A stretch of DNA of 64,000 nt. It comes from Ignavibacteriaceae bacterium (GTDB lineage Bacteria; Bacteroidota; Ignavibacteria; Ignavibacteriales; Ignavibacteriaceae). Shown one piece after another: positions 1 through 64,000 of the stretch (its first letter is position 1; each line of letters opens with the position of its first letter). Below the pieces are notes generated by a model. That model did no database searches. It was not told where the DNA came from and saw nothing but the letters and a program-made list of their open reading frames with translations. The stretch spans positions 1 through 64,000 of the forward strand of contig JABWCL010000023.1 of the NCBI GenBank assembly GCA_013360295.1. Direction: 5' to 3'. The translations under genes and the position numbers were made by a program.

Positions 1-1
1 C

Positions 2-166
2 ACCAGAAAGTTTTTACCATGGGAACTGATCTATTTTGAAAAATTCAACTCCCGTTCAGACGCAATGAAAAGAGAAAAATTCTTTAAGTCATCAACAGGG
101 TACAAATGGTTAAGAGAAAACAATATTATCAAACCCTTGGCTGAAACCAATCCCCCAAGGGACTAA
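2..166 (+). CDS. GIY-YIG nuclease family protein, C-terminal end only
   Basis: The left edge cuts this gene; 54 codons and a TAA stop remain. The visible stretch carries the usual tail of small single-domain GIY-YIG proteins of the YhbQ/UPF0213 type: LPWELIYFEKFNSRSDAMKR, then EKFFKSSTGYKWLRE. The Glu in the FNSRSDAMKREK helix is normally the metal-binding residue of the nuclease fold. The GIY and YIG strands lie outside the window, so catalytic competence cannot be judged. A decayed second copy follows within 100 bases. Family assignment rests on the recognised tail; the biological role of these small nucleases is not established. Confidence 0.8.
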   Translation, partial: TRKFLPWELIYFEKFNSRSDAMKREKFFKSSTGYKWLRENNIIKPLAETNPPRD

Positions 167-195
167 ACCGTCGTAGGGGGTTAACCTCTATGGCC

Positions 196-217
196 TGTGC
201 CATTCGAATCTGGCACA
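196..217. repeat. tRNA T-arm-like hairpin between two GIY-YIG copies
   Basis: A perfect 7-bp inverted repeat (TGTGCCA / TGGCACA) encloses the 8-base loop TTCGAATC, which resembles the TTCGAAT loop of a tRNA T arm. No acceptor, D or anticodon arm can be folded around it, so it is not a tRNA gene. It lies between the end of one GIY-YIG gene and the start of a broken second copy. The likely reading is a degraded tRNA 3' segment or a repeat carried with the GIY-YIG gene. Confidence 0.45.
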
Positions 218-246
218 TGGCTCGGCCGCCTCCCTCTCCGCCATCT

Positions 247-360
247 ATGCCGACGTTTTTCGCTTACATTTTATTCTCTGCTAAATTCTACAAGTATCAT
301 TACGTTCAGACTTCCGACCTCCATTATGGATGCGTTGATCAAAGATTCAGCAAGTTCTAA
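247..360 (+). pseudogene. GIY-YIG nuclease remnant (N-terminal fragment)
   Basis: An open stretch of 37 codons from ATG to TAA reads FFAYILFSAKFYKYHYVQTS followed by DL. This matches the first two strands of a GIY-YIG domain, where one expects a pattern such as YYVYILYSxKxxKYYVGQT and then xDL. The central Gly of the YIG strand is replaced, and the frame stops just after the second strand, so no nuclease could form. It lies 80 bases after the intact end of another GIY-YIG gene, which suggests tandem copies with decay of the second. The assignment is by pattern only. Confidence 0.5.
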
Positions 361-362
361 AC

Positions 363-393
363 AAAAAAAGCCACCCAGAGTTCAGGTGGCTTT
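363..393 (-). terminator. Intrinsic terminator of the respiratory operon
   Basis: A 9-bp perfect stem (AAAGCCACC / GGTGGCTTT) with a 9-base loop lies 20 bases past the stop codon of the last minus-strand gene. Read on the minus strand it is followed by a run of T. It would end the transcript that starts near 15175. Confidence 0.85.
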
Positions 394-413
394 CAAATGA
401 AATACTGAAATAA

Positions 414-1775
414 TTATTTCTTTTTGTATTCTTCCATGATATATTTGGCAATTGCCACGGCTTCCTGTGGTTTTAGGCCCTGATTAGGCATTATAGGATA
501 TGCCGGATCTATCTTATACGGGTTCTTGATAAATTCAACAAGTTTGGTAACATCTCCCTCATATTTGGGTAAAGTTTCTTTATAGGGCGGTCCAACGACT
601 TTTCTATCAAAAGCGTGACATGCCAAACATTTTGTATTAAATATTGCGACAGGATCAACTGCTCCTGCGGCACCAGTAGTCTTTTTTAACTCGGCAACGG
701 ATAAATCAAAATTCTGTCCCAGAATCATAGCATGCTTGTGACTGAAACCAGACAAAGCAGATTCTTCCGCAACAATCAACGAAAAAGTGGAGGCAAGCAC
801 CAGGACGAAGACCCACAAAGAAGTCTTTACATGCTCATACTTAAGCATATCATAGAGAAAGTGGTAAACTGCAAAAAGAACTGAAACTGAAATAAAAAGA
901 AACAGAAATACATTAGAATTATATGCCTGTCCAGAGTACCTCGTGACAGAAAGGAAAATAAAAAGCGGTAATAGCAGGCTAAAAACAAGCGTTATCTTTG
1001 GAAGACTTTTAGATACGATGGTCTTATAGGTCGGATCAGTAATTTCAATGCCACCCTCCCAATAAAAATAGATGAATAGTAAGTAACCACCGGAAACAAC
1101 AAATGACAACACCAGAAATAAGAACCAGCGTACCCAGATATGAATATTTGTAAAGACACTCAGAAGACCGGTATGGCTGCCCCAAGCTTCCTGGCTTGTT
1201 AATAGAGTTATACCGGCAGAGAAAAAGAACAATCCTGATAACAAGAAGAAAAGTCCCCACTTTCCTGCTTTGTTCTTCATCTTAAAAGTTTTTTGTCCAA
1301 GTGTATTATATTTTTCAAGCGCAGTTTTTTTGGAATCATCCTCACTGATATGGATAGAATCTTTTAGATTGTCAAATAAACTTGCAAAGGCGAAACTGTA
1401 TCTGTAAGTATAAGTAAAAATAACTCCGGGGATGAACATAACCAGAGATAAAAAGAAGTATAAAATGATTGAGTTTTGAACCGTGTGCAGTATCTGAGTA
1501 TAAGTCATAATTACACCTAACACAGGAACCAAACCAAGAATTACTCCGGCACTTTTAGTGAGAGATGCATGCTCAATAATATCGTTAGCATACATAAGGT
1601 ATATTGGGTTGTTGGACCTGACAGCCTTGGATTTATAGTAAAGAGACATCCATAATCCGCCAATGAGCATACCCATAAAAGGTACAAACATAAACAGTAC
1701 CATTCCTGAGAGATAGTGCAATAGTTTTAAGTGCTCTAAGGATTGTGGTAAAACTAATTTATCTAAAAACTCCAT
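414..1775 (-). CDS. Membrane-bound monoheme cytochrome c
   Basis: This protein of 453 residues has a multi-helix membrane region (roughly residues 15-360, with eight or more hydrophobic segments) and a C-terminal class I cytochrome c domain. The heme site CLACH is at residues 383-387 and the probable axial Met is in the IMPNQ motif near residue 429. The membrane region is not one I can name. It is the last gene of the ACIII/oxidase operon, 19 bases after ctaB, with a terminator just downstream. The likely role is electron delivery within or beside the oxidase, but the partner is inferred from position. ATG start. Confidence 0.75.
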   Translation of the reverse strand: MEFLDKLVLPQSLEHLKLLHYLSGMVLFMFVPFMGMLIGGLWMSLYYKSKAVRSNNPIYLMYANDIIEHASLTKSAGVILGLVPVLGVIMTYTQILHTVQNSIILYFFLSLVMFIPGVIFTYTYRYSFAFASLFDNLKDSIHISEDDSKKTALEKYNTLGQKTFKMKNKAGKWGLFFLLSGLFFFSAGITLLTSQEAWGSHTGLLSVFTNIHIWVRWFLFLVLSFVVSGGYLLFIYFYWEGGIEITDPTYKTIVSKSLPKITLVFSLLLPLFIFLSVTRYSGQAYNSNVFLFLFISVSVLFAVYHFLYDMLKYEHVKTSLWVFVLVLASTFSLIVAEESALSGFSHKHAMILGQNFDLSVAELKKTTGAAGAVDPVAIFNTKCLACHAFDRKVVGPPYKETLPKYEGDVTKLVEFIKNPYKIDPAYPIMPNQGLKPQEAVAIAKYIMEEYKKK

Positions 1776-1794
1776 CTGTAAATATCCTGATGAT

Positions 1795-2652
1795 TTATCT
1801 TAATTTATCGATTGAAATACTGATTACTACCGCAAGAACAAAAAAATTAATATGCCTGAAGGCAAAAGAATAACTTTTGTTGTTCTCAACGTTGGATAAT
1901 AATTTAAATGAATCCACAAGAAGTAATAATGCTATACCAAGGACGAGGATCATTGAAAACGAAAATTGTAAGAGTAAGAACAGGGGCAATAATAACCCCA
2001 TCGCGATCGTCGCTATTATCCACATAAAAGTAATCCTTGATAACTGCTGTCTGGTGAAACGGTTCAGAAGCGTTGGGAAACCGGCATCCTTGTATTCATT
2101 GCCAAATAGCAGGAGCAGAAGCCAAAAATGCGGGATTTGCCAAATAAAAAAGAAGAAAGCTAAACTAAAAGCCTGATAATCGAGGATACTCCCCCCCGCT
2201 GCAACCCAGCCCACAACCGGAGGAATAGCTCCTATCAGAGAGCCAGGGAATATGGCTAAAGAGTTAAATCTCTTCATTGGCGTGTATATACCATTATACA
2301 CGAGAAGGGCTGCTAGTCCCAGTAGTGCAACCGTAAGGTTAATAAAAATAAATAAGACAAGAAACCCGCTTATAGAAAGAACAACACTCAACAGCACCGC
2401 AGTCCTCAGACTAATCTTGCCTGATGGAAGTGGGCGGTTCTTTGTCCGGTTCATTTTGGAATCAATTTGGTATTCCTGTATATGGTTCAGTGCAGCAGAA
2501 CCGCAAGCCATCAGGAAAATACCCAATGAAGCAATTATCGCGGCAATACCAAAGTTTCCCTCGTAACACAAATAACCAAATGTAGTCGTAAGCATCACAA
2601 AGAAAGTGATACGAATCTTTGATAATTCCAGTATTGCTTTAAGAGATTGCAT
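1795..2652 (-). CDS. ctaB: Protoheme IX farnesyltransferase (heme O synthase)
   Basis: This UbiA-family membrane prenyltransferase attaches farnesyl to heme b to give heme O, the precursor of heme A for the oxidase encoded just upstream. It is 285 residues, a usual length. The first conserved Asp-rich/Arg motif is visible as NHIQEYQIDSKMNRTKNRPL around residues 56-75, and the rest forms about eight or nine membrane helices. ATG start, 8 bases after coxB. No heme A synthase (CtaA) gene is present in the window, so the second step must be encoded elsewhere if heme A is used. Confidence 0.93.
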   Translation of the reverse strand: MQSLKAILELSKIRITFFVMLTTTFGYLCYEGNFGIAAIIASLGIFLMACGSAALNHIQEYQIDSKMNRTKNRPLPSGKISLRTAVLLSVVLSISGFLVLFIFINLTVALLGLAALLVYNGIYTPMKRFNSLAIFPGSLIGAIPPVVGWVAAGGSILDYQAFSLAFFFFIWQIPHFWLLLLLFGNEYKDAGFPTLLNRFTRQQLSRITFMWIIATIAMGLLLPLFLLLQFSFSMILVLGIALLLLVDSFKLLSNVENNKSYSFAFRHINFFVLAVVISISIDKLR

Positions 2653-2660
2653 ACTTTTTA

Positions 2661-3290
2661 TTATATCGCCTGTCCCGCGGATGATTTTTCAATTTTTTGC
2701 TTTTTCCAGGACTCATAATCCGAATCCGTTAGTACAATCACTTTGGTATACATATATGAATGGCGCAGACCACAATATTCAGCGCATGCAACATCAAACG
2801 AACCGGTTTTTTCAGCATTGAACCAGAGGAAATTTTCCCTGTTGGGTAAAACATCGCGTTTAATTCTGAAAGCCGGTATATAAAAACTATGGTTAACATC
2901 TGCAGAATTAAGATTAAGCTTTACAGGAACGCCCTGAGGTACATAAAGTGTATCTGTTGAAAAACCTTCCGGATAATCAAAAGTCCACTTCCACATCTGC
3001 CCTGTTACTTTTACCTCCATCGAGTTAGCAGGTGGATTACTAGCTTCACTATAACCCATCCAGCCAAAGTAAAACATTCCTAAAACCAGGATTATCGGAA
3101 CAACAGTCCAGAAGATTTCAAGAGGCACGCTGCCGTGTATGTTAACTGCTTTTTTATTTTTCTTATGATTATACTTAAAAACAAAATATATCATCAGAAC
3201 TGTTACTAAAAGAAGCAACGCTGCAGAAATAGCAGTTATAAAAAGAAAAGCAAAGTCAACTTTTTCTATGTATGTAGAACTGGGAAACAT
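2661..3290 (-). CDS. coxB: Cytochrome c oxidase subunit II
   Basis: This subunit carries the CuA centre that accepts electrons from cytochrome c. Two N-terminal membrane helices (about residues 14-40 and 57-80) precede a cupredoxin domain. The CuA ligands are visible: His134, Cys169, Glu171, Cys173, His177 and Met180, within the motif CAEYCGLRHSYM. At 209 residues it ends soon after the cupredoxin domain and lacks the fused cytochrome c domain typical of caa3 oxidases, so the electron donor must be a separate cytochrome. Several are encoded in the same operon. Confidence 0.95.
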   Translation of the reverse strand: MFPSSTYIEKVDFAFLFITAISAALLLLVTVLMIYFVFKYNHKKNKKAVNIHGSVPLEIFWTVVPIILVLGMFYFGWMGYSEASNPPANSMEVKVTGQMWKWTFDYPEGFSTDTLYVPQGVPVKLNLNSADVNHSFYIPAFRIKRDVLPNRENFLWFNAEKTGSFDVACAEYCGLRHSYMYTKVIVLTDSDYESWKKQKIEKSSAGQAI

Positions 3291-3299
3291 ATCAATACC

Positions 3300-3602
3300 T
3301 TAAATAAAGCTATAATCCGTGAATAACAATACGAGCGACACAATCAGGAAGAACAAAGCTACCCAAACGAATACCTTGAAAACAGGATTTTCTACCTTGA
3401 GATGCATGAAAATAGTCAGTACAAGATAACTCTTTATACAGGCGACTGTTAATGCTGTAGCCACTGTAAGGTTTCCAAAATCAATCCCTGCAACCGTAAC
3501 AGTAATTCCTGTTAAAACAAGCAGGGCAAACCATACTAAAAAATAAATTCCATAACCAGGATGGTTATGTTGTGTCTCGTGATTATGATGATCTTGAGTC
3601 AT
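3300..3602 (-). CDS. Cytochrome c oxidase subunit IV (prokaryotic type)
   Basis: This 100-residue protein has a His-rich cytoplasmic start (DHHNHETQHNHPG) and three membrane helices, as in the caa3-type subunit IV family. The conserved segment KSYLVLTIFMHLK is present near residue 58. It sits between subunits III and II, as is common in bacterial aa3/caa3 operons. The role is structural, stabilising the oxidase. ATG start with 9-base spacing on both sides. Confidence 0.85.
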   Translation of the reverse strand: MTQDHHNHETQHNHPGYGIYFLVWFALLVLTGITVTVAGIDFGNLTVATALTVACIKSYLVLTIFMHLKVENPVFKVFVWVALFFLIVSLVLLFTDYSFI

Positions 3603-3611
3603 TAAAAATCC

Positions 3612-4235
3612 TTAGGTTATAAGATAGAATAATGGGAATAAGAATATCCAGATTATATCCACAAGATGCCAGTATAATCCTGCGGCTTCCAGCCTGACAA
3701 AACTTCCTGAATTAATCTTTCCCTTTACTGTCCCGACAGTCATATAAGCGATAACCGCCACGCCGATAATAACGTGAAGTCCGTGCAAACCGGTCATAAT
3801 GTAATAAAGGCCAAAGAAAAGAATCTCACCGTTACTCTTCATCAGCAGTTCATCAGATCCGGGATAAATACCGTGATGTATCTTGGCAGACCACTCAAAG
3901 TACTTATTCACCATAAAAAAGGCGGCAAACAGAATCGTAATCAGCTGCATAAATACTGATAACGCCTTTTTATCTTTTTGAATCGCCGCGATTGAAAGTG
4001 CCATCGTGAGGCTGCTTGTCAATAGAATTATCGTATTAAAAGTCCCGAAGAGGGTATTTAGTTCTTTCGCCGCGAGGTGAAATTCAGCCTGGTGAACGTA
4101 ACGATATACAGAATAAATTATGAACATACCCCCAAAAAGGAGTAATTCTGTAAATAGAAACAACCACATTCCAAGTCTGGCGCCTTCATCATCCCTGTGG
4201 ACGTGATGTCCGGCAGCGTGTTCTGCAGTACTCAA
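3612..4235 (-). CDS. coxC: Cytochrome c oxidase subunit III
   Basis: This 207-residue membrane protein has five or more helices, as expected for the shorter bacterial subunit III. Family segments seen include LGMWLFLFTELLLFGG near residue 22 and GLHGLHVIIGV near residue 148, and the C-terminus keeps YWHLVDIIWIFLFPLFY. The start is a TTG that overlaps the TGA stop of coxA (TTGA), so translation is probably coupled. The next ATG, 22 codons in, would remove the conserved N-terminal HHVHRDDEGAR segment. Confidence 0.93.
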   Translation of the reverse strand: MSTAEHAAGHHVHRDDEGARLGMWLFLFTELLLFGGMFIIYSVYRYVHQAEFHLAAKELNTLFGTFNTIILLTSSLTMALSIAAIQKDKKALSVFMQLITILFAAFFMVNKYFEWSAKIHHGIYPGSDELLMKSNGEILFFGLYYIMTGLHGLHVIIGVAVIAYMTVGTVKGKINSGSFVRLEAAGLYWHLVDIIWIFLFPLFYLIT

Positions 4236-5887
4236 TGTACCTCCTCCAACTCTTTCTCATTTACTAAATCGTTTTCTTTGTACTCATACGGTGCCTCTGA
4301 CACTTCAGGCAGATCCTCAAAGTTCTCGAGAGGCGGCGGGGTTTTTGCCCTCCATTCAAGGGTTTCACCACCCCAGATATTTTCTTCGGTAGTCTTTTCA
4401 CCTTTTCTCAGCGCGGAGTAAAGGTTATAAAACATAATTATCAAACCGGTGATAAGTATCCAGGAACCAATTGTTGAAAGCCTGTGATAAGGTGTATATT
4501 CCGGCAGATAATCATAATATCTTCTCGGCATTCCTAACCATCCCATCACGAACATTGGGAAATAGAGGACGTTAAAGCCAACAAAGAGAAGCCAGAAAGC
4601 GACCTTTGCCGGTCTCATCTTGTACTTACGTCCGAACATTTTCGGCCACCAGTAATGCATTGCAGCGAAAATTCCAAATCCGGTCCCGCCAAACATAACA
4701 TAGTGAAAATGGGCTACAATGAATGAGGTATCATGTATGTGCAGATTCACCGAGAGAGCGCCCTGCATCAGACCAGTAAATCCACCAATCGAGAAAAGGA
4801 ATATAAAAGCCAGTGCATATAACATTGGAGGATCAGTATAAATCGATCCTTTATACAAGGTTGCTACCCAGTTAAATACCTTAATCGCGCTGGGAATTGC
4901 CACAATAAAAGTCAGCAGCGAGAAAATGAACATTGCAGTACCACTCATCCCGACTGTGAACATATGATGTGCCCAGACGAGTGAACCTAAAAGAGCAATC
5001 GCGACACTCGAGAAGGCAATAAATTTATATCCAAAGATCGTCCGTCTTGCAAATACCGGAATGATTTCAGAGATTACACCCATCGCGGGTAATATCATAA
5101 TATAAACCGCCGGGTGAGAATATATCCAGAAGAGATGCTGGTAAAGAACCGGATCTCCGCCAAGAGCGGGATCGAAAATACCAAATCCCATCCAGCGCTC
5201 AAATACCACAAGAAGAAGAGTTATACCAATTATGGGAGTCGCGAGCACCTGAATCCAGGCAGTCGAATAAAGCGACCAGATAAAAAGAGGTAATTTGAAC
5301 CAGCCCATCCCCTTTGTCCTGAGTCTGTGAACAGTGGTTACGAAATTCAAACCGGTTAAAATCGAAGAAAAACCGAGAATAAATGCAGCCATAAGAGCTG
5401 GCATAACATTTGTACCAGACCTGACGCTATAAGGGATGTAGAACGTCCACCCTGTATCAGCAGGGCCACCTGGAAGGAATACAGAAACAATTGCCAGCAG
5501 ACCGCCAATCAGGAACAACCACCATGATAATAAATTCAATCGTGGAAACGAAACATCTTTTGCTCCGATCATTATCGGCAGAAAGAAGTTACCAAAGACA
5601 GCAGGTAATCCGGGAATAATAAATAGGAAAATCATTATAACTCCATGCAGAGTAAAGATGGAGTTATAAGTCTGGGGATCCATAATTGTGGGTCCCGGGG
5701 CAATCAGTTCGAGCCTCATCAGAAAACCAAAAGTAACACCAACCGCAAAAAATGTTAACATTGAGATGAGGTAGAGTACCCCAATTCTCTTGTGGTCAGT
5801 TGAAAAAATCCAGCTCATTAGGCCTTTATGCTTGCCTTTATATTCCAGATAGCTTACGTCATTAACACCAGTTGGATGGGCTGTCAT
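4232..5887 (-). CDS. coxA: Cytochrome c oxidase subunit I, A2-like heme-copper oxidase
   Basis: This is the catalytic subunit that reduces oxygen to water and pumps protons; 551 residues with about twelve helices. Metal ligands are visible: His81 (low-spin heme), His258 with the cross-linked Tyr262, His307-His308 (CuB), and His393/His395. Helix VI reads IYSHPAVY, so the proton-channel Glu of A1 enzymes (HPEVY) is replaced by Ala260 and the YS pair is present. That pattern defines the A2 class in the established heme-copper oxidase classification. ATG start, 4 bases after the SCO gene. Confidence 0.97.
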
Positions 5888-5891
5888 AAAC

Positions 5892-6656
5892 TTAACCTAT
5901 CGCATCCTTTCTTTTCTTCGATTTTACAGAAATAATAATCACAAAAACTACCGCGAGAAAAATTATACCGGTTCCCGCGATCCTTGTAACATTCAGCACA
6001 TAAGTCTTTGATTCACGGTCGTACGAGAAACAAAACTTTAACATTTTCGCAACCGTGGGGGTGATCCTCCCTTCGGAGGCTTCAAGCAACCCCATTTTTA
6101 CGTCAAACGGAAGAAACGAAGTACCCAGCAAATACCTGGTAATAACTCCTTTGGGGGAGACCATTATAAGAGTCCCGGCATGAATAAACTCGTCTTCCTC
6201 CTTTATAAATTTGAAACCTGCAGCGTCAGCAAGGCTATTCACAGTCACGCTATCACCTGTGAGAAAATACCATGAAGAGTCAGTCATTGGCTTCTTAACA
6301 AGGTTCATGTAATTAACCTTTTTCTTAGCCGCAAGTTTATAATCTTCTTCATGGTCGATAGAAACAGACACGACCTGGTAATCTTTCCCGGGAATCATAT
6401 CAAGTTCATTAATTTTTGCAGCCACTTCAGACATCAGGGGAGTACACAGTCCGGGACACTCATAATAAACAAATAACAATATCGTAGGTTTATTTAAGAT
6501 TGTTCCAAGTTTAACATATTCGCCATTTTCAGTAACTAATACTGATTGCAATGGCAGAGTACGGCCAAGTTTTTCATCTATACCGACCTTTATCTCGTTA
6601 ACATCAGCCTTAAGAAAAGTGCCTGCTAAAATGATAAACAAAAAGAATTTTTTCAT
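5892..6656 (-). CDS. SCO1/SenC copper chaperone
   Basis: This thioredoxin-fold protein helps load copper into the CuA site of subunit II. It has a signal peptide (MKKFFLFIILAGTFLKA), the copper-binding pair Cys67 and Cys71 in CPGLC, and the third ligand His159 in FIHAG. Unlike many SCO proteins it ends in a C-terminal membrane helix (about residues 227-244) followed by a basic tail, so it may be anchored at both ends or at the C-terminus only. It lies directly upstream of coxA. Confidence 0.9.
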   Translation of the reverse strand: MKKFFLFIILAGTFLKADVNEIKVGIDEKLGRTLPLQSVLVTENGEYVKLGTILNKPTILLFVYYECPGLCTPLMSEVAAKINELDMIPGKDYQVVSVSIDHEEDYKLAAKKKVNYMNLVKKPMTDSSWYFLTGDSVTVNSLADAAGFKFIKEEDEFIHAGTLIMVSPKGVITRYLLGTSFLPFDVKMGLLEASEGRITPTVAKMLKFCFSYDRESKTYVLNVTRIAGTGIIFLAVVFVIIISVKSKKRKDAIG

Positions 6657-6668
6657 TTTTCTAATCTA

Positions 6669-7586
6669 TTACATCAGATTTTTTAGTGATGAATGCAACT
6701 GTGAAAACTCTTCTTTTGAAAGAGAGACCACAGACGGATTAAAACCATTCTTTCCGAGATAGCTGTTCAGGAAAGTCTGGAAAGCCATTACATCATTCAC
6801 CCAGTAATTATTATTGACCAGGGAAGCTGCCGCTTTCCCACAGTCACTTATTGCGATACTAACCAGACCATTTTCTGACTTAAGAGCACTGATCTTTTTC
6901 GCTACATCTTCAATCTTACTCTTCTTCACAGAATTCGCCGCCAATAAAATTTTTTGTGAAGCTTGTACCGGAATTGTTCCCGGAAGTTCAGTCCCTTGTG
7001 ATAACTTATAGGTTTCATCAAGTTTAGTAATATCAGCCGGTATATCAACAGGCGATTCCGGTATCAGAGTTCTTACATGACTGATAATGGCTATTCTGTC
7101 TTCAGCAGACATATAATCGTATCCAGGCATTCCACTTCCGGCAATCCCTTCCTGGAGTGTTTTATAAAGGGCGCTGACTGTTTTACCGTTTTTCCAACCG
7201 TCTACCTGTGAAAAATTCCTCGGTTTTGGGTTTAGAGCAGTTCCAGCCGGGCCGTCTCCCTTTCCTTCATTACCATGGCAGGAAGAGCAAGTTGTGGTAA
7301 ATAGCTGTTTCCCCTTATCTAGCATTTCAGGGGTTGGTTTGGTTAACGTTGTTATATCTACCGCAGAGGTAATCCTTGGTTCCTGCAAAGGTATATCTTT
7401 AATAACAGACATCGAATCGTTCAGTATGGGCGGTATCTTATTCTGTGTAATGCTGGGCAGATTGTTTATATATAGGAATCCAAATAATATTATAAATACC
7501 AGTAAGTACGGATAAGCTACTGATATCAATAGTAATGGATTGTTAATAATTTGTCTGAATTTACTCTCTTTACTTTCCATTGCCAT
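6669..7586 (-). CDS. Membrane-anchored monoheme cytochrome c
   Basis: The protein has one N-terminal membrane helix (about residues 20-41) and a class I cytochrome c domain with the heme site CSSCH at residues 100-104. A probable axial Met lies in SGMPGYDYM near residue 152. About 105 residues follow the cytochrome domain and match no domain I recognise. It sits between ActF and SCO. Its position suggests it passes electrons from ACIII to CuA, which is inference. ATG start; a second ATG two codons later is equally possible. Confidence 0.82.
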   Translation of the reverse strand: MAMESKESKFRQIINNPLLLISVAYPYLLVFIILFGFLYINNLPSITQNKIPPILNDSMSVIKDIPLQEPRITSAVDITTLTKPTPEMLDKGKQLFTTTCSSCHGNEGKGDGPAGTALNPKPRNFSQVDGWKNGKTVSALYKTLQEGIAGSGMPGYDYMSAEDRIAIISHVRTLIPESPVDIPADITKLDETYKLSQGTELPGTIPVQASQKILLAANSVKKSKIEDVAKKISALKSENGLVSIAISDCGKAAASLVNNNYWVNDVMAFQTFLNSYLGKNGFNPSVVSLSKEEFSQLHSSLKNLM

Positions 7587-7592
7587 TATCTT

Positions 7593-8783
7593 TTATAATT
7601 TAAATTTCAATCCGCGTTCCAGTTTCGGGTCACCGAGCGGAAGCAGATTACTCTTCTTGTAACTCAAATAAAACACAATGCACAGAACGCCAATCGCTGC
7701 CATAGGGAAGGCAAATTCAAGGAGATAAACCCATGGATTTGAATTTTCAGCATGGTAGTTAGGCATTATAAGCCAGTACAGATCTATGAGATGAGCGAAA
7801 ATTATCCAGAGAGCTGCAAACTTCAGACGTTTCGGATCCATTTTTGCCGGCTGCGAAAGAAGAACCGAATAAGGAACTACAAAATGAACAATGATCAGGA
7901 TCAGTGAAACGTAAATCCACATCCCTTCCCATCTGTTAAGATACCAGAAGGTCTCTTCAGGAAGATTTGCATACCAGATCAGCATGTACTGAGAAAAGGC
8001 TATATACCCCCAGAAGTTAATAAACGCGAAAAGCAGAGCACCCAGACTATATAAATGGTCCTTAGTAATTTTTGGATGTAAATAACCGTTCTCAAACAAT
8101 TTTACAACAGCATATGTAACAGCTGACAATGACGCGAGAACAGTACCCGCGAAGAAATAGACACCAAAAATGGTGGAAAACCAGTGCGGATCAAGACTCA
8201 TTATCCAGTCAATCGACGCTACCGAGATAGTAATCGCGAATACCGGGATGAAGATTGCAGAGTATCTGATATTAATCTTCGTCAACACCTGATCTTTTGT
8301 AATATCTTGTTTCCTGGAATTTCTGGTAATTAAAAACCAAAAGAGTGTCCATAACAAGCCAACAACAAAAAACCGAATTATGAAAAATGTAGTATTAAGA
8401 TAAGGGGCTTTACTTTGCAATATCTTATCTTCGGCAACAGCTTCAGGGTGTGACCAGTGAAATAAACTTCCAATATTAAAAAGAAGCGGAATTCCGATGA
8501 TGAGCAGATATGGCACTGTCGACGAGAAGAATTCAGTGACTCTTCGTATCGGCACGCTCCAGTCTGCTCCCGCCACATACTCAAGTGTTACCAGGAACAA
8601 AGCACCCACGCCTACACTAATCAGTAGAGCAAAGGCCAGAAGGTAGTTCAAAAGAAATCTCTGGGTATCTAGGTACAGACCTATCACACCAAAAACGGTA
8701 CCAATAATTAATAATGCAATACCCGTTGTAAAAACAGATTTTGGGAGTTCTTTTGTCTTATAGTCATAATTTACTTCAGACAT
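7593..8783 (-). CDS. actF: Alternative complex III subunit ActF (NrfD/PsrC-like)
   Basis: This polytopic protein of 396 residues has about ten membrane helices. It is one of the two quinol:cytochrome c oxidoreductase membrane subunits of ACIII, related to PsrC/NrfD. Family-like segments are YVAGADWSVPIRRVTEFFS near residue 70 and IDWIMSLDPHWFST near residue 188. I chose the ATG at 8783, which overlaps the TGA stop of the preceding gene and follows a good GGAGG site; an in-frame GTG lies one codon earlier. It is probably translated by coupling with the ActD-ActE gene. Confidence 0.88.
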   Translation of the reverse strand: MSEVNYDYKTKELPKSVFTTGIALLIIGTVFGVIGLYLDTQRFLLNYLLAFALLISVGVGALFLVTLEYVAGADWSVPIRRVTEFFSSTVPYLLIIGIPLLFNIGSLFHWSHPEAVAEDKILQSKAPYLNTTFFIIRFFVVGLLWTLFWFLITRNSRKQDITKDQVLTKINIRYSAIFIPVFAITISVASIDWIMSLDPHWFSTIFGVYFFAGTVLASLSAVTYAVVKLFENGYLHPKITKDHLYSLGALLFAFINFWGYIAFSQYMLIWYANLPEETFWYLNRWEGMWIYVSLILIIVHFVVPYSVLLSQPAKMDPKRLKFAALWIIFAHLIDLYWLIMPNYHAENSNPWVYLLEFAFPMAAIGVLCIVFYLSYKKSNLLPLGDPKLERGLKFKL

Positions 8784-9928
8784 CACTTACCCTCCTTCCT
8801 GGCAATTTCAATTTCCTCGGGCGAAGCATTTTTTGCTTTCTGAAGAACCCTAATGTAGTTAACTATTGCCCATCTTTCAGCAACATTAATCTGCGATTCA
8901 TAAGAAGGCATGACATTTTGTCCGTTTACAATGATGTGGTAAAGATTACCATCGTTCCATTCCCTGACTTTTAGAGAATGAAGGCTAGGCGGATTTGGGA
9001 ATTGCCCCCTGAGCCTGCTATCGCCATCTCCGTGATTACCGTGACAAGGAGAACAAAACGTAAGATATTTCTTTTTTCCGAGAGCAAGATTTTTTTCGTC
9101 CGGAACCGACGGATTTACAATCTCCACAGGAGGTAAGGCTAACCCTTTATATTCATACGGGATAAACCCTCTCGCCACGGTACCGGCAATCTTAGGACGC
9201 ATACTGAATTTATCGGTAAAAAATTTAGTCTCTGCCTGTGCACTCAACTTCTGTTGTGTCTGCATCCAAGTGAAAGGTTCCATATACATTAGCTTATTCA
9301 AAGCGAAGTAGATTCCTCCGGAAGTAGCAATCGCGACTCCGATAAGGAAAGTGATAAATTTAGGATCAAAAATCCGTTGTTCAGTTTTAACCGCGTAGTA
9401 AATCTCCTCAATCTCGATACCACCGACAGACGTTAGAAACTCTTTCACGCCTTCAAGTTCAAATTTCGGATCAGCACATTCAATACACACTCCGTATTTA
9501 TCACTTGAGACCTTCTTCATGAAAGAAGTGTCATGCACTGGATGGCTGTTATTCGGGAAATAAAAGAAAAAAGTTAGCATTCCAATTACGGTGGCGAGAG
9601 TAGCAAGTAATACTGTAACTTCGAATGTAACCGGAATAAATGCGGGAAGCGCAAAAAACGGTTTTCCTCCGATAATCATCGGGTAATCCATCGCCATCAT
9701 CCACCACATAAAAAACAGCGCGATGAACGTACCAGTGAGCCCGAATCCAAGTGTCAGATACCCGAGTTTTGAAGGCTTCAATTTCATTGCGTTATCCATA
9801 CCGTGGACGGGGTAAGGAGTATATACATCATATTTTGTATACCCTTTCTTAACGGTAGAGGAAGCGGCATTAATTATATCATCGGGAGTCGTAAAAATTG
9901 CTGCGACGCCAAAAAGTTTCTTTTCCAT
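8783..9928 (-). CDS. ActD-ActE fusion of alternative complex III (DUF3341 plus cytochrome c)
   Basis: Residues 1-180 match ActD (DUF3341), with two membrane helices near 58-80 and 95-123. A third helix follows at about 188-210. Residues 270-381 form a class I cytochrome c domain with heme site CSPCH at 292-296 and a probable axial Met in NVMPSY, equivalent to ActE. In several described ACIII operons these are two genes; here one continuous frame of 381 codons covers both. The start ATG overlaps the upstream TAA stop (TAATG) and has an AGGAGG site. Confidence 0.87.
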   Translation of the reverse strand: MEKKLFGVAAIFTTPDDIINAASSTVKKGYTKYDVYTPYPVHGMDNAMKLKPSKLGYLTLGFGLTGTFIALFFMWWMMAMDYPMIIGGKPFFALPAFIPVTFEVTVLLATLATVIGMLTFFFYFPNNSHPVHDTSFMKKVSSDKYGVCIECADPKFELEGVKEFLTSVGGIEIEEIYYAVKTEQRIFDPKFITFLIGVAIATSGGIYFALNKLMYMEPFTWMQTQQKLSAQAETKFFTDKFSMRPKIAGTVARGFIPYEYKGLALPPVEIVNPSVPDEKNLALGKKKYLTFCSPCHGNHGDGDSRLRGQFPNPPSLHSLKVREWNDGNLYHIIVNGQNVMPSYESQINVAERWAIVNYIRVLQKAKNASPEEIEIARKEGK

Positions 9929-11301
9929 TAATGGCCTCCTTCTCCGTGATGCGATGGTTGTGCACCGTCAGCAACAGCCTTTATTTCGGAAATTGAAACT
10001 ACAGGGAGAGCCTTGGTAAATAAAATAACAAGTGTAAAGAACAAACCAAAACTGCCAATGAGAATACCAATATCATAAAGTGTAGGAGTATAGTACCCCC
10101 AACTTGAAGGGAGAAAATCGCGGTGAAGAGATGTAACTGTAATTACAAAACGCTCAAACCACATGCCTATATTCACAAAAATTGAAATAACAAACATAAG
10201 CGGAATATTGCGCCTGAATTTCCTGATCCAGAAAAGTTGAGGGAAAATAACGTTACAACTAACCATAATCCAGTAAGCCCAGTAATAAGGTCCAAAGGCG
10301 CGGTTTATAAAGACAAACTGTTCTATAGGGTTACCGCTATACCAGGCTATGAAGAATTCCATCGCATAGGCATAGCCAACCATCATTCCGGTCGCAAGAA
10401 TAACCTTATTCATTTTTTCCAGGTGATTCACGGTAATAATGTGTTCGAGATCAAATATCTTTCTTACAAATATCAACACCGTCACAACCATAGCAAAACC
10501 GGAGAAAATCGCACCTGCAACAAAATATGGCGGGAAGATTGTAGCATGCCATCCCGGCATTATTGAAACCGCAAAGTCAAAACTAACTATAGTATGGACC
10601 GAAAGAACCAGCGGGGTTGCGAAACCTGCCAGGAGCATATACGCTTTTTCATAGTGCTGCCAGTTCCTATGAGAATGACGCCAGCCCAGTGAAAAAATTG
10701 AATAAATTACTTTCTTGATTTTTGAAGTGGTACGATCTCTCAAAGAAGCGAAATCAGGAATAAGTCCGACGTACCAGAAAACCAATGAAACGGTAAAATA
10801 TGTTGAAACCGCGAATACGTCCCATAGCAAGGGAGAAGTAAAATTCACCCACAGATTGTGCTGATTAGGATAAGGTAAAAGGTATCCGTCAAGCCATGGA
10901 CGACCGGTGTGCAGAGCCGGGAAGAGCCCGGCCGTCATAACCGCGAATATTGTCATAGCTTCAGCAAACCTCGCGATACCGGTTCTCCATTTCTGTCTTA
11001 GGAGGAATAATATCGCGGATATCAGAGTACCTGCGTGTCCAATACCAACCCAGAATACGAAGTTAACGATATCAAAACCCCAACCAACGGGTTGATTATT
11101 CCCCCACAAACCTATACCATAATAAAAGGTAAGGAGTACGCAGAGGGCTCCAAGAGCAAGAGCAGACCCGCTGATTGAAAGAGCAAGAAGAAATTTTTTA
11201 TCTGGTTTACTGTCTAAAGGTTTTGCAATCAACTCCTCTATCTGAGAGAGAGAGAGCCGTCCTTCTATTGCAGGTGCCTCAATTGAGTAGTCAATTTTCA
11301 C
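9928..11301 (-). CDS. actC: Alternative complex III subunit ActC (NrfD/PsrC-like)
   Basis: This membrane protein of 457 residues has about ten helices and belongs to the polysulfide-reductase NrfD family. Typical segments are [20 protein letters not shown] near residue 88 and the loop with HTGRPW near residue 131. In ACIII, ActC binds quinol and contacts the iron-sulfur part of ActB. The start is a GTG right after the ActB stop codon. The C-terminus is His-rich (SHHGEGGH). Confidence 0.92.
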
Positions 11302-14300
11302 TTAGGCTTCCTCCGAAAACGTATTTTTTAATTTTGCCACATAGGTTACGTTTGGCCTTGTATTAAGTTCTTCAAGGACGTGATAACCCAGTTTATGATT
11401 TCTGTATTTATAAAGTTCTGAATTTGTATTGTTAACACTTCCGAATTTTATCGCATTCGTGACACAGGCTTCCTGGCAGGCTGTTTTAACTTCTTCACCG
11501 GTAAGCGCAACTCCCTTTTCAATCGCCTCAGCACGCGCGTCTGAGATCCTCTGGATACAGAACGTACATTTTTCCATAACACCCCTTGAACGTACTGTGA
11601 CCTCAGGGTTATGGAGTAATTCCAGTGAATCTGCAAGGTAATGACCTTCCGCAAAGTGATCACGGAAGTTATAATAATTAAATCTCCTTACTTTGTAAGG
11701 ACAGTTATTTGAGCAATACCTCGTTCCAACGCACCTGTTATAAACCATCTGATTAAGTCCATCAGGGCTGTGCGTTGTCGCGACAACCGGGCAAACATTC
11801 TCACATGGAGCCTGGTCACAGTGCTGACAAAGCATCGGTTGGAAACTAACTTTTGGTTCTTCAGGAGGACCTGAGTAGTACCGATCAATCCGGAGCCATA
11901 GCATATCTCTGCCGCGCTCAACCTGATCTTTTCCGACAACAGGTATATTATTTTCAACGTTACAGGCAACGGTACAATCTCCGCAGCCAATACATTTATT
12001 CAGATCAATCGCCATACCCCATTTAACATGGTCATACTCATGATCCTCATACATATTTACGTGTGCATGAGTCTTACCGTGGTGGAGGAAATCTGGATCC
12101 GCAACGAACTGAGAAAGTGTTCCTTCCCTGATTATTCCGCGTTTTTCATGAATATCCTTGATCAGATCCTCATCATAAGTGTGATGATCCTGAGTTGAGA
12201 CTATACTGTATTTTCCGCCGGCCTTACTAACAGATATTTCCGATAAAGTAAACGGTGTACTGCCTGACGACTTCAGGAATATGTTAGCGTTAAAACCTGC
12301 ACCATCAGCAACGATGTGAGAATTTGTTCTCCCATATCCCAATTCGATGATGACGTGATTATCCGCCAAACCGGGTTGAACAAGAACGGGAACTTCAAGG
12401 CTGTCACCGCCTCCTGAAATTTTCACTAAATCGTTCGTCTTAACACCAAGTTTAACAGCAGTATCATAAGACACAGCAGCGTAATTGTCCCAGGTTACCT
12501 TTGTAACCGGATGAGGTAACTCCTGCAGCCATCCATTATGGGCAAATCTTCCGTCTTTTATATGGGGGCTCTCAGCAAGAACGAGTGCATAACCGGATGA
12601 TTCTTTCCTCAATTGAATTCCAGTGAAGGCGGAATCAGACAACGAATAACTGGCATTTGATTTAATCCTGAGAGTTAATACCCCGTCGTGCAGAACTCCC
12701 AGCCAGTATTTCTCAAATCCAAATATAGAGTTGGATAAAGGATAAACGTTTGTCCGCCAGTTCTCCATTAGATATTTGTGGTAATCTTCCCCGGTATATG
12801 CTGAAGGTTTTTCATTCAGAAAATTAAGAATAATTGCTTCCTTCTGCCTGGTACCATAAAGTGGTGCGATTACTGGTTGTTGGAGACTGTAATGACCGTG
12901 CCGGGTCTGATGATCCCCCCAGGATTCAAAGGTATGACTAATAGGCAAAACAATCTTGCTAACCGAAGTCGTTTCATTCGAAAACTCAGAAAGTGAAATG
13001 ACATAATCAACTTTCTTCAGAGCATCCATTACCTTAAGATCAGAAGGGAATTCATAAACAGGGTTACAATCAACCACAATAGCGGCATGAATACTTCCCT
13101 GTTTCATCCGGTCAGTCAGTTCTTTTAACTCCTGAAGCGTTGCAGGGTTAATTTGCTGAACGTGTGGCTCTATGAACAACGAGTTGTTACCTAAGGCGTC
13201 ATTAATACCATTTATAACAATATGTTCAGACTCAGTAAGCAACCTTCCTCCGAAAACAACTGATTTCCCCTGGTTTTTGACCAGGTCAGTAATCATAGCT
13301 TTCAGAACGGAAATATTTAGTTTATATTTCTGAGCAATATTGCTTAAGGAGTATCCTGAAGCTAAATTTTTGAGTGTCGCATTTAATTTGCTACCTACAG
13401 TCTGATCCAACGCTAATTCATTAACTACTGCGAGTAACAGCTCAGATTGTCCTGCTAATGGTATCCGGATCCTGTGGTCAGCATTTGTCCCGGTGAGTGA
13501 CATATTGGATTCAGCTACATAAAGCCGGTTGAACCCTGAAGGATTATTCACGTCCCTGTTAGCGGCAAACATACGGCTTTGCTCAATCTTATTCCCCTCA
13601 ACTCCGAGGAAATCACCCTCAAATGATACTATTACTTTGGCACCCTCCCAGTTAATGGCAGGTATTGATGTTCCAGGATAACACTTTTGCCAGGCGGATT
13701 CCTTCGAAAGATTATTAAAAATTTCATACGAATAGACTTTCGTATTTCCGAATTTACCAGAAAATTCAGATAGGAGTTTCTTGAATGTTGGAGATGTGAC
13801 ATTCCGGGTTATGATAGAAATTTCTTTTCCCTGGGCTGATTTTAATATTGCTAAAATATCCTGATCAATCTTTCCCCAGGGTTCCTTATTCCAAAAACCA
13901 TCTTTGTAAACCATCGGATCTTTAAGTCTCGAGGGATCATATAAATTGAGAATACTCGCCTGCCCCTGACTGCAAATCTTGCCTTGACTTACCGGGTGGT
14001 CAGGATTTCCGTCAACCTTAATCGGTCTTCCTTCCCTGGTTTTAATAAGTATTCCGCATGCACTTGAACAGCCGGTGCAAGTTGAAGCATAATAATTCGC
14101 CTTACCTAACACTACTTCTTCAGGTTTCTTGTTATATGGGATAATAGCGCCTTTATCAGGATATTCAGAGCAACCTGCTCCGGCAAATGCGGCAGATGCT
14201 CCCAAAAGCGCTAAAAATCTGCGCCTGGAAATACCAGTCAGATTTTTATCCGGATCAAAATCATCAGTAACCCCTTCCTGGAATTCATGATGAGAAGCAG

Positions 14301-14394
14301 TGATGGTTTTTTGATCCCGATAAAGTTCCTCAAAGCTTTTCCAATAATTTGTATTCTGTAAGTTATTTTCTTCTTGATTTTTCAATTCTGACAT
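11302..14394 (-). CDS. actB: Alternative complex III subunit ActB (molybdopterin-fold plus iron-sulfur domains)
   Basis: This 1030-residue peripheral subunit has an SRRRF twin-arginine motif near residue 57 and a lipobox-like Cys75 (AGAGC), so Tat export and lipid anchoring are likely. The first 750 residues follow the molybdopterin-oxidoreductase fold; in ACIII this domain is known not to hold the cofactor. The C-terminal part has ferredoxin-like cysteine clusters: CIGCGDCTVAC, CQHCDQAPC, CVGTRYCSNNC and CTFC...CQEAC. I chose the ATG at 14394, which has an AAGG site and leaves the short upstream gene free. A TTG 11 codons earlier would overlap it. Confidence 0.93.
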   Translation of the reverse strand: MSELKNQEENNLQNTNYWKSFEELYRDQKTITASHHEFQEGVTDDFDPDKNLTGISRRRFLALLGASAAFAGAGCSEYPDKGAIIPYNKKPEEVVLGKANYYASTCTGCSSACGILIKTREGRPIKVDGNPDHPVSQGKICSQGQASILNLYDPSRLKDPMVYKDGFWNKEPWGKIDQDILAILKSAQGKEISIITRNVTSPTFKKLLSEFSGKFGNTKVYSYEIFNNLSKESAWQKCYPGTSIPAINWEGAKVIVSFEGDFLGVEGNKIEQSRMFAANRDVNNPSGFNRLYVAESNMSLTGTNADHRIRIPLAGQSELLLAVVNELALDQTVGSKLNATLKNLASGYSLSNIAQKYKLNISVLKAMITDLVKNQGKSVVFGGRLLTESEHIVINGINDALGNNSLFIEPHVQQINPATLQELKELTDRMKQGSIHAAIVVDCNPVYEFPSDLKVMDALKKVDYVISLSEFSNETTSVSKIVLPISHTFESWGDHQTRHGHYSLQQPVIAPLYGTRQKEAIILNFLNEKPSAYTGEDYHKYLMENWRTNVYPLSNSIFGFEKYWLGVLHDGVLTLRIKSNASYSLSDSAFTGIQLRKESSGYALVLAESPHIKDGRFAHNGWLQELPHPVTKVTWDNYAAVSYDTAVKLGVKTNDLVKISGGGDSLEVPVLVQPGLADNHVIIELGYGRTNSHIVADGAGFNANIFLKSSGSTPFTLSEISVSKAGGKYSIVSTQDHHTYDEDLIKDIHEKRGIIREGTLSQFVADPDFLHHGKTHAHVNMYEDHEYDHVKWGMAIDLNKCIGCGDCTVACNVENNIPVVGKDQVERGRDMLWLRIDRYYSGPPEEPKVSFQPMLCQHCDQAPCENVCPVVATTHSPDGLNQMVYNRCVGTRYCSNNCPYKVRRFNYYNFRDHFAEGHYLADSLELLHNPEVTVRSRGVMEKCTFCIQRISDARAEAIEKGVALTGEEVKTACQEACVTNAIKFGSVNNTNSELYKYRNHKLGYHVLEELNTRPNVTYVAKLKNTFSEEA

Positions 14395-14398
14395 TTTT

Positions 14399-14578
14399 TT
14401 AAGCCTTTTTCTGTCTTTGAACTGCACTTGGATGAATCACAGCTTTAATCCCCTTGTTAGGGGCCGAAGCCGGATTCACAGATTTGCTCAGACGCGGAAA
14501 CAAAAAAGATAGGACCGCGGCGGGGAAAACAAGCAGAAAACTTTTTCTTTTTGCAGGTGATTGTAAAAAACTGTTCAT
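14399..14578 (-). CDS. Small single-helix membrane protein between actA and actB
   Basis: This 59-codon frame fills the gap between actA and actB almost exactly. It starts with ATG after a GGAG site 6 bases away, immediately behind the actA stop, and ends 4 bases before the actB start. The product has one hydrophobic stretch (SFLLVFPAAVLSFLF, about residues 13-27) and a basic tail containing the segment IHPSAVQR. I cannot name the family. Its placement and ribosome site argue that it is translated; a role in ACIII assembly or as an extra subunit is inference. Confidence 0.6.
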   Translation of the reverse strand: MNSFLQSPAKRKSFLLVFPAAVLSFLFPRLSKSVNPASAPNKGIKAVIHPSAVQRQKKA

Positions 14579-14591
14579 TAAAACTCCGCTT

Positions 14592-15161
14592 TTATCGGTG
14601 ACATGCCCAGCAATAATCAGGGCCATTTTTAACATTTTTTAAATACGGCATTTTTTCAGCAGGATTTCTGTGACAATCAAGGCAGGCACCCATTGTAAAC
14701 CTGTTAACCTGGGCAACCTTTTCCATCTGTTTCACTTCCCCATGGCAGGATGCACAATCAATCCCCTTATTTACGTGAACAGAGTGATTAAAGTAAGCAT
14801 ATTCCGGAACCTTGTGAATACGATTCCATTCCAGGGGTTTTCCTTCTTTATAATGAGTGGTAAGTTTTATGATCTGAGGTTTATCCTTGCGGGCAACAGA
14901 GTGACAATTCATACAGGTCTCAACCGGCGGTATTCCGGCATGCCTTGACTTCTCAACGCTTGTATGACAATACTGACAATCTATCCCCATCTGACCGGCA
15001 TGAAGAGCATGAGAAAAATCGATAGGTTGGTCAGGCTGATACCCAATGCCATCCCTCTCACCCCGTGAGAGGAAATATGTGAGAGCGAAGGACGAAACTA
15101 TCACAAAGATAGTTATTGGCAGTCGCACTCTCAGGATATAATCAATAAAACTATTAGACAT
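14592..15161 (-). CDS. actA: Alternative complex III pentaheme cytochrome c, ActA
   Basis: This 189-residue protein has one N-terminal membrane anchor (about residues 12-29) and five CxxCH heme sites: CQYCH, CMNCH, CASCH, CLDCH and CWACH. The last one lies at the extreme C-terminus. Five hemes and this position at the head of the operon fit ActA, which takes electrons from ActB and hands them on. The start ATG has an AGGAAAT site and is the first gene of a 14-gene minus-strand operon. Confidence 0.92.
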   Translation of the reverse strand: MSNSFIDYILRVRLPITIFVIVSSFALTYFLSRGERDGIGYQPDQPIDFSHALHAGQMGIDCQYCHTSVEKSRHAGIPPVETCMNCHSVARKDKPQIIKLTTHYKEGKPLEWNRIHKVPEYAYFNHSVHVNKGIDCASCHGEVKQMEKVAQVNRFTMGACLDCHRNPAEKMPYLKNVKNGPDYCWACHR

Positions 15162-15181
15162 TAATTTCCTGTAAAAAAATT

Positions 15182-15210
15182 ATTATAGTAAATGTGTACC
15201 TTGGAATGAA
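15182..15210 (-). promoter_or_regulatory. Candidate promoter of the ACIII-oxidase operon
   Basis: On the minus strand a perfect TATAAT (15182-15187) lies 17 bases downstream of TTCATT (15205-15210), a poor -35 box. It would give a short leader before the actA ATG at 15161. The gap 15162-15299 holds nothing else I can recognise. The call rests mainly on the -10 match and on position. Confidence 0.35.
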
Positions 15211-15299
15211 ACGAAGGATTTTAGTAACAAGATACTTAGAAAACTAAACTTAAATTTATAAAAGACTTCTCTAAAAACAAAAATTAAGCCAAAACAATT

Positions 15300-16601
15300 T
15301 TATTCTTCCCGCATTAATCGGTTCATAAGGGTAGCTGGATGCTCCACTTTAGCCTGAGAACCATCTTTTTGGAGACCATACTGGATCTGAAGCATACATC
15401 CCGGATTTGCTGTTATTATTAAATCTGCCTTAGTCTCACGGATATTTCCCATTTTTTTCTCAAGGAACTTCATTGAATCCTCGTACCGCGTGACATTGTA
15501 AATCCCTGCACTTCCGCAACACCAGGTTGATTCATGCAGGTTGACTAACTTCATTCCGGGTATTCGGCTGAGCATTTCCCTCGGCTGGCTGGAAATTTTC
15601 TGTGAATGTACCAGGTGGCAAGCATCGTGGTAGGTGACCACTCCCTCAGGACTTTTCATCTTTTGAGAATAGTCAAGAAGTAATGCAAACTCAGAAAAAT
15701 CCTTTACTTTCTCAGAAAAAACCCCTGCCCTCTCTTTGTACTCTGCATCGTCTTCCATCAAATGCCCGTATTCTTTCATAAACGCTCCGCATCCGGCAGA
15801 ATTTGATACCAAAAAATCATAGCCTTCAGAACTGAAAATATCTATGTTCTTCTTCATCAATTTTACAGCCGTATCCATCTCGCCGTTATGTGCGTGCAAT
15901 GAACCACAGCAGACCTGACCTCGCGGAATAAATACTTCACAATTGTTCTTTAATAGGAACTTGACGGTATCATAATTTACATCCGAGAATGCAATATCCA
16001 TTATACACCCTGACAGAAACGCTACTTTGTATGAGGGATTCCGGGGCTTTAGGTTTATTCCTTTCAGCATACCTTCTGTGTTCCGGAATTTCATTTGAGG
16101 GAGTAACTTGAGATATTCCGTCAGATTTTTTCCAAACAAATCCAGCAACCCGGTTTTTATTAGTGCTTTTTGGATTCCGCTTGCCTGGACAAACCACAAT
16201 AAAAAACCAGCTATACGTAATCTTATTCTGCTTGTTAAAATGAAATTCAGACCGATTTTTTTGATCCGGTCAGAAATAGTGTGCCGGGTTTTCGTTTTCT
16301 CTATAAGAACACGTGCGGATTCAACCATTCTGCCATACTTTACACCTGCGGGGCACGCCGTCTCACAAGCCTGACAATCAAGACAAAAGTTCATTTCATC
16401 AACGAACGCAGGGGTTATGCCAAGTCTGCCATCGGCAACCGCTCTAATTAGCTGGATTCTTCCGCGAGGAGAGGATCTCTCAAACTTCGTGAGATCATAG
16501 GTTGGACAAGTAGTAAGGCACATTCCACAGTGAATACATTTCGTCAGTATATCATCACCTGGTAAAGTCCTTTTAAGTATTTCTAAGCCCGGAGTTTGCA
16601 C
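15300..16601 (-). CDS. glcF: Glycolate oxidase iron-sulfur subunit-like protein
   Basis: The protein has two N-terminal 4Fe-4S ferredoxin motifs (CIHCGMCLTTCP near residue 22 and CLDCQACETACP near residue 73). Two CCG domains follow, with CCGS near residues 232 and 362. At 433 residues it matches GlcF, which accepts electrons from the flavin subunit GlcD, encoded two genes upstream. The true substrate could be glycolate, D-lactate or another 2-hydroxy acid; sequence alone does not decide. GTG start. Confidence 0.88.
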   Translation of the reverse strand: MQTPGLEILKRTLPGDDILTKCIHCGMCLTTCPTYDLTKFERSSPRGRIQLIRAVADGRLGITPAFVDEMNFCLDCQACETACPAGVKYGRMVESARVLIEKTKTRHTISDRIKKIGLNFILTSRIRLRIAGFLLWFVQASGIQKALIKTGLLDLFGKNLTEYLKLLPQMKFRNTEGMLKGINLKPRNPSYKVAFLSGCIMDIAFSDVNYDTVKFLLKNNCEVFIPRGQVCCGSLHAHNGEMDTAVKLMKKNIDIFSSEGYDFLVSNSAGCGAFMKEYGHLMEDDAEYKERAGVFSEKVKDFSEFALLLDYSQKMKSPEGVVTYHDACHLVHSQKISSQPREMLSRIPGMKLVNLHESTWCCGSAGIYNVTRYEDSMKFLEKKMGNIRETKADLIITANPGCMLQIQYGLQKDGSQAKVEHPATLMNRLMREE

Positions 16602-16611
16602 AGTTTTTGAA

Positions 16612-17193
16612 TCAGTATATTCTTACTTCAGTATTTAATAATTCTTTTCTGTCTTCAGACCAGTTAAACGTATAAATAACAAGTTTATTTTTGGCTCTCT
16701 TACAATAATTATCAACAATTAGAACCAACCGGTCATTTACATAATATGATGTTGATAATACACGGGAAAAATCGGAATTCAATTCCATATCTAGTTGTTC
16801 AATTTTCGTAACTTTGCCGGTATCAATCAGATAAACCCTGTGGAATGAATGACGGATATCGTGATCAATGAGAAAAGCCATATAATCTGCAGGTTCGTTC
16901 TCCCTGCGAAGGAAGTCTTCGAGTTCAATTTCTTCAAAACTCAGACCGTCTCCGGGGATATAGACAGGATATACTGAACACCCGACAGTATCAAGTCGAG
17001 GCTCTGCCGGATACATTTCATTCAGGTTTGCTACAAGGACGGAATTTATGTTTTGTGGCTTTTCCCATCCAAGTGACCGAAGTAAACCAGCATACAAACT
17101 ATCAATCGGTTCGTTTATGGACTGAGAAAAGGTACACGACCCAAGCAAAAGATATAAAAATGCTAATATAAAACTTTTGTTATTGAACGACAT
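16612..17193 (-). CDS. Hypothetical lipoprotein
   Basis: This is a 193-residue protein of no family I recognise. The N-terminus has a hydrophobic segment ending in LLLGSC, a plausible lipobox with Cys20 as the lipidated residue, so it is probably a membrane lipoprotein facing the periplasm. It lies between glcD and glcF with 2-base and 10-base spacings, so it is co-transcribed with them. Nothing in it points to redox chemistry. ATG start. Confidence 0.65.
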   Translation of the reverse strand: MSFNNKSFILAFLYLLLGSCTFSQSINEPIDSLYAGLLRSLGWEKPQNINSVLVANLNEMYPAEPRLDTVGCSVYPVYIPGDGLSFEEIELEDFLRRENEPADYMAFLIDHDIRHSFHRVYLIDTGKVTKIEQLDMELNSDFSRVLSTSYYVNDRLVLIVDNYCKRAKNKLVIYTFNWSEDRKELLNTEVRIY

Positions 17194-17195
17194 TC

Positions 17196-18602
17196 TTAAA
17201 ATTTATAAGATTCGCATTTAGGAGATCGTGAAAAAATCTTTCCCGGATTCAGGACATTATTGGGATCGACAGATGATTTTATCTTTCGCATCAGATCGAG
17301 AGCCGGAATCTCCGCAGATTTTTCAAAGAATTGTTTTTTCGCTAATCCAGTGCCGTGTTCTCCTGTTATTGTACCACCAAGTTTGATCGCTTCCTCAAAA
17401 ATAAAATCAAAAGCTTTCATCGCCCGGTCAAGTTCGCTCTGATTTCGCTCATCAATGAGGCAAGTCGGGTGCAGATTACCATCTCCGGCGTGCCCAAAAT
17501 TCCCAATCATCAGATCGAATTTGCGTGCAGCCTCCTGTACTTTCTCTATCATTACCGGGAGTTCACTTCTCGGTACAGTCGCGTCTTCAAGTATCACCGT
17601 AGGAGCTCTTCGTGCCAGAGCACTAAACGCACTCCGCCGGGCAGTCTTAAGTATATTCGCTTCATCTGCATTCGAAGTATGCTGAATTCCCTGGCCGTTA
17701 TTTGTTTTCAGAATTTCAAGTATTTTGTTCGCTTCAAAATCCACGATATCTCCCCTACCGTCAACCTCCAGGATAAGCATTGCTGCAGCATTTCTTGGAA
17801 GGCCTATTTTTGTGTAATCCTCGATACAATTAATCGTAGTATTATCAAGAAACTCAATCATTGAGGGCACAATATGAGAAGCGATTATCTCAGCAACACT
17901 TCTACCGCTGTCCAGGAGGGAATTAAAATGTGCTTTCATTGTGATTGACCGTTGCGGAAGAGGGATTAATCTGAGTAATATTTTCGTAAAAATACCAAGC
18001 GTACCTTCACTTCCGATAGCTATATCACGAAGATTATAGCCGGCAACATCCTTATAATTCTTTCCCCCAAACTTCAGAACATCACCTGTGGGCAATACCA
18101 TTTCGTAGCCCATTACATAATTCTTCGTTACGCCATATTTCAACCCTCGTAAACCACCTGCATTTTCCGCAACATTCCCACCAATGGTACAGACATTTAG
18201 ACTTCCCGGATCCGGTGGATAGAACAAACCAATTTTTTCGACTTCCCTCTGGAAATTTCCAGTGATCACTCCCGGTTCAACCCACGCAGTTAAGTTCGAC
18301 TGATCAATTTCTAATATTTTATTCCATTTAGTCATTACCATAACTATTGAGTTATCTACCGGCACTGATCCTCCGCTGAGTCCTGTCCCTGCACCTCTGG
18401 GAACGACGGCAAATTCGCTCTCGTTAGCAAACTTCATTATTCGTGAAATCTGATCAGCATCCTGCGGAAAAACAATCGCTAAAGGTTCTTTATAATATAG
18501 AGGTGTACCATCATAGGAATATGCAATTTTGTCTTCGGGCGAATCATAAACATTTTTTTCGCCGCAGATTCTTTTTAATTCGTCTACTAAGTGGTATTGC
18601 AC
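17196..18602 (-). CDS. glcD: FAD-linked oxidase, glycolate oxidase subunit GlcD-like
   Basis: This is a VAO/PCMH-type flavoprotein of 468 residues. FAD-binding segments are PRGAGTGLSGG near residue 78 and YPPDPGSLNVCTIGGNVAEN near residue 130. The C-terminal oxidase domain has FGHAGDGNLHPT near residue 369 and GGTITGEHGTG near residue 410. It oxidises a 2-hydroxy acid and would pass electrons to GlcF. D-lactate dehydrogenase is an alternative activity in the same family. GTG start, 2 bases after the zinc-ribbon gene. Confidence 0.9.
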   Translation of the reverse strand: MQYHLVDELKRICGEKNVYDSPEDKIAYSYDGTPLYYKEPLAIVFPQDADQISRIMKFANESEFAVVPRGAGTGLSGGSVPVDNSIVMVMTKWNKILEIDQSNLTAWVEPGVITGNFQREVEKIGLFYPPDPGSLNVCTIGGNVAENAGGLRGLKYGVTKNYVMGYEMVLPTGDVLKFGGKNYKDVAGYNLRDIAIGSEGTLGIFTKILLRLIPLPQRSITMKAHFNSLLDSGRSVAEIIASHIVPSMIEFLDNTTINCIEDYTKIGLPRNAAAMLILEVDGRGDIVDFEANKILEILKTNNGQGIQHTSNADEANILKTARRSAFSALARRAPTVILEDATVPRSELPVMIEKVQEAARKFDLMIGNFGHAGDGNLHPTCLIDERNQSELDRAMKAFDFIFEEAIKLGGTITGEHGTGLAKKQFFEKSAEIPALDLMRKIKSSVDPNNVLNPGKIFSRSPKCESYKF

Positions 18603-18604
18603 AA

Positions 18605-18904
18605 CTATCCTAACCTTGCCAACACCTGGCGCAGTATTAGAATGACAACGATCACGAGCAGCAAGTAGGAAGCCAGATATTTCGCAGTTCTCACAGTGAA
18701 CTTAATTGTTGAACGATACCCTCTCCATCCGCATTTATTGCAACGGTAAATCTTATAGAAAGAGGTCGCTTTAATTGTAGTCTCAATTATGCTGCGGCTT
18801 CGTGACCTTCTGAGAGTGTTATACTCATTACACGCGGGGCACCTGCCGAATGAGGGATCATATCTGAATACCGACGCACTCTGAATTTTCTTTTTCGATG
18901 ACAT
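18605..18904 (-). CDS. Small zinc-ribbon membrane protein
   Basis: This 99-residue protein has two CxxC pairs (CPAC near residue 22 and CNKC near residue 55) that form a likely zinc ribbon, with an Arg/Ser-rich stretch between them. A C-terminal membrane helix follows at about residues 75-93. I do not recognise a named family. It lies between ctpA and glcD with 2-3 base spacing, so it is part of the same transcript. Its function is unknown. Confidence 0.65.
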   Translation of the reverse strand: MSSKKKIQSASVFRYDPSFGRCPACNEYNTLRRSRSRSIIETTIKATSFYKIYRCNKCGWRGYRSTIKFTVRTAKYLASYLLLVIVVILILRQVLARLG

Positions 18905-18907
18905 ATT

Positions 18908-20572
18908 CTAATTAATCTTGTTTAGTAATTTATTATAAGCCTGTGAATTTTTCAAAAGCCCCAAAGCCGAAAGAAATTGGTTATCTTTTTCTAGCGACTC
19001 CATTATTCGCCCTTTTGTGTTCGAAATCCTGGAAACGAGTTCCATTTTTAGTTCGTGCTTGATTTCATCTGTGTAGAAGTCCAGATTCGACTGGTCGGAT
19101 TTTTTAATTTCTTCCCTGATAGACTTCATTTTTGATACATTATCGCTATAGACCTGGTTCATCTCATTTTCTTTTATGAAGACGCCGAGTTTTTTGTAAA
19201 AATCAGATTCGAACCGGTAGTCGCTTTTATTTATGAATTCCTTAAATTCTTTATATACGTTGTTCATATCAGGCAAAGCAGGTTTCGAGGCACCAGAATT
19301 ATTTTTGGCAGAATACTGATTTGCAAATTTAAAGAACATCCCTTTTGCCAGGAGGTCACTGACAATTTCAACCTTCTTTGCATTGCTGACACTTGAATCA
19401 GGAGCGATACCTCCCGCGGAATACACAATACGCTTGTTGTCAGTATTGTATATAGTATCTTTTTCAGTGAGACCACCTGCCAGGACTTTATTTTTAGAAG
19501 AATAATCAATTTTCTGGATGCACCTTCCGCTGGGAGTATAATATTTCGAAGTCGTTATCTTAAGAGAAGTATTGTAGGATAACGGACTAATAGTCTGGAC
19601 AAGTCCTTTACCAAAAGTTTTTTCACCTACAATCACTCCCCTGTCGTGATCCTGAATCGCGCCTGCCACAATCTCCGAAGCTGAAGCGCTCCCTTCGTTC
19701 ACCAGCACAATGACCGGAACATCAGGCATCAGCGGTTCCTGTACCGCGAAGTATTCTTTCAGCGATGATGAATCTCTGCCTCGGGTTGAGACAATTAGCT
19801 GTCCCTTTTTTAAGAATGTATTGGATACTTCAACAGCAGCATCAAGTAATCCACCGGGATTACTACGAAGATCAAAAACAATGCTTTCAATTTTCTTTTC
19901 GCGCTGAAGTTCGATAAGCACCTTTTTAAGTTCATCTCCAGCTGATCTGCTGAATCCTGATAATTTAATGTACGCATTATTGCTTTCTGCAGGATAAAAA
20001 GCGGCAAAGGTAATATTCTTGATCGTGATTTCCTCACGCAGCAATTCGAAATATAAAGTATCATTTACACCTGTCCTTAGTATCCTGAGTTTAACGAAAG
20101 TTCCTGGCTCTCCCTTTACATAACTGGAAATATTTTCGTAATCATCCGGAGCTAACACCTTATCTCCGACCTGGTAAATAATATCCCCGACATTAATTCC
20201 CTGTTTCTGAGCGGAATATCCATCCATTATTTCGAGGATGGTAATTTTGTTATCTCTTAATCCTATAGATACACCAATCCCGCCGTACTTTCCTGTTGTA
20301 AGCAGATCAATTTCATCCTGTCTTTTTTCATCAATGAAAACTGTGTAAGGATCCAGGGTTCCGAGCATTCCCCTTATTCCTGCTCTCAGGAATTCGGACA
20401 CGTTGATTTCATCAACATAGTTAAATGAAATTTCCTTAAAGACTCTGGTGAAGATGTCAATATTTTTTGCGATCTCAAGATATCTGTCCGAACCAGGTAC
20501 AGAGAATGCACCAACAAACAAAACCAGTAAAAGTACAACAATGTACTTACGACGACTATTCAATTCCTTCAA
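18908..20572 (-). CDS. ctpA: C-terminal processing protease, S41 family
   Basis: This is a periplasmic serine protease of 554 residues. It has an N-terminal membrane/signal segment (about residues 9-25), a PDZ domain around residues 85-175 (GGIGVSIGLRDN) and an S41 core. The catalytic Ser lies in NEGSASASEIVAGA and the Lys in VGEKTFGKGLVQT. A helical C-terminal extension of about 140 residues follows. The TTG start overlaps the tmk stop (TTGA). It probably trims or degrades exported proteins. Confidence 0.9.
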   Translation of the reverse strand: MKELNSRRKYIVVLLLVLFVGAFSVPGSDRYLEIAKNIDIFTRVFKEISFNYVDEINVSEFLRAGIRGMLGTLDPYTVFIDEKRQDEIDLLTTGKYGGIGVSIGLRDNKITILEIMDGYSAQKQGINVGDIIYQVGDKVLAPDDYENISSYVKGEPGTFVKLRILRTGVNDTLYFELLREEITIKNITFAAFYPAESNNAYIKLSGFSRSAGDELKKVLIELQREKKIESIVFDLRSNPGGLLDAAVEVSNTFLKKGQLIVSTRGRDSSSLKEYFAVQEPLMPDVPVIVLVNEGSASASEIVAGAIQDHDRGVIVGEKTFGKGLVQTISPLSYNTSLKITTSKYYTPSGRCIQKIDYSSKNKVLAGGLTEKDTIYNTDNKRIVYSAGGIAPDSSVSNAKKVEIVSDLLAKGMFFKFANQYSAKNNSGASKPALPDMNNVYKEFKEFINKSDYRFESDFYKKLGVFIKENEMNQVYSDNVSKMKSIREEIKKSDQSNLDFYTDEIKHELKMELVSRISNTKGRIMESLEKDNQFLSALGLLKNSQAYNKLLNKIN

Positions 20573-21180
20573 AATCTTTTCTTAACCTCTTCAATGATTC
20601 TATTTTTTATTATTCCAATTTCATCCTTGCCATCTATGAGAACAAATCTTTTATGTGTACGGGCAATTTCACGATATCCATTTCTTACTCTTTCAAAAAA
20701 TTCCCTGCCTGCAATTTCCATTCTGTCCGGGACGGAATTTTTGCTTTTTTTCCTCTCCTCTGCGGTCTCAAGATCGATATCTATTATAAATGTGATATCG
20801 GGGACACAGCCTGCAATTGCAAAACTGTTTATAGTGTTAATATACTCAAGAGGAATGCCACGCCCATATCCCTGGTAAGCAGTTGTGGAATCGTGGAAGC
20901 GGTCGGATATAACTACTTTCCCCTGCTCAAGACCTGGCTTGATTACCTCCCTTACTAACTGTGCTCTTGAAGCAGAGAATAATAATATTTCAGTCTCGAT
21001 TTTCATATCTGAAATTTTTTTATCGAGCAGAATAGTACGAATCTTTTCCGAAATTCCTGTTCCGCCCGGTTCGCGGATATTAATCACATCCAGCCCTTTT
21101 TCATTAATGAAATAATTCTCAAGTAATTTTACCTGCGTTGATTTCCCGCAGTGGTCAATTCCTTCAAAAGTAATAAACAT
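20569..21180 (-). CDS. tmk: Thymidylate kinase
   Basis: This enzyme phosphorylates dTMP to dTDP. The 203-residue protein begins with the P-loop FEGIDHCGKSTQ, followed by the DR motif in ISDRFHDSTTAYQGYGRG near residue 92, which binds substrate. A lid-type segment follows around residues 135-155. Length and motifs are normal. It sits between a YbbR gene and ctpA, with stop-start overlap to ctpA. Confidence 0.95.
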   Translation of the reverse strand: MFITFEGIDHCGKSTQVKLLENYFINEKGLDVINIREPGGTGISEKIRTILLDKKISDMKIETEILLFSASRAQLVREVIKPGLEQGKVVISDRFHDSTTAYQGYGRGIPLEYINTINSFAIAGCVPDITFIIDIDLETAEERKKSKNSVPDRMEIAGREFFERVRNGYREIARTHKRFVLIDGKDEIGIIKNRIIEEVKKRF

Positions 21181-21181
21181 C

Positions 21182-22090
21182 TTAAAATTTCTTTATAATA
21201 AACTTAATTTTCTCGGGTAACGCAGAAACCAACTTCAGGTTCTCAGGGATTTCAACTTTAACTTTTGCCAACTCACCCGGTGAGGCAATAATATCACTAT
21301 AATATAAATAAATCCTTATCAGGGATGTGTCTAATTCCGCTAGTTCTTTTATTCCCCCGCTGATGATGACATCAATTGCCGGTGGCATTAAAAGTACTGT
21401 GCGGTCTGGAGGAAGATCTTTCACTTCAATCGACCTGAACTTAAACTCTCTTTCTACTATTTGCTGGACATCAAGAGTCGCATTCACAATTCCGGGGTCC
21501 AAAAGAAAGTTCTTATTATCTAGTTCCAATTCTAATTCCTGAAGTTCCCACAGATTAGTCATTTCGACAGGCTTTGTGTACACTGAGTCTATTTTCAGAA
21601 GCGCGCGGTACGAACCGGAGATCGTAACCGAATCAGGTGAAAAGTAAATTTTATTAGCAAGTCCGTACCCCTGCTTATATGAAATATTGCCTTTCAGAGC
21701 AACCGGAACACGCTTGGTAATTCTCTTATCAAGTATCAGTTCAATTTCCTCAGGCATAACGCTGACCAGTGAAAATTCGGGTGAGAACCATTTGTTTTCT
21801 CTAACAATATTTTTTGTATAGAGTTTCTGGTATGTGGAAGCATTAAGCACTCTGATATCAAGAGAGGGCTTCTCCCCGGTGATTAGAGATAATAATTTCC
21901 ATCCCTGAGCCTTAAACTTGATGTTAATTTCCTCAGGAAGGTTATTTGTCGGTGCGAGCCCTTCGGGAATATAAACTAAATGAGGAGTAGTAACAAAACT
22001 GTACTCATGGAATTCATTTAGTGTTGTGGCCAGCCAAATAATACCTGAGATTCCCAAACAAGAAATCAGTACAGTTATTTTTGTTTTCAT
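21182..22090 (-). CDS. YbbR-domain protein (CdaR-like)
   Basis: A single N-terminal membrane helix (about residues 6-24, with the typical WLATTLNE after it) leads into a beta-rich extracytoplasmic part made of YbbR-like repeats; 302 residues in all. In Firmicutes such proteins regulate the diadenylate cyclase CdaA; no cyclase gene lies in this window, so that role is not shown here. I use the ATG at 22090; the codon before it is an in-frame TTG. It is followed 2 bases later by tmk. Confidence 0.8.
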   Translation of the reverse strand: MKTKITVLISCLGISGIIWLATTLNEFHEYSFVTTPHLVYIPEGLAPTNNLPEEINIKFKAQGWKLLSLITGEKPSLDIRVLNASTYQKLYTKNIVRENKWFSPEFSLVSVMPEEIELILDKRITKRVPVALKGNISYKQGYGLANKIYFSPDSVTISGSYRALLKIDSVYTKPVEMTNLWELQELELELDNKNFLLDPGIVNATLDVQQIVEREFKFRSIEVKDLPPDRTVLLMPPAIDVIISGGIKELAELDTSLIRIYLYYSDIIASPGELAKVKVEIPENLKLVSALPEKIKFIIKKF

Positions 22091-22129
22091 CAAAGGATAT
22101 TATTCTCTGACAGGATAGAGGCGGAAATC

Positions 22130-22720
22130 CTATCCCTTGGATATTTTATCGAAGTAATCTAAAAGTTCTTTCCTGCCTGCTTTAGAGATATCCCTGCCCT
22201 GAATTGGAAAGCCGGGAGTGTGCCTCGCTTCACGCCTTAATTCATGAACGTTCATATTACTTAAATCTTTAGTATCAACCTGGAATAGCGGCAAATCATT
22301 CGCCTCTTCTTCAATCGATTCCGATTCAGGCAGATACGGGGTATCCACTTTTTCATCCGGTGGAGCAGCAGCCACTTCTGCCACCAGAGGAGGTTCAGTG
22401 GATTTTTGAGTTTTTGGCTTAGGTATTTTTGCTGATTGAGGAACTTCCCTTATTTCAGGAAAAAGAATTGCGAGCTCATCATCCGGTTGAGGAATAACGT
22501 GAGTGGATACGAGGTCCCCAACCCGTGCCGCCGCTGCAGCTCCGGCATCAACGGATGATTTAACAGCCGCGACATCGCCGACCACTTTAATGGTAATCAG
22601 AGCAGGGTTAGTTTTTTCTTTTCCGACGAGCAAAACATTGGCTGCCTTTGCCATCGCATCGGCAGCCTCAATTGCAGCCACTAAACCTCTCGTCTCTACG
22701 AGACCTAAAGCTTTAGACAT
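22130..22720 (-). CDS. Bacterial microcompartment shell protein (BMC-H) with C-terminal extension
   Basis: Residues 1-90 form a BMC domain of the CcmK/PduA type ([20 protein letters not shown], then GDVAAVKSSVDAGAAAA). The loop that lines the hexamer pore reads KTNPA at residues 36-40 instead of the usual KIGSG, so the pore chemistry should differ. A Pro/Glu-rich linker (about 95-145) leads to a small C-terminal helical motif (about 152-193, NVHELRREAR ... SKAGRKELLDYF). That motif resembles Rho-N/SAP-type domains or a cargo-binding helix. It lies 11 bases after a second shell gene. Confidence 0.88.
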   Translation of the reverse strand: MSKALGLVETRGLVAAIEAADAMAKAANVLLVGKEKTNPALITIKVVGDVAAVKSSVDAGAAAAARVGDLVSTHVIPQPDDELAILFPEIREVPQSAKIPKPKTQKSTEPPLVAEVAAAPPDEKVDTPYLPESESIEEEANDLPLFQVDTKDLSNMNVHELRREARHTPGFPIQGRDISKAGRKELLDYFDKISKG

Positions 22721-22731
22721 TTAAAACCGGA

Positions 22732-23028
22732 CTATTTATTACGTTTTGGCAGAATTAGTTCAACGTCGGAATGAGGTCTTGGAATAACGTGAACGGATAT
22801 AAGTTCACCAACTCTCTGGGCGGCGGCTGCACCAGCATCAGTAGCAGCTTTAACAGCTCCGACATCGCCGCGAACCATTACGGTAACATAACCGCCACCG
22901 ATGGTTTCTTTTCCGATTAATTCAACTTTTGCTGCTTTTACCATAGCATCTGCAGCTTCAATTGCTCCGACGAGACCTTTTGTTTCGATCATTCCGAGTG
23001 CATCAAGGGTCATTTTATGATTCTCCAT
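22732..23028 (-). CDS. Bacterial microcompartment shell protein (BMC-H)
   Basis: This is a canonical single-domain shell hexamer protein of 98 residues: [20 protein letters not shown] near the start, then [19 protein letters not shown] and VHVIPRPH. The pore loop reads TIGGG at residues 42-46, close to the standard glycine-rich loop. No pentamer (EutN/CcmL) gene, signature enzyme or aldehyde dehydrogenase lies nearby, so the enclosed pathway is unknown. The neighbours are ruvX upstream and a second, extended BMC gene downstream. Confidence 0.95.
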
Positions 23029-23098
23029 TAAAAAACATTATAAGGTGAAAAATAGGAGTTAAAAACTAAATATTCAAACTAAAAATTAAAGAAAATGC

Positions 23099-23524
23099 TC
23101 ATTTCTTTTGTGAGAGATAATCCTCAAGTATACTTTGGGCACTCATCATGTCCATTAAAGACTTATCCCGCCGTTTGCTTTTGCGGGTTACGGAATTAAT
23201 TATCTTGCTCCAGGCAACTGAGGAAGAATATCGCTCGTCAACGGTAATAACTGGGATCCTGACTTTCTCCTTTAATAATCCGATAAAGTCCAGAACAAGA
23301 TGATGAATCTCCGAAGGAGTACCATCTTCCTTCAGGGGTAATCCGATGATGATTTCGACTACTTCATTACTTTCCGCAAGTTTTACGACCTCAGCCAACA
23401 GATTTGGTGAATTCTGAAGAGTGACCAAGGGCGAGGCTATAATCTGCAGCGGATCTGAGAGTGCAATACCTACACGCTTAATGCCGTAGTCAATGCTTAA
23501 GACCCTGCCTTTTAATATACTCAT
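23099..23524 (-). CDS. ruvX: Putative pre-16S rRNA nuclease / Holliday junction resolvase-like RuvX (YqgF)
   Basis: This 141-residue protein has the RNase H-like fold of YqgF. Conserved acidic motifs are visible: LSIDYGIKRVGIAL near residue 9, EIIIGLPLKEDG near residue 57 and TVDERYSSSVA near residue 99. The family takes part in 16S rRNA 5' maturation. It begins 2 bases after the rel stop codon and is separated from the shell genes by a 70-base AT-rich gap in which I see no clear signal. Confidence 0.9.
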   Translation of the reverse strand: MSILKGRVLSIDYGIKRVGIALSDPLQIIASPLVTLQNSPNLLAEVVKLAESNEVVEIIIGLPLKEDGTPSEIHHLVLDFIGLLKEKVRIPVITVDERYSSSVAWSKIINSVTRKSKRRDKSLMDMMSAQSILEDYLSQKK

Positions 23525-23526
23525 CC

Positions 23527-25707
23527 CTAAGTTACCTCTAACCGGGTTACCGTATACATTCCCTTTATTTTCTTTAGTCTCTCAATGATTCTTGACAGAT
23601 GATCCAGGCTCTGAACATATAAAGTAACCACACCTTCAAAGAGAGAATCGGTAGTATCAATATTGATTGATTTAATATTCGTGTTCTTATATGTGACTAT
23701 AACGTTTGAGATCTCACTCAGAAGCCCCGGCGAATCCTCCCCCTTCACTTTCAAACCAACAATAAAGGAGGCGCCTTCAAGTTCAGGCCACCTGATGGAG
23801 ACCAACTTTTCGGGCTCCTTTTTGGATATCTCAAGGAGATTTTTACAATTGACCCTGTGAACCTTTATACCTTCTCCGATCGTCACATAGCCTACAACAA
23901 AATCGCCCGGAATCGGATTACAGCATTTAGAGTAAGAAAGTTTCATGCCGATTTTCTCGCCGTCTACGACGAATTGCCCCCCAGAGGCACGGGCAGAATT
24001 CGTGAAGATCTCCACCATATCCGTACTCATTTTGACTTCTTTTTTCTTCGGCATCTGGCTTTCGATGACTTCATCGAGAGTAAGTTTACCTTCTCCTATA
24101 GCTTTATAAAACTTCTTCAGATTGTCGAATTTAAGGGAGATGGCAATTCTATTCAGGTCTTGCTGTGTGTAAGGGAGTTTACTCTTTTTAAGTTTTTTCT
24201 CCACTGCTTCTTTTCCGGCATTAATTACAGCCTCATCAGCCTTATTTAGCCAGCGTTTTATTTCTGTTTTGGCTTTATGAGTCTTTACAAATTTTAGCCA
24301 GTTTTTGTTCGGATGTTGATTTTTTGAAGTAATAATTTCGACCTGGTCTCCACTCTGGAGTATGGTATCCAGTGGAACGATCCGCTGGTTTACTTTAGCG
24401 CCAATACAATGGTGCCCAATATTGGAGTGAACTTCGAATGCAAAATCGACCGGGGTTGAGTTTAACGGGAGCCGCTTCAGATCGCCCTGTGGTGTAAAAA
24501 CATATATCTCATCGGAATAAAGATCAAGCTTGAATGTTTCAACAACATTCTTTTTCATGTCATCTTCGATGGTATTTTCAAGTATCCCCCTGATCCAGCT
24601 GATATACCGGTTCAGATCAGGATTATTCTCATTTGTACCCTCCTTATATTTCCAGTGAGCGGCAACCCCCTGTTCTGCTATATCGTGCATTTTCTTGGTT
24701 CTGATCTGAACTTCAACGAGATTTCCCTCTGGGCCGACAACAGTCGTGTGAAGCGAACGGTAGTTGTTTGTTTTTGGGATTGAGATATAATCTTTGAATC
24801 TGCCGGGAACAGGGAGATAAATATTATTTACAAGACCAAAAATGTGATAACAGTCATCACTGTAATCAGAATCTAGAATAATTCTGACGGCAAAAAGATC
24901 GTAAATCTCCTCAAACGGTTTATTGCGTCGAATCATTTTTCTGTAAATACTGTAAAGATGTTTTACTCTTCCGCTGATCTCATACTTATAATTTCTCTCT
25001 TTAAGCTTCTCAGTAATAGGCTTGGTAAATTTTTCGATGTATTGTTCCCGTTCCTGCCTTTTACTATTTATTTTCTTTTTAATTTCTTCATAAGCCTGCA
25101 GGTTAAGCTCTTTAAAGGAGAGATCTTCCAGTTCCCATTTTAGTTTTCCCAAACCAAAACGATGTGCAAGCGGGGCATAAATCTCAAGTGTTTCTTTAGC
25201 GATCCTTTTTCGCTTATCCGGTTTAAGGAATTCCAGAGTTCGCATATTATTCAATCTGTCGGCGAACTTCACAATTATTACCCTGATATCCTTAGTGATT
25301 GAAATCAGCAGCCGCCTGTAATGTTCAGACTGTTCTATTTCCGACCCCCGATAAATATTCTTGATTTTTGTCAGACCCTCCACGATTGTGGCAATTTCAG
25401 ACCCAAATGATTTTTTAATCATCTCGATCGTGTAATTTTCATTATCCTCAACAACATCATGGAGTAAACCACAGGCTACTGATACATCATCAAAAGGGAT
25501 TTCTGTCGCTAAAATTCGGGCAACAGCAATTGGGTGGGAGAAATATAATTCCTGCGAAGCACGGACATCACCTCCGTGCGCGATAGATGCATATTCAAAA
25601 GCAGATTTAATCAGCTCGCGGTTGAATCCGGGAAGGTTTTTCTCGCATAGCTGTAAAAGAGCCGCTAATTCGGTATCAAGGTAATATTTATTCGTAACTA
25701 CAGGCAT
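23527..25707 (-). CDS. rel: RelA/SpoT-family (p)ppGpp synthetase/hydrolase
   Basis: This 726-residue stringent-response enzyme has all four standard domains. The HD hydrolase domain is near residues 25-180, with an intact HDVVED motif at 83-88. The synthetase domain follows at about 230-350, with YRSLHTTV and the following VEVQIRT. Next is a TGS domain at about 390-450 (IYVFTPQGDLKRLP), and the C-terminal part ends in an ACT domain. An intact HD motif predicts a bifunctional Rel/Spo enzyme. It begins this downstream gene run; its ATG is separated from the next upstream gene by 65 bases. Confidence 0.95.
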   Translation of the reverse strand: MPVVTNKYYLDTELAALLQLCEKNLPGFNRELIKSAFEYASIAHGGDVRASQELYFSHPIAVARILATEIPFDDVSVACGLLHDVVEDNENYTIEMIKKSFGSEIATIVEGLTKIKNIYRGSEIEQSEHYRRLLISITKDIRVIIVKFADRLNNMRTLEFLKPDKRKRIAKETLEIYAPLAHRFGLGKLKWELEDLSFKELNLQAYEEIKKKINSKRQEREQYIEKFTKPITEKLKERNYKYEISGRVKHLYSIYRKMIRRNKPFEEIYDLFAVRIILDSDYSDDCYHIFGLVNNIYLPVPGRFKDYISIPKTNNYRSLHTTVVGPEGNLVEVQIRTKKMHDIAEQGVAAHWKYKEGTNENNPDLNRYISWIRGILENTIEDDMKKNVVETFKLDLYSDEIYVFTPQGDLKRLPLNSTPVDFAFEVHSNIGHHCIGAKVNQRIVPLDTILQSGDQVEIITSKNQHPNKNWLKFVKTHKAKTEIKRWLNKADEAVINAGKEAVEKKLKKSKLPYTQQDLNRIAISLKFDNLKKFYKAIGEGKLTLDEVIESQMPKKKEVKMSTDMVEIFTNSARASGGQFVVDGEKIGMKLSYSKCCNPIPGDFVVGYVTIGEGIKVHRVNCKNLLEISKKEPEKLVSIRWPELEGASFIVGLKVKGEDSPGLLSEISNVIVTYKNTNIKSINIDTTDSLFEGVVTLYVQSLDHLSRIIERLKKIKGMYTVTRLEVT

Positions 25708-25772
25708 TTTTCAGTTTGATTTACATTTCTGAAATTTAAATTATTTTCACACAAATGCAAGTAAAAAATACA

Positions 25773-26807
25773 TTACTTTTTTGAAACTGCTGCTTTTGCA
25801 TCAGTATTCAGTTTACTAAGACGCTCGAGTCTGCCGGCTAATGATAAAGATTCATGTTTGGAAAAGTCTTTTATTTTGAGAATAGGTTGCGTAATCTCCA
25901 CCACCTTCTTTACCTCGCCCAACTCAAAATATGATATCGCTATTTTTGTTTTGATAGTAACTTCATTAATCCTGTTAAGCGGTTTATTCCTTTCATAAGC
26001 ATTAAGTACCTCCTCATAGAGTCTGATTGCTTTTCTTCTGTCAGTTGTTTCATAATATCTGGCAAGATTCATTTTGAACAACCTGTTATCGGGATACTTC
26101 CTCAGGGATTCCTCCGCAATCATTCTGGCTTTTTCGGTTTCTCCCCTTCTCATATTAATCCAGAATAGGACATCCATTCCAAGAAAATCGTGATAAGAGT
26201 TTTGGTTAACTGAAAGTTTTAATAGCCTGATTCCTTCTTCTCTTTCATCGTTGATGAAAGGAAGCCATTGAAGATATTTAATGTTTTCACTTCTCCAGAA
26301 CTTAAACGCACCAATTGCAATATATGCTTCATAAAAAGCAGGGTCAATTTCCAGTATAGAATTGTAGTTAGATATACAGGATATTCCGTCAGAGATCATA
26401 TTGAGCCAGTCTTTTGTCAGCCCCTCATACAATGTTTTATAACCCTCAGCAAGTGAGAGGTAATATCTGTTCCACTTATTCTTTCTTTCATTTTTAAGAA
26501 GTCTGTTACTGTGTTCTTCCGCCTCCTCCAGAAGTCTTAAAATCTTTTTTTCATTATAGGGAACCTGATAGTCGTATGAATAAAATATTTCATTTGCTGC
26601 CAGCATTATCTTGCCAAGGGGGAGATTATTGTATTCAGAGGATAAGATCTGAAAGCTATTGAGGGATTTTTCGTAATCACCATTCGCCATGGCTGATACT
26701 CCCTCTGCAAAAATCTTGTGAAGCCGCTCATCAGGAAGCTGCTGCGGTACAATTTTCTGTGAAAAGAAGAGCAGTAGAAGTAAAAAAAGATACCGCTTAT
26801 GTTCCAA
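25773..26807 (-). CDS. Exported TPR-repeat protein
   Basis: A signal peptide (RYLFLLLLLFFSQKIVPQQ) is followed by an all-helical protein of 344 residues with tetratricopeptide-like pairs. Examples are EGVSAMANGDYEKSLNSF near residue 35 and FKMNLARYYETTDRRKAIRL near residue 243. No catalytic motif is visible. The TTG start lies within the last codons of upp, so the two are coupled. Its partner is unknown. A related exported TPR architecture recurs at 55593-59347. Confidence 0.72.
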   Translation of the reverse strand: MEHKRYLFLLLLLFFSQKIVPQQLPDERLHKIFAEGVSAMANGDYEKSLNSFQILSSEYNNLPLGKIMLAANEIFYSYDYQVPYNEKKILRLLEEAEEHSNRLLKNERKNKWNRYYLSLAEGYKTLYEGLTKDWLNMISDGISCISNYNSILEIDPAFYEAYIAIGAFKFWRSENIKYLQWLPFINDEREEGIRLLKLSVNQNSYHDFLGMDVLFWINMRRGETEKARMIAEESLRKYPDNRLFKMNLARYYETTDRRKAIRLYEEVLNAYERNKPLNRINEVTIKTKIAISYFELGEVKKVVEITQPILKIKDFSKHESLSLAGRLERLSKLNTDAKAAVSKK

Positions 26808-27420
26808 AATACCTGTCCCCCGCGTCCCCTAATCCGGGTAGTATATACCCTCTGTTATTTAGCTCACGGTCAATGACGCAAGTTATCAGTCTCACCTCAG
26901 GGTGATCGCCGGCAATCTTTTCAATTCCTTCCGGGGAAGATATGATACTGAAATATATCATTTCACGGAAACCCAACCCCTTGATATAACTAAGCGCGTG
27001 ACTTACCGTACCTCCCGTCGCAAGCATAGGATCCAAAATGAAAACCGGTTCATTGACATCATTTGCGGGAACGTTAACATAATAATTCTCAGGCTGAAGC
27101 GTCTCTTCATTCCTCCTCGTTCCAATCATCGCAACCGGTGATTCAGGAAAAATTTCTCTGAATCCGGAAAGCATCCCCAATCCCGCACGTAAGACTGGAG
27201 AAAGCACCGGTACTTTTATTATTCTGAAACCCTCTGTAGTTTCAAGCGGTGTCTCAACCTGATACTCAGAAGTAGATAATTTTTCACCGGCATAAAATGC
27301 CATCGCAAGAGAAAGTCTGTGCATCGTCTGACTGAATGCAGTTACGGAAGTATTCTTATCCCGCAGAAGGCTGATATCTCTTTTGATTACTGATGAACTC
27401 TTTATAAGCTCTGTTACCAT
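26797..27420 (-). CDS. upp: Uracil phosphoribosyltransferase
   Basis: This salvage enzyme converts uracil and PRPP to UMP. The 207-residue protein has the PRPP-binding loop DPMLATGGTVSHAL near residue 130, and the uracil-binding C-terminal segment GYILPGLGDAGDRYFGT is intact. The ATG follows the flavoprotein gene stop by one base, and the tail overlaps the next gene by 11 bases. Confidence 0.96.
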   Translation of the reverse strand: MVTELIKSSSVIKRDISLLRDKNTSVTAFSQTMHRLSLAMAFYAGEKLSTSEYQVETPLETTEGFRIIKVPVLSPVLRAGLGMLSGFREIFPESPVAMIGTRRNEETLQPENYYVNVPANDVNEPVFILDPMLATGGTVSHALSYIKGLGFREMIYFSIISSPEGIEKIAGDHPEVRLITCVIDRELNNRGYILPGLGDAGDRYFGT

Positions 27421-28773
27421 TTATTTAATCTTCCTTCCGATTGCTGATAAAATATTCCTGAACGGGGAAAGCGTCGGTGTATAATTGTAATAGTTACCGG
27501 ATAATTCCGTCGCGGGGATTTTTAATCTTATGAATAGCTGTATTATGTCTGCATAACCGGAGACCTCCTTCCCTCCCCAGATCGAAGCACCTAATACACG
27601 TTTTGATGATTTATCATAGTTCAGTTTGATGAATGTATTCCCCGAGTCCGGCATAATCGGAACTAAATTTGGTAATATTTCAGTAACTGTATTAACCTTG
27701 AATCCGTTTTTTTCAGCATCTTCCTCACTGAGTCCGCACTGTGCCAGGTAACTGCCAAATAATCGCACTGAAGTATTAAGAATAATTTTGGCCGTGATAT
27801 TTTTATTTATAGATACCGCATTGTTTCCCGCGAGATGTCCCTGCTCGTGGGCAATCGTGGCAAGATTGCTGATCATCTTATTCCCCGTAATAAATTCAAC
27901 GGACTCAGAACAGTCACCCGCCGCAAAGATATCAGGATCAGACGTTTGAAGATAATAATTAACTGAAATACCACCCGCAGCACCGATTTTTAAACCTGAA
28001 GCCTGGGCTGCAGAGACGTTTGGCACAAAACCTGTGCAGTTAAAGAAGACGTCGGATTCAAGTACACGGCTTCCTTCAACGATTGCACTGATCTTATTCT
28101 CTGCCATACGAAATGAATATTTCTGAACATTTGGAATGAAGTCTATACCACCTTTTTCAATAACTTTGGAAAGAATACCGCGTATTTCCGGCTCAGCCGT
28201 GGGAAAAGGATATGGCGCTTTTTCTATCAGTCTGACTTTAATTCCTCGCGACAAAAGCGACTCCGCGAGTTCAAGACCGACATAACCCGCACCTAAAATA
28301 ACCGCGTCCTTTATCACATTAGAGCTAAAATAATCTGAGATTAGTTTAAGATCGGCGACTGACTTAAGCTTAAATAAGTTATCATACTCACCAGTCAATC
28401 CATTCAGTGGATTTACCTGCGATCCCGTCGCGAAAATCAACTTATCATAACTTACCTGATGAGTTTTACCCGAATATACATCTGTTACTTCAATCGTCTT
28501 CTTTTTCCGATCAACAAAATCAACGCTGTGAGCCACCCGTACATTAACTTTCTTTTCATCTTGAAACTTTTCGGGAGTAAAGAAAACAAGTTTTTGGTAA
28601 TCCGTGATCTCTCCGCTTATAACGTACGGCAGTTCACAGGTACCAGTAGAAATAAATTCGCTTTTTTCAAGTAACCAGACATCAGCGAGAGGCTCAGTTC
28701 GTTTTGCTTTGGCAGCGGCAGCGGCACCGGCTGCATTTCCTCCAATAATGATGATTACTTGTCGCTTTTTCAT
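27421..28773 (-). CDS. CoA-disulfide reductase-like pyridine nucleotide-disulfide oxidoreductase
   Basis: The protein is 450 residues with an N-terminal FAD-binding motif (IIIGGNAAGAAAA). A single cysteine, Cys46, lies in STGTCELPYVISG, the position of the redox-active Cys in CoA-disulfide reductases and NADH oxidases (usually NCGLPY). An NAD-binding motif (ILGAGYVGLELAE) is near residue 159. FAD contacts in IFAAGDCSE near residue 282 and a C-terminal dimerisation domain follow. The substrate cannot be fixed from sequence; CoA disulfide, persulfide or oxygen are possible. Its ATG overlaps the der stop (ATGA). Confidence 0.82.
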   Translation of the reverse strand: MKKRQVIIIIGGNAAGAAAAAKAKRTEPLADVWLLEKSEFISTGTCELPYVISGEITDYQKLVFFTPEKFQDEKKVNVRVAHSVDFVDRKKKTIEVTDVYSGKTHQVSYDKLIFATGSQVNPLNGLTGEYDNLFKLKSVADLKLISDYFSSNVIKDAVILGAGYVGLELAESLLSRGIKVRLIEKAPYPFPTAEPEIRGILSKVIEKGGIDFIPNVQKYSFRMAENKISAIVEGSRVLESDVFFNCTGFVPNVSAAQASGLKIGAAGGISVNYYLQTSDPDIFAAGDCSESVEFITGNKMISNLATIAHEQGHLAGNNAVSINKNITAKIILNTSVRLFGSYLAQCGLSEEDAEKNGFKVNTVTEILPNLVPIMPDSGNTFIKLNYDKSSKRVLGASIWGGKEVSGYADIIQLFIRLKIPATELSGNYYNYTPTLSPFRNILSAIGRKIK

Positions 28774-30080
28774 TTTTGCTTGAAGACGAGAGTAAGCGGA
28801 ACACCTTTGAAGCCGTAAAGTTTTCGGATCAGTTTCTCAAGGTATCTCTTATAATTATCAGGGATATTTTTGGGGTAATTCGTAAAGAACAAGAAAACCG
28901 GATAGTGCAAACCTCCCTGTGTGATATACTTTATCTTTATTTCCCTGCCTGTAGGACTTGCTGGCGGAGGCATTTTTTCTATCTCCGGAAGAAGATCATC
29001 ATTGAGTGTCTCAGTAGCAATGACCTTTTTTCTTTCAGAGTGGATCTCTTTCGCGAGTTCAATCAATTTAAATATTCGTTGTTTTTCTAACGCGGAGATA
29101 AAAACTACGGGAAGATAATCGTTCATTCCCAGTTTCCTGATAAGGGATTTCCTGTAGTGATCGGCAGTTTTTGAATCCTTTTCGATCAAATCCCATTTAT
29201 TAACACCGATTATAATGCCTCTTTTTCTTCTGATAGCCTCGTCGATAATGTAGTGATCCTGGCTTTCCATTCCTTTTTCCGCATCGAGCAAAACGATCGT
29301 TACATCCGAATCAGCAATTGCCTTCAGAGTACGTGCCATTGAGAAATATTCGATATTATCATTAATTCTGGAACGTTTCCTGAGGCCGGCAGTATCAATA
29401 AGAATAATTTCTTCGCCATAGTATTTTAAGTGCGAATGAATACTATCCCTCGTTGTCCCCGGGATATCCGTTACGATGCTTCGCTCTTCTCCGAGAAGAG
29501 CATTTGTCAGTGTTGATTTTCCAACATTCGGCCTTCCAACGATCGAGAGCTTAAGGTTTGAATCTGCGGTTAGTTCCGATAAAGGAATCATATCGCTTGT
29601 GAGATCATCCAGAAAATCCCCGATGCTCCTGCCGGAAAGAGCGGAAACTGCAATCGGATCGCCCAATCCTATCGGGTAAAAGTCCGAGGAAAGGTGTTCC
29701 TGGAACTCAGAATCAATTTTGTTGACCAGGAGGAAACATTTTTTTCCTGAGCGTCTGATCAATTCAGCTATATGATAATCAAGCGGCATAAGGCCTGTAC
29801 GCGCGTCAACGACGAACAATATCTTATCTGCCTCAGAAAGCGCATGCTCTACCTGTTCTCTGATTGCCTTTTCAAAAATCTCGTCGGATTCGGGGACATA
29901 TCCCCCGGTATCTATAAGCCGGAACATTTTACCCGACCATTCTACTTCGCCATAATTTCGGTCACGGGTAACCCCGCTTATATCATCAACAATAGCTTCA
30001 CGCTTGCCAACCAAACGATTAAATAAGGTTGATTTGCCGACATTCGGCCTCCCGACGATTGCTACTAATGATATTTTCAT
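28770..30080 (-). CDS. der: Ribosome-associated GTPase Der (EngA)
   Basis: Two tandem GTPase domains define this 50S assembly factor. Each has the P-loop GRPNVGKST, near residues 9 and 182, the DTGGY/DTAGL G3 motifs and the NK(I/W)D G4 motifs. A C-terminal KH-like domain follows from about residue 350. The length, 436 residues, is normal. The ATG at 30080 follows a 60-base AT-rich gap without a clear terminator from the upstream gene. Confidence 0.97.
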   Translation of the reverse strand: MKISLVAIVGRPNVGKSTLFNRLVGKREAIVDDISGVTRDRNYGEVEWSGKMFRLIDTGGYVPESDEIFEKAIREQVEHALSEADKILFVVDARTGLMPLDYHIAELIRRSGKKCFLLVNKIDSEFQEHLSSDFYPIGLGDPIAVSALSGRSIGDFLDDLTSDMIPLSELTADSNLKLSIVGRPNVGKSTLTNALLGEERSIVTDIPGTTRDSIHSHLKYYGEEIILIDTAGLRKRSRINDNIEYFSMARTLKAIADSDVTIVLLDAEKGMESQDHYIIDEAIRRKRGIIIGVNKWDLIEKDSKTADHYRKSLIRKLGMNDYLPVVFISALEKQRIFKLIELAKEIHSERKKVIATETLNDDLLPEIEKMPPPASPTGREIKIKYITQGGLHYPVFLFFTNYPKNIPDNYKRYLEKLIRKLYGFKGVPLTLVFKQK

Positions 30081-30140
30081 AAAAAGAGATTCAATTTCTA
30101 TTTTTTTGTGTAAAAAGTTCAGAGAACATTAAATCAGATA

Positions 30141-30962
30141 CTAAAAATAATACTTCGCGGAAAAGCGCGGAACAAAAATATTTTTATAAGCATAATTAGC
30201 TTCATCCATTCTTACTGATACCTGAAGATTTTTATTGTAAGAAACCGCGCTCCAGAAACCATCAAGCGTGCTAAGGAAATGATTAATGTATAAACCAATA
30301 ATTGCTTTCGAGGAGATGTTATAATAATCATTAGCCTTACCTCGCATCTGTGAATATTCAGTGAAGATGGGAGGTAAATCGCTGTTGTCAACATTATTTG
30401 GGTCAAATGAGTCCCAACCAGCTGTGTACTGATGATACTTTCCTATAAGTTCGTAATATTGTTGCTCACCGTGACGTGGCAGCCGGTGTGAAAATATTGA
30501 TTCAGCACTGTTCAGCGAATCCCAGTTTACTCTTTCCCAAGCCGGTAAAGATGGATTTGGATCAATGGGTATATTAGTACCTTTGAATCTGTTTAGCCAT
30601 TCAGCATATTTAACAACACTCCAGCGTGAATCGGCAACTTTCTGGAAAGAAGCTGTCTGATCATCTCCCTTATTCTCATAAATGAGGGCTACTGAAATAA
30701 CGGCTATTTCAATTCCTGCAAATATTCCCGCTTTAAGATAATCCTCAGCGTAATACTCTCCCGCACCCGGAAAGACGAGGGATAATAGGCCTGCAATTAC
30801 GGGCGATTTCTTCTCAGGCAGCAAAGGACTAATCTGAGACTCTTTCTGTTCGGATAATTTAATTTGTTTATAATCAAGTTTAACCGCACCGCTGGAATAA
30901 AAACCTTCGGTCTGCGCGAAAACAACAAAACTGTATAGCAAAAATGTGAAAAGAATCTTCAT
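30141..30962 (-). CDS. Exported protein of unknown function, DUF5683-like
   Basis: This protein of 273 residues has a signal peptide (MKILFTFLLYSFVVFAQ) and a hydrophobic pair of segments around residues 52-100 containing SLVFPGAGEYYAEDYLKAG. That pattern occurs in a family of exported proteins annotated as DUF5683 or related in Bacteroidota. The C-terminal part ends in an aromatic residue (AKYYF), as in outer-membrane proteins. The function is unknown. It lies 50 bases after a large surface protein gene on the same strand. Confidence 0.6.
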   Translation of the reverse strand: MKILFTFLLYSFVVFAQTEGFYSSGAVKLDYKQIKLSEQKESQISPLLPEKKSPVIAGLLSLVFPGAGEYYAEDYLKAGIFAGIEIAVISVALIYENKGDDQTASFQKVADSRWSVVKYAEWLNRFKGTNIPIDPNPSLPAWERVNWDSLNSAESIFSHRLPRHGEQQYYELIGKYHQYTAGWDSFDPNNVDNSDLPPIFTEYSQMRGKANDYYNISSKAIIGLYINHFLSTLDGFWSAVSYNKNLQVSVRMDEANYAYKNIFVPRFSAKYYF

Positions 30963-31012
30963 AACTCTAATAATTTAAAGTATTTCCATTGATTATTGAA
31001 TTCTTTATCAAA

Positions 31013-34000
31013 CTAAATATCGAAACCAAAAAGAATACCGCCATAGATACGTAGTTCCTTACCGTAAACAATCTCCTGATCTCTTATCTTTCTCCTGAAT
31101 TCATCCAGTCCGTAAGATGCGCTGAAAAATACCGCGGTAGGAAAAAGATAAAACGAAGTCAATGACATTCTTAGTTCAGCGCCAATCCCCTTTTTAACCC
31201 CCTTAAAGTTCTCAAGAGGCCCAGTCCAGGCATTTGCGGCATCACCGGAAAGCACAAGATAAATCTTATCAATATAAAGGTGTCCGGTTTTCGCGTCAAT
31301 CTCTCTCCATAGCGGAACGCGCAAACTTACCTGTGAGTGCACATACTCATTACCGCTTAATGAATAAAATGAATATGCCCTGATCCCGGTAAGTCCGCCA
31401 ATATAAAAATCAAAAAAATCAGGAACCTGTGGGCCAAAGATCGTACCTCCCTTAATCTTAAAATTGAGTGCACTTTTTTTGTATATCTGGAAACCATACT
31501 CAAAATCAGCCTCCAGTTTATGGAAATTAAAGTCCTTGTAATCGGGTTTAAGTACGCCATCCTCAACTGTATATTCGCCATCGGGGTTAAATTCATTCAT
31601 CTCATAATTGTACTTAAGAGTGGAATTAAACCCGAGCGGATTTATATCACTATCGATATAGATCTTTGGTATGTGAAAATCATATTTTAACTGAAAGTTG
31701 CTTCCAATTAGATAGGTGTCATAGAATTTCTGTGAAAAGGGAAGACTTTCAATATTTGTTGTGAATGAACCAATCCCGGCTGTATAACTGCTGTAAATAT
31801 ATCTGAATTCCAGATTGTCCTCTTTCGAGAAGAGCCTGTGATTCGCCACAAAATTGACTTCAAATAGGTTATAACTTACATCAGTAATAATGGGGTCATA
31901 TTCATCAATCAATAATTCTGTATCAACTTTTCTCACTACATTATATAGTTCAACTGAAAGCTCCGGCTTCAGACCGAGTTGGAACAGTACTGGCAGGCGT
32001 TCTTTATATTCGAAAATCATAAAGAGGTCATACTCAAGTTTTGCATTTGTTGCCCCGCCAGCAAAGATAGCGTATCGGTTGAGAATATCACTTGATGTAA
32101 GGTACACCCCCGGTTTGAATTTATTCACAAGAGCATTCTGGGCACTGTAATTATCGAGTCTGATAAACGGGAAAAACGTTAATTTAGAAAATGCACCACG
32201 GTATTTTGTTCCCTTCTCTCTTTCAATATTTTTGTCAGTAAAGTTTTTTAATCTATTTACATCAAAGCTGTCGCCATTCGGAATGTCGGAGCCAAGCGGA
32301 TAGTTAACAAAACGATTATACTTATTCCCTTCGGGTACCGGAGTCATCGACTCTAATAAAGCGATCTTATATCCCGTGGAAGTATATTCTGAGTAGGCAA
32401 TTCTACCGTCAGAGGCTACCATAGGCATAAAGGCACCTCCTAATACGTTGGTTATCCTTACCGCCTTCTTGTCTGAAAATGAATACCTATATAAATTAAA
32501 TATTCCTGTTTCATCAGAGGAATAAATCAAATCCCCGTTCGAATCATATACAGCATTTCGTTCATCATCTTTCGTGGAAAGAATGAATGTCAGATCCGAT
32601 CCTTCGATGGTTACTGTGGCTATATCCCTGCCGTGATGGTAAGTGTAATCAAATACTATTACCCTTCCGTCTGGTGAAAATCTGGGATTATACACCTGCT
32701 CTCCCTCCGTAAAGAAGGTTAATTGTCGGAAATTTTTCCCCAGTGAATCCACTAAGCCGAGGTTGGTTGTTCCGTCTTTCTGAAAGACAAAAGCAATCAT
32801 ACTTTTATCGGGTGACACAGAAGGATTATTCGCTCTTAAATTATATGTCAGGCGATCTTCCTTTTCCTTTTCAATATCGTAAACGAAAAGGTCGTGAACA
32901 TTGTATGAATTTGGATTATCATCACCCAACTTCGAATAGACAATTTTTTTCCCCGGTACAAGCCAGTCAACAGTCGAGCGCGTTCCGCTCACGATCATTT
33001 TTTTCTTATTTGAATTAAGATCATATTCATAGAGAGAAGTTTGCGAAAGATAGTCTTTACCCTGATTCGAAATGAAGTAAAGTCTACTTCCGTCGGCTGA
33101 GAAGAATGGATAAAAGTTCCCGAAGCCATCGTTCTCGATTATTCTCCCGCGAATAATATTATCTTCTACTTTTTCAATACGCTTTGAATACTCATCTTTA
33201 AGATAGGCAATCCACTCCTGATACAAATCCACTCCGCTTATTCCCAGAACATCCTTTATTGCGGCATCAATCGTAAAATTTGACAATTTACCCAGTCTTT
33301 CGGAGATCAGCCGCAGTTTATCCTCCCCATATTTCTGCGCGATATATTTGACAAGAGCAAACCCTGAATTATAGACCGACTCATTTCCAAGACTAGACTT
33401 TTCAAAAACTCCCATTTGATTCCAGGTGAGCAGATTACCATCGAGTATATAACTTCTCAGGATCATATCCCTGTGAGCATCCCAGTTATCGTAGTCAAAC
33501 TCTTTTCTCATATACTGCGCTGTACCCTCGGCAAACCAGGCGGGTATATTTAGCGATGCAAGGGGGTATGACACAATTACATTCGGGAAACCATACAAAA
33601 TATCCGGTCTTCTTTCATCCTCATAATTCAGCCATTGCAGATAAACAGCCGGAATAGATCTTGAGGCTTTCAGCGATGCCTGTATCTGCACCATATGTGT
33701 AAATTCGTGAGCTATTACATTCCTAAGCCAGTTGTGCGAGCCCCTCAGATCGAAGTCAAGCGCACTGGTCCATATCTCAATTTTATTGTCAAAAAAATAA
33801 GTGGCACCGTTTGAGTAATCATCAATATCTTTAATAACAAAATGGACTTTTTCCGGTTCATAATTATAGAACGCTGTTACAGGACCCCATATATCATCCA
33901 TTATTCGTTTTGTAACATTTGCCGTTCTCTCTGCCCCCTCGTGATAATGGACATCAAACTTTTCACCTCTCAGAGTAAACCAGTTGAGTTCCGGATGAAA

Positions 34001-34060
34001 TGCAGTAAACTGGGAGAATAATATCCCCTGAAACAAAAAAAGAAATAAGAAAAATCTCAT
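31013..34060 (-). CDS. Exported gluzincin metalloprotease-like protein with beta-propeller and outer-membrane barrel domains
   Basis: After a signal peptide, residues 30-270 carry a zinc-protease core: HEFTH at 118-122 and a third ligand Glu178 in WFAEGTAQY, as in the peptidase MA-like group. A TolB/WD40-like beta-propeller follows (about 310-590), with repeats such as FSADGSRLYFIS and FSPDGRVIVFDY. The last 350 residues are beta-rich and end in a BamA/surface-antigen-like barrel (GGLTGIRAYSFYSLSGNEY near residue 895). The protein thus looks anchored in the outer membrane with an active-looking protease domain. The target is unknown. Confidence 0.8.
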   Translation of the reverse strand: MRFFLFLFLFQGILFSQFTAFHPELNWFTLRGEKFDVHYHEGAERTANVTKRIMDDIWGPVTAFYNYEPEKVHFVIKDIDDYSNGATYFFDNKIEIWTSALDFDLRGSHNWLRNVIAHEFTHMVQIQASLKASRSIPAVYLQWLNYEDERRPDILYGFPNVIVSYPLASLNIPAWFAEGTAQYMRKEFDYDNWDAHRDMILRSYILDGNLLTWNQMGVFEKSSLGNESVYNSGFALVKYIAQKYGEDKLRLISERLGKLSNFTIDAAIKDVLGISGVDLYQEWIAYLKDEYSKRIEKVEDNIIRGRIIENDGFGNFYPFFSADGSRLYFISNQGKDYLSQTSLYEYDLNSNKKKMIVSGTRSTVDWLVPGKKIVYSKLGDDNPNSYNVHDLFVYDIEKEKEDRLTYNLRANNPSVSPDKSMIAFVFQKDGTTNLGLVDSLGKNFRQLTFFTEGEQVYNPRFSPDGRVIVFDYTYHHGRDIATVTIEGSDLTFILSTKDDERNAVYDSNGDLIYSSDETGIFNLYRYSFSDKKAVRITNVLGGAFMPMVASDGRIAYSEYTSTGYKIALLESMTPVPEGNKYNRFVNYPLGSDIPNGDSFDVNRLKNFTDKNIEREKGTKYRGAFSKLTFFPFIRLDNYSAQNALVNKFKPGVYLTSSDILNRYAIFAGGATNAKLEYDLFMIFEYKERLPVLFQLGLKPELSVELYNVVRKVDTELLIDEYDPIITDVSYNLFEVNFVANHRLFSKEDNLEFRYIYSSYTAGIGSFTTNIESLPFSQKFYDTYLIGSNFQLKYDFHIPKIYIDSDINPLGFNSTLKYNYEMNEFNPDGEYTVEDGVLKPDYKDFNFHKLEADFEYGFQIYKKSALNFKIKGGTIFGPQVPDFFDFYIGGLTGIRAYSFYSLSGNEYVHSQVSLRVPLWREIDAKTGHLYIDKIYLVLSGDAANAWTGPLENFKGVKKGIGAELRMSLTSFYLFPTAVFFSASYGLDEFRRKIRDQEIVYGKELRIYGGILFGFDI

Positions 34061-34063
34061 ATT

Positions 34064-37063
34064 TTATTTAATCACAGCAATTTTAATGGTTTGGCTGCCT
34101 GTTTTACCTGAACCGGATGTGGCAGTTACCTTAGCAATGTATATACCGCTCTGAATATTGTCAATATTCCACGGATGTTCTTTCTCATAATTTGCTGGTG
34201 CAAAGTCAGATAAATCTGCTACAAGGTCTCCAGCCATATCGAATATTTTAATATTAATTCTGGAATCCTCATTTACCACATACCTTATGTATGTCGTTCC
34301 GGTATATACAGGATTCGGATAATTATACGTTAATTTTTCAGAAAGCAATTGCGATGCAGGACTGACGGCGTTTCCGGAACCTGCAAATGATGAATTTCTG
34401 TGGTCACCGTATTTTCCAGTCCAGATTATTTTCATTATTGGATATTTTAGTTCGTATGATCTGAAATAACCTGCGGAGTCAGATACTGCGAGCACGGTCT
34501 TTGTAGTTGATTGCGAAATGCCTAACCCGTATGATTTGCTTTTATTGAAACTGAGTGGGAACGGAGAAAAAATCCCGCCGGTAAGAGAATTAATCCCTGA
34601 CAGTTCTCCTTCTCCCGTCATAAAAAACAATTCAGACCCGCCCGCGCTGCTGAAATCAGCTGACAAAATATGACCATTAAGATCAGTATCTTTTGAATCG
34701 TAATAAGGGAAATTTTGTGCAGAGGCACCATAGATATTGACCTTATGCAGTTTCTTACCGGATAAGTAGTGAATATATACCATCCCGTCGGAACCGGAAG
34801 GTGATAAATAAAAATCTTCTGACTGCATATTTCCTAAAGAAAACTGACTTTCAATCTTTCCCTTTTCAATTACCGTAACCATATTTTTATCAGATAGTAT
34901 AACGATCCTGTAATCGGTATCTGTCTGCTTATAAATCGATAATTTATTAAAAGTGCCTGATACCCTGACCGAATTACCAAGATTATCATAAACATTAAAG
35001 TAATCATTACCAGGTGCAGCTGCCGCAAAAGAAAAATAAGTCTCTGCTGAAGCTATCTGCAGAACTGATTCGCTGCCACCAATTAATATGCTGTCTCTTA
35101 TAACCGGACTCGAACCCGGTGAAGCGGGTAATTCCAGTGTGTATACTTTCCCTGCTGCACCCACAAGTACTTTATTCATCTCTGTGGCTGTATGACGCAT
35201 CACGGCAGAAGCAGTTATCGGTGAAGTCAATTGGACATTCATTAAAGTAGCATTAGAGCTATATTCCAGAAGATTCAACCGCCCGCTCTTCACACCGGAT
35301 AAATACAGAGATGAGTTATACTCGGATGAAGCAACCGGAAACTCGCTGAATCCGGGAGTGGTGAATTTCACGTTCCCGTTTTCATCCAATATATAAAGTG
35401 TATCTGAAGAAGTAAAATAAAACAGGTTTTCTCCTGAATACACAACCCCTGTTAAATCCGAAGTCTTCGTTACAGAATTAATCTTCCTGTCCGCCATAGG
35501 GATTATGTTATCATCTCCCGTTTTGAAACGAAAATATATTCTGTTAGCATTTTCCGAGAAATCTGAGAGGGATATTAAAGATCCTGCACCGCTTGAAGAT
35601 CGGGAATCGGGACGGCTCTTCGAATTAAAAGTATTTTTAAATAACTCCGACTCATTCCCTTTAAACCAAAAATCATCCTCCGAGCCTTCCGCGGTAATAA
35701 TATCACCGAATATCGTGGTAAACTGCTCTCCGATATCCTGGATGCCATCAGCCTCTTCCAGATCTACTCCCTTATTATTTTTATCGTTATTTATAGTATT
35801 ACTGCTCTTCTTCGAGGCAATAACTTCCTCATTGATGTGCCATATCAGAACCCCGCTCCCCGGCAGACTCCAGTCAAACTCATCAACATCTATGACGACT
35901 CCGTCAATCTGCTCTGTAGAATAGCTGTAAAAACCTGAGGTGTCACTCGTAAAAACTTTTGTGGAAACACTATTGCCGTTCTTAATTAGCAGCCTGGCAC
36001 CGTCTCCCTTCGAATCCCTCTGCCTGTTCTCGACTAAAAAATATTCACTCGAATTAATCGGGATTTTTAATATTACCGTATCCGACGCGTTTGCCACACC
36101 TGACGCTGCTAAAGACGCAGCCCCGGCTACGGTATTTAGTTCAACCGGCGTCGCCCACCCTAAATATATCTTCTCCCAGGCGCTTAATTCCGGTGGGAAC
36201 AATCCATTATATGCGAAAATTGACTGACCGTCCATTAAACCAAATCGTCCGATAGCGCTCAGTCCGGTCTCGGTATTAAACAGATCTGGAAGACCTAACC
36301 TGCTGCCGATAGTAGCAACCAATAGTCCGTTGATAGTTATTTCGAATAACGACTTACCGGTTAATAAATCTACTTCCCGGTTCTGTGTCTGTGGCAGTAT
36401 CGCGGAATTTGTCACCCGCTGGCTTCCATTACGCAGTTGAATTCCCTGATACGACGTGCCATAGTATTTACGGTATAAGTCCAGCCCCATATAAATTGAC
36501 GGTAGATCCCTTTCATTCCCCAACGAACCCGGAACCGAAATATCCCTCCCTACTCCGGCGTGGAAAATTACATACAGATCATAACCTGAAAAATCAAAGT
36601 TTGGATACAGTGTGTCAGCCTTCTGCCACGATTCAATACTAAAATCAACTATGGGTTTGAAATCATTTGATTTGACCGGAGGTGAATAATTCCTCATTGT
36701 GTTGGATACTGTGATTATTTCCGGAAGGATCGTATACTCAACAGCCATTTTTCCGCGGGAATTTTTATGGTAATAGTTCTTAGCAAACTCTAAATGACTG
36801 GCAAAGTACGCGCTATCGTGCGGCAGTGGATCTAGAATAGTATTTCCGTAATTCGTACTGTAAATGGAATTGAATTTTCCGTCCCCATAGGTCGTTCGGT
36901 CATTATCTGTCTGGAATTCAACCAATATTGCCAGAATTCTTAGTGTATCAGGCACTCCGGAGGACGGAAAGTTTTGGCTCCTGGAAGGCACAACCTGACT
37001 GACGACAGTAATGTTCAGCAGAAATAAGAGTAGAAAAAATAAAGGCTTAAAAAAAATTCTCAT
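34064..37063 (-). CDS. Type IX-secreted M6-like protein lacking zinc ligands
   Basis: The 999-residue protein has a signal peptide and an N-terminal domain like immune-inhibitor-A/M6 metalloproteases (LAILVEFQTD near residue 45, LPHDSAYFASH near residue 80). At residues 250-260 the M6 zinc motif HExxHxxGLPD is replaced by ATIGSRLGLPD, so all three zinc-site residues are lost while the flanking GLPDLFN remains. A beta-propeller-like middle follows. The C-terminus (about 910-999) is a type A sorting domain (YNYPNPV..., then GIYIAKV). It is probably displayed on the surface through PorU/PorV and not proteolytic. Confidence 0.8.
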   Translation of the reverse strand: MRIFFKPLFFLLLFLLNITVVSQVVPSRSQNFPSSGVPDTLRILAILVEFQTDNDRTTYGDGKFNSIYSTNYGNTILDPLPHDSAYFASHLEFAKNYYHKNSRGKMAVEYTILPEIITVSNTMRNYSPPVKSNDFKPIVDFSIESWQKADTLYPNFDFSGYDLYVIFHAGVGRDISVPGSLGNERDLPSIYMGLDLYRKYYGTSYQGIQLRNGSQRVTNSAILPQTQNREVDLLTGKSLFEITINGLLVATIGSRLGLPDLFNTETGLSAIGRFGLMDGQSIFAYNGLFPPELSAWEKIYLGWATPVELNTVAGAASLAASGVANASDTVILKIPINSSEYFLVENRQRDSKGDGARLLIKNGNSVSTKVFTSDTSGFYSYSTEQIDGVVIDVDEFDWSLPGSGVLIWHINEEVIASKKSSNTINNDKNNKGVDLEEADGIQDIGEQFTTIFGDIITAEGSEDDFWFKGNESELFKNTFNSKSRPDSRSSSGAGSLISLSDFSENANRIYFRFKTGDDNIIPMADRKINSVTKTSDLTGVVYSGENLFYFTSSDTLYILDENGNVKFTTPGFSEFPVASSEYNSSLYLSGVKSGRLNLLEYSSNATLMNVQLTSPITASAVMRHTATEMNKVLVGAAGKVYTLELPASPGSSPVIRDSILIGGSESVLQIASAETYFSFAAAAPGNDYFNVYDNLGNSVRVSGTFNKLSIYKQTDTDYRIVILSDKNMVTVIEKGKIESQFSLGNMQSEDFYLSPSGSDGMVYIHYLSGKKLHKVNIYGASAQNFPYYDSKDTDLNGHILSADFSSAGGSELFFMTGEGELSGINSLTGGIFSPFPLSFNKSKSYGLGISQSTTKTVLAVSDSAGYFRSYELKYPIMKIIWTGKYGDHRNSSFAGSGNAVSPASQLLSEKLTYNYPNPVYTGTTYIRYVVNEDSRINIKIFDMAGDLVADLSDFAPANYEKEHPWNIDNIQSGIYIAKVTATSGSGKTGSQTIKIAVIK

Positions 37064-37089
37064 TCGGTAAATTCCGGAAATTCATAAAT

Positions 37090-37131
37090 AAAAATACTCT
37101 TCAACGGAATCTGAATACCGCTGAAGAGTAT
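37090..37131 (-). terminator. Intrinsic terminator after porV
   Basis: A 14-bp stem with one G-T wobble (37094-37107 with 37118-37131) and a 10-base loop is followed by T-rich sequence on the minus strand. It lies 17 bases past the porV stop. The next gene starts only about 30 bases further on, so either that gene has a promoter inside this gap or termination is partial. Confidence 0.75.
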
Positions 37132-37148
37132 CATAAACAAAAATGATC

Positions 37149-38309
37149 TTAGAGACCCCTTGGCAGTCCCTTACTGCTTTCAATTATTGCATCCCATCCA
37201 ACTACGAATGTGAACCTGAGAGTATTCGACAATGGATGATTTTCACCGTTTTTGAAGACGGCGGTAGAAATATAACTGAAGTCAAATCCGTATATATCAT
37301 ACCTGATTCCTGCTCCGAGTGTCATAAACTTTCTGTTTCCGTATGAAGGATCTTCGTAAAAGAATCCGCCTCTGAGCGCAAAAAGAAAATCTCCCGGCTG
37401 TCCGTACCAGTACTCAAGACCGGTAGAGGTAACGATATCACGTAATTCTGTTTTAAATGGCTTATCTAACCACGATGTGAATAATGCCTGATAGAATTCA
37501 TCACTCTTCCCGGTTGTATCCTTCTTCACGAGCAGTTTGCTGAAGTCGAGCGTATAAGTGAGGCTATTATACTCATCGCTATAGATCCTGTAAGCAAAAC
37601 CAAGCCTGAAGTTTGTTGGGATCGGGTCAGCCTGATCTTTATCAATGTAAAATATTTTAGGACCCAGGTTTGACACATTTAACCCAATGCTCAGCTGCCC
37701 GCCGATATCCAGATCCGTAAATGGAATGCTTAACCTTTCTGGTCTCCACATACAGCCGACGTCAAAACTGACAGTGGTAGCAACTCCGGTTCCCTGCTCC
37801 TCTGCCGTTGGCTGATCAGAAAGATTGCTATGGATCAACCTGAAATTGAAACCTAACCCCCAGTCTGATGAGATTTTTGTTGCATATCCGAGGGTAACCG
37901 CGGCATCAAACGATCTGAAGGTTCCTAAAGGCTCAGGACCTCCCTCGCCCGTGCGGACAAATTCGCCGTAATTCATATACGTTATACTGGCGGTAACACT
38001 TCCGTCAATATCTTCAATATAATTTCTGTATGTTGCGTAGTCGTAAAAAAGGTCGAGCTTAAACTGCGGCAGCCAGTTACTGTGTGTGAATGTAAATTCC
38101 TGACCAGTTAAAAAGGCAATACCCGCAGGGTTCCAGAATATGGCGGATGAGTTGTCAGCCAGTCCTGTACCTGACTCCCCGAGTGCCGAAAACCTTGAGT
38201 CCGGTGCGAGTAACAGGAACGGAACGGCTGCCTCGCCTTGAGCAAAAACATTCCTACTTAGGGGCAAAAGCATAAGACATACTAAGCTAATCCTTAGGAA
38301 ATAAGTCAT
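37149..38309 (-). CDS. porV: Type IX secretion outer-membrane protein PorV
   Basis: This is a 386-residue outer-membrane barrel of the FadL-like PorV/PorQ group. After the signal peptide comes the typical PorV start: APDSRFSALGESGTGLADNSSAIFWNPAGIA near residue 34. PorV carries cargo from the translocon to the PorU sortase, and the porU gene lies directly upstream. PorQ is an alternative within the same family, but the porU-porV pairing favours PorV. Confidence 0.87.
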   Translation of the reverse strand: MTYFLRISLVCLMLLPLSRNVFAQGEAAVPFLLLAPDSRFSALGESGTGLADNSSAIFWNPAGIAFLTGQEFTFTHSNWLPQFKLDLFYDYATYRNYIEDIDGSVTASITYMNYGEFVRTGEGGPEPLGTFRSFDAAVTLGYATKISSDWGLGFNFRLIHSNLSDQPTAEEQGTGVATTVSFDVGCMWRPERLSIPFTDLDIGGQLSIGLNVSNLGPKIFYIDKDQADPIPTNFRLGFAYRIYSDEYNSLTYTLDFSKLLVKKDTTGKSDEFYQALFTSWLDKPFKTELRDIVTSTGLEYWYGQPGDFLFALRGGFFYEDPSYGNRKFMTLGAGIRYDIYGFDFSYISTAVFKNGENHPLSNTLRFTFVVGWDAIIESSKGLPRGL

Positions 38310-38348
38310 CTAGATTTCTCCAATTTATAAAAAGAAAGAATTTTAATT

Positions 38349-38378
38349 ATAATAAGTTTTATGTTGATTTACTATCAA
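38349..38378 (-). promoter_or_regulatory. Candidate porV promoter
   Basis: On the minus strand TTGATA (38373-38378) and TATTAT (38349-38354) are separated by 18 bases, upstream of the porV ATG at 38309. A GGAG-type ribosome site follows. The gap is AT-rich, so a chance match is possible. Confidence 0.3.
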
Positions 38379-38389
38379 AAAATAAAGTA

Positions 38390-41300
38390 CTACCTGATAA
38401 CAGAGAGCTTCCCTGTTACTGATTTTTTCCGGTTATCACCGGTTTTACTTACCGTCAGTTTGTATAAATATGTGCCATTAGCCAGGAGCGAACCATCCTT
38501 GTCACGCCCGTCCCAGTCAATTTTTATATATTTTTCTGCAAGATTTTTCCCCGAAAGTTCGTTAACAAGGCGCCCGGCTATTGTGTAGATTTTAATACTC
38601 ACATCCACCGGCTCTCCTTCATTGTGATCCAGTAAAAAGGTAGTCCCCGAACTGAACGGATTTGGATAATTCCATACATTCTTTACTTCCAGAATATCCC
38701 CTGAAACTACAGTAAAAAATGATATTTTCTCCGAAGGATTATTATATACATCCCAAACCTTTATCTTGATCTTGTATTCCCCGGAATTGAGGTTTGAGAA
38801 CCTGTACCTTACTTCCCCTGTCTTTCCTCCTGAATCAATATCTCCCACATAGTATTCCGATAAGTCTATTGAATTGAGTTCATCGTCATTTAATACTCCC
38901 TCAAGTTTGTGCCCGACACCCAATCCCGTGGTATTAATCCCTGTTTCGTCCTTGAGTTCAACAATCAGGAGCGAGTTAGGATTAATTAATTCTGCATACT
39001 CTGATTTTTTTGAATCAAAAAAGATGCTTATTTCAGGTCCATCATTATCATTAACCGCGAGGGTATCTGAGCCTCCCACAACAATATTATCTGCATAAGC
39101 TATACCGTCTCCGTCATCATTCTGGAAATAAAAAGTGATTTTTCCCCGCTTGTTTTCATAAGAAATATCTTTTGGTACCTTAATAGATGCGTCAAACCTG
39201 CCGTTGTTTACACTAACTCTCCCCTTAAAAATTATCCCCCCCTGGATTGAGACAGAATAATTGGCGCCAAACTCTGATACAGGTAAATTTCTCTCTGAAT
39301 CATACACGGTTAATAACCCTTCACCGTCAAAACCTGTCCAGATGTTGTTTTGTTCATCCCGGATGGTCCCGGAAATTCGCAGATCACTTAACGCTCTTAC
39401 CTGAACCTGGGCAGTGCCGGTGCTCCCGTTTATTGTATCAATGGAAGCGTTATACTGCGGCATAACCAGTCTCAGCGTTGGATCAGCTAAAAGGAAAAAT
39501 TTTGAATCGTTATCAATATCCAGATTACCTGTTGTCTTGGCATTCATATACGCGATTCCTACCGGTACCGGCAGATTTAAACTGTCCCTGCTTGAAAAAA
39601 GCATCTGCGAAAACAATTTGTAGGTTAACTCGGCGTTTGAAAATGAATAAACCGGACGTACTGAAGAAAATATTCCGATCGCTCCTGCTTTCTCCTTTAG
39701 CAGAATTTCTTCAGCAGAGCTTTTTCCTGATGTCTTATCAAAGTAAGCAAAATCACAGGTCGCAGCGGTAAGGAAAAAGTAATCTTTGTTTCGGAACTGA
39801 GGCACAGTAACATCCTTGATGAATATTTGTTCGTGTGCCCATAACTCGGGGCTGCCGTGACCTATATAGTTGAGGATCAGCGTCCCTGAATTAACAAGGT
39901 CAATTATTGCCTGATTCAGCGATGGTTTCCTCCTCCCAAGTGAAGTAAAAACTGTGGGATAAACGGCTGCATAAACTTTTTTCACATCGAATGAACCTGG
40001 AATATAAAATCGTGCCAGAGTCTCCGACTGCCTCGTGTGAAGATCTCCTTCAAAACCCGTAGATACATAACCGTCATCAGCAACGAGTGTTATTGAATTC
40101 CGCCATAGGTTTTTATCGGATGAATTCTCGTATTCAATAATTTTATCTACTGCAATCCTTGCTTCATTAATACTTTGCGCGGTGATCCGCCCAATCGCCA
40201 GATCAACCAGTTGATCGTTTACACCGCCTGAAACCCCGACTATTCTTCCGTAAAAGTCATCAGTGGCGTAAGAGAATATTTCATCAAGGCTCTCATTGGT
40301 CTCATAGGGAATAACCCAGTTCGAATTCCCTCTCTCAATATTCCTGTAGTCGTAATCACCATCACCAAACAAAAGCACGTATGAGAGAGACTCACTCCAG
40401 TTAAGGTAGGCGTGGCGCAGATAATCCCTGATGGCAGTTGGATCTTTTAACCCGCCCGAAAACTCATTGAATATCTCGTCTATATTTACAACATAAGATT
40501 TTATCTTTGCCTTGCTTTCGTTGGTCCTGTAATTAGCTAACCTTTCAGCCTGTGTTCTGAACTCTTTAGGAGTGATAATAACGAATTCTCCCCCCTGCAT
40601 CTCTCCTCTGAGGTTCTGATTTGGCACCTCAATGGGGGAGCTCACTGAGAGCATTTTGGTATTACAAACCCCGTATATTTTCGAAGAGAATCCTCCCCGC
40701 CCGGGATAGATAAAATTAAATGTACCGCCGGAGGGAGTCTCTGAAGGGATAATTTTTTTTACATTGCTATGGTCGCTGACATCAAAAAAATGTATGTCAG
40801 TATTGGAAAAGTCATTAACAGTGTAACTGTAATTTCTTGCGCTCCCGCTAACTGGAGTGAATATCGCAAGCTGGTCATTAACAGCTTTTAGATATCTTTC
40901 GTAACTGATCTCAAAATAATCCAGATAACCGATGGTTGATGCGTTGTTAGCATTGAATGTGAACTTTAACTGGCTCCTTTCATCATTGAGGTATCTGACC
41001 GCTGATGTGGATGCTATGTCAGGTGTGCCATAGGAATAATTATTGGAACCATACCCTCCGATGTTTCTCGAGAAAAGCAGCGTGTCGGTCTCGTAGACCT
41101 GTAAAATTACTGACGGAGAACTGCTGTTAACAAAACGATACGAGTAATTGATCCGGGAATCCGGGATCAATCCCTCAAGCTTTTTAGTGTATGTCCTGGA
41201 TTTAAATGATTCCTGGAATTGATCTCCTAAAAATATCCTTCCGGTTTTTCCAATATTTATTTTGTCTTCGTCCCAGTAAACAAAAGATTGTGTTTTATTA

Positions 41301-42388
41301 ACAGCTTCATCAGCGGATGATGCGGATGTCACGTTCGTCATCCTTTTACCGTCTGCTTGCCCGGCTGTGATCCAATAATAATTTTCATTTGAGTAAGGAT
41401 TACTTCGACGGACTACCCTACCGTTTGAAGAATCGTATTCAAAAAAGTTTACTCCTCTTCCATAAAAAAGTATATAGTCGGCTTCATCAAAAGTATTATC
41501 CTCCTCTCCGATAATCCTGATTGATATTTCCTGAAGATCATCAATCCTCGGAGAAGAGAGCGATTCAGAGACAACCTTCCCGCCGTTGCTGTATATTTGG
41601 ATTTTTCTGGGGTTTACCGTCGCGGCATCAATTCCAAACTGACTGAGCTGCCCCCTCGTAATTTTATAAATCCCTTCATCAGTGACCGGGAACCTGTACC
41701 ACTTTCCGCTGCTCAGAACACTCCCGGTGTTCTTTACTTTGTTTGCTCTGAACTTATTCCTGGTTACCCAGTTTTTAGCCACGGGATAATTTAATATGAG
41801 AGTCTCAAGTATATCATCCCTTGTAGCATTAAGCCTCCCGGATGAACCGGCATAATCAATTTTAATAATTACCTTTGTGTATAGCGTTAATTCCCGCAAA
41901 GAATGATTGTACTGTATTGGATTAATGACCAGGTCACCCGTGATTAGATCACGAAGGTTACCGATGTTGATTAATTCTGCCAATGGCTGTTCTTGCGTTG
42001 AAGCGTAGGAATTTTCATCAAAGAATGGAACAAATAAGCGGCTCTCTTTATCAAGGAATAGGACAGGTGCCGGCATATTTTTAATTGCTTTTTTCTCAAG
42101 GGAGATTATCGTAACCTTGTTCCCATTGGATTCAGGTAATCCGAGTTTTACAGCCCTGGATTGGATGCCAGGGAAGCCTCTCTTCGTATTTCTTGAAATT
42201 CCGTTATATATGGCGAGACGCAGAAAATCCCTCCCCTCAATACTAAACAGGGATGAATCCGTAATAATCGGGGTGTATTCGAGTACTATCGATGCGGCAT
42301 CGGAGTGCAAAACTTTGATATCGTTTGGATTATATCCAAAGATCGCAGAACTTAAGAATACTAAAAATAAAAAGACTTTGCCGGACAT
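38390..42388 (-). CDS. porU: Type IX secretion sortase PorU
   Basis: This gingipain-related (C25) surface sortase has 1332 residues. It cleaves the C-terminal sorting domain of cargo and attaches the cargo to the surface. The catalytic His is in NYIGHGSPE (about residue 844) and the Cys in LTAATCDFA (about 879). The N-terminal part is beta-rich; the C-terminus has a sorting-like domain (NYPNPFSSGTTF ... YLYKLTVSK). I chose the ATG at 42388, preceded by AGGAACAA, and not an in-frame TTG seven codons earlier. Confidence 0.92.
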   Translation of the reverse strand: MSGKVFLFLVFLSSAIFGYNPNDIKVLHSDAASIVLEYTPIITDSSLFSIEGRDFLRLAIYNGISRNTKRGFPGIQSRAVKLGLPESNGNKVTIISLEKKAIKNMPAPVLFLDKESRLFVPFFDENSYASTQEQPLAELINIGNLRDLITGDLVINPIQYNHSLRELTLYTKVIIKIDYAGSSGRLNATRDDILETLILNYPVAKNWVTRNKFRANKVKNTGSVLSSGKWYRFPVTDEGIYKITRGQLSQFGIDAATVNPRKIQIYSNGGKVVSESLSSPRIDDLQEISIRIIGEEDNTFDEADYILFYGRGVNFFEYDSSNGRVVRRSNPYSNENYYWITAGQADGKRMTNVTSASSADEAVNKTQSFVYWDEDKINIGKTGRIFLGDQFQESFKSRTYTKKLEGLIPDSRINYSYRFVNSSSPSVILQVYETDTLLFSRNIGGYGSNNYSYGTPDIASTSAVRYLNDERSQLKFTFNANNASTIGYLDYFEISYERYLKAVNDQLAIFTPVSGSARNYSYTVNDFSNTDIHFFDVSDHSNVKKIIPSETPSGGTFNFIYPGRGGFSSKIYGVCNTKMLSVSSPIEVPNQNLRGEMQGGEFVIITPKEFRTQAERLANYRTNESKAKIKSYVVNIDEIFNEFSGGLKDPTAIRDYLRHAYLNWSESLSYVLLFGDGDYDYRNIERGNSNWVIPYETNESLDEIFSYATDDFYGRIVGVSGGVNDQLVDLAIGRITAQSINEARIAVDKIIEYENSSDKNLWRNSITLVADDGYVSTGFEGDLHTRQSETLARFYIPGSFDVKKVYAAVYPTVFTSLGRRKPSLNQAIIDLVNSGTLILNYIGHGSPELWAHEQIFIKDVTVPQFRNKDYFFLTAATCDFAYFDKTSGKSSAEEILLKEKAGAIGIFSSVRPVYSFSNAELTYKLFSQMLFSSRDSLNLPVPVGIAYMNAKTTGNLDIDNDSKFFLLADPTLRLVMPQYNASIDTINGSTGTAQVQVRALSDLRISGTIRDEQNNIWTGFDGEGLLTVYDSERNLPVSEFGANYSVSIQGGIIFKGRVSVNNGRFDASIKVPKDISYENKRGKITFYFQNDDGDGIAYADNIVVGGSDTLAVNDNDGPEISIFFDSKKSEYAELINPNSLLIVELKDETGINTTGLGVGHKLEGVLNDDELNSIDLSEYYVGDIDSGGKTGEVRYRFSNLNSGEYKIKIKVWDVYNNPSEKISFFTVVSGDILEVKNVWNYPNPFSSGTTFLLDHNEGEPVDVSIKIYTIAGRLVNELSGKNLAEKYIKIDWDGRDKDGSLLANGTYLYKLTVSKTGDNRKKSVTGKLSVIR

Positions 42389-42473
42389 TTGTTCCTGAAA
42401 AAAAATCAATTAATTAATGTAGCAAAATCTATTTTAAAAGTATCCTTATAATTTTGTGGTAAATTTATTAACG

Positions 42474-42503
42474 AATATATCACAATTAAGTGATTTCTGT
42501 CAA
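42474..42503 (-). promoter_or_regulatory. porU promoter with a dyad in the spacer
   Basis: On the minus strand a perfect -35 box TTGACA (42498-42503) is followed after 18 bases by TATATT (42474-42479). Inside the spacer and touching the -10 box lies the inverted repeat ATCAC-N6-GTGAT (42479-42494), a plausible operator. The porU ATG is about 86 bases downstream. The regulator, if any, is unknown. Confidence 0.6.
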
Positions 42504-42510
42504 GTCAAAA

Positions 42511-43095
42511 TTAATATTTTTCAGGATTTGGCGCAAGCTTTGTGTGCAGCTGCCTGAGTGCCTGAATACAAAAACCGATATGCTCCTCAAGCGGAATCTC
42601 CAGAATTTCCGCTCCGCCTCTAATATCCTCCCTGCTGACACTCCTCGCAAAGGCTTTGTCTTTCATCTTTTTCAGTACCGACCTGGCCTCTACCTGATCA
42701 ACTTTTTTATCAGGCATTACATAACTTACAGCGGTAATGAACCCTGCGAGTTCATCACAGGCAAATAAAACTTTTCTTAATAGCGTGGTTCGGGGAACTC
42801 CGGTATAGGGCGTGTGAGACATAATGGAATCAATAAAATCCTCTGAAAAACCTTTTGCTCTCAGGATTTCAGCTCCTTTGTAAGGATGTTCCTCCGGTGA
42901 CGGATACATCTCATAGTCGAAGTCGTGCAGCATTGCGACGTTACCCCAATACAAAGGGTCTTTATTAAATTTAGTTGCATAGGCTGCAACGCAAGCCTCA
43001 ACACTGAAAGCGTGGAGCAGAAGGCTCTCACTTTTTGTATACTCCCTCAGGAGATTCTCGCATAGTTCACGGTCTAAGTCAGGCAGATTATTCAT
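42511..43095 (-). CDS. HD-domain hydrolase
   Basis: This 194-residue protein has the HD fold. His23 lies in LLHAFSVEA, the HD pair in MLHDFDYE near residue 55, and a further His in EEHPYKGAE. It matches the small HDIG-type proteins annotated as metal-dependent phosphohydrolases. The substrate is unknown. Its start overlaps the end of nth by 8 bases, so it is in one transcript with nth and the ferredoxin gene. Confidence 0.82.
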   Translation of the reverse strand: MNNLPDLDRELCENLLREYTKSESLLLHAFSVEACVAAYATKFNKDPLYWGNVAMLHDFDYEMYPSPEEHPYKGAEILRAKGFSEDFIDSIMSHTPYTGVPRTTLLRKVLFACDELAGFITAVSYVMPDKKVDQVEARSVLKKMKDKAFARSVSREDIRGGAEILEIPLEEHIGFCIQALRQLHTKLAPNPEKY

Positions 43096-43729
43096 TATTT
43101 CTCTTTCCGTACGGACAATGATTCAGTAAAAAACAATCGTTACATTTAGGGCGCCGGGCAATACAAAGATTGCGTCCGTGCGTAGCGATCAGATGTGAAA
43201 AAATCGTCCAGTCTTCGACCGGCACAATTTTTTTCAGCTCAGATTCGATTTTTTCAGGATTCTCCTCATTCACCAGCTCAAGTAAATTTGAAATTCTTTT
43301 AACGTGAGTGTCAACCGCGATTGCCGGTACACCAAAAGCATTTCCCATAATGACTGATGCGGTCTTTCTCCCCACGCCGGGTAATGCTGTCAGCAGGTCA
43401 AAGTCCTCTGGTACTCTCCCCTCATACTTCCCGACAAGATCCATACAACAATTTTTAATGCTCTTCGCCTTCTGCCTGTAAAAGCCGGTAGAAAAAATGT
43501 CTTTTTCCAATTCATCCGTACTCACAATTAAAAAGTCATTTGGCTCTTTGTACTTCTTAAATAATGTGACAGTTAGTTTGTTTACTCTTTCATCCGTACA
43601 CTGTGCCGCGAGAATTGTGGCTATAAGAAGCTGAAACGGAGAGCCGAAATTGAGGGCGATCTTAGCTTCCGGATAGTGCTGCTTCAGCAGTTCTATTATT
43701 GCTGTCGTTCTCTTGGTTAGTTTGGACAT
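43088..43729 (-). CDS. nth: Endonuclease III
   Basis: This base-excision repair glycosylase/lyase removes oxidised pyrimidines. It has 213 residues. The helix-hairpin-helix is LPGVGRKTASVIMG near residue 111, with the catalytic Lys in that motif and the Asp in VDTHVKRIS near residue 139. The C-terminal 4Fe-4S loop is complete (CIARRPKCNDCFLLNHC). It lies 3 bases after the ferredoxin gene. Confidence 0.96.
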   Translation of the reverse strand: MSKLTKRTTAIIELLKQHYPEAKIALNFGSPFQLLIATILAAQCTDERVNKLTVTLFKKYKEPNDFLIVSTDELEKDIFSTGFYRQKAKSIKNCCMDLVGKYEGRVPEDFDLLTALPGVGRKTASVIMGNAFGVPAIAVDTHVKRISNLLELVNEENPEKIESELKKIVPVEDWTIFSHLIATHGRNLCIARRPKCNDCFLLNHCPYGKRNNE

Positions 43730-43732
43730 AAT

Positions 43733-44062
43733 TTAACGGTTAAATTTGGGGTCTTTTATTGTCAGCCGTTCAACAACTTTACCTTCGATTATGTGTTCGC
43801 TGACTATCTGATCCAAATCCGCCTCACTGAAGTTTCCGTACCAGGTCTGTTCCGGATAAACCACCATTACCGGACCAAATTCACAGGCATCGAGGCATCC
43901 GGCGCTGTTAACTCTGACTGTAGTATTGAGACCCGCGCTTTTTATTTTGGCTTTCAGTTCCTCTCTGAGGTTAACACTGTTTTTATCGTGGCAGCAGCCG
44001 CGTGGATGACCTTCAGGTCTTTTATTCTCACATACAAAAATATGTTTATCAAATCTCTTCAT
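43733..44062 (-). CDS. Thioredoxin-fold (2Fe-2S) ferredoxin
   Basis: This 109-residue protein starts with HIFVCENKRPEGHPRGCC and has a second cysteine region, SAGCLDACEFGPVMVVYPE near residue 53. Together these give the four ligands of the small thioredoxin-like 2Fe-2S ferredoxins related to the Aquifex protein and to NuoE C-terminal domains. The redox partner is not evident. The gene follows tRNA-Glu by 37 bases and precedes nth by 3. Confidence 0.85.
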   Translation of the reverse strand: MKRFDKHIFVCENKRPEGHPRGCCHDKNSVNLREELKAKIKSAGLNTTVRVNSAGCLDACEFGPVMVVYPEQTWYGNFSEADLDQIVSEHIIEGKVVERLTIKDPKFNR

Positions 44063-44099
44063 TTCAAAGTTACCGGGAAAATGTGGAAAGTATGGATGT

Positions 44100-44172
44100 A
44101 GCGCGTACGGGATTCGAACCCGTGATCTCCGCCTTGAGAGGGCGGCGTCCTAAGCCTCTAGACGAACGCGCC
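44100..44172 (-). tRNA. tRNA-Glu (CTC)
   Basis: The 73-base cloverleaf on the minus strand folds fully. The acceptor is GGCGCGT/ACGCGC plus a G-T pair, the anticodon stem is CCGCC/GGCGG, and the loop CTCTCAA gives anticodon CTC. The T arm contains GGTTCGAATCC. The D arm TCGTCTAGAGGCTTAGGA is typical of tRNA-Glu. CCA is not encoded. Confidence 0.95.
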
Positions 44173-44408
44173 AGTGTTTAAACGAATCATAAATATAACA
44201 ATTTCATATTTATTTCTAAAGGTATAAATCTAACCCGATATTAAAAAAAAGTATCGCCCCCCGTTCCATAGGAAAGGTATGTTAGCAGCCGCAATTTTTC
44301 CGGATGAACCAATGATTCTCCCCATTCATTTTTTTAACTATTGCCCTCCTCTGTTTCCTTAATTATATTGTCTCAAAAATTTAAGAAATAGTTGATTCGT
44401 ATATCCCG
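44173..44408. other. Intergenic region between tRNA-Glu and the L,D-transpeptidase gene
   Basis: This 236-base AT-rich gap separates divergent genes and must hold promoters for both. I find no box pair strong enough to call, no small frame with a ribosome site, and no hairpin. Confidence 0.4.
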
Positions 44409-46193
44409 GTGAGAAAATCATATCTTTTACTCCTTTTTATGTCGCTGTTCTGGCATTCCTGTCAGCGTCATCCCGCGACCAATAATGCCATTGAGATTGA
44501 ATTCGATGAAAACCTCGTTATCCTGGGTATTACCAAGGTTTGCACTGAAATTGATACTGCTTTCATCGGAAACTATAAAATGACTTTCGCTGATACCCTC
44601 ATCGAACTTTACAAATACAGGGGATATAAACCGTTCTTCATTGAGGAAGAGGGTTTTGCTTCACCCGGAACGCTTTTGGAATATCTTAAACATTCTTCAC
44701 GCCACGGAATAAATCCTGAAAGATATAACATTAAGATCCTCAGTTCTATAGCCGACTCTATCCTGGATACATCTAAACATACCCTCGACTATGAACAGAT
44801 CGCGAAACTTGACTTCCTCCTGTCGGACTCATACCTCCGCTACAATAGCGATATTTTATACGGCATCGTAAATCCCACAGAACTTGATTCCGAGAATTAC
44901 TCCATTCCCCTTCCAAAACGTAAGTGGGATCCCATTGGTAACCTCCTCGACTCGGACAGACTTGAATTGCTTGAAGAAATTCAGCCCGTTAATCCTGCTT
45001 ATGTTTTGCTGCAAAAAGAATTAGACTCACTCGTATCCAGACAGGATAGCATCCGTCCGGTAAAAATTACATTCAATGAGAAAAAACTTGAAGCAGGCAA
45101 ACACTCCGGGAGCCTTCCTTCTATCGTACATAACCTTAGAGAGTTAGGATTTCTCGATTCACTCTATATCCCTGATCCCGGAAATCATTATGACTCTCTG
45201 CTCTTTCAGATCGTAAAGCGCTTCCAGAGCCGCTACGGACTGGCTGATGACGGGGTGATCGGAAAAAATACAATTGACCAGTTGAATATCTCCCCGTCCG
45301 AAAGGATTGAAATTATTAAAATTAATCTGGAACGGATGAGGTGGACTACTTATTCGGATTCACAAAGATATATCCTTGTTAATATCCCAGATTTCCACGT
45401 ATACGGAATTGAAAACGGTGAAGTCAAAACAAAAATAAAAGTGTGCGTCGGACAGAAGCGCGAGAGATATTACGAGGAACGAAAAAAACTTTACAAAAAG
45501 ACTAATAACTGGCACCATCGTCCGAAAAATTTTGAAACCCCGCAGGTCTATAGCCGCATTGATATGATTATCACGAATCCCCCTTGGGTTGTTCCCACAA
45601 GCATAGCTAAGAATGAAACCTATTATGAGATAATGAAAGACTCAACTTATCTCAAACGGCTTGGGTTTAAAGTTTTTAAGGGAAATGAGCAGATTGACCA
45701 TTCAACAGTAAACTGGAATGAGTACTCCCCCAATAATCTTCCTTTTAATTTTGTTCAGGATCCTGGAGGAGCCAATGCACTCGGCAGATTAAAATTTATG
45801 TTCAATAATAAATATGCCATCTACCTGCACGATACGCCAACGCGTCCCCCGTTCGCCACTCTCCCACGTGCAGTAAGCCACGGCTGTGTTAGAGTTGAGA
45901 AGCCGCTTCAGCTGGCTGAGTTCATCCTTAATGGAGACGAAAAATTACAGATTGATGATATTAAAGTTGAGATAGGCGTTAAGCCCGAGGATAAGGAATT
46001 ACTCGATAAATATTATGCGAATTCCCGTAAAAAGGCAGCTACTAAGATGAATTACCTATCAAGCCCCATTCCGGTTTTTGTAGATTACCTCACCGCGTGG
46101 GTCGATCAAAAAGGGGAACTTCAGTTCAGACCTGACGTGTACGAAAAAGATCACATCCTTCTTAAGGCGCTGAAGGAAAAGGGAGCGATTTGA
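44409..46193 (+). CDS. YcbB-type L,D-transpeptidase lipoprotein
   Basis: This 594-residue cell-wall cross-linking enzyme has a lipobox-like start (LFWHSC, Cys18). An N-terminal helical domain comes next, then a peptidoglycan-binding domain (about 235-295, FQSRYGLADDGVIGKNTIDQL). The YkuD catalytic domain contains HDTPTRPPF and the active-site SHGCVRVE with Cys near residue 495. The layout matches the large LdtD/YcbB group. The start is a GTG; the leader before it has no clear ribosome site. It is a single-gene unit convergent with recQ. Confidence 0.9.
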   Translation: MRKSYLLLLFMSLFWHSCQRHPATNNAIEIEFDENLVILGITKVCTEIDTAFIGNYKMTFADTLIELYKYRGYKPFFIEEEGFASPGTLLEYLKHSSRHGINPERYNIKILSSIADSILDTSKHTLDYEQIAKLDFLLSDSYLRYNSDILYGIVNPTELDSENYSIPLPKRKWDPIGNLLDSDRLELLEEIQPVNPAYVLLQKELDSLVSRQDSIRPVKITFNEKKLEAGKHSGSLPSIVHNLRELGFLDSLYIPDPGNHYDSLLFQIVKRFQSRYGLADDGVIGKNTIDQLNISPSERIEIIKINLERMRWTTYSDSQRYILVNIPDFHVYGIENGEVKTKIKVCVGQKRERYYEERKKLYKKTNNWHHRPKNFETPQVYSRIDMIITNPPWVVPTSIAKNETYYEIMKDSTYLKRLGFKVFKGNEQIDHSTVNWNEYSPNNLPFNFVQDPGGANALGRLKFMFNNKYAIYLHDTPTRPPFATLPRAVSHGCVRVEKPLQLAEFILNGDEKLQIDDIKVEIGVKPEDKELLDKYYANSRKKAATKMNYLSSPIPVFVDYLTAWVDQKGELQFRPDVYEKDHILLKALKEKGAI

Positions 46194-46208
46194 TTTCGTC
46201 TGAAGTGT

Positions 46209-46242
46209 GAATCCCTGTCACGATAAGGGTGACACCGGATTC
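46209..46242. terminator. Hairpin between convergent L,D-transpeptidase and recQ genes
   Basis: Two 6-bp stems in line (GAATCC/GGATTC and TGTCAC/GTGACA) with a small internal loop and a 7-base end loop overlap the recQ stop codon. No T run follows on either strand, so termination in the standard way is uncertain. The convergent position favours a bidirectional role. Confidence 0.4.
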
Positions 46243-48377
46243 TCTGCCAGGTAGTGAAGCCTGAGGACCTGGAGTTCATCGTAATTCAATTCTTTATCCA
46301 GTGCCTCATACACCGGAGAGAGCATCAGGTCAGGGTGCCGGCGGAATATTTCATAAGCTTTTTCCTTTAGCCGGGAAGCCGCTTTACTTATACCGGGTAA
46401 ACCGTCTCCTCTAAGCCTGTTCCCCATAAGTGTATACTTCAGGAGATGTGACATTACAGTCTGTTGCTTAATATTAAACTCCTTGACCAGGTCATCTATC
46501 CCGCAGCCTCCGTTATATTTCTCCCCGATTATCATTGTCTTTGTCCCTGCGGTATCTTTAGCTTCAGATTTAATGTTATTTGAACCCGCGGCATCAGCGT
46601 GAAGATGTTTACGGATTACTTTTATAAACTCCGGACCATATTTATATAATTTTATCTGTCCGACGCCGCTGATTTTTGAAAATTTCTCTATGGATAGAGG
46701 TGTACTGGCAGCGATCAGCGCTAGTGTAGCATCTGAGAAGATGATATAAGGAGGGACACCTGCTTTGGAAGCGATTTCCTTTCGCCTCTCTTTCAGTTTG
46801 TCAAACAAAACCAGGTCACCCACAGCGACATCTCCCGTACCCTGACTAAACACAGCTTTTTGATTCAGGTACGTAAACACTTTCTCACCCTTAAACAACA
46901 CCCTGTTGCCTGTTTCATTGCATAACAAACCTCCTGTTTCCTCTTTTCTGGAAATCAAACCCATATTCACAAACTGCTGACAAAGATGCTGCCACGTTTT
47001 TATCGGATATTCTTTTCCAACCCCATATACACTCAATTTATCGTGACCGTTATTCAGGATTTTAGCATTTTTAGATCCCGTCAGAATTTCCGCGAGATAC
47101 ACAGCTCCAAATTTCTCCCCGGTTCTTTTGATTGCGGAGAGAAATTTTTGAGCAGGGATCGTCACATCCTCCAGCGAACCCTTATCTCTTACGCAGTGGT
47201 CACAGGCATCACAGGAATCAAGGTTATAGTTTTCCCCGAAATACCTAATAAGTGGTTTTCGACGGCACGACGTCCACTCCGCATACTTCACCATCTGTTT
47301 CAGGTGTTCTTCAGCGACGAGGCGTTCCGTCTCATTCTCCTTTTGATCAATGAAGTATCCGATTTTATTAACATCCGAATAAGAGTACAAAAGCAAACAA
47401 TCAGCTTTAAGCCCATCCCTGCCTGACCGTCCAATTTCCTGGTAATACGATTCAATATTTTTAGGGAGGTCGTAATGAATCACAAACCTGACATTTGATT
47501 TATTAATCCCCATACCAAAGGCAATTGTAGCAATAATAATTTGAGTCTGATCTTTAATAAACTCATCCTGGTTTTTATGTCTTTCCTCATCCTCAAGACC
47601 GGCGTGATAGGGTTTACAGGAATAGCCAAAAGAAGACAATTCATTGGAAAGGCTTTCGACCTGTTTTCGTGAAAAGCAATAAATAATTCCGGGTTGATTT
47701 TTATGTTCCCTCAAAAAATCCAGAGTTTGTTTCAGCGGATCCGTTTTAGGGATGACAGAAAGAAACAGATTTGGGCGGTCAAAGCCGGCGAGGAACTTCT
47801 CAGGGAATTTCAGATTCAGATTCTGAATAATATCATTTTGAACACGCGGAGTAGCGGTAGCAGTAAGTGCAAGGCAGACTGCAGAAGAGAGTCGATTCCT
47901 AAGTGTACCCAATTGCCTATAATCCGGGCGGAAGTCGTGACCCCATTCAGAGATACAATGTGCCTCATCTATAGTAAGGCAATCGATCCTGCTATTCTCA
48001 AGCAGCAAAAGGATCTCACGTTTCGCCAGAGACTCCGGCGCGATATATAGGATTTTACTTTTTCCGGAAACGATTCGGGTAAAATTATCCTTATATTCCT
48101 CTTTTGAAAGCGAGCTATTCAGAAGGGCAGCCTCAACGCCATTCTGTTTCAATTGCCAGACCTGATCCTTCATAAGAGAGATAAGGGGCGAAATAACAAT
48201 AGTCAGTCCCTCAAAGATGAGAGCCGGCAGCTGATAGCACAGAGATTTTCCACCGCCTGTAGGCATAACGACGAGGCTATCTTTTTTCGCCAGAACATTC
48301 TCAATTATCCTTTTCTGGAGAGGGCGGAATTCATTAAAACCAAAAGTTTTTTTTAATACATCCTGAGCTTTATCCAT
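46218..48377 (-). CDS. recQ: ATP-dependent DNA helicase RecQ
   Basis: This 719-residue superfamily 2 helicase acts in recombination and repair. Motifs seen: Walker A MPTGGGKSLC, DEAH in IDEAHCISEWGHDF, and the arginine-finger motif with QEIGRSGRDG. The zinc-binding cysteines are in SCRRKPLIRYF ... CDACDHC, followed by a winged helix and an HRDC domain (about 525-590). A C-terminal helix-turn-helix part follows. I start at the ATG at 48377; a TTG nine codons upstream is open but has no better ribosome site. Confidence 0.95.
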   Translation of the reverse strand: MDKAQDVLKKTFGFNEFRPLQKRIIENVLAKKDSLVVMPTGGGKSLCYQLPALIFEGLTIVISPLISLMKDQVWQLKQNGVEAALLNSSLSKEEYKDNFTRIVSGKSKILYIAPESLAKREILLLLENSRIDCLTIDEAHCISEWGHDFRPDYRQLGTLRNRLSSAVCLALTATATPRVQNDIIQNLNLKFPEKFLAGFDRPNLFLSVIPKTDPLKQTLDFLREHKNQPGIIYCFSRKQVESLSNELSSFGYSCKPYHAGLEDEERHKNQDEFIKDQTQIIIATIAFGMGINKSNVRFVIHYDLPKNIESYYQEIGRSGRDGLKADCLLLYSYSDVNKIGYFIDQKENETERLVAEEHLKQMVKYAEWTSCRRKPLIRYFGENYNLDSCDACDHCVRDKGSLEDVTIPAQKFLSAIKRTGEKFGAVYLAEILTGSKNAKILNNGHDKLSVYGVGKEYPIKTWQHLCQQFVNMGLISRKEETGGLLCNETGNRVLFKGEKVFTYLNQKAVFSQGTGDVAVGDLVLFDKLKERRKEIASKAGVPPYIIFSDATLALIAASTPLSIEKFSKISGVGQIKLYKYGPEFIKVIRKHLHADAAGSNNIKSEAKDTAGTKTMIIGEKYNGGCGIDDLVKEFNIKQQTVMSHLLKYTLMGNRLRGDGLPGISKAASRLKEKAYEIFRRHPDLMLSPVYEALDKELNYDELQVLRLHYLAENPVSPLS

Positions 48378-48428
48378 ACACAAAAATAACAAATTCTCAA
48401 ACAAACATTCACGGAACAGAGTAGGAGT

Positions 48429-48469
48429 TTAAAAATAAAAAAGCCGAAAATCGCTAGAAATCCGGCTTT
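48429..48469 (-). terminator. Intrinsic terminator after tRNA-Gln
   Basis: A 7-bp stem AAAGCCG/CGGCTTT with a 16-base loop is followed on the minus strand by a T-rich run. It lies 6 bases past the tRNA-Gln 3' end and would end that transcript before recQ. Confidence 0.75.
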
Positions 48470-48474
48470 AACCG

Positions 48475-48547
48475 CTGCCCTGCTAGGGGTCGAACCTAGA
48501 CTTTCCTGATCCAGAGTCAGGCGTGTTGCCAATTACACCACAGGGCA
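48475..48547 (-). tRNA. tRNA-Gln (CTG)
   Basis: The 73-base minus-strand cloverleaf has acceptor stem TGCCCTG/CAGGGCA, anticodon stem CCTGA/TCAGG with loop CTCTGGA (anticodon CTG), and T loop GTTCGAC. CCA is not encoded. A terminator follows directly. The 196 bases on its 5' side, up to 48743, are AT-rich and hold no other feature I can call. Confidence 0.95.
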
Positions 48548-48743
48548 ATCTGAATAACAAATATAAGTTTTATTCCGAAAATAAAAAATCACCTAAATAG
48601 AATACTTTAAATTATTCTACTTTCTCCTCCCCGCACTTCTGCCATCACTGCAAATTATTAATCCTTGATTGTTTAATAAATGATACGGATATTAACTGCA
48701 GATGATTTAAATATTTTTTAGTCACATAGTCCGGAGCCCCATC

Positions 48744-49451
48744 ATGACACAAATTGGTTCCTATGAAAAAGCTAAGCGTTATTTTGAATCAAGCGCCCGC
48801 TTGTATGATCAGGATAACAGAACTTTCCGCGGCGGACCCTGCATCACCATCTCGCGCCAGACCGGCTCTGGCAGTGGTAAAATCTCTTCAATAATTGTCG
48901 AGAAATTATCCAGGGAATATACAGATAAAAATTATCCCTGGACGGTATTTGATAAAAACCTAATTGATGAGGTAATAGCAGCTTACAACCTGCCTCCTAA
49001 GCTTAAGGAATACCTTCAGGAAAAGACTTTCCCCGCTCTGCAAACCATGATGAATGAGATGTTTGGCCTGCACCCTTCTCTTGTTGAACTCAAGCATAAA
49101 ACATCCGAATGCATAATGCATATCGCACAGATTGGTTATTGTATCATTATAGGCCGGGGTGCGAATTACGTAACTTCGCATTTGAAGAACTCAATGAGCA
49201 TCCGTTTAATTGCACCACTGGAGAAACGGATAAAACATTTTATGGACAACTACGGATACGATCACAAACAGGCGGCGGAGATAATCAGACAAAGCGATGC
49301 AGAGAAAAAGAAATATTTTCAGACATATTTCAATAAGGACTCCGAAGATCCGATATTTTATGACCTGACCATTAACACCGGTAAGCTTAATTATGAGGAA
49401 TCTGCTGACCAGATTATTGCATTTATTAAACACAGGTTTAAGGATCTTTGA
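48744..49451 (+). CDS. Cytidylate kinase-like family protein
   Basis: This 235-residue protein begins with a P-loop-like ITISRQTGSGSGKISSII near residue 28. It keeps the layout of the cytidylate kinase-like family, which is common in anaerobes and distinct from Cmk: VFDKNLIDE near residue 70, then IIIGRGANYVT near residue 137, and a C-terminal YDLTINTGKL. The true substrate of this family is not settled. It is the first gene of a plus-strand run; the ATG has a CGGAG site. Confidence 0.8.
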   Translation: MTQIGSYEKAKRYFESSARLYDQDNRTFRGGPCITISRQTGSGSGKISSIIVEKLSREYTDKNYPWTVFDKNLIDEVIAAYNLPPKLKEYLQEKTFPALQTMMNEMFGLHPSLVELKHKTSECIMHIAQIGYCIIIGRGANYVTSHLKNSMSIRLIAPLEKRIKHFMDNYGYDHKQAAEIIRQSDAEKKKYFQTYFNKDSEDPIFYDLTINTGKLNYEESADQIIAFIKHRFKDL

Positions 49452-50291
49452 TTGACCTTTAGAAAATTACTTTTTTTCTGTCTGATATCCTTTTATACTG
49501 CCGCGCAGTCCATCGGACCCGTTCAGCGGATGGGTAATTTCAGCGAGGCTGTGGATTTTGTAATCAACGATATTGGATTGATATATGTTGCAGACGGAGG
49601 AACCAATGAAGTCATTCTCTTCGATCCTGGAAATAATGAGGTAAAAAGGGTTGGTGGATATGGCTGGGGTGCATATTCTTTCGCCGAAATCTCCGATATA
49701 TCTTTATCCGGCATTAACGTACTGATAACCGACAGATACAACAAATCGATTAAACTATTCGATAAAGACCTGAATTTTATTTCAGAAATAAAAGGGGGAA
49801 AATATAATAATCAGGAATTCACTTTTAATGACCCCATAGCAGCGACAACAAACCTGAAAGGTGATGTTTATATCCTCGACAGGGGTGAGAAGAGAATTCT
49901 TAAACTTAATGTGTTAAACTCGGATATTACGGGATTCGGAGACCTCGGATCAGGCGTGTTTTCACTTAATGCACCTGACGGTTTTGAAATTGACAGGAAC
50001 AATCTCATATACTGTCTGGACGGCAAAACGATGAAAATCTTTGATGAGTTCGGCACAGGTTTATCATTATATGATCTTGATGAAAAGGGATATCGAATTA
50101 ATTTATCAAAATCGGGGGTCACTCTTACCAAAAATAATTCGATACTGATTCTCTCATTCGAGGCAGAACAGATGAAATCCTTCCGGTTGCAGGTTCCAGA
50201 TCCAGAGGATGCACGAATATCATCCACTGTGTTCAGTAATAAATTATTTATTCTGAATAAAAAGGAAATTGAAGTTTATAATCTCGAGTAG
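49452..50291 (+). CDS. Exported NHL/beta-propeller-like protein
   Basis: A signal peptide (RKLLFFCLISFYTAAQS) precedes about 260 residues of repeated beta blades with the pattern IYVADGGTNEVILFDPGN, ITDRYNKSIKLFD, VYILDRGEKRILKL and IYCLDGKTMKIFDE. This resembles NHL-type six-bladed propellers that bind other proteins or cell-wall parts. No enzyme motif is seen. The TTG start directly follows the kinase-like gene stop, so translation is coupled. Confidence 0.72.
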   Translation: MTFRKLLFFCLISFYTAAQSIGPVQRMGNFSEAVDFVINDIGLIYVADGGTNEVILFDPGNNEVKRVGGYGWGAYSFAEISDISLSGINVLITDRYNKSIKLFDKDLNFISEIKGGKYNNQEFTFNDPIAATTNLKGDVYILDRGEKRILKLNVLNSDITGFGDLGSGVFSLNAPDGFEIDRNNLIYCLDGKTMKIFDEFGTGLSLYDLDEKGYRINLSKSGVTLTKNNSILILSFEAEQMKSFRLQVPDPEDARISSTVFSNKLFILNKKEIEVYNLE

Positions 50292-50736
50292 CCTTACCTT
50301 CCTCAAGAATCACCTTGTGAAAATATTTTTCATTGGAAGCGCGATTTGGCTTCTGATCGTCTTTTCAGATTTTTTACTCCCATCCATACTGCCGGGATTC
50401 CAGAACAATCTGTTCCGTTTTACCGCAAAATCAGTCTGTCATGCTTCTCCGGGTAAGCTCATTTCCGACGGAAGCGGGTCAACCCTAGTATGCGCCAGGT
50501 GCACAGGTATTTATACAGGTGTTTTCGCCGCTGCACTTACAGCCCTTATCCTCTCCTCAGCGATTAAAATTAAATCAAAATACTTCCGGAATGCCTTCTG
50601 GATCGTTACTTCAGTCATGATTTTTGATGTCTTTGCTGATGATTTCGGACTTTACGGATACTCGCATTTCTTTTCATTTATTATCGGTTTGATATGGGGA
50701 CTAATCGTGCAATTTATTATTTTTGAGAAGACATAA
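50269..50736 (+). CDS. DUF2085 membrane protein
   Basis: A protein of 155 residues with three to four membrane helices. The conserved DUF2085 segment is present: SVCHASPGKLI, then LVCARCTGIYTGVF near residue 78, with three Cys and one His that may bind metal. The function of this family is unknown. The TTG at 50269 overlaps the previous gene; an in-frame GTG at 50317 is also possible and would still keep the conserved part. Confidence 0.75.
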   Translation: MKFIISSSLTFLKNHLVKIFFIGSAIWLLIVFSDFLLPSILPGFQNNLFRFTAKSVCHASPGKLISDGSGSTLVCARCTGIYTGVFAAALTALILSSAIKIKSKYFRNAFWIVTSVMIFDVFADDFGLYGYSHFFSFIIGLIWGLIVQFIIFEKT

Positions 50737-50748
50737 AAACAGAATAAT

Positions 50749-51261
50749 GTGAATAAAAAATCAATATTTTTACCATCAATGGTCGCCGCCTACGCAGGGG
50801 CAGTACTAATAACAGTTCCGGGTCTCAAGAATTTCGGATGTTGTCTTATTGTTCCGGCGACAGTAGCGGGAGCAATGTATTTTTACAAAAGACTCAATCC
50901 GGGATTCAATTCTTTTACTCTCAAGGATGCCCTGAAATTTTCTCTTCTGACCGGCTCGCTGGTTGCAATTACACGAAGCCTTATCGATATAGTTCTTTCA
51001 TTCATTTTTAGGAGCAATGATTTTACTGTAACTTTGCCGGAAATGGAGAAGGTACTCAGGGAGATGGCGTTAGGAAATACGGTTGAAGAGGCTATTAAGT
51101 TGCTCAGGGTTATGGCAAGTGATATTGAGAATTCGGGTTTTTCTTTCCTTTATTCATTCTTTTCGATAGCGGGAAATCTTATCCTTGATATTATCTTTGC
51201 GATCCCGGGTGGTTTATTCGCCAGAAACATTTTAAACAAGAGGCAGGATTTAGGTATATGA
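50749..51261 (+). CDS. DUF4199-like membrane protein
   Basis: This 170-residue protein has about four membrane helices. A pair of helices leads into a helical loop (LPEMEKVLREMALGNTVEEA) and a last helix pair. The layout resembles DUF4199 proteins of Bacteroidota, but I see no diagnostic motif. GTG start 12 bases after the DUF2085 gene; its end overlaps the next gene by 4 bases, so the three small membrane genes form one unit. Confidence 0.55.
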   Translation: MNKKSIFLPSMVAAYAGAVLITVPGLKNFGCCLIVPATVAGAMYFYKRLNPGFNSFTLKDALKFSLLTGSLVAITRSLIDIVLSFIFRSNDFTVTLPEMEKVLREMALGNTVEEAIKLLRVMASDIENSGFSFLYSFFSIAGNLILDIIFAIPGGLFARNILNKRQDLGI

Positions 51262-51581
51262 TTGTTGCTCTGATCTTTTTTTTCCATTTCTTCTTTGTTC
51301 TGATTGTTTTCACGAAAAGATGGCAGTCGGAATCGGCGGGTTCCGGGTTTATAAATATGGCGCTTATCGGAATTCTGTTTTCAGTCGGATGGTCAATCAG
51401 TTCCATGATAGCCAAAGCAATACTCCCCCCTAAGGGATTTGGAATTTATTTCGACCGGGATGCATTCAGTTTAACCTTACTGACTATCGGCGAGCTGATA
51501 TTCTACAGAATTTATTACGATGATATCTTTACTGGACGCGATAAGGGAAAACAATCACAGCAAATTGCTCCCGCTGAATAA
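51258..51581 (+). CDS. Small membrane protein of unknown function
   Basis: This 107-residue protein has three hydrophobic segments (about residues 2-18, 33-53 and 67-83) and a polar tail. No family is recognised. The ATG overlaps the stop of the preceding gene (ATGA). Its last 53 bases overlap the 3' end of the opposing tonB gene. It closes the plus-strand run; no terminator is visible, which is expected if the overlap is real. Confidence 0.55.
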   Translation: MIVALIFFFHFFFVLIVFTKRWQSESAGSGFINMALIGILFSVGWSISSMIAKAILPPKGFGIYFDRDAFSLTLLTIGELIFYRIYYDDIFTGRDKGKQSQQIAPAE

Positions 51582-52176
51582 AGCCCTGAGGCAATGGTTC
51601 GAATCTCCATCTTCTTAGTGAATTCATTGCTGAATTTTCCAATCGTGTATCAGCTTTAGTAAGGGGAATAATTGTCCCAACGGAACCATCTGGCAATATT
51701 GAAAAACGAAGCCGTATATCGATGTTTTTACTTACTCCGCCGGGGTATTCCGGAAGATTGTAATTATAAATCTTTCTTCTCCCCCCTCCTCCCCAGTCAA
51801 TATCATAGCCTCCGCCGCCTCCGCCACCAATACCATAGCCATCGCCAAGTCCTTCGCCCGTTCCGTCACTCGGGTTTTCTCTGGATGAACTCTTATTTTT
51901 ACTCGCTTGTTCGGTTGCATCAGCAGAGCTGACTTTTTCGGTCAGTTCCGGATTAACAGTTTCCTCACTTTTTTCCGCAGAGTTCTCTCCACCTCCGGGT
52001 TCGGGATAAAACGGGTTAAAGTCACCTCCTCCGGCACCCTCGCCAAATCCAAAACCGATCTCGATATACTCCGCCTGGGGATTATTTGCCGATGGAGTGT
52101 AATAATACAGCGCAAGGAAAACAAGCGCGTGTAACAGAATGGATATGGTATAAAAATGATTTATCCTAAGACTCAA
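51529..52176 (-). CDS. TonB-family energy transducer
   Basis: This 215-residue protein has an N-terminal membrane helix (about residues 10-26) and a long acidic and glycine-rich periplasmic linker. The C-terminal TonB domain contains YPGGVSKNIDIRLRFSILPDG near residue 145 and ENSAMNSLRRWRFEPLPQG near residue 182. It would couple inner-membrane proton motive force to an outer-membrane partner; ExbB and ExbD are not in this window. TTG start. It is last in a minus-strand module with a SPOR protein and a barrel. Confidence 0.85.
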   Translation of the reverse strand: MSLRINHFYTISILLHALVFLALYYYTPSANNPQAEYIEIGFGFGEGAGGGDFNPFYPEPGGGENSAEKSEETVNPELTEKVSSADATEQASKNKSSSRENPSDGTGEGLGDGYGIGGGGGGGYDIDWGGGGRRKIYNYNLPEYPGGVSKNIDIRLRFSILPDGSVGTIIPLTKADTRLENSAMNSLRRWRFEPLPQGFIQREQFAVIVFPYRVQ

Positions 52177-52188
52177 GTTAGTACCGGT

Positions 52189-53994
52189 TTATTTTATCGT
52201 CTTTGAAAAATCACTGGCTTCTTCGAACGTGTTGAACGTACCTATCCTTACGCGGTACCAAGTTCCTCTGTTGGGGATATCCGCTTCCATAACATAAGCC
52301 GCAATTCCTTTTTCTTTTAATCTCGCGACCTCATTATCAGCTTCAGATTTTCTTTTGGTGGCAAATAATTGTATAACATAAAAATTACCTTCTCGGAATA
52401 TATTCCCTTTTACTAAGTAAGATGAATTTTGTTCCGTTGAAACACTCTTCTTTTCAGCAACAGGCGGAGTATTTTTTATCTCCGAACGCATTTCAGGTTT
52501 TTCTTTATTCACATCCAAAGCAATAGGCTGAACTTCCTTTGTTGTCTGCTCAGGCGGTTCGGACTCGGAGACAGACGGAGGAGGTAATTTAGATCCATCC
52601 TCTTCTTTCTCCACGCTTCCTGCACCGGGATATGGGTAACTCACAGGGATATCATAATCTCTTTCAATAACTGTCGGAACGACCTTAATCTCATAAACAA
52701 TTTCTTTTTCTTTTGTTTCAAAATAAGGTTTGAGAAAGGAGGGTATTCCGTAATTATTGTAATATACAAACGATGCGACAGCGACGCAAAGAATGGCGAA
52801 TAAGACGTAACCGGTTTTCCCGCTTTTCTGTACTTCTCCGCCGGAGTAGTATTTCTTCTTATCCGCGCTCTTGAAAGGAGATGTTAAGAGATCAACTCCG
52901 CGTCTTTTACGCGGCAACTCCTGCACCTGGGCGTTAACGGTAAAAGCTGCCCCTTCAAGACCAGAATTATCTTCTTCACCCTCTTCGGGGAATAAACCTG
53001 ATTGTTCAGAAGAATCTTCCGGACTATCTTCTTCTGCCTTTTTTTCCGTTGGCGGAGTGATAAGCGTCGCCGTTAATACATTTTGGGCTAATGATTTTTT
53101 AAAAATCATATCGAAGTTTTGTGCATCCTCTGAGACAGGAATCTCATTCGTATTGGCAAAACCTGAAGGAGTATCTTCTTCTGTGAGTTCGCTCAGGTCG
53201 ATTTTAAGTTCTTTGGTCTGCTGAGACGGAGAGTCAGTAACTTTCCAGGCACTGAATTCTTCCTCAACCAGATCTTCGAAAGTAATATTATCCTCGACTA
53301 GTTTATCCTGCGCTACGTGGAGTACATCATTTGGTTCTTCAAAATTATCCGGACTTGCCTCCCAGAATGATCTGTCATTTTCGATCGCACTGAGTATTCG
53401 GTTTTCATCCAATTCCTTGGTCCAGTCATCACCAAATTTCCAGTTATTTACAGAAGTACCCTCTTCCTCCTTCACATCCGGTATAATATTGGGAGTTTGA
53501 ATTTCAAGTTTGGTATTTCTGCGCGAAATCTCGATCACTTTATTATCACGCAGAAATTCACCGTTCCCCAGAATTTCTTCAGTTTTAAAATCAAATAATT
53601 TCTCCAGTTCTTCAGGCTGGTGTAGAAGTGACTTTTCACTGAACTGAACAGGATTGAGCGGTATAACCGGTTTGCTGATACTGAGGCTCAGGAGAGAATC
53701 AATTTCATCTTTTTTTCTGAACGGAGTTTCTGGAACTCCGAATACAAGGACATCCCTGGTGAAGTCATTCTTCTCCGAAAATAATATGGCTTTAAATCCC
53801 TTTTGGACGGAAGGTTGAACTTTACCCTTAAGAGTCTGTAGCTTAAAATATCCCAGATTTTTTAGGTAAAATACATCGTTCTCGATGAGAACCTCCGTAA
53901 GCTTCCTCAGGAATACCTCGGCAAAATCTTTAAGATTTAACTCCGGTACTCCGACGTTACTGGCAAGGCTTCTTATGACGTCAATTCTTAACAT
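52189..53994 (-). CDS. HU-like domain / transmembrane / SPOR domain protein
   Basis: Residues 1-80 look like the HU/IHF-like domain found at the N-terminus of some Bacteroidota SPOR proteins (FAEVFLRKLTEVLIENDVFY, then LGYFKLQTLKGK). A long acidic, low-complexity cytoplasmic region follows, then one membrane helix (about 399-416, GYVLFAILCVAVASFVYY) and a Pro/Glu-rich periplasmic stretch. A C-terminal SPOR domain (about 525-601, FYVIQLFATKRKSEADNEV) ends the protein. SPOR domains bind denuded peptidoglycan at division sites. The protein would connect the cytoplasm to the wall. Confidence 0.82.
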   Translation of the reverse strand: MLRIDVIRSLASNVGVPELNLKDFAEVFLRKLTEVLIENDVFYLKNLGYFKLQTLKGKVQPSVQKGFKAILFSEKNDFTRDVLVFGVPETPFRKKDEIDSLLSLSISKPVIPLNPVQFSEKSLLHQPEELEKLFDFKTEEILGNGEFLRDNKVIEISRRNTKLEIQTPNIIPDVKEEEGTSVNNWKFGDDWTKELDENRILSAIENDRSFWEASPDNFEEPNDVLHVAQDKLVEDNITFEDLVEEEFSAWKVTDSPSQQTKELKIDLSELTEEDTPSGFANTNEIPVSEDAQNFDMIFKKSLAQNVLTATLITPPTEKKAEEDSPEDSSEQSGLFPEEGEEDNSGLEGAAFTVNAQVQELPRKRRGVDLLTSPFKSADKKKYYSGGEVQKSGKTGYVLFAILCVAVASFVYYNNYGIPSFLKPYFETKEKEIVYEIKVVPTVIERDYDIPVSYPYPGAGSVEKEEDGSKLPPPSVSESEPPEQTTKEVQPIALDVNKEKPEMRSEIKNTPPVAEKKSVSTEQNSSYLVKGNIFREGNFYVIQLFATKRKSEADNEVARLKEKGIAAYVMEADIPNRGTWYRVRIGTFNTFEEASDFSKTIK

Positions 53995-54006
53995 TGTTAA
54001 GAGCGA

Positions 54007-55596
54007 TTACCAATTAAATGTAAATCCGGCTTCAACACTTCTTCCTGGCTCCAGGTAGTTGTAAAAATAATAATATTTTTGATCTAATAAGTTAGATACA
54101 TTTATGTTTAAAGTAAAGATATCTGAAATGGAATAATTTGCTCCCAGAGAAAGGTTATAAGACGGATCAATTTTGCTTAGATCTCTGGTTGTATAAAAAT
54201 AAGGCGCCTTATACAAGAGAGCAATTGAAGTCTCAAAACCGCTCAAGGGGTTGATTGTGTAACTGATTGTCGAACTAAACGGATATACCCCCCTCACTTC
54301 GCCGCCGGACACAGTCTGGAACGAGTTCACTTCAACATCAGTATGAATCGATCCAAGAGAGCCCAAATGAAGTGAAAAATCAAAACTCACCTTCTTCCCC
54401 GTTATATCATCCCTTCCGGGAAAGAATGCAGAGGTGCTGTCATTATAATCAATAAACACATATCCCTTTTCCTCTATATCGCTAAGAGTAAGAAGTGCGC
54501 ATAACGTGCGGGGCAACTCATACTTCAGGAACACTGAAATGTTCTTCTCGGTCAGTGAAGTAAGATCAGCAGGAAGAAAAAGATTCATGTACTTATTGTT
54601 CCGGATGAGTTGAGCATTATTACGGAAATTGTGCTGACTGGAGTAATCCGCTCCTATTTCAAACTCTTTGAAGACCCTGAACCGGATTGAGGATAAAGGA
54701 GATATTTTTGTATCCGTCGAGTTCCTACTGAGGATCGCTCCTCCGGAAACAGATAACAGATCGCTAGCCATTCCGGTGAGACTGCCTTTTAGCAATAGAA
54801 ACTGATTCTGGATAATACTCGAAGTAATGGTCTCTTTATTTACGTAAAACTCACCATCTACGTCCATCCTAAAATTAGCAAAATGAAGCCCAAACTGCGA
54901 ATTCAGCAAAGTAACATTACTGTTAAAGCTTTCCTCTTTTATAATAGTGCTTCTGTTCTCCGCCGAAACACTTAAAAAGAAAGGAGAATGCTTCCCTTTC
55001 TGAAATTTTACGTCAATATCATAGAACTTTAAGTTTCTTTCTGTCAGTGGATTTGAATAGCCGTAAAGCTTGTACTTGCTATAGTGAGTGTTTAATCCTG
55101 AAGACATGAAAATATCGGAAAAGAAACCTTTTGCATCATACGGATAGTAATTCAACCTGGCAAATGTACCGGTAAAGAATTGTTCACTGTTCTCAATAAA
55201 AGCTTTCGAATTGTATCCGTTAACACCCGCGTTAGCAGTGAGTTCCCTGGTTATGTACATCAGGTCAGCATTCAAAGTTGGAGTCTTAATATTTCCAAAT
55301 CCTAATTCCACTTCACCCTTAAACTGAGGATTAAAACTATAAACGGGCAATTCAAGCTCTTTGAATGCAGGCTTGAACTCCCTCCGGGAAAACTTGATCG
55401 GCTTGAAGACCGGATTGAAATTGCTTGCAGGTAAGACTGGTGTAAGTTGAATATCAAGCTTTTGAACTACGGGAAGTTCGACAACATCTTTGCCTGTTAT
55501 GACAAAAGTCGGGAGCTCAACACCGCCTGGGCGTTCACCTTCCTGCGCGAATAAAAAATGAGTAGCCAATAAAATAAATGATACAATATATTTCAT
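54007..55596 (-). CDS. Outer-membrane beta-barrel with a TonB-box-like start and no visible plug
   Basis: The 529-residue protein has a signal peptide and then LPTFVITGKDVVELP (about residues 28-42), which resembles the TonB box and strand that open TonB-dependent receptors. A plug domain would be expected next; instead there are about 50 residues of linker, and from about residue 95 amphipathic strands up to the final VEAGFTFNW. The last strand has the receptor-like pattern NVSNLLDQKYYYFYNYLEPGR. It is shorter than normal receptors. The ATG overlaps the stop of the upstream TPR gene. Confidence 0.72.
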   Translation of the reverse strand: MKYIVSFILLATHFLFAQEGERPGGVELPTFVITGKDVVELPVVQKLDIQLTPVLPASNFNPVFKPIKFSRREFKPAFKELELPVYSFNPQFKGEVELGFGNIKTPTLNADLMYITRELTANAGVNGYNSKAFIENSEQFFTGTFARLNYYPYDAKGFFSDIFMSSGLNTHYSKYKLYGYSNPLTERNLKFYDIDVKFQKGKHSPFFLSVSAENRSTIIKEESFNSNVTLLNSQFGLHFANFRMDVDGEFYVNKETITSSIIQNQFLLLKGSLTGMASDLLSVSGGAILSRNSTDTKISPLSSIRFRVFKEFEIGADYSSQHNFRNNAQLIRNNKYMNLFLPADLTSLTEKNISVFLKYELPRTLCALLTLSDIEEKGYVFIDYNDSTSAFFPGRDDITGKKVSFDFSLHLGSLGSIHTDVEVNSFQTVSGGEVRGVYPFSSTISYTINPLSGFETSIALLYKAPYFYTTRDLSKIDPSYNLSLGANYSISDIFTLNINVSNLLDQKYYYFYNYLEPGRSVEAGFTFNW

Positions 55597-58553
55597 CTTA
55601 TACGCTTCAACCTGTTCTTTGCTTCATTCGTATAATCATCCGTGCCTTTCCTGTTCACCAAGACCTGATACATTTCCTTTGCCTTCTTAGTATCTTTTTT
55701 CTGTTCGTAGATACTGCCTAAAGCCAGATATGATTGCTTCACCCACTCCTCATAACGGAAGAAAATATTTATCACACGGACAAATGCGGTGATTGCATCC
55801 TCTGTTTTCTTCTGAACCAGGAAAGTGTTCCCAAGAATAAACTGGGCTTCAGCACCAATATCATCATTCCTGGTATTTGCCAACTTTTGTAGCAATCGAA
55901 TCGCGTTCTCAAAACGTCCGGATTGAAACTCGATACGTCCAAGTTCAAGTTTTGACTTTTCCGAGAAAACGTTATCTTCAAAACTTTGTGTTATTTCTTC
56001 AAAAAGGTCATAAGCACCGCTCATATCACCTATTCTCTGCAAAAGTTTAGCCTTTAGGAACATTAATTCTGAAAGTCGCTTAGAAGTCTCGTTACTCTTG
56101 ATTATCCGGTTAAAAAGGCTGATCGCTTTATCGCTGCTCCCTTCAGATTCATAAATGGAAGCCAGGTCTATCACGGCTGAAATGGTAAAGTCTGAACCGG
56201 GATACCTGCTTATAATGAGATTAAAGTTCTGTTTTGCCTCTTCAAATTCTCCCAGATTCTGGCTGCTCTTACCTGCCCAATAATATGCTTCAGGGACCAG
56301 TTTACTTCCGGAATAGATATTGATGAAGTCATAGTAGCTTGCTCTCGCATTAGCGTAATCCCTATTGCTGTAGTACAGCTCACCTTTTTTAATAAATAAC
56401 TGATCAGAAAAACCTGATTGTTTATTTCTTAAAGCGTAATCATTAAGTATCTTTGCAGCACTCTCGATATCCCCAAGCGCTACGTAGCAATATTGCAAAC
56501 CATTTACGGCATCGAACCAATTCGGGGAATTACGATAATCTCTTATCACTTTTTCATATGCAGAGATCGCCTCCGTGAAGTTCCCGGCATTATAATATGA
56601 GTCTCCGATAGAATAATAGGCTGTTGGAACGAGCTTTGATTTGGGGACACGGTATATCAATTCTCGATACTTTTCTATCGCGCGCTCATAATTCCTCTCC
56701 TGAAAATAGATCCAGCCGGATAAGTAATAAGCGTTTTCGAGGTACTGTGATCTCGAATAGCTGCGAATAAGGGTATTCAGCTGTGCCTGAGCGCGGTCCA
56801 TCCTGTTAAGTTTGTAAAATACCTGCGCCGTCTGGTATAAAATGTAATCCTGGTTCTTAGAATCCTTTGAACTTAGGAGAATGTCATAATTCCGTAAAGC
56901 TTCTTCGTAACCCTTATTCGAGAATAATGCATCAGCAAGTCTCAGCCTGACATCCGTACCGCGGGAATCTTTAGGAAACATTTTTAAGAAATCCTGAAAA
57001 ACATACGAGGCATTGTTATAATCCCTCATATTGAAGAGACAGTAAGCCTTGGAGTAGAGAGCGGTTGAATAGATGGTCTCATCATCAGAACTAACCCTGC
57101 CGTAATACCTGTGGGCGACCAGATAATTCTCTTTCTTGAAATAGTTTTCGGCGAGGTAAAAATTTGTTAATCCGCTTTCAAAGTTCGGAGCCAAAGAATC
57201 GATAACTGAGAGAATAGCAATTGACTGATCGTATTGTTTCAGATGATGCAGGGAGATACCATAGCCAAGTAAAGCCTTAAATACTGAAAAACGCTCCTTT
57301 ATATTATTTCGTGCGTTATCATAATATTTCAGGGCAATCTGGTAATTGCGATTACTGAACTCCATATCACCAAGAAGAAGATTCGTGTGGGCAATCAATT
57401 CCTGGTTCCTGGTCTGATTAAGAAGATTCAGGAGATACTTCGTGGCATTTTCATTCTGCTTAAGCTCAAAATATATTTTACCGATCTGGAAAAGGACGCC
57501 GTCAATATAGGAGGAGGACGGAAACCTTTTTTGAAAATCTTCAAAAATTTTAATCGCTTCCCTCAAGTTTCCGAGGTTTCTGATTGACTCTCCTTTCCAA
57601 TAAGTGGACAGGAGCGCAATACTATCGCTTCCCTGCGCAAGAAGGCTGAATTCCTTAAAAGCCTGAGTGTAGTCTTTTTTCTCAAGATGAGTCCAGGCAA
57701 GTGCATAACGAACGTCCCGGATAAACTCAAAGTCCGGATAAGTTTCGACTATCTCCTCAAAATAACGTGCGGCACTTTCATATTCACGGGAGTGGAAATA
57801 AGAATCTCCCAGAAAAAATAAATACTCTGCTTTTTTTCCGAGTTCGATGTTTTTCAGGGAAGGATTCGATAGCTCAATGATACTTCTTTCATACTCGTTG
57901 ATCTTATAGAAATTGAATCCGAGCCTGATCTGGGCGTCCGCGTAAACTTCACTGTCCGAATAATAGGATAGTATTTTCTCGTAACTGTCAATAGCCTTCT
58001 GGTATTCTGATACTTCTTCAAAACAAATACCAAGAGCAAAATATGATTTATCTATAACCGGATTAGTAGTTTTATTCTGAATGGCAGCCTGATACCATTC
58101 AATTGCCGATCTATAGTTTTTTTCAATCCTGTATGATTCTGCGATGTTGTGATGAATTTCTCCAAGAATATAATATGAAGGGTACTGTGCAACTAACTGA
58201 CCAAAAATTTCTCTGCTCTCAGAGTAGTTGCCAAGAAAAAAGTCACAGAATGCAAGCCTGTATAATGCCTCAGGCCTGTACAAAGAGAATGTGGAATTGT
58301 ATAAAAATAGCTGGTAATACTTTTTGGCAAAGGAGTAATTCTTTTCCTGGTAAAACCCTGATGCAAGAGCGAAGTCCGAATTATTCCTGCTGAGTTGTGA
58401 TATGTTCTTATTTTCGGTCTTCTTAAAGAGATATGAATAGTCAGCGGTAGTTGGAATCTTTAAGTGCCCCGCCGAGGGGAGTAGCTGAGCATAGGTTACC
58501 TGAAGGAATATTCCTGCACTTAAAAAGAATGTTATGATTTTGCAATTATTCAT
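55593..58553 (-). CDS. Large exported TPR-repeat protein
   Basis: The mature protein is nearly all tetratricopeptide repeats: more than twenty helix pairs such as YRSAIEWYQAAIQ, YERAIEKYREL and FTEAISAYEKVI, with the BamD/YbgF-like pattern YPxSxx between them. Length is 986 residues from the ATG at 58553, which gives a clean signal peptide; a TTG nine codons earlier lacks one. It probably acts as a periplasmic scaffold for its neighbours, the barrel, SPOR protein and TonB. That role is inference from the operon. Confidence 0.82.
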   Translation of the reverse strand: MNNCKIITFFLSAGIFLQVTYAQLLPSAGHLKIPTTADYSYLFKKTENKNISQLSRNNSDFALASGFYQEKNYSFAKKYYQLFLYNSTFSLYRPEALYRLAFCDFFLGNYSESREIFGQLVAQYPSYYILGEIHHNIAESYRIEKNYRSAIEWYQAAIQNKTTNPVIDKSYFALGICFEEVSEYQKAIDSYEKILSYYSDSEVYADAQIRLGFNFYKINEYERSIIELSNPSLKNIELGKKAEYLFFLGDSYFHSREYESAARYFEEIVETYPDFEFIRDVRYALAWTHLEKKDYTQAFKEFSLLAQGSDSIALLSTYWKGESIRNLGNLREAIKIFEDFQKRFPSSSYIDGVLFQIGKIYFELKQNENATKYLLNLLNQTRNQELIAHTNLLLGDMEFSNRNYQIALKYYDNARNNIKERFSVFKALLGYGISLHHLKQYDQSIAILSVIDSLAPNFESGLTNFYLAENYFKKENYLVAHRYYGRVSSDDETIYSTALYSKAYCLFNMRDYNNASYVFQDFLKMFPKDSRGTDVRLRLADALFSNKGYEEALRNYDILLSSKDSKNQDYILYQTAQVFYKLNRMDRAQAQLNTLIRSYSRSQYLENAYYLSGWIYFQERNYERAIEKYRELIYRVPKSKLVPTAYYSIGDSYYNAGNFTEAISAYEKVIRDYRNSPNWFDAVNGLQYCYVALGDIESAAKILNDYALRNKQSGFSDQLFIKKGELYYSNRDYANARASYYDFINIYSGSKLVPEAYYWAGKSSQNLGEFEEAKQNFNLIISRYPGSDFTISAVIDLASIYESEGSSDKAISLFNRIIKSNETSKRLSELMFLKAKLLQRIGDMSGAYDLFEEITQSFEDNVFSEKSKLELGRIEFQSGRFENAIRLLQKLANTRNDDIGAEAQFILGNTFLVQKKTEDAITAFVRVINIFFRYEEWVKQSYLALGSIYEQKKDTKKAKEMYQVLVNRKGTDDYTNEAKNRLKRIR

Positions 58554-58565
58554 AATACTATAATA

Positions 58566-58594
58566 TGAAAAAGCCCTCATTAACCGAGGGCTTT
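58566..58594 (-). terminator. Hairpin with T run between two TPR genes
   Basis: A perfect 9-bp stem AAAGCCCTC/GAGGGCTTT with a 7-base loop is followed by T residues on the minus strand. It lies 4 bases past the upstream TPR gene stop and 17 bases before the next ATG, so it may lower rather than abolish downstream expression. Confidence 0.75.
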
Positions 58595-58597
58595 ACT

Positions 58598-59347
58598 TTA
58601 CTTAATCTTTTGCAACTCGGCTTCAGCCAGTTTTTGATAATCATTGTCGGTTACAGCCACCTCAAGAAACTGACGTGCTTTGTCATTTTCACCTTTTACC
58701 CGGTAAGCCATTCCAAGATAATAATTGGGTCCACCGGGAGTTATATTAGATTTTACCTTAAGAGCAAGTTCAGAATTAGAAATTACCGCGTCCCAGTTCT
58801 CAACTTTACTGTACGCTCTCGCTAATGAGAGATAAACCAGATCAAGCTTAAAATATTCCAAACCGTTATTAAGAAGAACAACAGCCGTATCGACATGATT
58901 ATCATTAATAAACTCATTAGCTTGTTTATTGTAAGCCCTGGCTAGATATTCCTTGACCTTATCGATAAGGCCCTGGTTTGAAGAATACTCAAGAACTTTA
59001 GTGAAGTTGCTGATAGCTTCATTCATATTATTTAGGGCAAAATAAGTGCCGCCCAAAGCATTATAAGCGAGGTCAAACTTCTGATTACTTTTTATGGACT
59101 CATTGAAAGATGAGATGGCCTCATCATTTCTTTCGAGTTTCCTGAGACAAATCCCTTTCTGGAAATGTATCTTGTAATCCTGAGAGGTTATTAAGGCAGA
59201 ATCATAGTAGGAAATTGCCTTAAGCAGGTCATTTGCTTTAAAGTTTTCATTACCGGCTTTGTAGTAGGCCTGGGCCTGGGGGTCCATGCTCTGGGCTGCT
59301 ACAGGCAGGAATGAAAAAATAAAGATAGCAACAAAGAAATTTTTCAT
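58598..59347 (-). CDS. Exported TPR-repeat protein
   Basis: This 249-residue protein has a signal peptide (MKNFFVAIFIFSFLPVAAQ) and five or six tetratricopeptide pairs: AYYKAGNENFKANDLLKAIS, LRKLERNDEAISSFNESI and AYNALGGTYFALNNMNEAIS. It is first in the envelope module and lies 31 bases after tRNA-Leu. It probably works with the large TPR protein encoded next, though the strong hairpin between them suggests different amounts of the two. ATG start. Confidence 0.78.
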   Translation of the reverse strand: MKNFFVAIFIFSFLPVAAQSMDPQAQAYYKAGNENFKANDLLKAISYYDSALITSQDYKIHFQKGICLRKLERNDEAISSFNESIKSNQKFDLAYNALGGTYFALNNMNEAISNFTKVLEYSSNQGLIDKVKEYLARAYNKQANEFINDNHVDTAVVLLNNGLEYFKLDLVYLSLARAYSKVENWDAVISNSELALKVKSNITPGGPNYYLGMAYRVKGENDKARQFLEVAVTDNDYQKLAEAELQKIK

Positions 59348-59378
59348 TTATTGAGAACTCCAATTAAGGTATGATTAG

Positions 59379-59460
59379 TGCGGAAGATGGGACTTGAACC
59401 CACACGAGTCTCCTCACACGCCCCTCAAACGTGCGCGTCTACCAGTTTCGCCACTTCCGC
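59379..59460 (-). tRNA. tRNA-Leu (GAG)
   Basis: This 82-base class II tRNA on the minus strand has acceptor stem GCGGAAG/CTTCCGC and anticodon loop TTGAGGG (anticodon GAG) on a stem with one G-T pair. It has a long variable arm (GAGGAGACTC) and the T loop GTTCAAG. CCA is not encoded. Confidence 0.95.
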
Positions 59461-59521
59461 AAATAACAAAACCTTAATTTAAATCTTTTTTTATTACCAA
59501 GCAATAGAAAATTAAATCAAT

Positions 59522-59821
59522 TTATTCGGTAATTATCTGTGTATGTAACCCAATCTCCTGCAAAACAGACGAAACCTCAAGACAGGATTTCATCTCACCG
59601 GAGAAAACTATCGCCTTCCCTTTTACGTGCACCTCAAAAGTGAGGCCGCGCGCAGTCTCGAAATTGCATTTTGTGGCCTTGATTATCTGATTAATAACTT
59701 CGTCAAAGGTATGCCAGTCATCATTGTAAAGGACTACCCTGCAGGCAAGAGTTACCTGAAGATCTTCCTCATATTCAGGCCTGTGTTCAGGTTTTTGAAT
59801 CGCTAAATTCCTTATCTCCAT
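59522..59821 (-). CDS. clpS: ATP-dependent Clp protease adaptor ClpS
   Basis: This 99-residue adaptor delivers N-degron substrates to ClpAP. The core motif VVLYNDDWHTFDEVI near residue 28 and the HVKGKAIVFSGE segment near residue 66, followed by the Glu of the substrate pocket, are intact. The family's usual Pro-rich start is replaced by PEHRPEYEE. I start at the ATG at 59821; an in-frame TTG lies two codons upstream. It is divergent from etfB. Confidence 0.93.
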   Translation of the reverse strand: MEIRNLAIQKPEHRPEYEEDLQVTLACRVVLYNDDWHTFDEVINQIIKATKCNFETARGLTFEVHVKGKAIVFSGEMKSCLEVSSVLQEIGLHTQIITE

Positions 59822-59858
59822 ACCCAAAATATACTAAAAAAATAGCATCTTGTTTATT

Positions 59859-59887
59859 TTGAATTATGCGGCTTGTATATTTATAAT
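59859..59887 (+). promoter_or_regulatory. Promoter of the etfBA operon
   Basis: TTGAAT (59859-59864) and a perfect TATAAT (59882-59887) are separated by exactly 17 bases, ahead of etfB. The leader is about 25-30 bases and contains a GGAG site just before the ATG at 59921. The divergent clpS promoter must lie in the same 99-base gap but is not clear. Confidence 0.65.
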
Positions 59888-59920
59888 TCGTTTTATTAAT
59901 TATAATTTTTTGGAGAACTG

Positions 59921-60667
59921 ATGAATATAGGCGTATGTATCAGCCACGTTCCTGATACCGCGGCAAAAATTAAAATCAAAGAGGATTTAAGTCAAATTGA
60001 CTACACCTCGGTGCCGTTTATTATCAATCCGTATGATGAATTTGCCATGGAAGAGGCAATCCGTATAAAAGAAAAGTCCGGCGGTACCACTTATGCTATC
60101 TCCCTGGGAAAGGACGGCGTAAAAGAATCACTCCGTAAAGCGCTTGCTACAGGGATAGACGAAGCCATCCATATTAAAACAGAACTAGAACTTGATTCCT
60201 CGGCGGTTGCAAAAAATCTTTGCGACGAAATCAAATCTCTTAATCTTGAATTAGTATTTATGGGTAAGCAGTCAGTCGATTTCGACAGTTCCGCAACAGG
60301 TCAGATTCTATCAGAGTTACTCGGTTTTAACTGTATCACTAATTGCGTAAGTTTCAGCTTGGATGGTCGGAACGTCAGAGCGGAAAGAGAAATTGAAGGC
60401 GGACGTGAAGTTTTAGAAACTACTCTCCCGGTCATAATCACTGCCCAAAAAGGTTTGAATGAACCAAGGTATGCTTCCCTTAAGGGAATTATGGCAGCCA
60501 AGAAGAAGAATATTGTAGAGAAAAATGCCGCATACACAGAGTGTAAGACCAAAGTAATTGGGTTCTCGTTGCCTAAGGGAAAATCTGCCGGCAAAGTATT
60601 GTCCGCTGATTCCGACGGAGTCAAAGAATTAGTAAGATTATTAAAAGAAGAGGCAAAGGTATTCTAA
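59921..60667 (+). CDS. etfB: Electron transfer flavoprotein beta subunit
   Basis: This 248-residue subunit binds AMP (or FAD in bifurcating forms). Family segments are INPYDEFAMEEAIRIKE near residue 36 and GKQSVDFDSSATGQILSELL near residue 113. The signature region is TTLPVIITAQKGLNEPRYAS near residue 167. It pairs with EtfA, encoded 1 base later, to collect electrons from acyl-CoA or similar dehydrogenases. No ETF:quinone oxidoreductase lies in this window. Confidence 0.95.
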   Translation: MNIGVCISHVPDTAAKIKIKEDLSQIDYTSVPFIINPYDEFAMEEAIRIKEKSGGTTYAISLGKDGVKESLRKALATGIDEAIHIKTELELDSSAVAKNLCDEIKSLNLELVFMGKQSVDFDSSATGQILSELLGFNCITNCVSFSLDGRNVRAEREIEGGREVLETTLPVIITAQKGLNEPRYASLKGIMAAKKKNIVEKNAAYTECKTKVIGFSLPKGKSAGKVLSADSDGVKELVRLLKEEAKVF

Positions 60668-60668
60668 G

Positions 60669-61640
60669 ATGATTAAATCAATATTAGTTTTTATTGAACA
60701 GCGTGATAACCAGATAAAAAAATCCTCGCTTGAAGCCTTATCGCATGCGGTAAAACTTGCATCTGTTACAGCTGCGAAAACCACGGCTTTGATCGCAGGG
60801 GGTGAGTTTGAATCTTTTGATAGAGTATCATCGACAGGAGTAAATCAAATAATTCATTTCCAGAATCCTGACCTGAATATTTACTCCCCTTCTGCTTTCG
60901 CAAAATTATTAGCCGATACCGCCAAAGAAAACGGTTCGGATTGCCTTCTTTTCGCAAATTCGCAGATGGGAAAAGATCTTGCCCCGCGTGTTGCTGCACG
61001 TCTGGATGCCGGCATCGCCATGGATTGTATTAACCTGGATTACCAGGACACTGAACTGGTTGTCAACAGGCCAATTTTTGCCGGAAAAGCTTATCAACAA
61101 ATGTCTGTGACAACTGAGAAAAAGGTATTTACTCTCCGTCCAAACGTTTTTCCGTTTATTACACCGGGACCTGACTCAGGTCTGGTCATTGAGAAGAAAA
61201 GTGCCGATGCGCCTGATTTTTCAGTTCGTGTTACAGAAATAAAGAAATCTGAAGGCAAACTTGATGTTTCCGAGGCTGATATTATAGTTTCGGGCGGTAG
61301 AGGGATGAAAGGTCCTGAACATTTCATTCTGATTGAGTCACTCGCGGAAGTATTAGGCGGTGCGGTAGGCGCATCAAGAGCGGTTGTTGATGCTGGTTGG
61401 AGGCCTCACAATGAACAGGTCGGGCAGACAGGTAAAACAGTGTCTCCCTCACTCTATATTGCTTGTGGTATTTCCGGTGCGATCCAGCATATGGCAGGGA
61501 TGTCCTCCTCAAAGAATATTGTTGCCGTAAATAAGGATAAAGATGCACCGATATTTACAGTCGCTGATTATGGTGTTGTCGGAGATGTCTTTGAAATCCT
61601 TCCATTGCTAACCGAAGAAATTAAAAGAGTTAAATCTTAG
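60669..61640 (+). CDS. etfA: Electron transfer flavoprotein alpha subunit
   Basis: The 323-residue subunit holds FAD in its C-terminal domain: VSGGRGMKGPEHF near residue 207, GASRAVVDAGWRPHNEQVGQTGKTVSP near residue 235, and SGAIQHMAGM near residue 271 are all intact. The N-terminal part matches the EtfA alpha/beta domain. It is co-transcribed with etfB and followed after 8 bases by a nuclease-like gene. Confidence 0.96.
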   Translation: MIKSILVFIEQRDNQIKKSSLEALSHAVKLASVTAAKTTALIAGGEFESFDRVSSTGVNQIIHFQNPDLNIYSPSAFAKLLADTAKENGSDCLLFANSQMGKDLAPRVAARLDAGIAMDCINLDYQDTELVVNRPIFAGKAYQQMSVTTEKKVFTLRPNVFPFITPGPDSGLVIEKKSADAPDFSVRVTEIKKSEGKLDVSEADIIVSGGRGMKGPEHFILIESLAEVLGGAVGASRAVVDAGWRPHNEQVGQTGKTVSPSLYIACGISGAIQHMAGMSSSKNIVAVNKDKDAPIFTVADYGVVGDVFEILPLLTEEIKRVKS

Positions 61641-61648
61641 AGGCTATT

Positions 61649-62242
61649 TTGAGCAAAATTGAATGTGAAATTATTGGGATTTCTTCAAGCGCCTCGACCG
61701 GAGGAGCGTATGCCCTTTTGCTGAAGGAGGTTTTTGGCAACCGGAGATTACCAATAATTATCGGGCAATTTGAAGCCCAGGCCATTGCACTTGAACTTGA
61801 GGGGATGAAACCTCCGCGTCCCCTCACCCACGATCTGTTGAAGTCGCTTATCGAAAATCTTAACGCCAGCCTTATTGAGGTTGTTATAAGTGAATTAAGG
61901 GATAATACTTTTTTTTCAAAAATTATTGTGGAAATGTCTTCCCTGACCAATGAGATTGATGCCAGGCCGAGTGATGCGATAGCTCTTGCTTTAAGGTCAA
62001 ATGTTCCGATTTATGTGGAAGAGGCCGTACTTGAAGCGGCAGGATTTATCAGTTCTCCGGAAGAAGGTTTCCAGCCTGAAGCAGAACAGCCATCTTTCTC
62101 AGAACAAAAGGGTGAGAATACATCGAAGGAAGCGAAATTATCTGCTCTGCAGACAAAACTCAGAGAGGCTCTTGAAAAAGAGGATTATGAACGTGCAGCA
62201 AAACTGAGAGATGAAATCAAAAAGCTGTCTTCTAATAATTGA
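61649..62242 (+). CDS. Bifunctional nuclease-domain protein with C-terminal UVR motif
   Basis: Residues 1-135 form the bifunctional nuclease domain (DUF151/BFN): LPIIIGQFEAQAIALELEG near residue 34 and IDARPSDAIALALRSNVPIY near residue 99. An acidic linker leads to a UvrB/UvrC-type motif at about 165-195 (LREALEKEDYERAAKLRDEI), a helical hairpin that mediates protein contacts. This pairing is known in Bacteroidota and Chlorobi. TTG start. The tail overlaps the opposing DUF2851 gene by 11 bases. Confidence 0.85.
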   Translation: MSKIECEIIGISSSASTGGAYALLLKEVFGNRRLPIIIGQFEAQAIALELEGMKPPRPLTHDLLKSLIENLNASLIEVVISELRDNTFFSKIIVEMSSLTNEIDARPSDAIALALRSNVPIYVEEAVLEAAGFISSPEEGFQPEAEQPSFSEQKGENTSKEAKLSALQTKLREALEKEDYERAAKLRDEIKKLSSNN

Positions 62243-62249
62243 AGACAGC
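62219..62249 (-). terminator. Terminator of the DUF2851 gene, inside the opposing gene's end
   Basis: A perfect 9-bp stem GCTGTCTTC/GAAGACAGC with an 8-base loop is followed on the minus strand by five T. The loop region contains both convergent stop codons, so the stem is partly coding on each strand. On the plus strand no T run follows at once. Confidence 0.7.
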
Positions 62250-63722
62250 ATCCCCTATTTTACATTCAGTACATTTTTCCTTGGCACAATAATTGCGAAA
62301 TAGCTCTATCATTCCCTGATAGATGATTCCCTTTTTACTTCTCAGATCAATATTTAAAGAATCCGAAATTTCTTTTACAAGGCTGTTCTCGGTATCCAGG
62401 CTCATCTCAGAATAAACTTTTAGTACTTTTTGAGCATTCTTGGTTTTTCCGAAAATCTCGAAATAGACATACGCGTACGGCAGCACAACATTAATTAATA
62501 TTTCATCCACACGGGAGTTACCGATAAAATATTTTATTTCAACCTCACTTGGCTTTTCGAAAACATAGTGCTTCGCCCAGTAATCTTCAGCGTGAACAAT
62601 GAGAAGGGACTTTATGGAATGTGTTAGGACATCAATGTTGTAGATCTCCTCGATTTTTTTAATGATCTGTCCGATTAGGTTATTCTTTAAAATTTTTCCT
62701 ACAATGCGTGCACCACCGGCAAGACGGATGGTAGGAAAATTCTGTGGGCGTAATTTAAAGAAGTGCCAGTCTTCAGCATCAAAAGTTCTACCTGAATATA
62801 ACTTCCTTAAATTAAGCCATTTTTCATAAAGCAGGCGGACATAATTAGAAATATCCGGTTTTGAATCAAAATTGAAATTAGGCATCAGGCCGGCAACATT
62901 GAAATATAGACTTTCGATGGTATTAATAAGATTGTTATCTTGCTTAATAAGATAGAGGAAATTGATGTCAACCGCTTCGGCGAGCCTCTTCATGATTGTT
63001 TTATTCTGGGAATATCCCAAAGCCTCAAACAAGCCTTCATAAAAAAGTTGTTCCCACACCTTTCTGTTATTCAGTTCAGAATAAGTAAAACTTTTATTTA
63101 AATACTCTTCAGGAACTTCATACTTTATAACCGGTTCTTTGATTTTAAGGCTGTCAATATAGAGCAATTCTTTAAGGCGGGCTATTACTTTATCGCTTTT
63201 GTGCTTGAATCTGTTAAGGCCAAGCTCAAAAAGAAATTCATACTTTTCCGAATCGCTGAGAAGCTGGGCAAGATGATTACAGTGTATTTTGTGTGTCCGG
63301 TATTCCTCATTCTGATCAACTACTTCCCTCCCCTTTAATCTTTCGACTAGGTTCTGATCGATAAAATCTTCGATGCTGAAACTGGGAATACGTCTGCCGT
63401 CCTGAGAGTAAACCGCGTGGTGGTCGGGATCATGATGGTAAATTGCGTGAAGGACAACCCGGTTAAACCTTTTATTGAGATTGTGCCCGTGAGACCTCCA
63501 GTCGCTATGGCGATTATCAATCTCAATATCCCCAACATAAGTTACGTTTCCGATCTTTATCCTGGCGTTTTTAAAGTCTGGCCCTCCAAGATCGAGGTTT
63601 TCATCCCCCACATAAATTACATTAACAGCCTCACCTTCAAGTGTTGTAATCTCTTTACTAAACTTTTGCTCTCTCCAGATTTCTGCAAGATATTTCTCGG
63701 GTATTTCTCCGGTATTTTTCAT
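62232..63722 (-). CDS. DUF2851 family protein
   Basis: This 496-residue protein matches the Bacteroidota/Chlorobi DUF2851 family. It opens with LAEIWREQKF and GGPDFKNARIKIGN near residue 50, then GDIEIDNRHSDWRSHGHN near residue 64 and VVLHAIYHHDPD near residue 90. The C-terminus has a Cys set (NYCAKEKCTECKIG) that could hold a metal or an Fe-S cluster. The conserved E-D-H-SDW region is nuclease-like in look, but no activity is established. Confidence 0.82.
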   Translation of the reverse strand: MKNTGEIPEKYLAEIWREQKFSKEITTLEGEAVNVIYVGDENLDLGGPDFKNARIKIGNVTYVGDIEIDNRHSDWRSHGHNLNKRFNRVVLHAIYHHDPDHHAVYSQDGRRIPSFSIEDFIDQNLVERLKGREVVDQNEEYRTHKIHCNHLAQLLSDSEKYEFLFELGLNRFKHKSDKVIARLKELLYIDSLKIKEPVIKYEVPEEYLNKSFTYSELNNRKVWEQLFYEGLFEALGYSQNKTIMKRLAEAVDINFLYLIKQDNNLINTIESLYFNVAGLMPNFNFDSKPDISNYVRLLYEKWLNLRKLYSGRTFDAEDWHFFKLRPQNFPTIRLAGGARIVGKILKNNLIGQIIKKIEEIYNIDVLTHSIKSLLIVHAEDYWAKHYVFEKPSEVEIKYFIGNSRVDEILINVVLPYAYVYFEIFGKTKNAQKVLKVYSEMSLDTENSLVKEISDSLNIDLRSKKGIIYQGMIELFRNYCAKEKCTECKIGDAVFNY

Positions 63723-63738
63723 TTTTTGCCTAATTATA

Positions 63739-63999
63739 TCATTCTAATGTTATTGTCCTGGATTTTCTGACTCCGGTAACGTAAAAGAATTCAACCTTCC
63801 CGCTTAGATATGACACATTTTTGAATGTATACACGCCCGGACCCACATTATAATATAAATCACTCTTTCTACCATCGACATACATGTAAAGATTACATGA
63901 ACGACCTGCATCAGGAAGCTCTACAGCTATATCTGCTAATGTACCTGACCTGACAAGATTTTTTATGATGGGTAAGTGAAGAGAAAAGTCATCCTCCAG
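63739..63999 (-). CDS. C-terminal end of an unrecognised protein
   Basis: The gene runs off the right edge; 86 codons and a TGA stop are visible. The stretch is beta-rich (LHLPIIKNLVRSGTLADIAV, DGRKSDLYYNVGPGVYTF) and has no motif I recognise. It lies 16 bases upstream of the DUF2851 gene on the same strand and is probably in the same transcript. It could be an exported or surface protein; the missing start prevents a better call. Confidence 0.6.
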   Translation of the reverse strand: MEDDFSLHLPIIKNLVRSGTLADIAVELPDAGRSCNLYMYVDGRKSDLYYNVGPGVYTFKNVSYLSGKVEFFYVTGVRKSRTITLE

Positions 64000-64000
64000 T

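Follow-up and report, generated by a model that had tools for sequence, protein, structure and literature searches.

The Agl-Glt gliding machinery of Myxococcus joins a TolQR-type motor to TonB-like, TPR, and outer-membrane proteins, and AlgK/AlgE is a TPR-barrel exopolysaccharide exporter in which the TPR protein serves as a periplasmic adaptor. Fusions of HU-CCDC81 and SPOR domains in Bacteroidetes (Pfam PF18174/PF18175) were reportedly described by Burroughs et al. in 2017. According to one article, PorE, a single lipoprotein consisting of a CpoB-TolB-CP-Pal fusion, is the proposed outer membrane-wall tether of Bacteroidetes and would fill the Tol-Pal functional gap (PMC12204202).

We examined a gene cluster in a 64,000-nucleotide stretch of an Ignavibacteriaceae genome (contig JABWCL010000023.1; hereafter the window). 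From protein sequences and predicted structures, we conclude that the gene set would form a conserved, seemingly undescribed, and widespread PMF-driven trans-envelope system. Searches of a literature collection that lacks many subscription papers turned up no account of these genes as a set.

Organization and conservation of the locus

The initial annotation of the window had described a one-strand envelope module of five genes, and all five ORFs were located on the minus strand across the span it gave (51529-59347), with gaps of +17, -4, +12, and +12 (Table 1). All five were also of the stated types. Its proposed check, whether the five-gene order recurs in relatives, came out positive for the core genes, which adjoin across much of the phylum, but not for the small TPR gene, which is variable; the conserved set omits that gene and usually includes two additional ExbB/ExbD-like genes. 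When the loci of relatives were inspected for separation of the genes, the neighbors were found to be kept across much of the phylum. The conserved unit begins with a TPR protein of approximately 990 aa, followed by the barrel and the HU/TM/SPOR protein; next comes, in most cases, a motor pair (one TolQ/ExbB-like and one TolR/ExbD-like protein), and last the TonB-like transducer. This arrangement is conserved throughout the order and class and in many more distant families of the phylum. Neither the window nor its congener has the motor pair at this locus. Direct repeats here were present as short, diverged copies only.

Table 1. Features of the locus, with window coordinates
Feature	Coordinates	Strand	Description
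TonB-like transducer	51529..52176	-	Core gene; N-terminal TM segment with S-x3-H (SISILLH), Gly-rich linker, TonB_C; TTG start
HU/SPOR protein	52189..53994	-	Core gene; inner-membrane protein with a cytoplasmic HU-like domain at residues ~1-90, one TM helix at ~392-415, and a periplasmic C-terminal SPOR domain at ~525-600
Barrel	54007..55596	-	Core gene; predicted relative of TonB-dependent transporters with 22 strands and no plug, TonB-box-like N-terminal tail
TPR-large	55593..58580	-	Core gene; periplasmic, 995 aa from the listed start, signal peptide and many TPR units
Terminator-like hairpin	58570..58594	-	Between the small and large TPR genes; 10-pair stem, the longest of the scan
TPR-small	58598..59347	-	Facultative neighbor; 249 aa, TPR_2 (6.5e-18)

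The large TPR gene lies immediately 5' of the barrel gene in 60/60 and 80/80 loci of two sets that have contigs in common (a spurious locus, L111, was removed from the first), and the two genes overlap by 4 bases in 52/60 and 75/80. This adjacency exceeds chance. It was noted that the pair is maintained at barrel identities as low as 13-20%, and that TonB remains with it in many clusters, even those without ExbBD. Both observations argue against an ordinary Ton system, in which TonB (with ExbBD) would serve general nutrient receptors and the TPR, barrel, and SPOR genes would be unrelated co-transcribed housekeeping genes; so does the TonB-box-like tail of the barrel. Operon neighbors can be unrelated, as with FolC, which is the next gene in some families (6/35 far loci), and we regard this explanation as very improbable.

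The TPR genes

The small TPR gene was considered as a core member and rejected: just 27/60 and 42/80 loci have it upstream, and a terminator-like hairpin separates it from the large TPR gene; it probably lies outside the operon. The scan counted 15 terminator-like sites across the region, compared with 7.9 (sd 3.5) for shuffled sequence. The listed ATG of the large TPR gene, at 58580, falls within this hairpin. Its true start is probably the internal ATG at 58553, which would give a protein of 986 aa, near the usual family length, with the signal peptide MNNCKIITFFLSAGIFLQVTYAQ. The protein matches many TPR families, among them TPR_6 in Pfam (9.7e-67); the names that exceed their NCBIfam cut-offs, such as YbgF (305.6 bits) and BamD (176.5 bits), are generic to TPR repeats.

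A predicted barrel related to TonB-dependent transporters

The barrel was predicted to adopt a 22-strand TonB-dependent-transporter fold, and, in agreement with the initial annotation, no plug domain was matched in it or in 30 family members. In its AlphaFold model (mean pLDDT 85.2) the 22 strands occupy residues 91-528, preceded by a segment of low confidence (pLDDT under 50 at residues 17-85). In Foldseek searches the model matched OprC (2.8e-17) and BtuB (3.0e-17), and it aligned with FhuA at Z 23.9 over 430 residues. The window barrel had no Pfam match, and 5/30 relatives weakly matched the TonB receptor barrel (best 8.6e-06). The most conserved segment of the family is the N-terminal tail, of the ELPDFVITG type, which reads ELPTFVITGK at residues 27-36 in the window. 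A loose form of the motif was found in 137/140 pooled loci, and 112 of the 123 stretches in the genome collection that fit ELP[DE]F[VI]ITG belong to relatives. This near-invariant and flexible tail appears TonB-box-like, a likeness judged by eye.

This ancestry from TonB-dependent transporters suggests a role in transport. In a dedicated transport machine, the open barrel would carry some bulky cargo, whether lipid, glycan, or protein, across the outer membrane; the TPR protein would be its periplasmic adaptor, as in AlgK/AlgE, TonB would gate or energize it, and SPOR would only site the assembly. The transporter fold, the overlap of the TPR and barrel genes, and the retained tail all fit such a machine, which nevertheless leaves the SPOR and HU parts unexplained; moreover, the same-strand neighbors outside the core differ between the mapped loci, whose maps are partly annotated. 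We consider it unlikely overall, and it is the main rival to our best guess, an outer-membrane/wall role like that of Tol-Pal.

The HU/SPOR protein, the transducer, and the motor pair

The SPOR domain of the HU/SPOR protein was clear (Pfam, 2.2e-15), and the HU domain of the window protein was sub-threshold (Bac_DNA_binding, E 0.086). Orthologs in two loci (L220, L226) exceed the Pfam cut-off for HU, and proteins in three others (L181, L188, L189) exceed it for HU-CCDC81. The structural model has a mean pLDDT of 59.7, with values over 90 only in residues 1-50 and about 531-600. When the whole model was searched with Foldseek, its best match was the RlpA SPOR domain with denuded glycan (E 0.043), and HU was absent from the matches listed. 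FtsN and DedD matches were weak and below the NCBIfam cut-offs. SPOR-type proteins also follow the barrel in many distant families.

The window transducer has both the TM Ser-x3-His, by alignment, and a TonB_C domain (2.3e-05, barely above the Pfam cut-off). It scored 20.4 bits on the NCBIfam TonB model, under the cut-off of 27.1, and the TonB of the relative at L220 had no NCBIfam match at 1e-5. Across pooled homologs the S-x3-H motif was present in 114/123. Transducers without the TM histidine made up 10/33 where the cluster lacks the motor pair versus 8/110 where it is present, these counts being from pooled loci that include duplicates and some mis-started ORFs. Several distant clusters that bear ExbBD also have transducers without this histidine, which was counted against an energized machine.

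ExbB was found in 43/60 and 62/80 loci. In L220 and L108 the pair is closer to TolQ/TolR than to ExbB/ExbD (L220: 7.8e-31 versus 8.3e-20 and 1.9e-13 versus 6.2e-12, respectively), with all matches below the equivalog cut-offs. Because the pair is gone from the window locus, the transducer there would borrow a general Ton motor. A simple relocation of the pair within the window genome was disfavored: against the ExbB profile, its three ExbB genes reach 222, 207, and 206 bits, whereas ~300-340 bits is typical of ExbB from intact operons within the class. These scores are not proof against relocation, since in far families the ExbB of the operon reaches 225-292.

Distribution across the phylum

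The initial annotation had suggested looking for loss of tol-pal in the same genomes. A full-length TolB ortholog (E < 1e-150) was found in 0/155 sampled genomes of the phylum outside family f21, which we take to be Chlorobiaceae, and in 43/43 within it. The barrel profile showed the reverse, with 142/155 non-f21 genomes versus 0/43 f21 genomes at E <= 1.5e-22 (profile A7), a threshold chosen after a gap was seen between f21 and the rest. The best f21 match was 9.5e-16, and two genomes with matches of 1.5e-18 (G063) and 1.2e-11 (G073) were scored as lacking the barrel. Each of the f21 matches listed covered only part of the profile and lay in a frame of 236-892 aa. A raw tally of 359/395 genomes with a barrel match was rejected as a count of the module, because plugged receptors match the C-terminal strands of the barrel (as did L111 in G149). 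In f21, TolB adjoins a Pal-like ORF, as judged by eye. The window genome lacks TolB_N, and a full-length TolB query found no match there at E <= 1e-20. TolB_N matched weakly in two non-f21 genomes (G132, G045) and also matched in Bacteroides ihuae, used as a control; TolB-like proteins are therefore not wholly absent from the phylum.

As a pattern of gene presence, the split fits a replacement of Tol-Pal. It spans one clade and therefore counts as one event, and it is weakened because SprA, a marker of type 9 secretion, divides the phylum nearly the same way (154/155 non-f21, 0/43 f21). The same near-coincidence favors the locus being an accessory of the type 9 secretion/gliding apparatus, another system with a PMF motor and TPR proteins in the periplasm, as does a match of the large TPR protein to PorW/SprE in NCBIfam. 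At 168.6 bits, that match falls short of the 250-bit cut-off, and it is of a generic TPR kind. Two genomes of one genus (G060, G387; g70) have the barrel without a SprA_N match, and the G060 locus (L170) is a complete TPR-barrel-HU/SPOR-ExbB-ExbD-TonB-FolC cluster. Conversely, 13/155 non-f21 genomes have SprA without the barrel at threshold; four further SprA-less genomes (G265, G272, G379, G301) have only weak, equivocal barrel matches. We regard a secretion accessory as quite improbable.

Proposed function

We tentatively propose, with somewhat more doubt than conviction, that the sequences and models describe a PMF-driven machine of the Ton/Tol superfamily that would, in the manner of Tol-Pal, pull the outer membrane toward the wall and the inner membrane. 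The motor would power the transducer, whose C-terminal domain would grip and pull the barrel tail, and the TPR superhelix would scaffold or close the barrel mouth. SPOR would fix the assembly to denuded glycan, mainly at division sites, and the HU-like domain would dimerize or else act as a sensor of cytoplasm or nucleoid. In a phylum largely without TolB, the outer membrane would in this way be held close. The system may thereby do the job of Tol-Pal, which most of the phylum seems to lack; the tie to division or outer-membrane constriction that the initial annotation raised is a possible form of such a role.

A bolder and rather unlikely version is that the locus is the Bacteroidota's own Tol-Pal replacement. 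Here, proton-driven constriction of the outer membrane at division would act through a nutrient-receptor barrel unplugged and repurposed, with SPOR as septal-wall anchor and the HU-like domain reporting to the cytoplasm or chromosome; some lineages, lacking both the motor pair and the TM histidine, would have converted it into a passive tether.

Two genes of other species were set beside the locus with no claim of orthology. The motA gene PG_0782 of P. gingivalis is said to be dispensable (PMC10653852) and tonB1 of R. anatipestifer is deletable (PMC4446302). Their dispensability was counted against the machine.

If the proposed machine is correct, a TonB-dependent-transporter barrel that shed its plug and retained a TonB-box-like tail would illustrate an unusual fate for a transporter, conversion into a mechanical or gated component. 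The co-encoded envelope set would be a concrete candidate for how a TolB-poor phylum couples its outer membrane to the wall and divides.

Comparison with known systems

The operon context of the HU/SPOR gene was not found in the literature searched; distant members at the same locus position match the HU-CCDC81/SPOR-fusion families. PorE and the locus are both proposed for the Tol-Pal gap and are set apart by description, not sequence, PorE being one lipoprotein. Agl-Glt is alike in its types of parts, a likeness drawn by description and not by orthology.

The SPOR division proteins FtsN, DedD, and RlpA share one TM segment, a long disordered linker, and a C-terminal SPOR domain with the locus protein, which differs in its N-terminal HU-like domain and in having the genes for TonB and an outer-membrane barrel as neighbors. 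Ton systems with their transporters (FhuA, BtuB, OprC) share the TonB_C transducer, the S-x3-H TM segment, the 22-strand barrel, and the TonB-box-like tail. Unlike them, the locus barrel has no plug that could be found and has TPR and SPOR partners encoded with it.

In ten proteins around the locus, Pfam searches found no TolB, Pal-like lipoprotein, or OmpA domain, and the TolA model reached 18.4 bits against the locus proteins (cut-off 59.45). The likeness to Tol-Pal lies in a PMF motor present in many relatives and nearer TolQ/TolR in L220 and L108, an inner-membrane transducer, a periplasmic TPR protein, and predicted contact with the wall, whereas the outer-membrane barrel and the HU/SPOR protein set the locus apart from it.

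Organization of the five-gene module

The initial annotation had placed five genes on one strand with overlaps or short gaps, and this arrangement was recovered as five ORFs spaced by +17, -4, +12 and +12 bases in the window, which covers the first 64 kb of the 74.6-kb contig C34 in a genome of 4.46 Mb. The TPR, SPOR and TonB_C domains of the encoded proteins exceed the Pfam cut-offs; the transducer scores under the cut-off of the NCBIfam TonB model, and in the window protein HU is no more than a hint (Pfam E 0.086), with orthologs exceeding the cut-off. A terminator-like hairpin between the two TPR genes suggests that the large TPR gene starts at 58553.

Coordinates of the module, its adjoining features and the second cluster of the same genome
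Feature	Coordinates	Strand	Remark
Whole module	51529-59347	-	five ORFs
Small TPR gene	59347-58598	-	
Large TPR gene	58580-55593	-	
Barrel gene	55596-54007	-	
HU/SPOR gene	53994-52189	-	
tonB	52176-51529	-	
Terminator-like hairpin	58594-58570		10 pairs
tonB/convergent gene overlap	51529-51581		53 bases
tRNA-Leu(gag)	59378-59460	-	upstream of module
clpS	59522-59827	-	upstream of module
Second cluster (locus L217)	G000:C48:191000-210000		

The 3' end of tonB is shared with a convergent gene of about 100 aa. Of 122 pooled loci, counted with duplicates (relatives L052-L110 and L219-L298), 90 have an overlap of exactly 29 or 26 bases. Behind the convergent gene, the window carries a DUF4199-like gene (below cut-off), DUF2085 and NHL repeats, and relatives have similar gene lengths and strands there. 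The second cluster comprises genes for a TPR protein (1047 aa), a TM protein (477 aa), ExbB and ExbD, with a 281-aa ORF behind them that is binding-lipoprotein-like by eye; it is thus a further TPR set linked to a motor, and it contains no barrel-profile match.

The large TPR protein has hits to numerous TPR families. It exceeds the cut-offs for YbgF and BamD and matches PorW/SprE of type 9 secretion (T9SS) at 168.6 bits (cut-off 250); the last match would speak for a link of the module to T9SS, and all three look generic. In the HU/SPOR model (mean pLDDT 59.7), two stretches alone exceed pLDDT 90, residues 1-50 and about 531-600; a TM helix occupies residues 392-415, and the linkers are disordered. 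Structurally it is closest to the SPOR domain of RlpA with denuded glycan (E 0.043). Two further SPOR stretches occur in the genome.

Conservation of the unit across relatives

Named relatives were mostly Ignavibacteria, Ignavibacteriaceae and Melioribacteraceae among them, and the phylum is presumably Bacteroidota as broadly defined in GTDB. In the first set, ORFs were called and profile-labelled in 60 neighbourhoods around barrel matches; locus L111, a plugged receptor that lies by eye in a Mg-chelatase-like cluster, was dropped and the window added, giving 60 loci. The 80 genome-collection loci share some contigs with these and are not independent of them, and a contig end cuts 15. Gene order proved conserved: the large TPR gene lies directly upstream of the barrel in 60/60 and 80/80 loci, with a 4-base overlap in 52/60 and 75/80. 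The HU/SPOR gene follows the barrel within two genes in 57/60 and 78/80, TonB lies within six genes of it in 58/60 and 65/80, and the cluster includes ExbB-like (43/60 and 62/80) and ExbD-like (39/60 and 54/80) genes. The small TPR gene, initially counted as a member, was upstream in only 27/60 and 42/80 loci and is not constant. These counts and those for distant families below are lower bounds, since the simple ORF caller overlooked some genes and placed the start of others wrongly.

Among 35 distant-family loci, TPR was adjacent in 28, with a SPOR profile match in 18, TonB in 20, ExbB in 14 and FolC downstream in 6. Further proteins combining a TM segment with a SPOR-like part, but lacking a profile match, were seen there by eye; when eight were scanned with Pfam, SPOR exceeded the cut-off in five (L181, L188, L175, L191 and L172), scored too low in L183 and L189, and was not found in L170. 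From the near and distant counts, the conserved unit was taken to be large TPR, barrel, HU/SPOR, optionally ExbB-ExbD, and TonB.

A predicted barrel without a plug

The AlphaFold model of the barrel (mean pLDDT 85.2; 68-row alignment of the window and genome-collection loci) has 22 predicted strands in residues 91-528, with pLDDT <50 in residues 17-85. The nearest solved structures were TonB-dependent transporters (OprC, 2.8e-17; BtuB, 3.0e-17), and comparison with FhuA gave Z 23.9 and rmsd 3.0 with 430 aligned. Pfam detected no plug domain in the window barrel or in 30 members scanned, and the TonB receptor barrel matched weakly in 5 of the 30. Transport through the barrel is the main alternative to the mechanism proposed below.

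Conservation within the family peaks at E-L-P-x-F-V-I-T-G, immediately after the signal peptide; the motif is present in loose form in 137 of 140 pooled loci and as exact ELPDFVITG in 94. By eye, this tail motif resembles TonB boxes such as VVVTG. Related tails, e.g. LPEFVITG or EIEIVKER...LP, were seen by eye in distant families. A near-invariant Gln follows the likely signal-cleavage site, in agreement with the Bacteroidetes Q-rule as given in PMC10653852.

Motor pair and transducer

The ExbB/ExbD pair is absent from the cluster in the window, in its congener (G001) and in some other relatives. Three MotA_ExbB genes in the window's genome score 222, 207 and 206 bits on the ExbB profile, whereas most intact operon copies in the class score about 300-340 bits; because none scores like the operon copies of this class, loss of the pair is more probable than relocation. 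The window TonB retains Ser-x3-His and so could work with another ExbBD. In pooled loci with TonB, the TM His was present in 102 and absent in 8 with ExbB/D in the cluster, versus 23 and 10 without, counts that are approximate because of duplicates and mis-started ORFs (e.g. L104 and L228). The ten loci lacking both (L103, L105, L106, L110, L192, L195, L196, L198, L202 and L204; same-class families f6, f7, f9, f11 and f43) seem to have lost motor pair and TM His alike, and a motor-driven transducer possibly turned into a passive tether there. At L220, the motor ranks TolQ (7.8e-31) ahead of ExbB (8.3e-20) and TolR (1.9e-13) slightly ahead of ExbD (6.2e-12), and L108 shows the same ranking, with all matches under the equivalog cut-offs.

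Distribution of the barrel, TolB and SprA

A profile built from distant barrels matched 168/198 phylum genomes at E <= 1e-10, 24 of them in family f21 (best 9.5e-16, partial), which is taken to be Chlorobiaceae because of the gene cluster in L111. At E <= 1.5e-22, a threshold picked after seeing the gap between f21 and the rest, the barrel was found in 142/155 non-f21 and 0/43 f21 genomes. A full-length f21 TolB query, from a locus with TolB beside a Pal-like ORF (L299), matched 43/43 f21 genomes at E < 1e-150; loci L299-L302 and L305-L310 belong to this family. Loss of tol-pal had been raised in the initial annotation; this query found no full-length TolB ortholog in the 155 non-f21 genomes, 14 of which gave weaker matches (best 6.9e-36) to propeller repeats. 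Pfam TolB_N exceeded its cut-off in 5/118 genomes (four f21 and G132) and was absent from the window's genome; it also matched in the control Bacteroides ihuae and weakly in G045. Proteins resembling TolB therefore do occur in this phylum beyond f21.

This split looks like the pattern expected of Tol-Pal replacement, but in one clade, and it does not discriminate between replacement and a T9SS link because the marker SprA, used as a control, divides alike (154/155 non-f21, 0/43 f21). We regard a T9SS link as unlikely. By elimination, six or more non-f21 genomes of the 395-genome sample have no SprA, the barrel being clear in two of one genus (G060, with a complete cluster at L170, and G387) and not clear in four, and 13/155 non-f21 genomes carry SprA without the barrel at E <= 1.5e-22.

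Proposed mechanism and relation to known systems

Beyond the observed parts, order, predicted fold and motifs, we infer interactions and a function as follows. A motor may turn or pull the TonB-like transducer, whose C-terminal domain would engage the barrel tail, while the TPR superhelix may scaffold or close the barrel. SPOR would bind denuded septal glycan and the HU-like domain would form the cytoplasmic end of the machine, and the net result would be to pull the outer membrane towards the wall, as Tol-Pal does. Leads against essentiality come from two candidate counterparts, P. gingivalis PG_0782 (PMC10653852) and R. anatipestifer tonB1 (PMC4446302).

Literature searches, mostly at title or listing level, found no description of the gene set, and it is not mentioned in the parts consulted of PMC12204202, on the proposed outer membrane-wall tether PorE. 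The module is real and conserved and, as far as searched, undescribed. Its single parts, namely SPOR, HU-CCDC81, TBDT barrels and TolQR/ExbBD-TonB, are already known, and together they appear, judged from sequence, to form a module of the Ton/Tol kind whose function should be directly testable.
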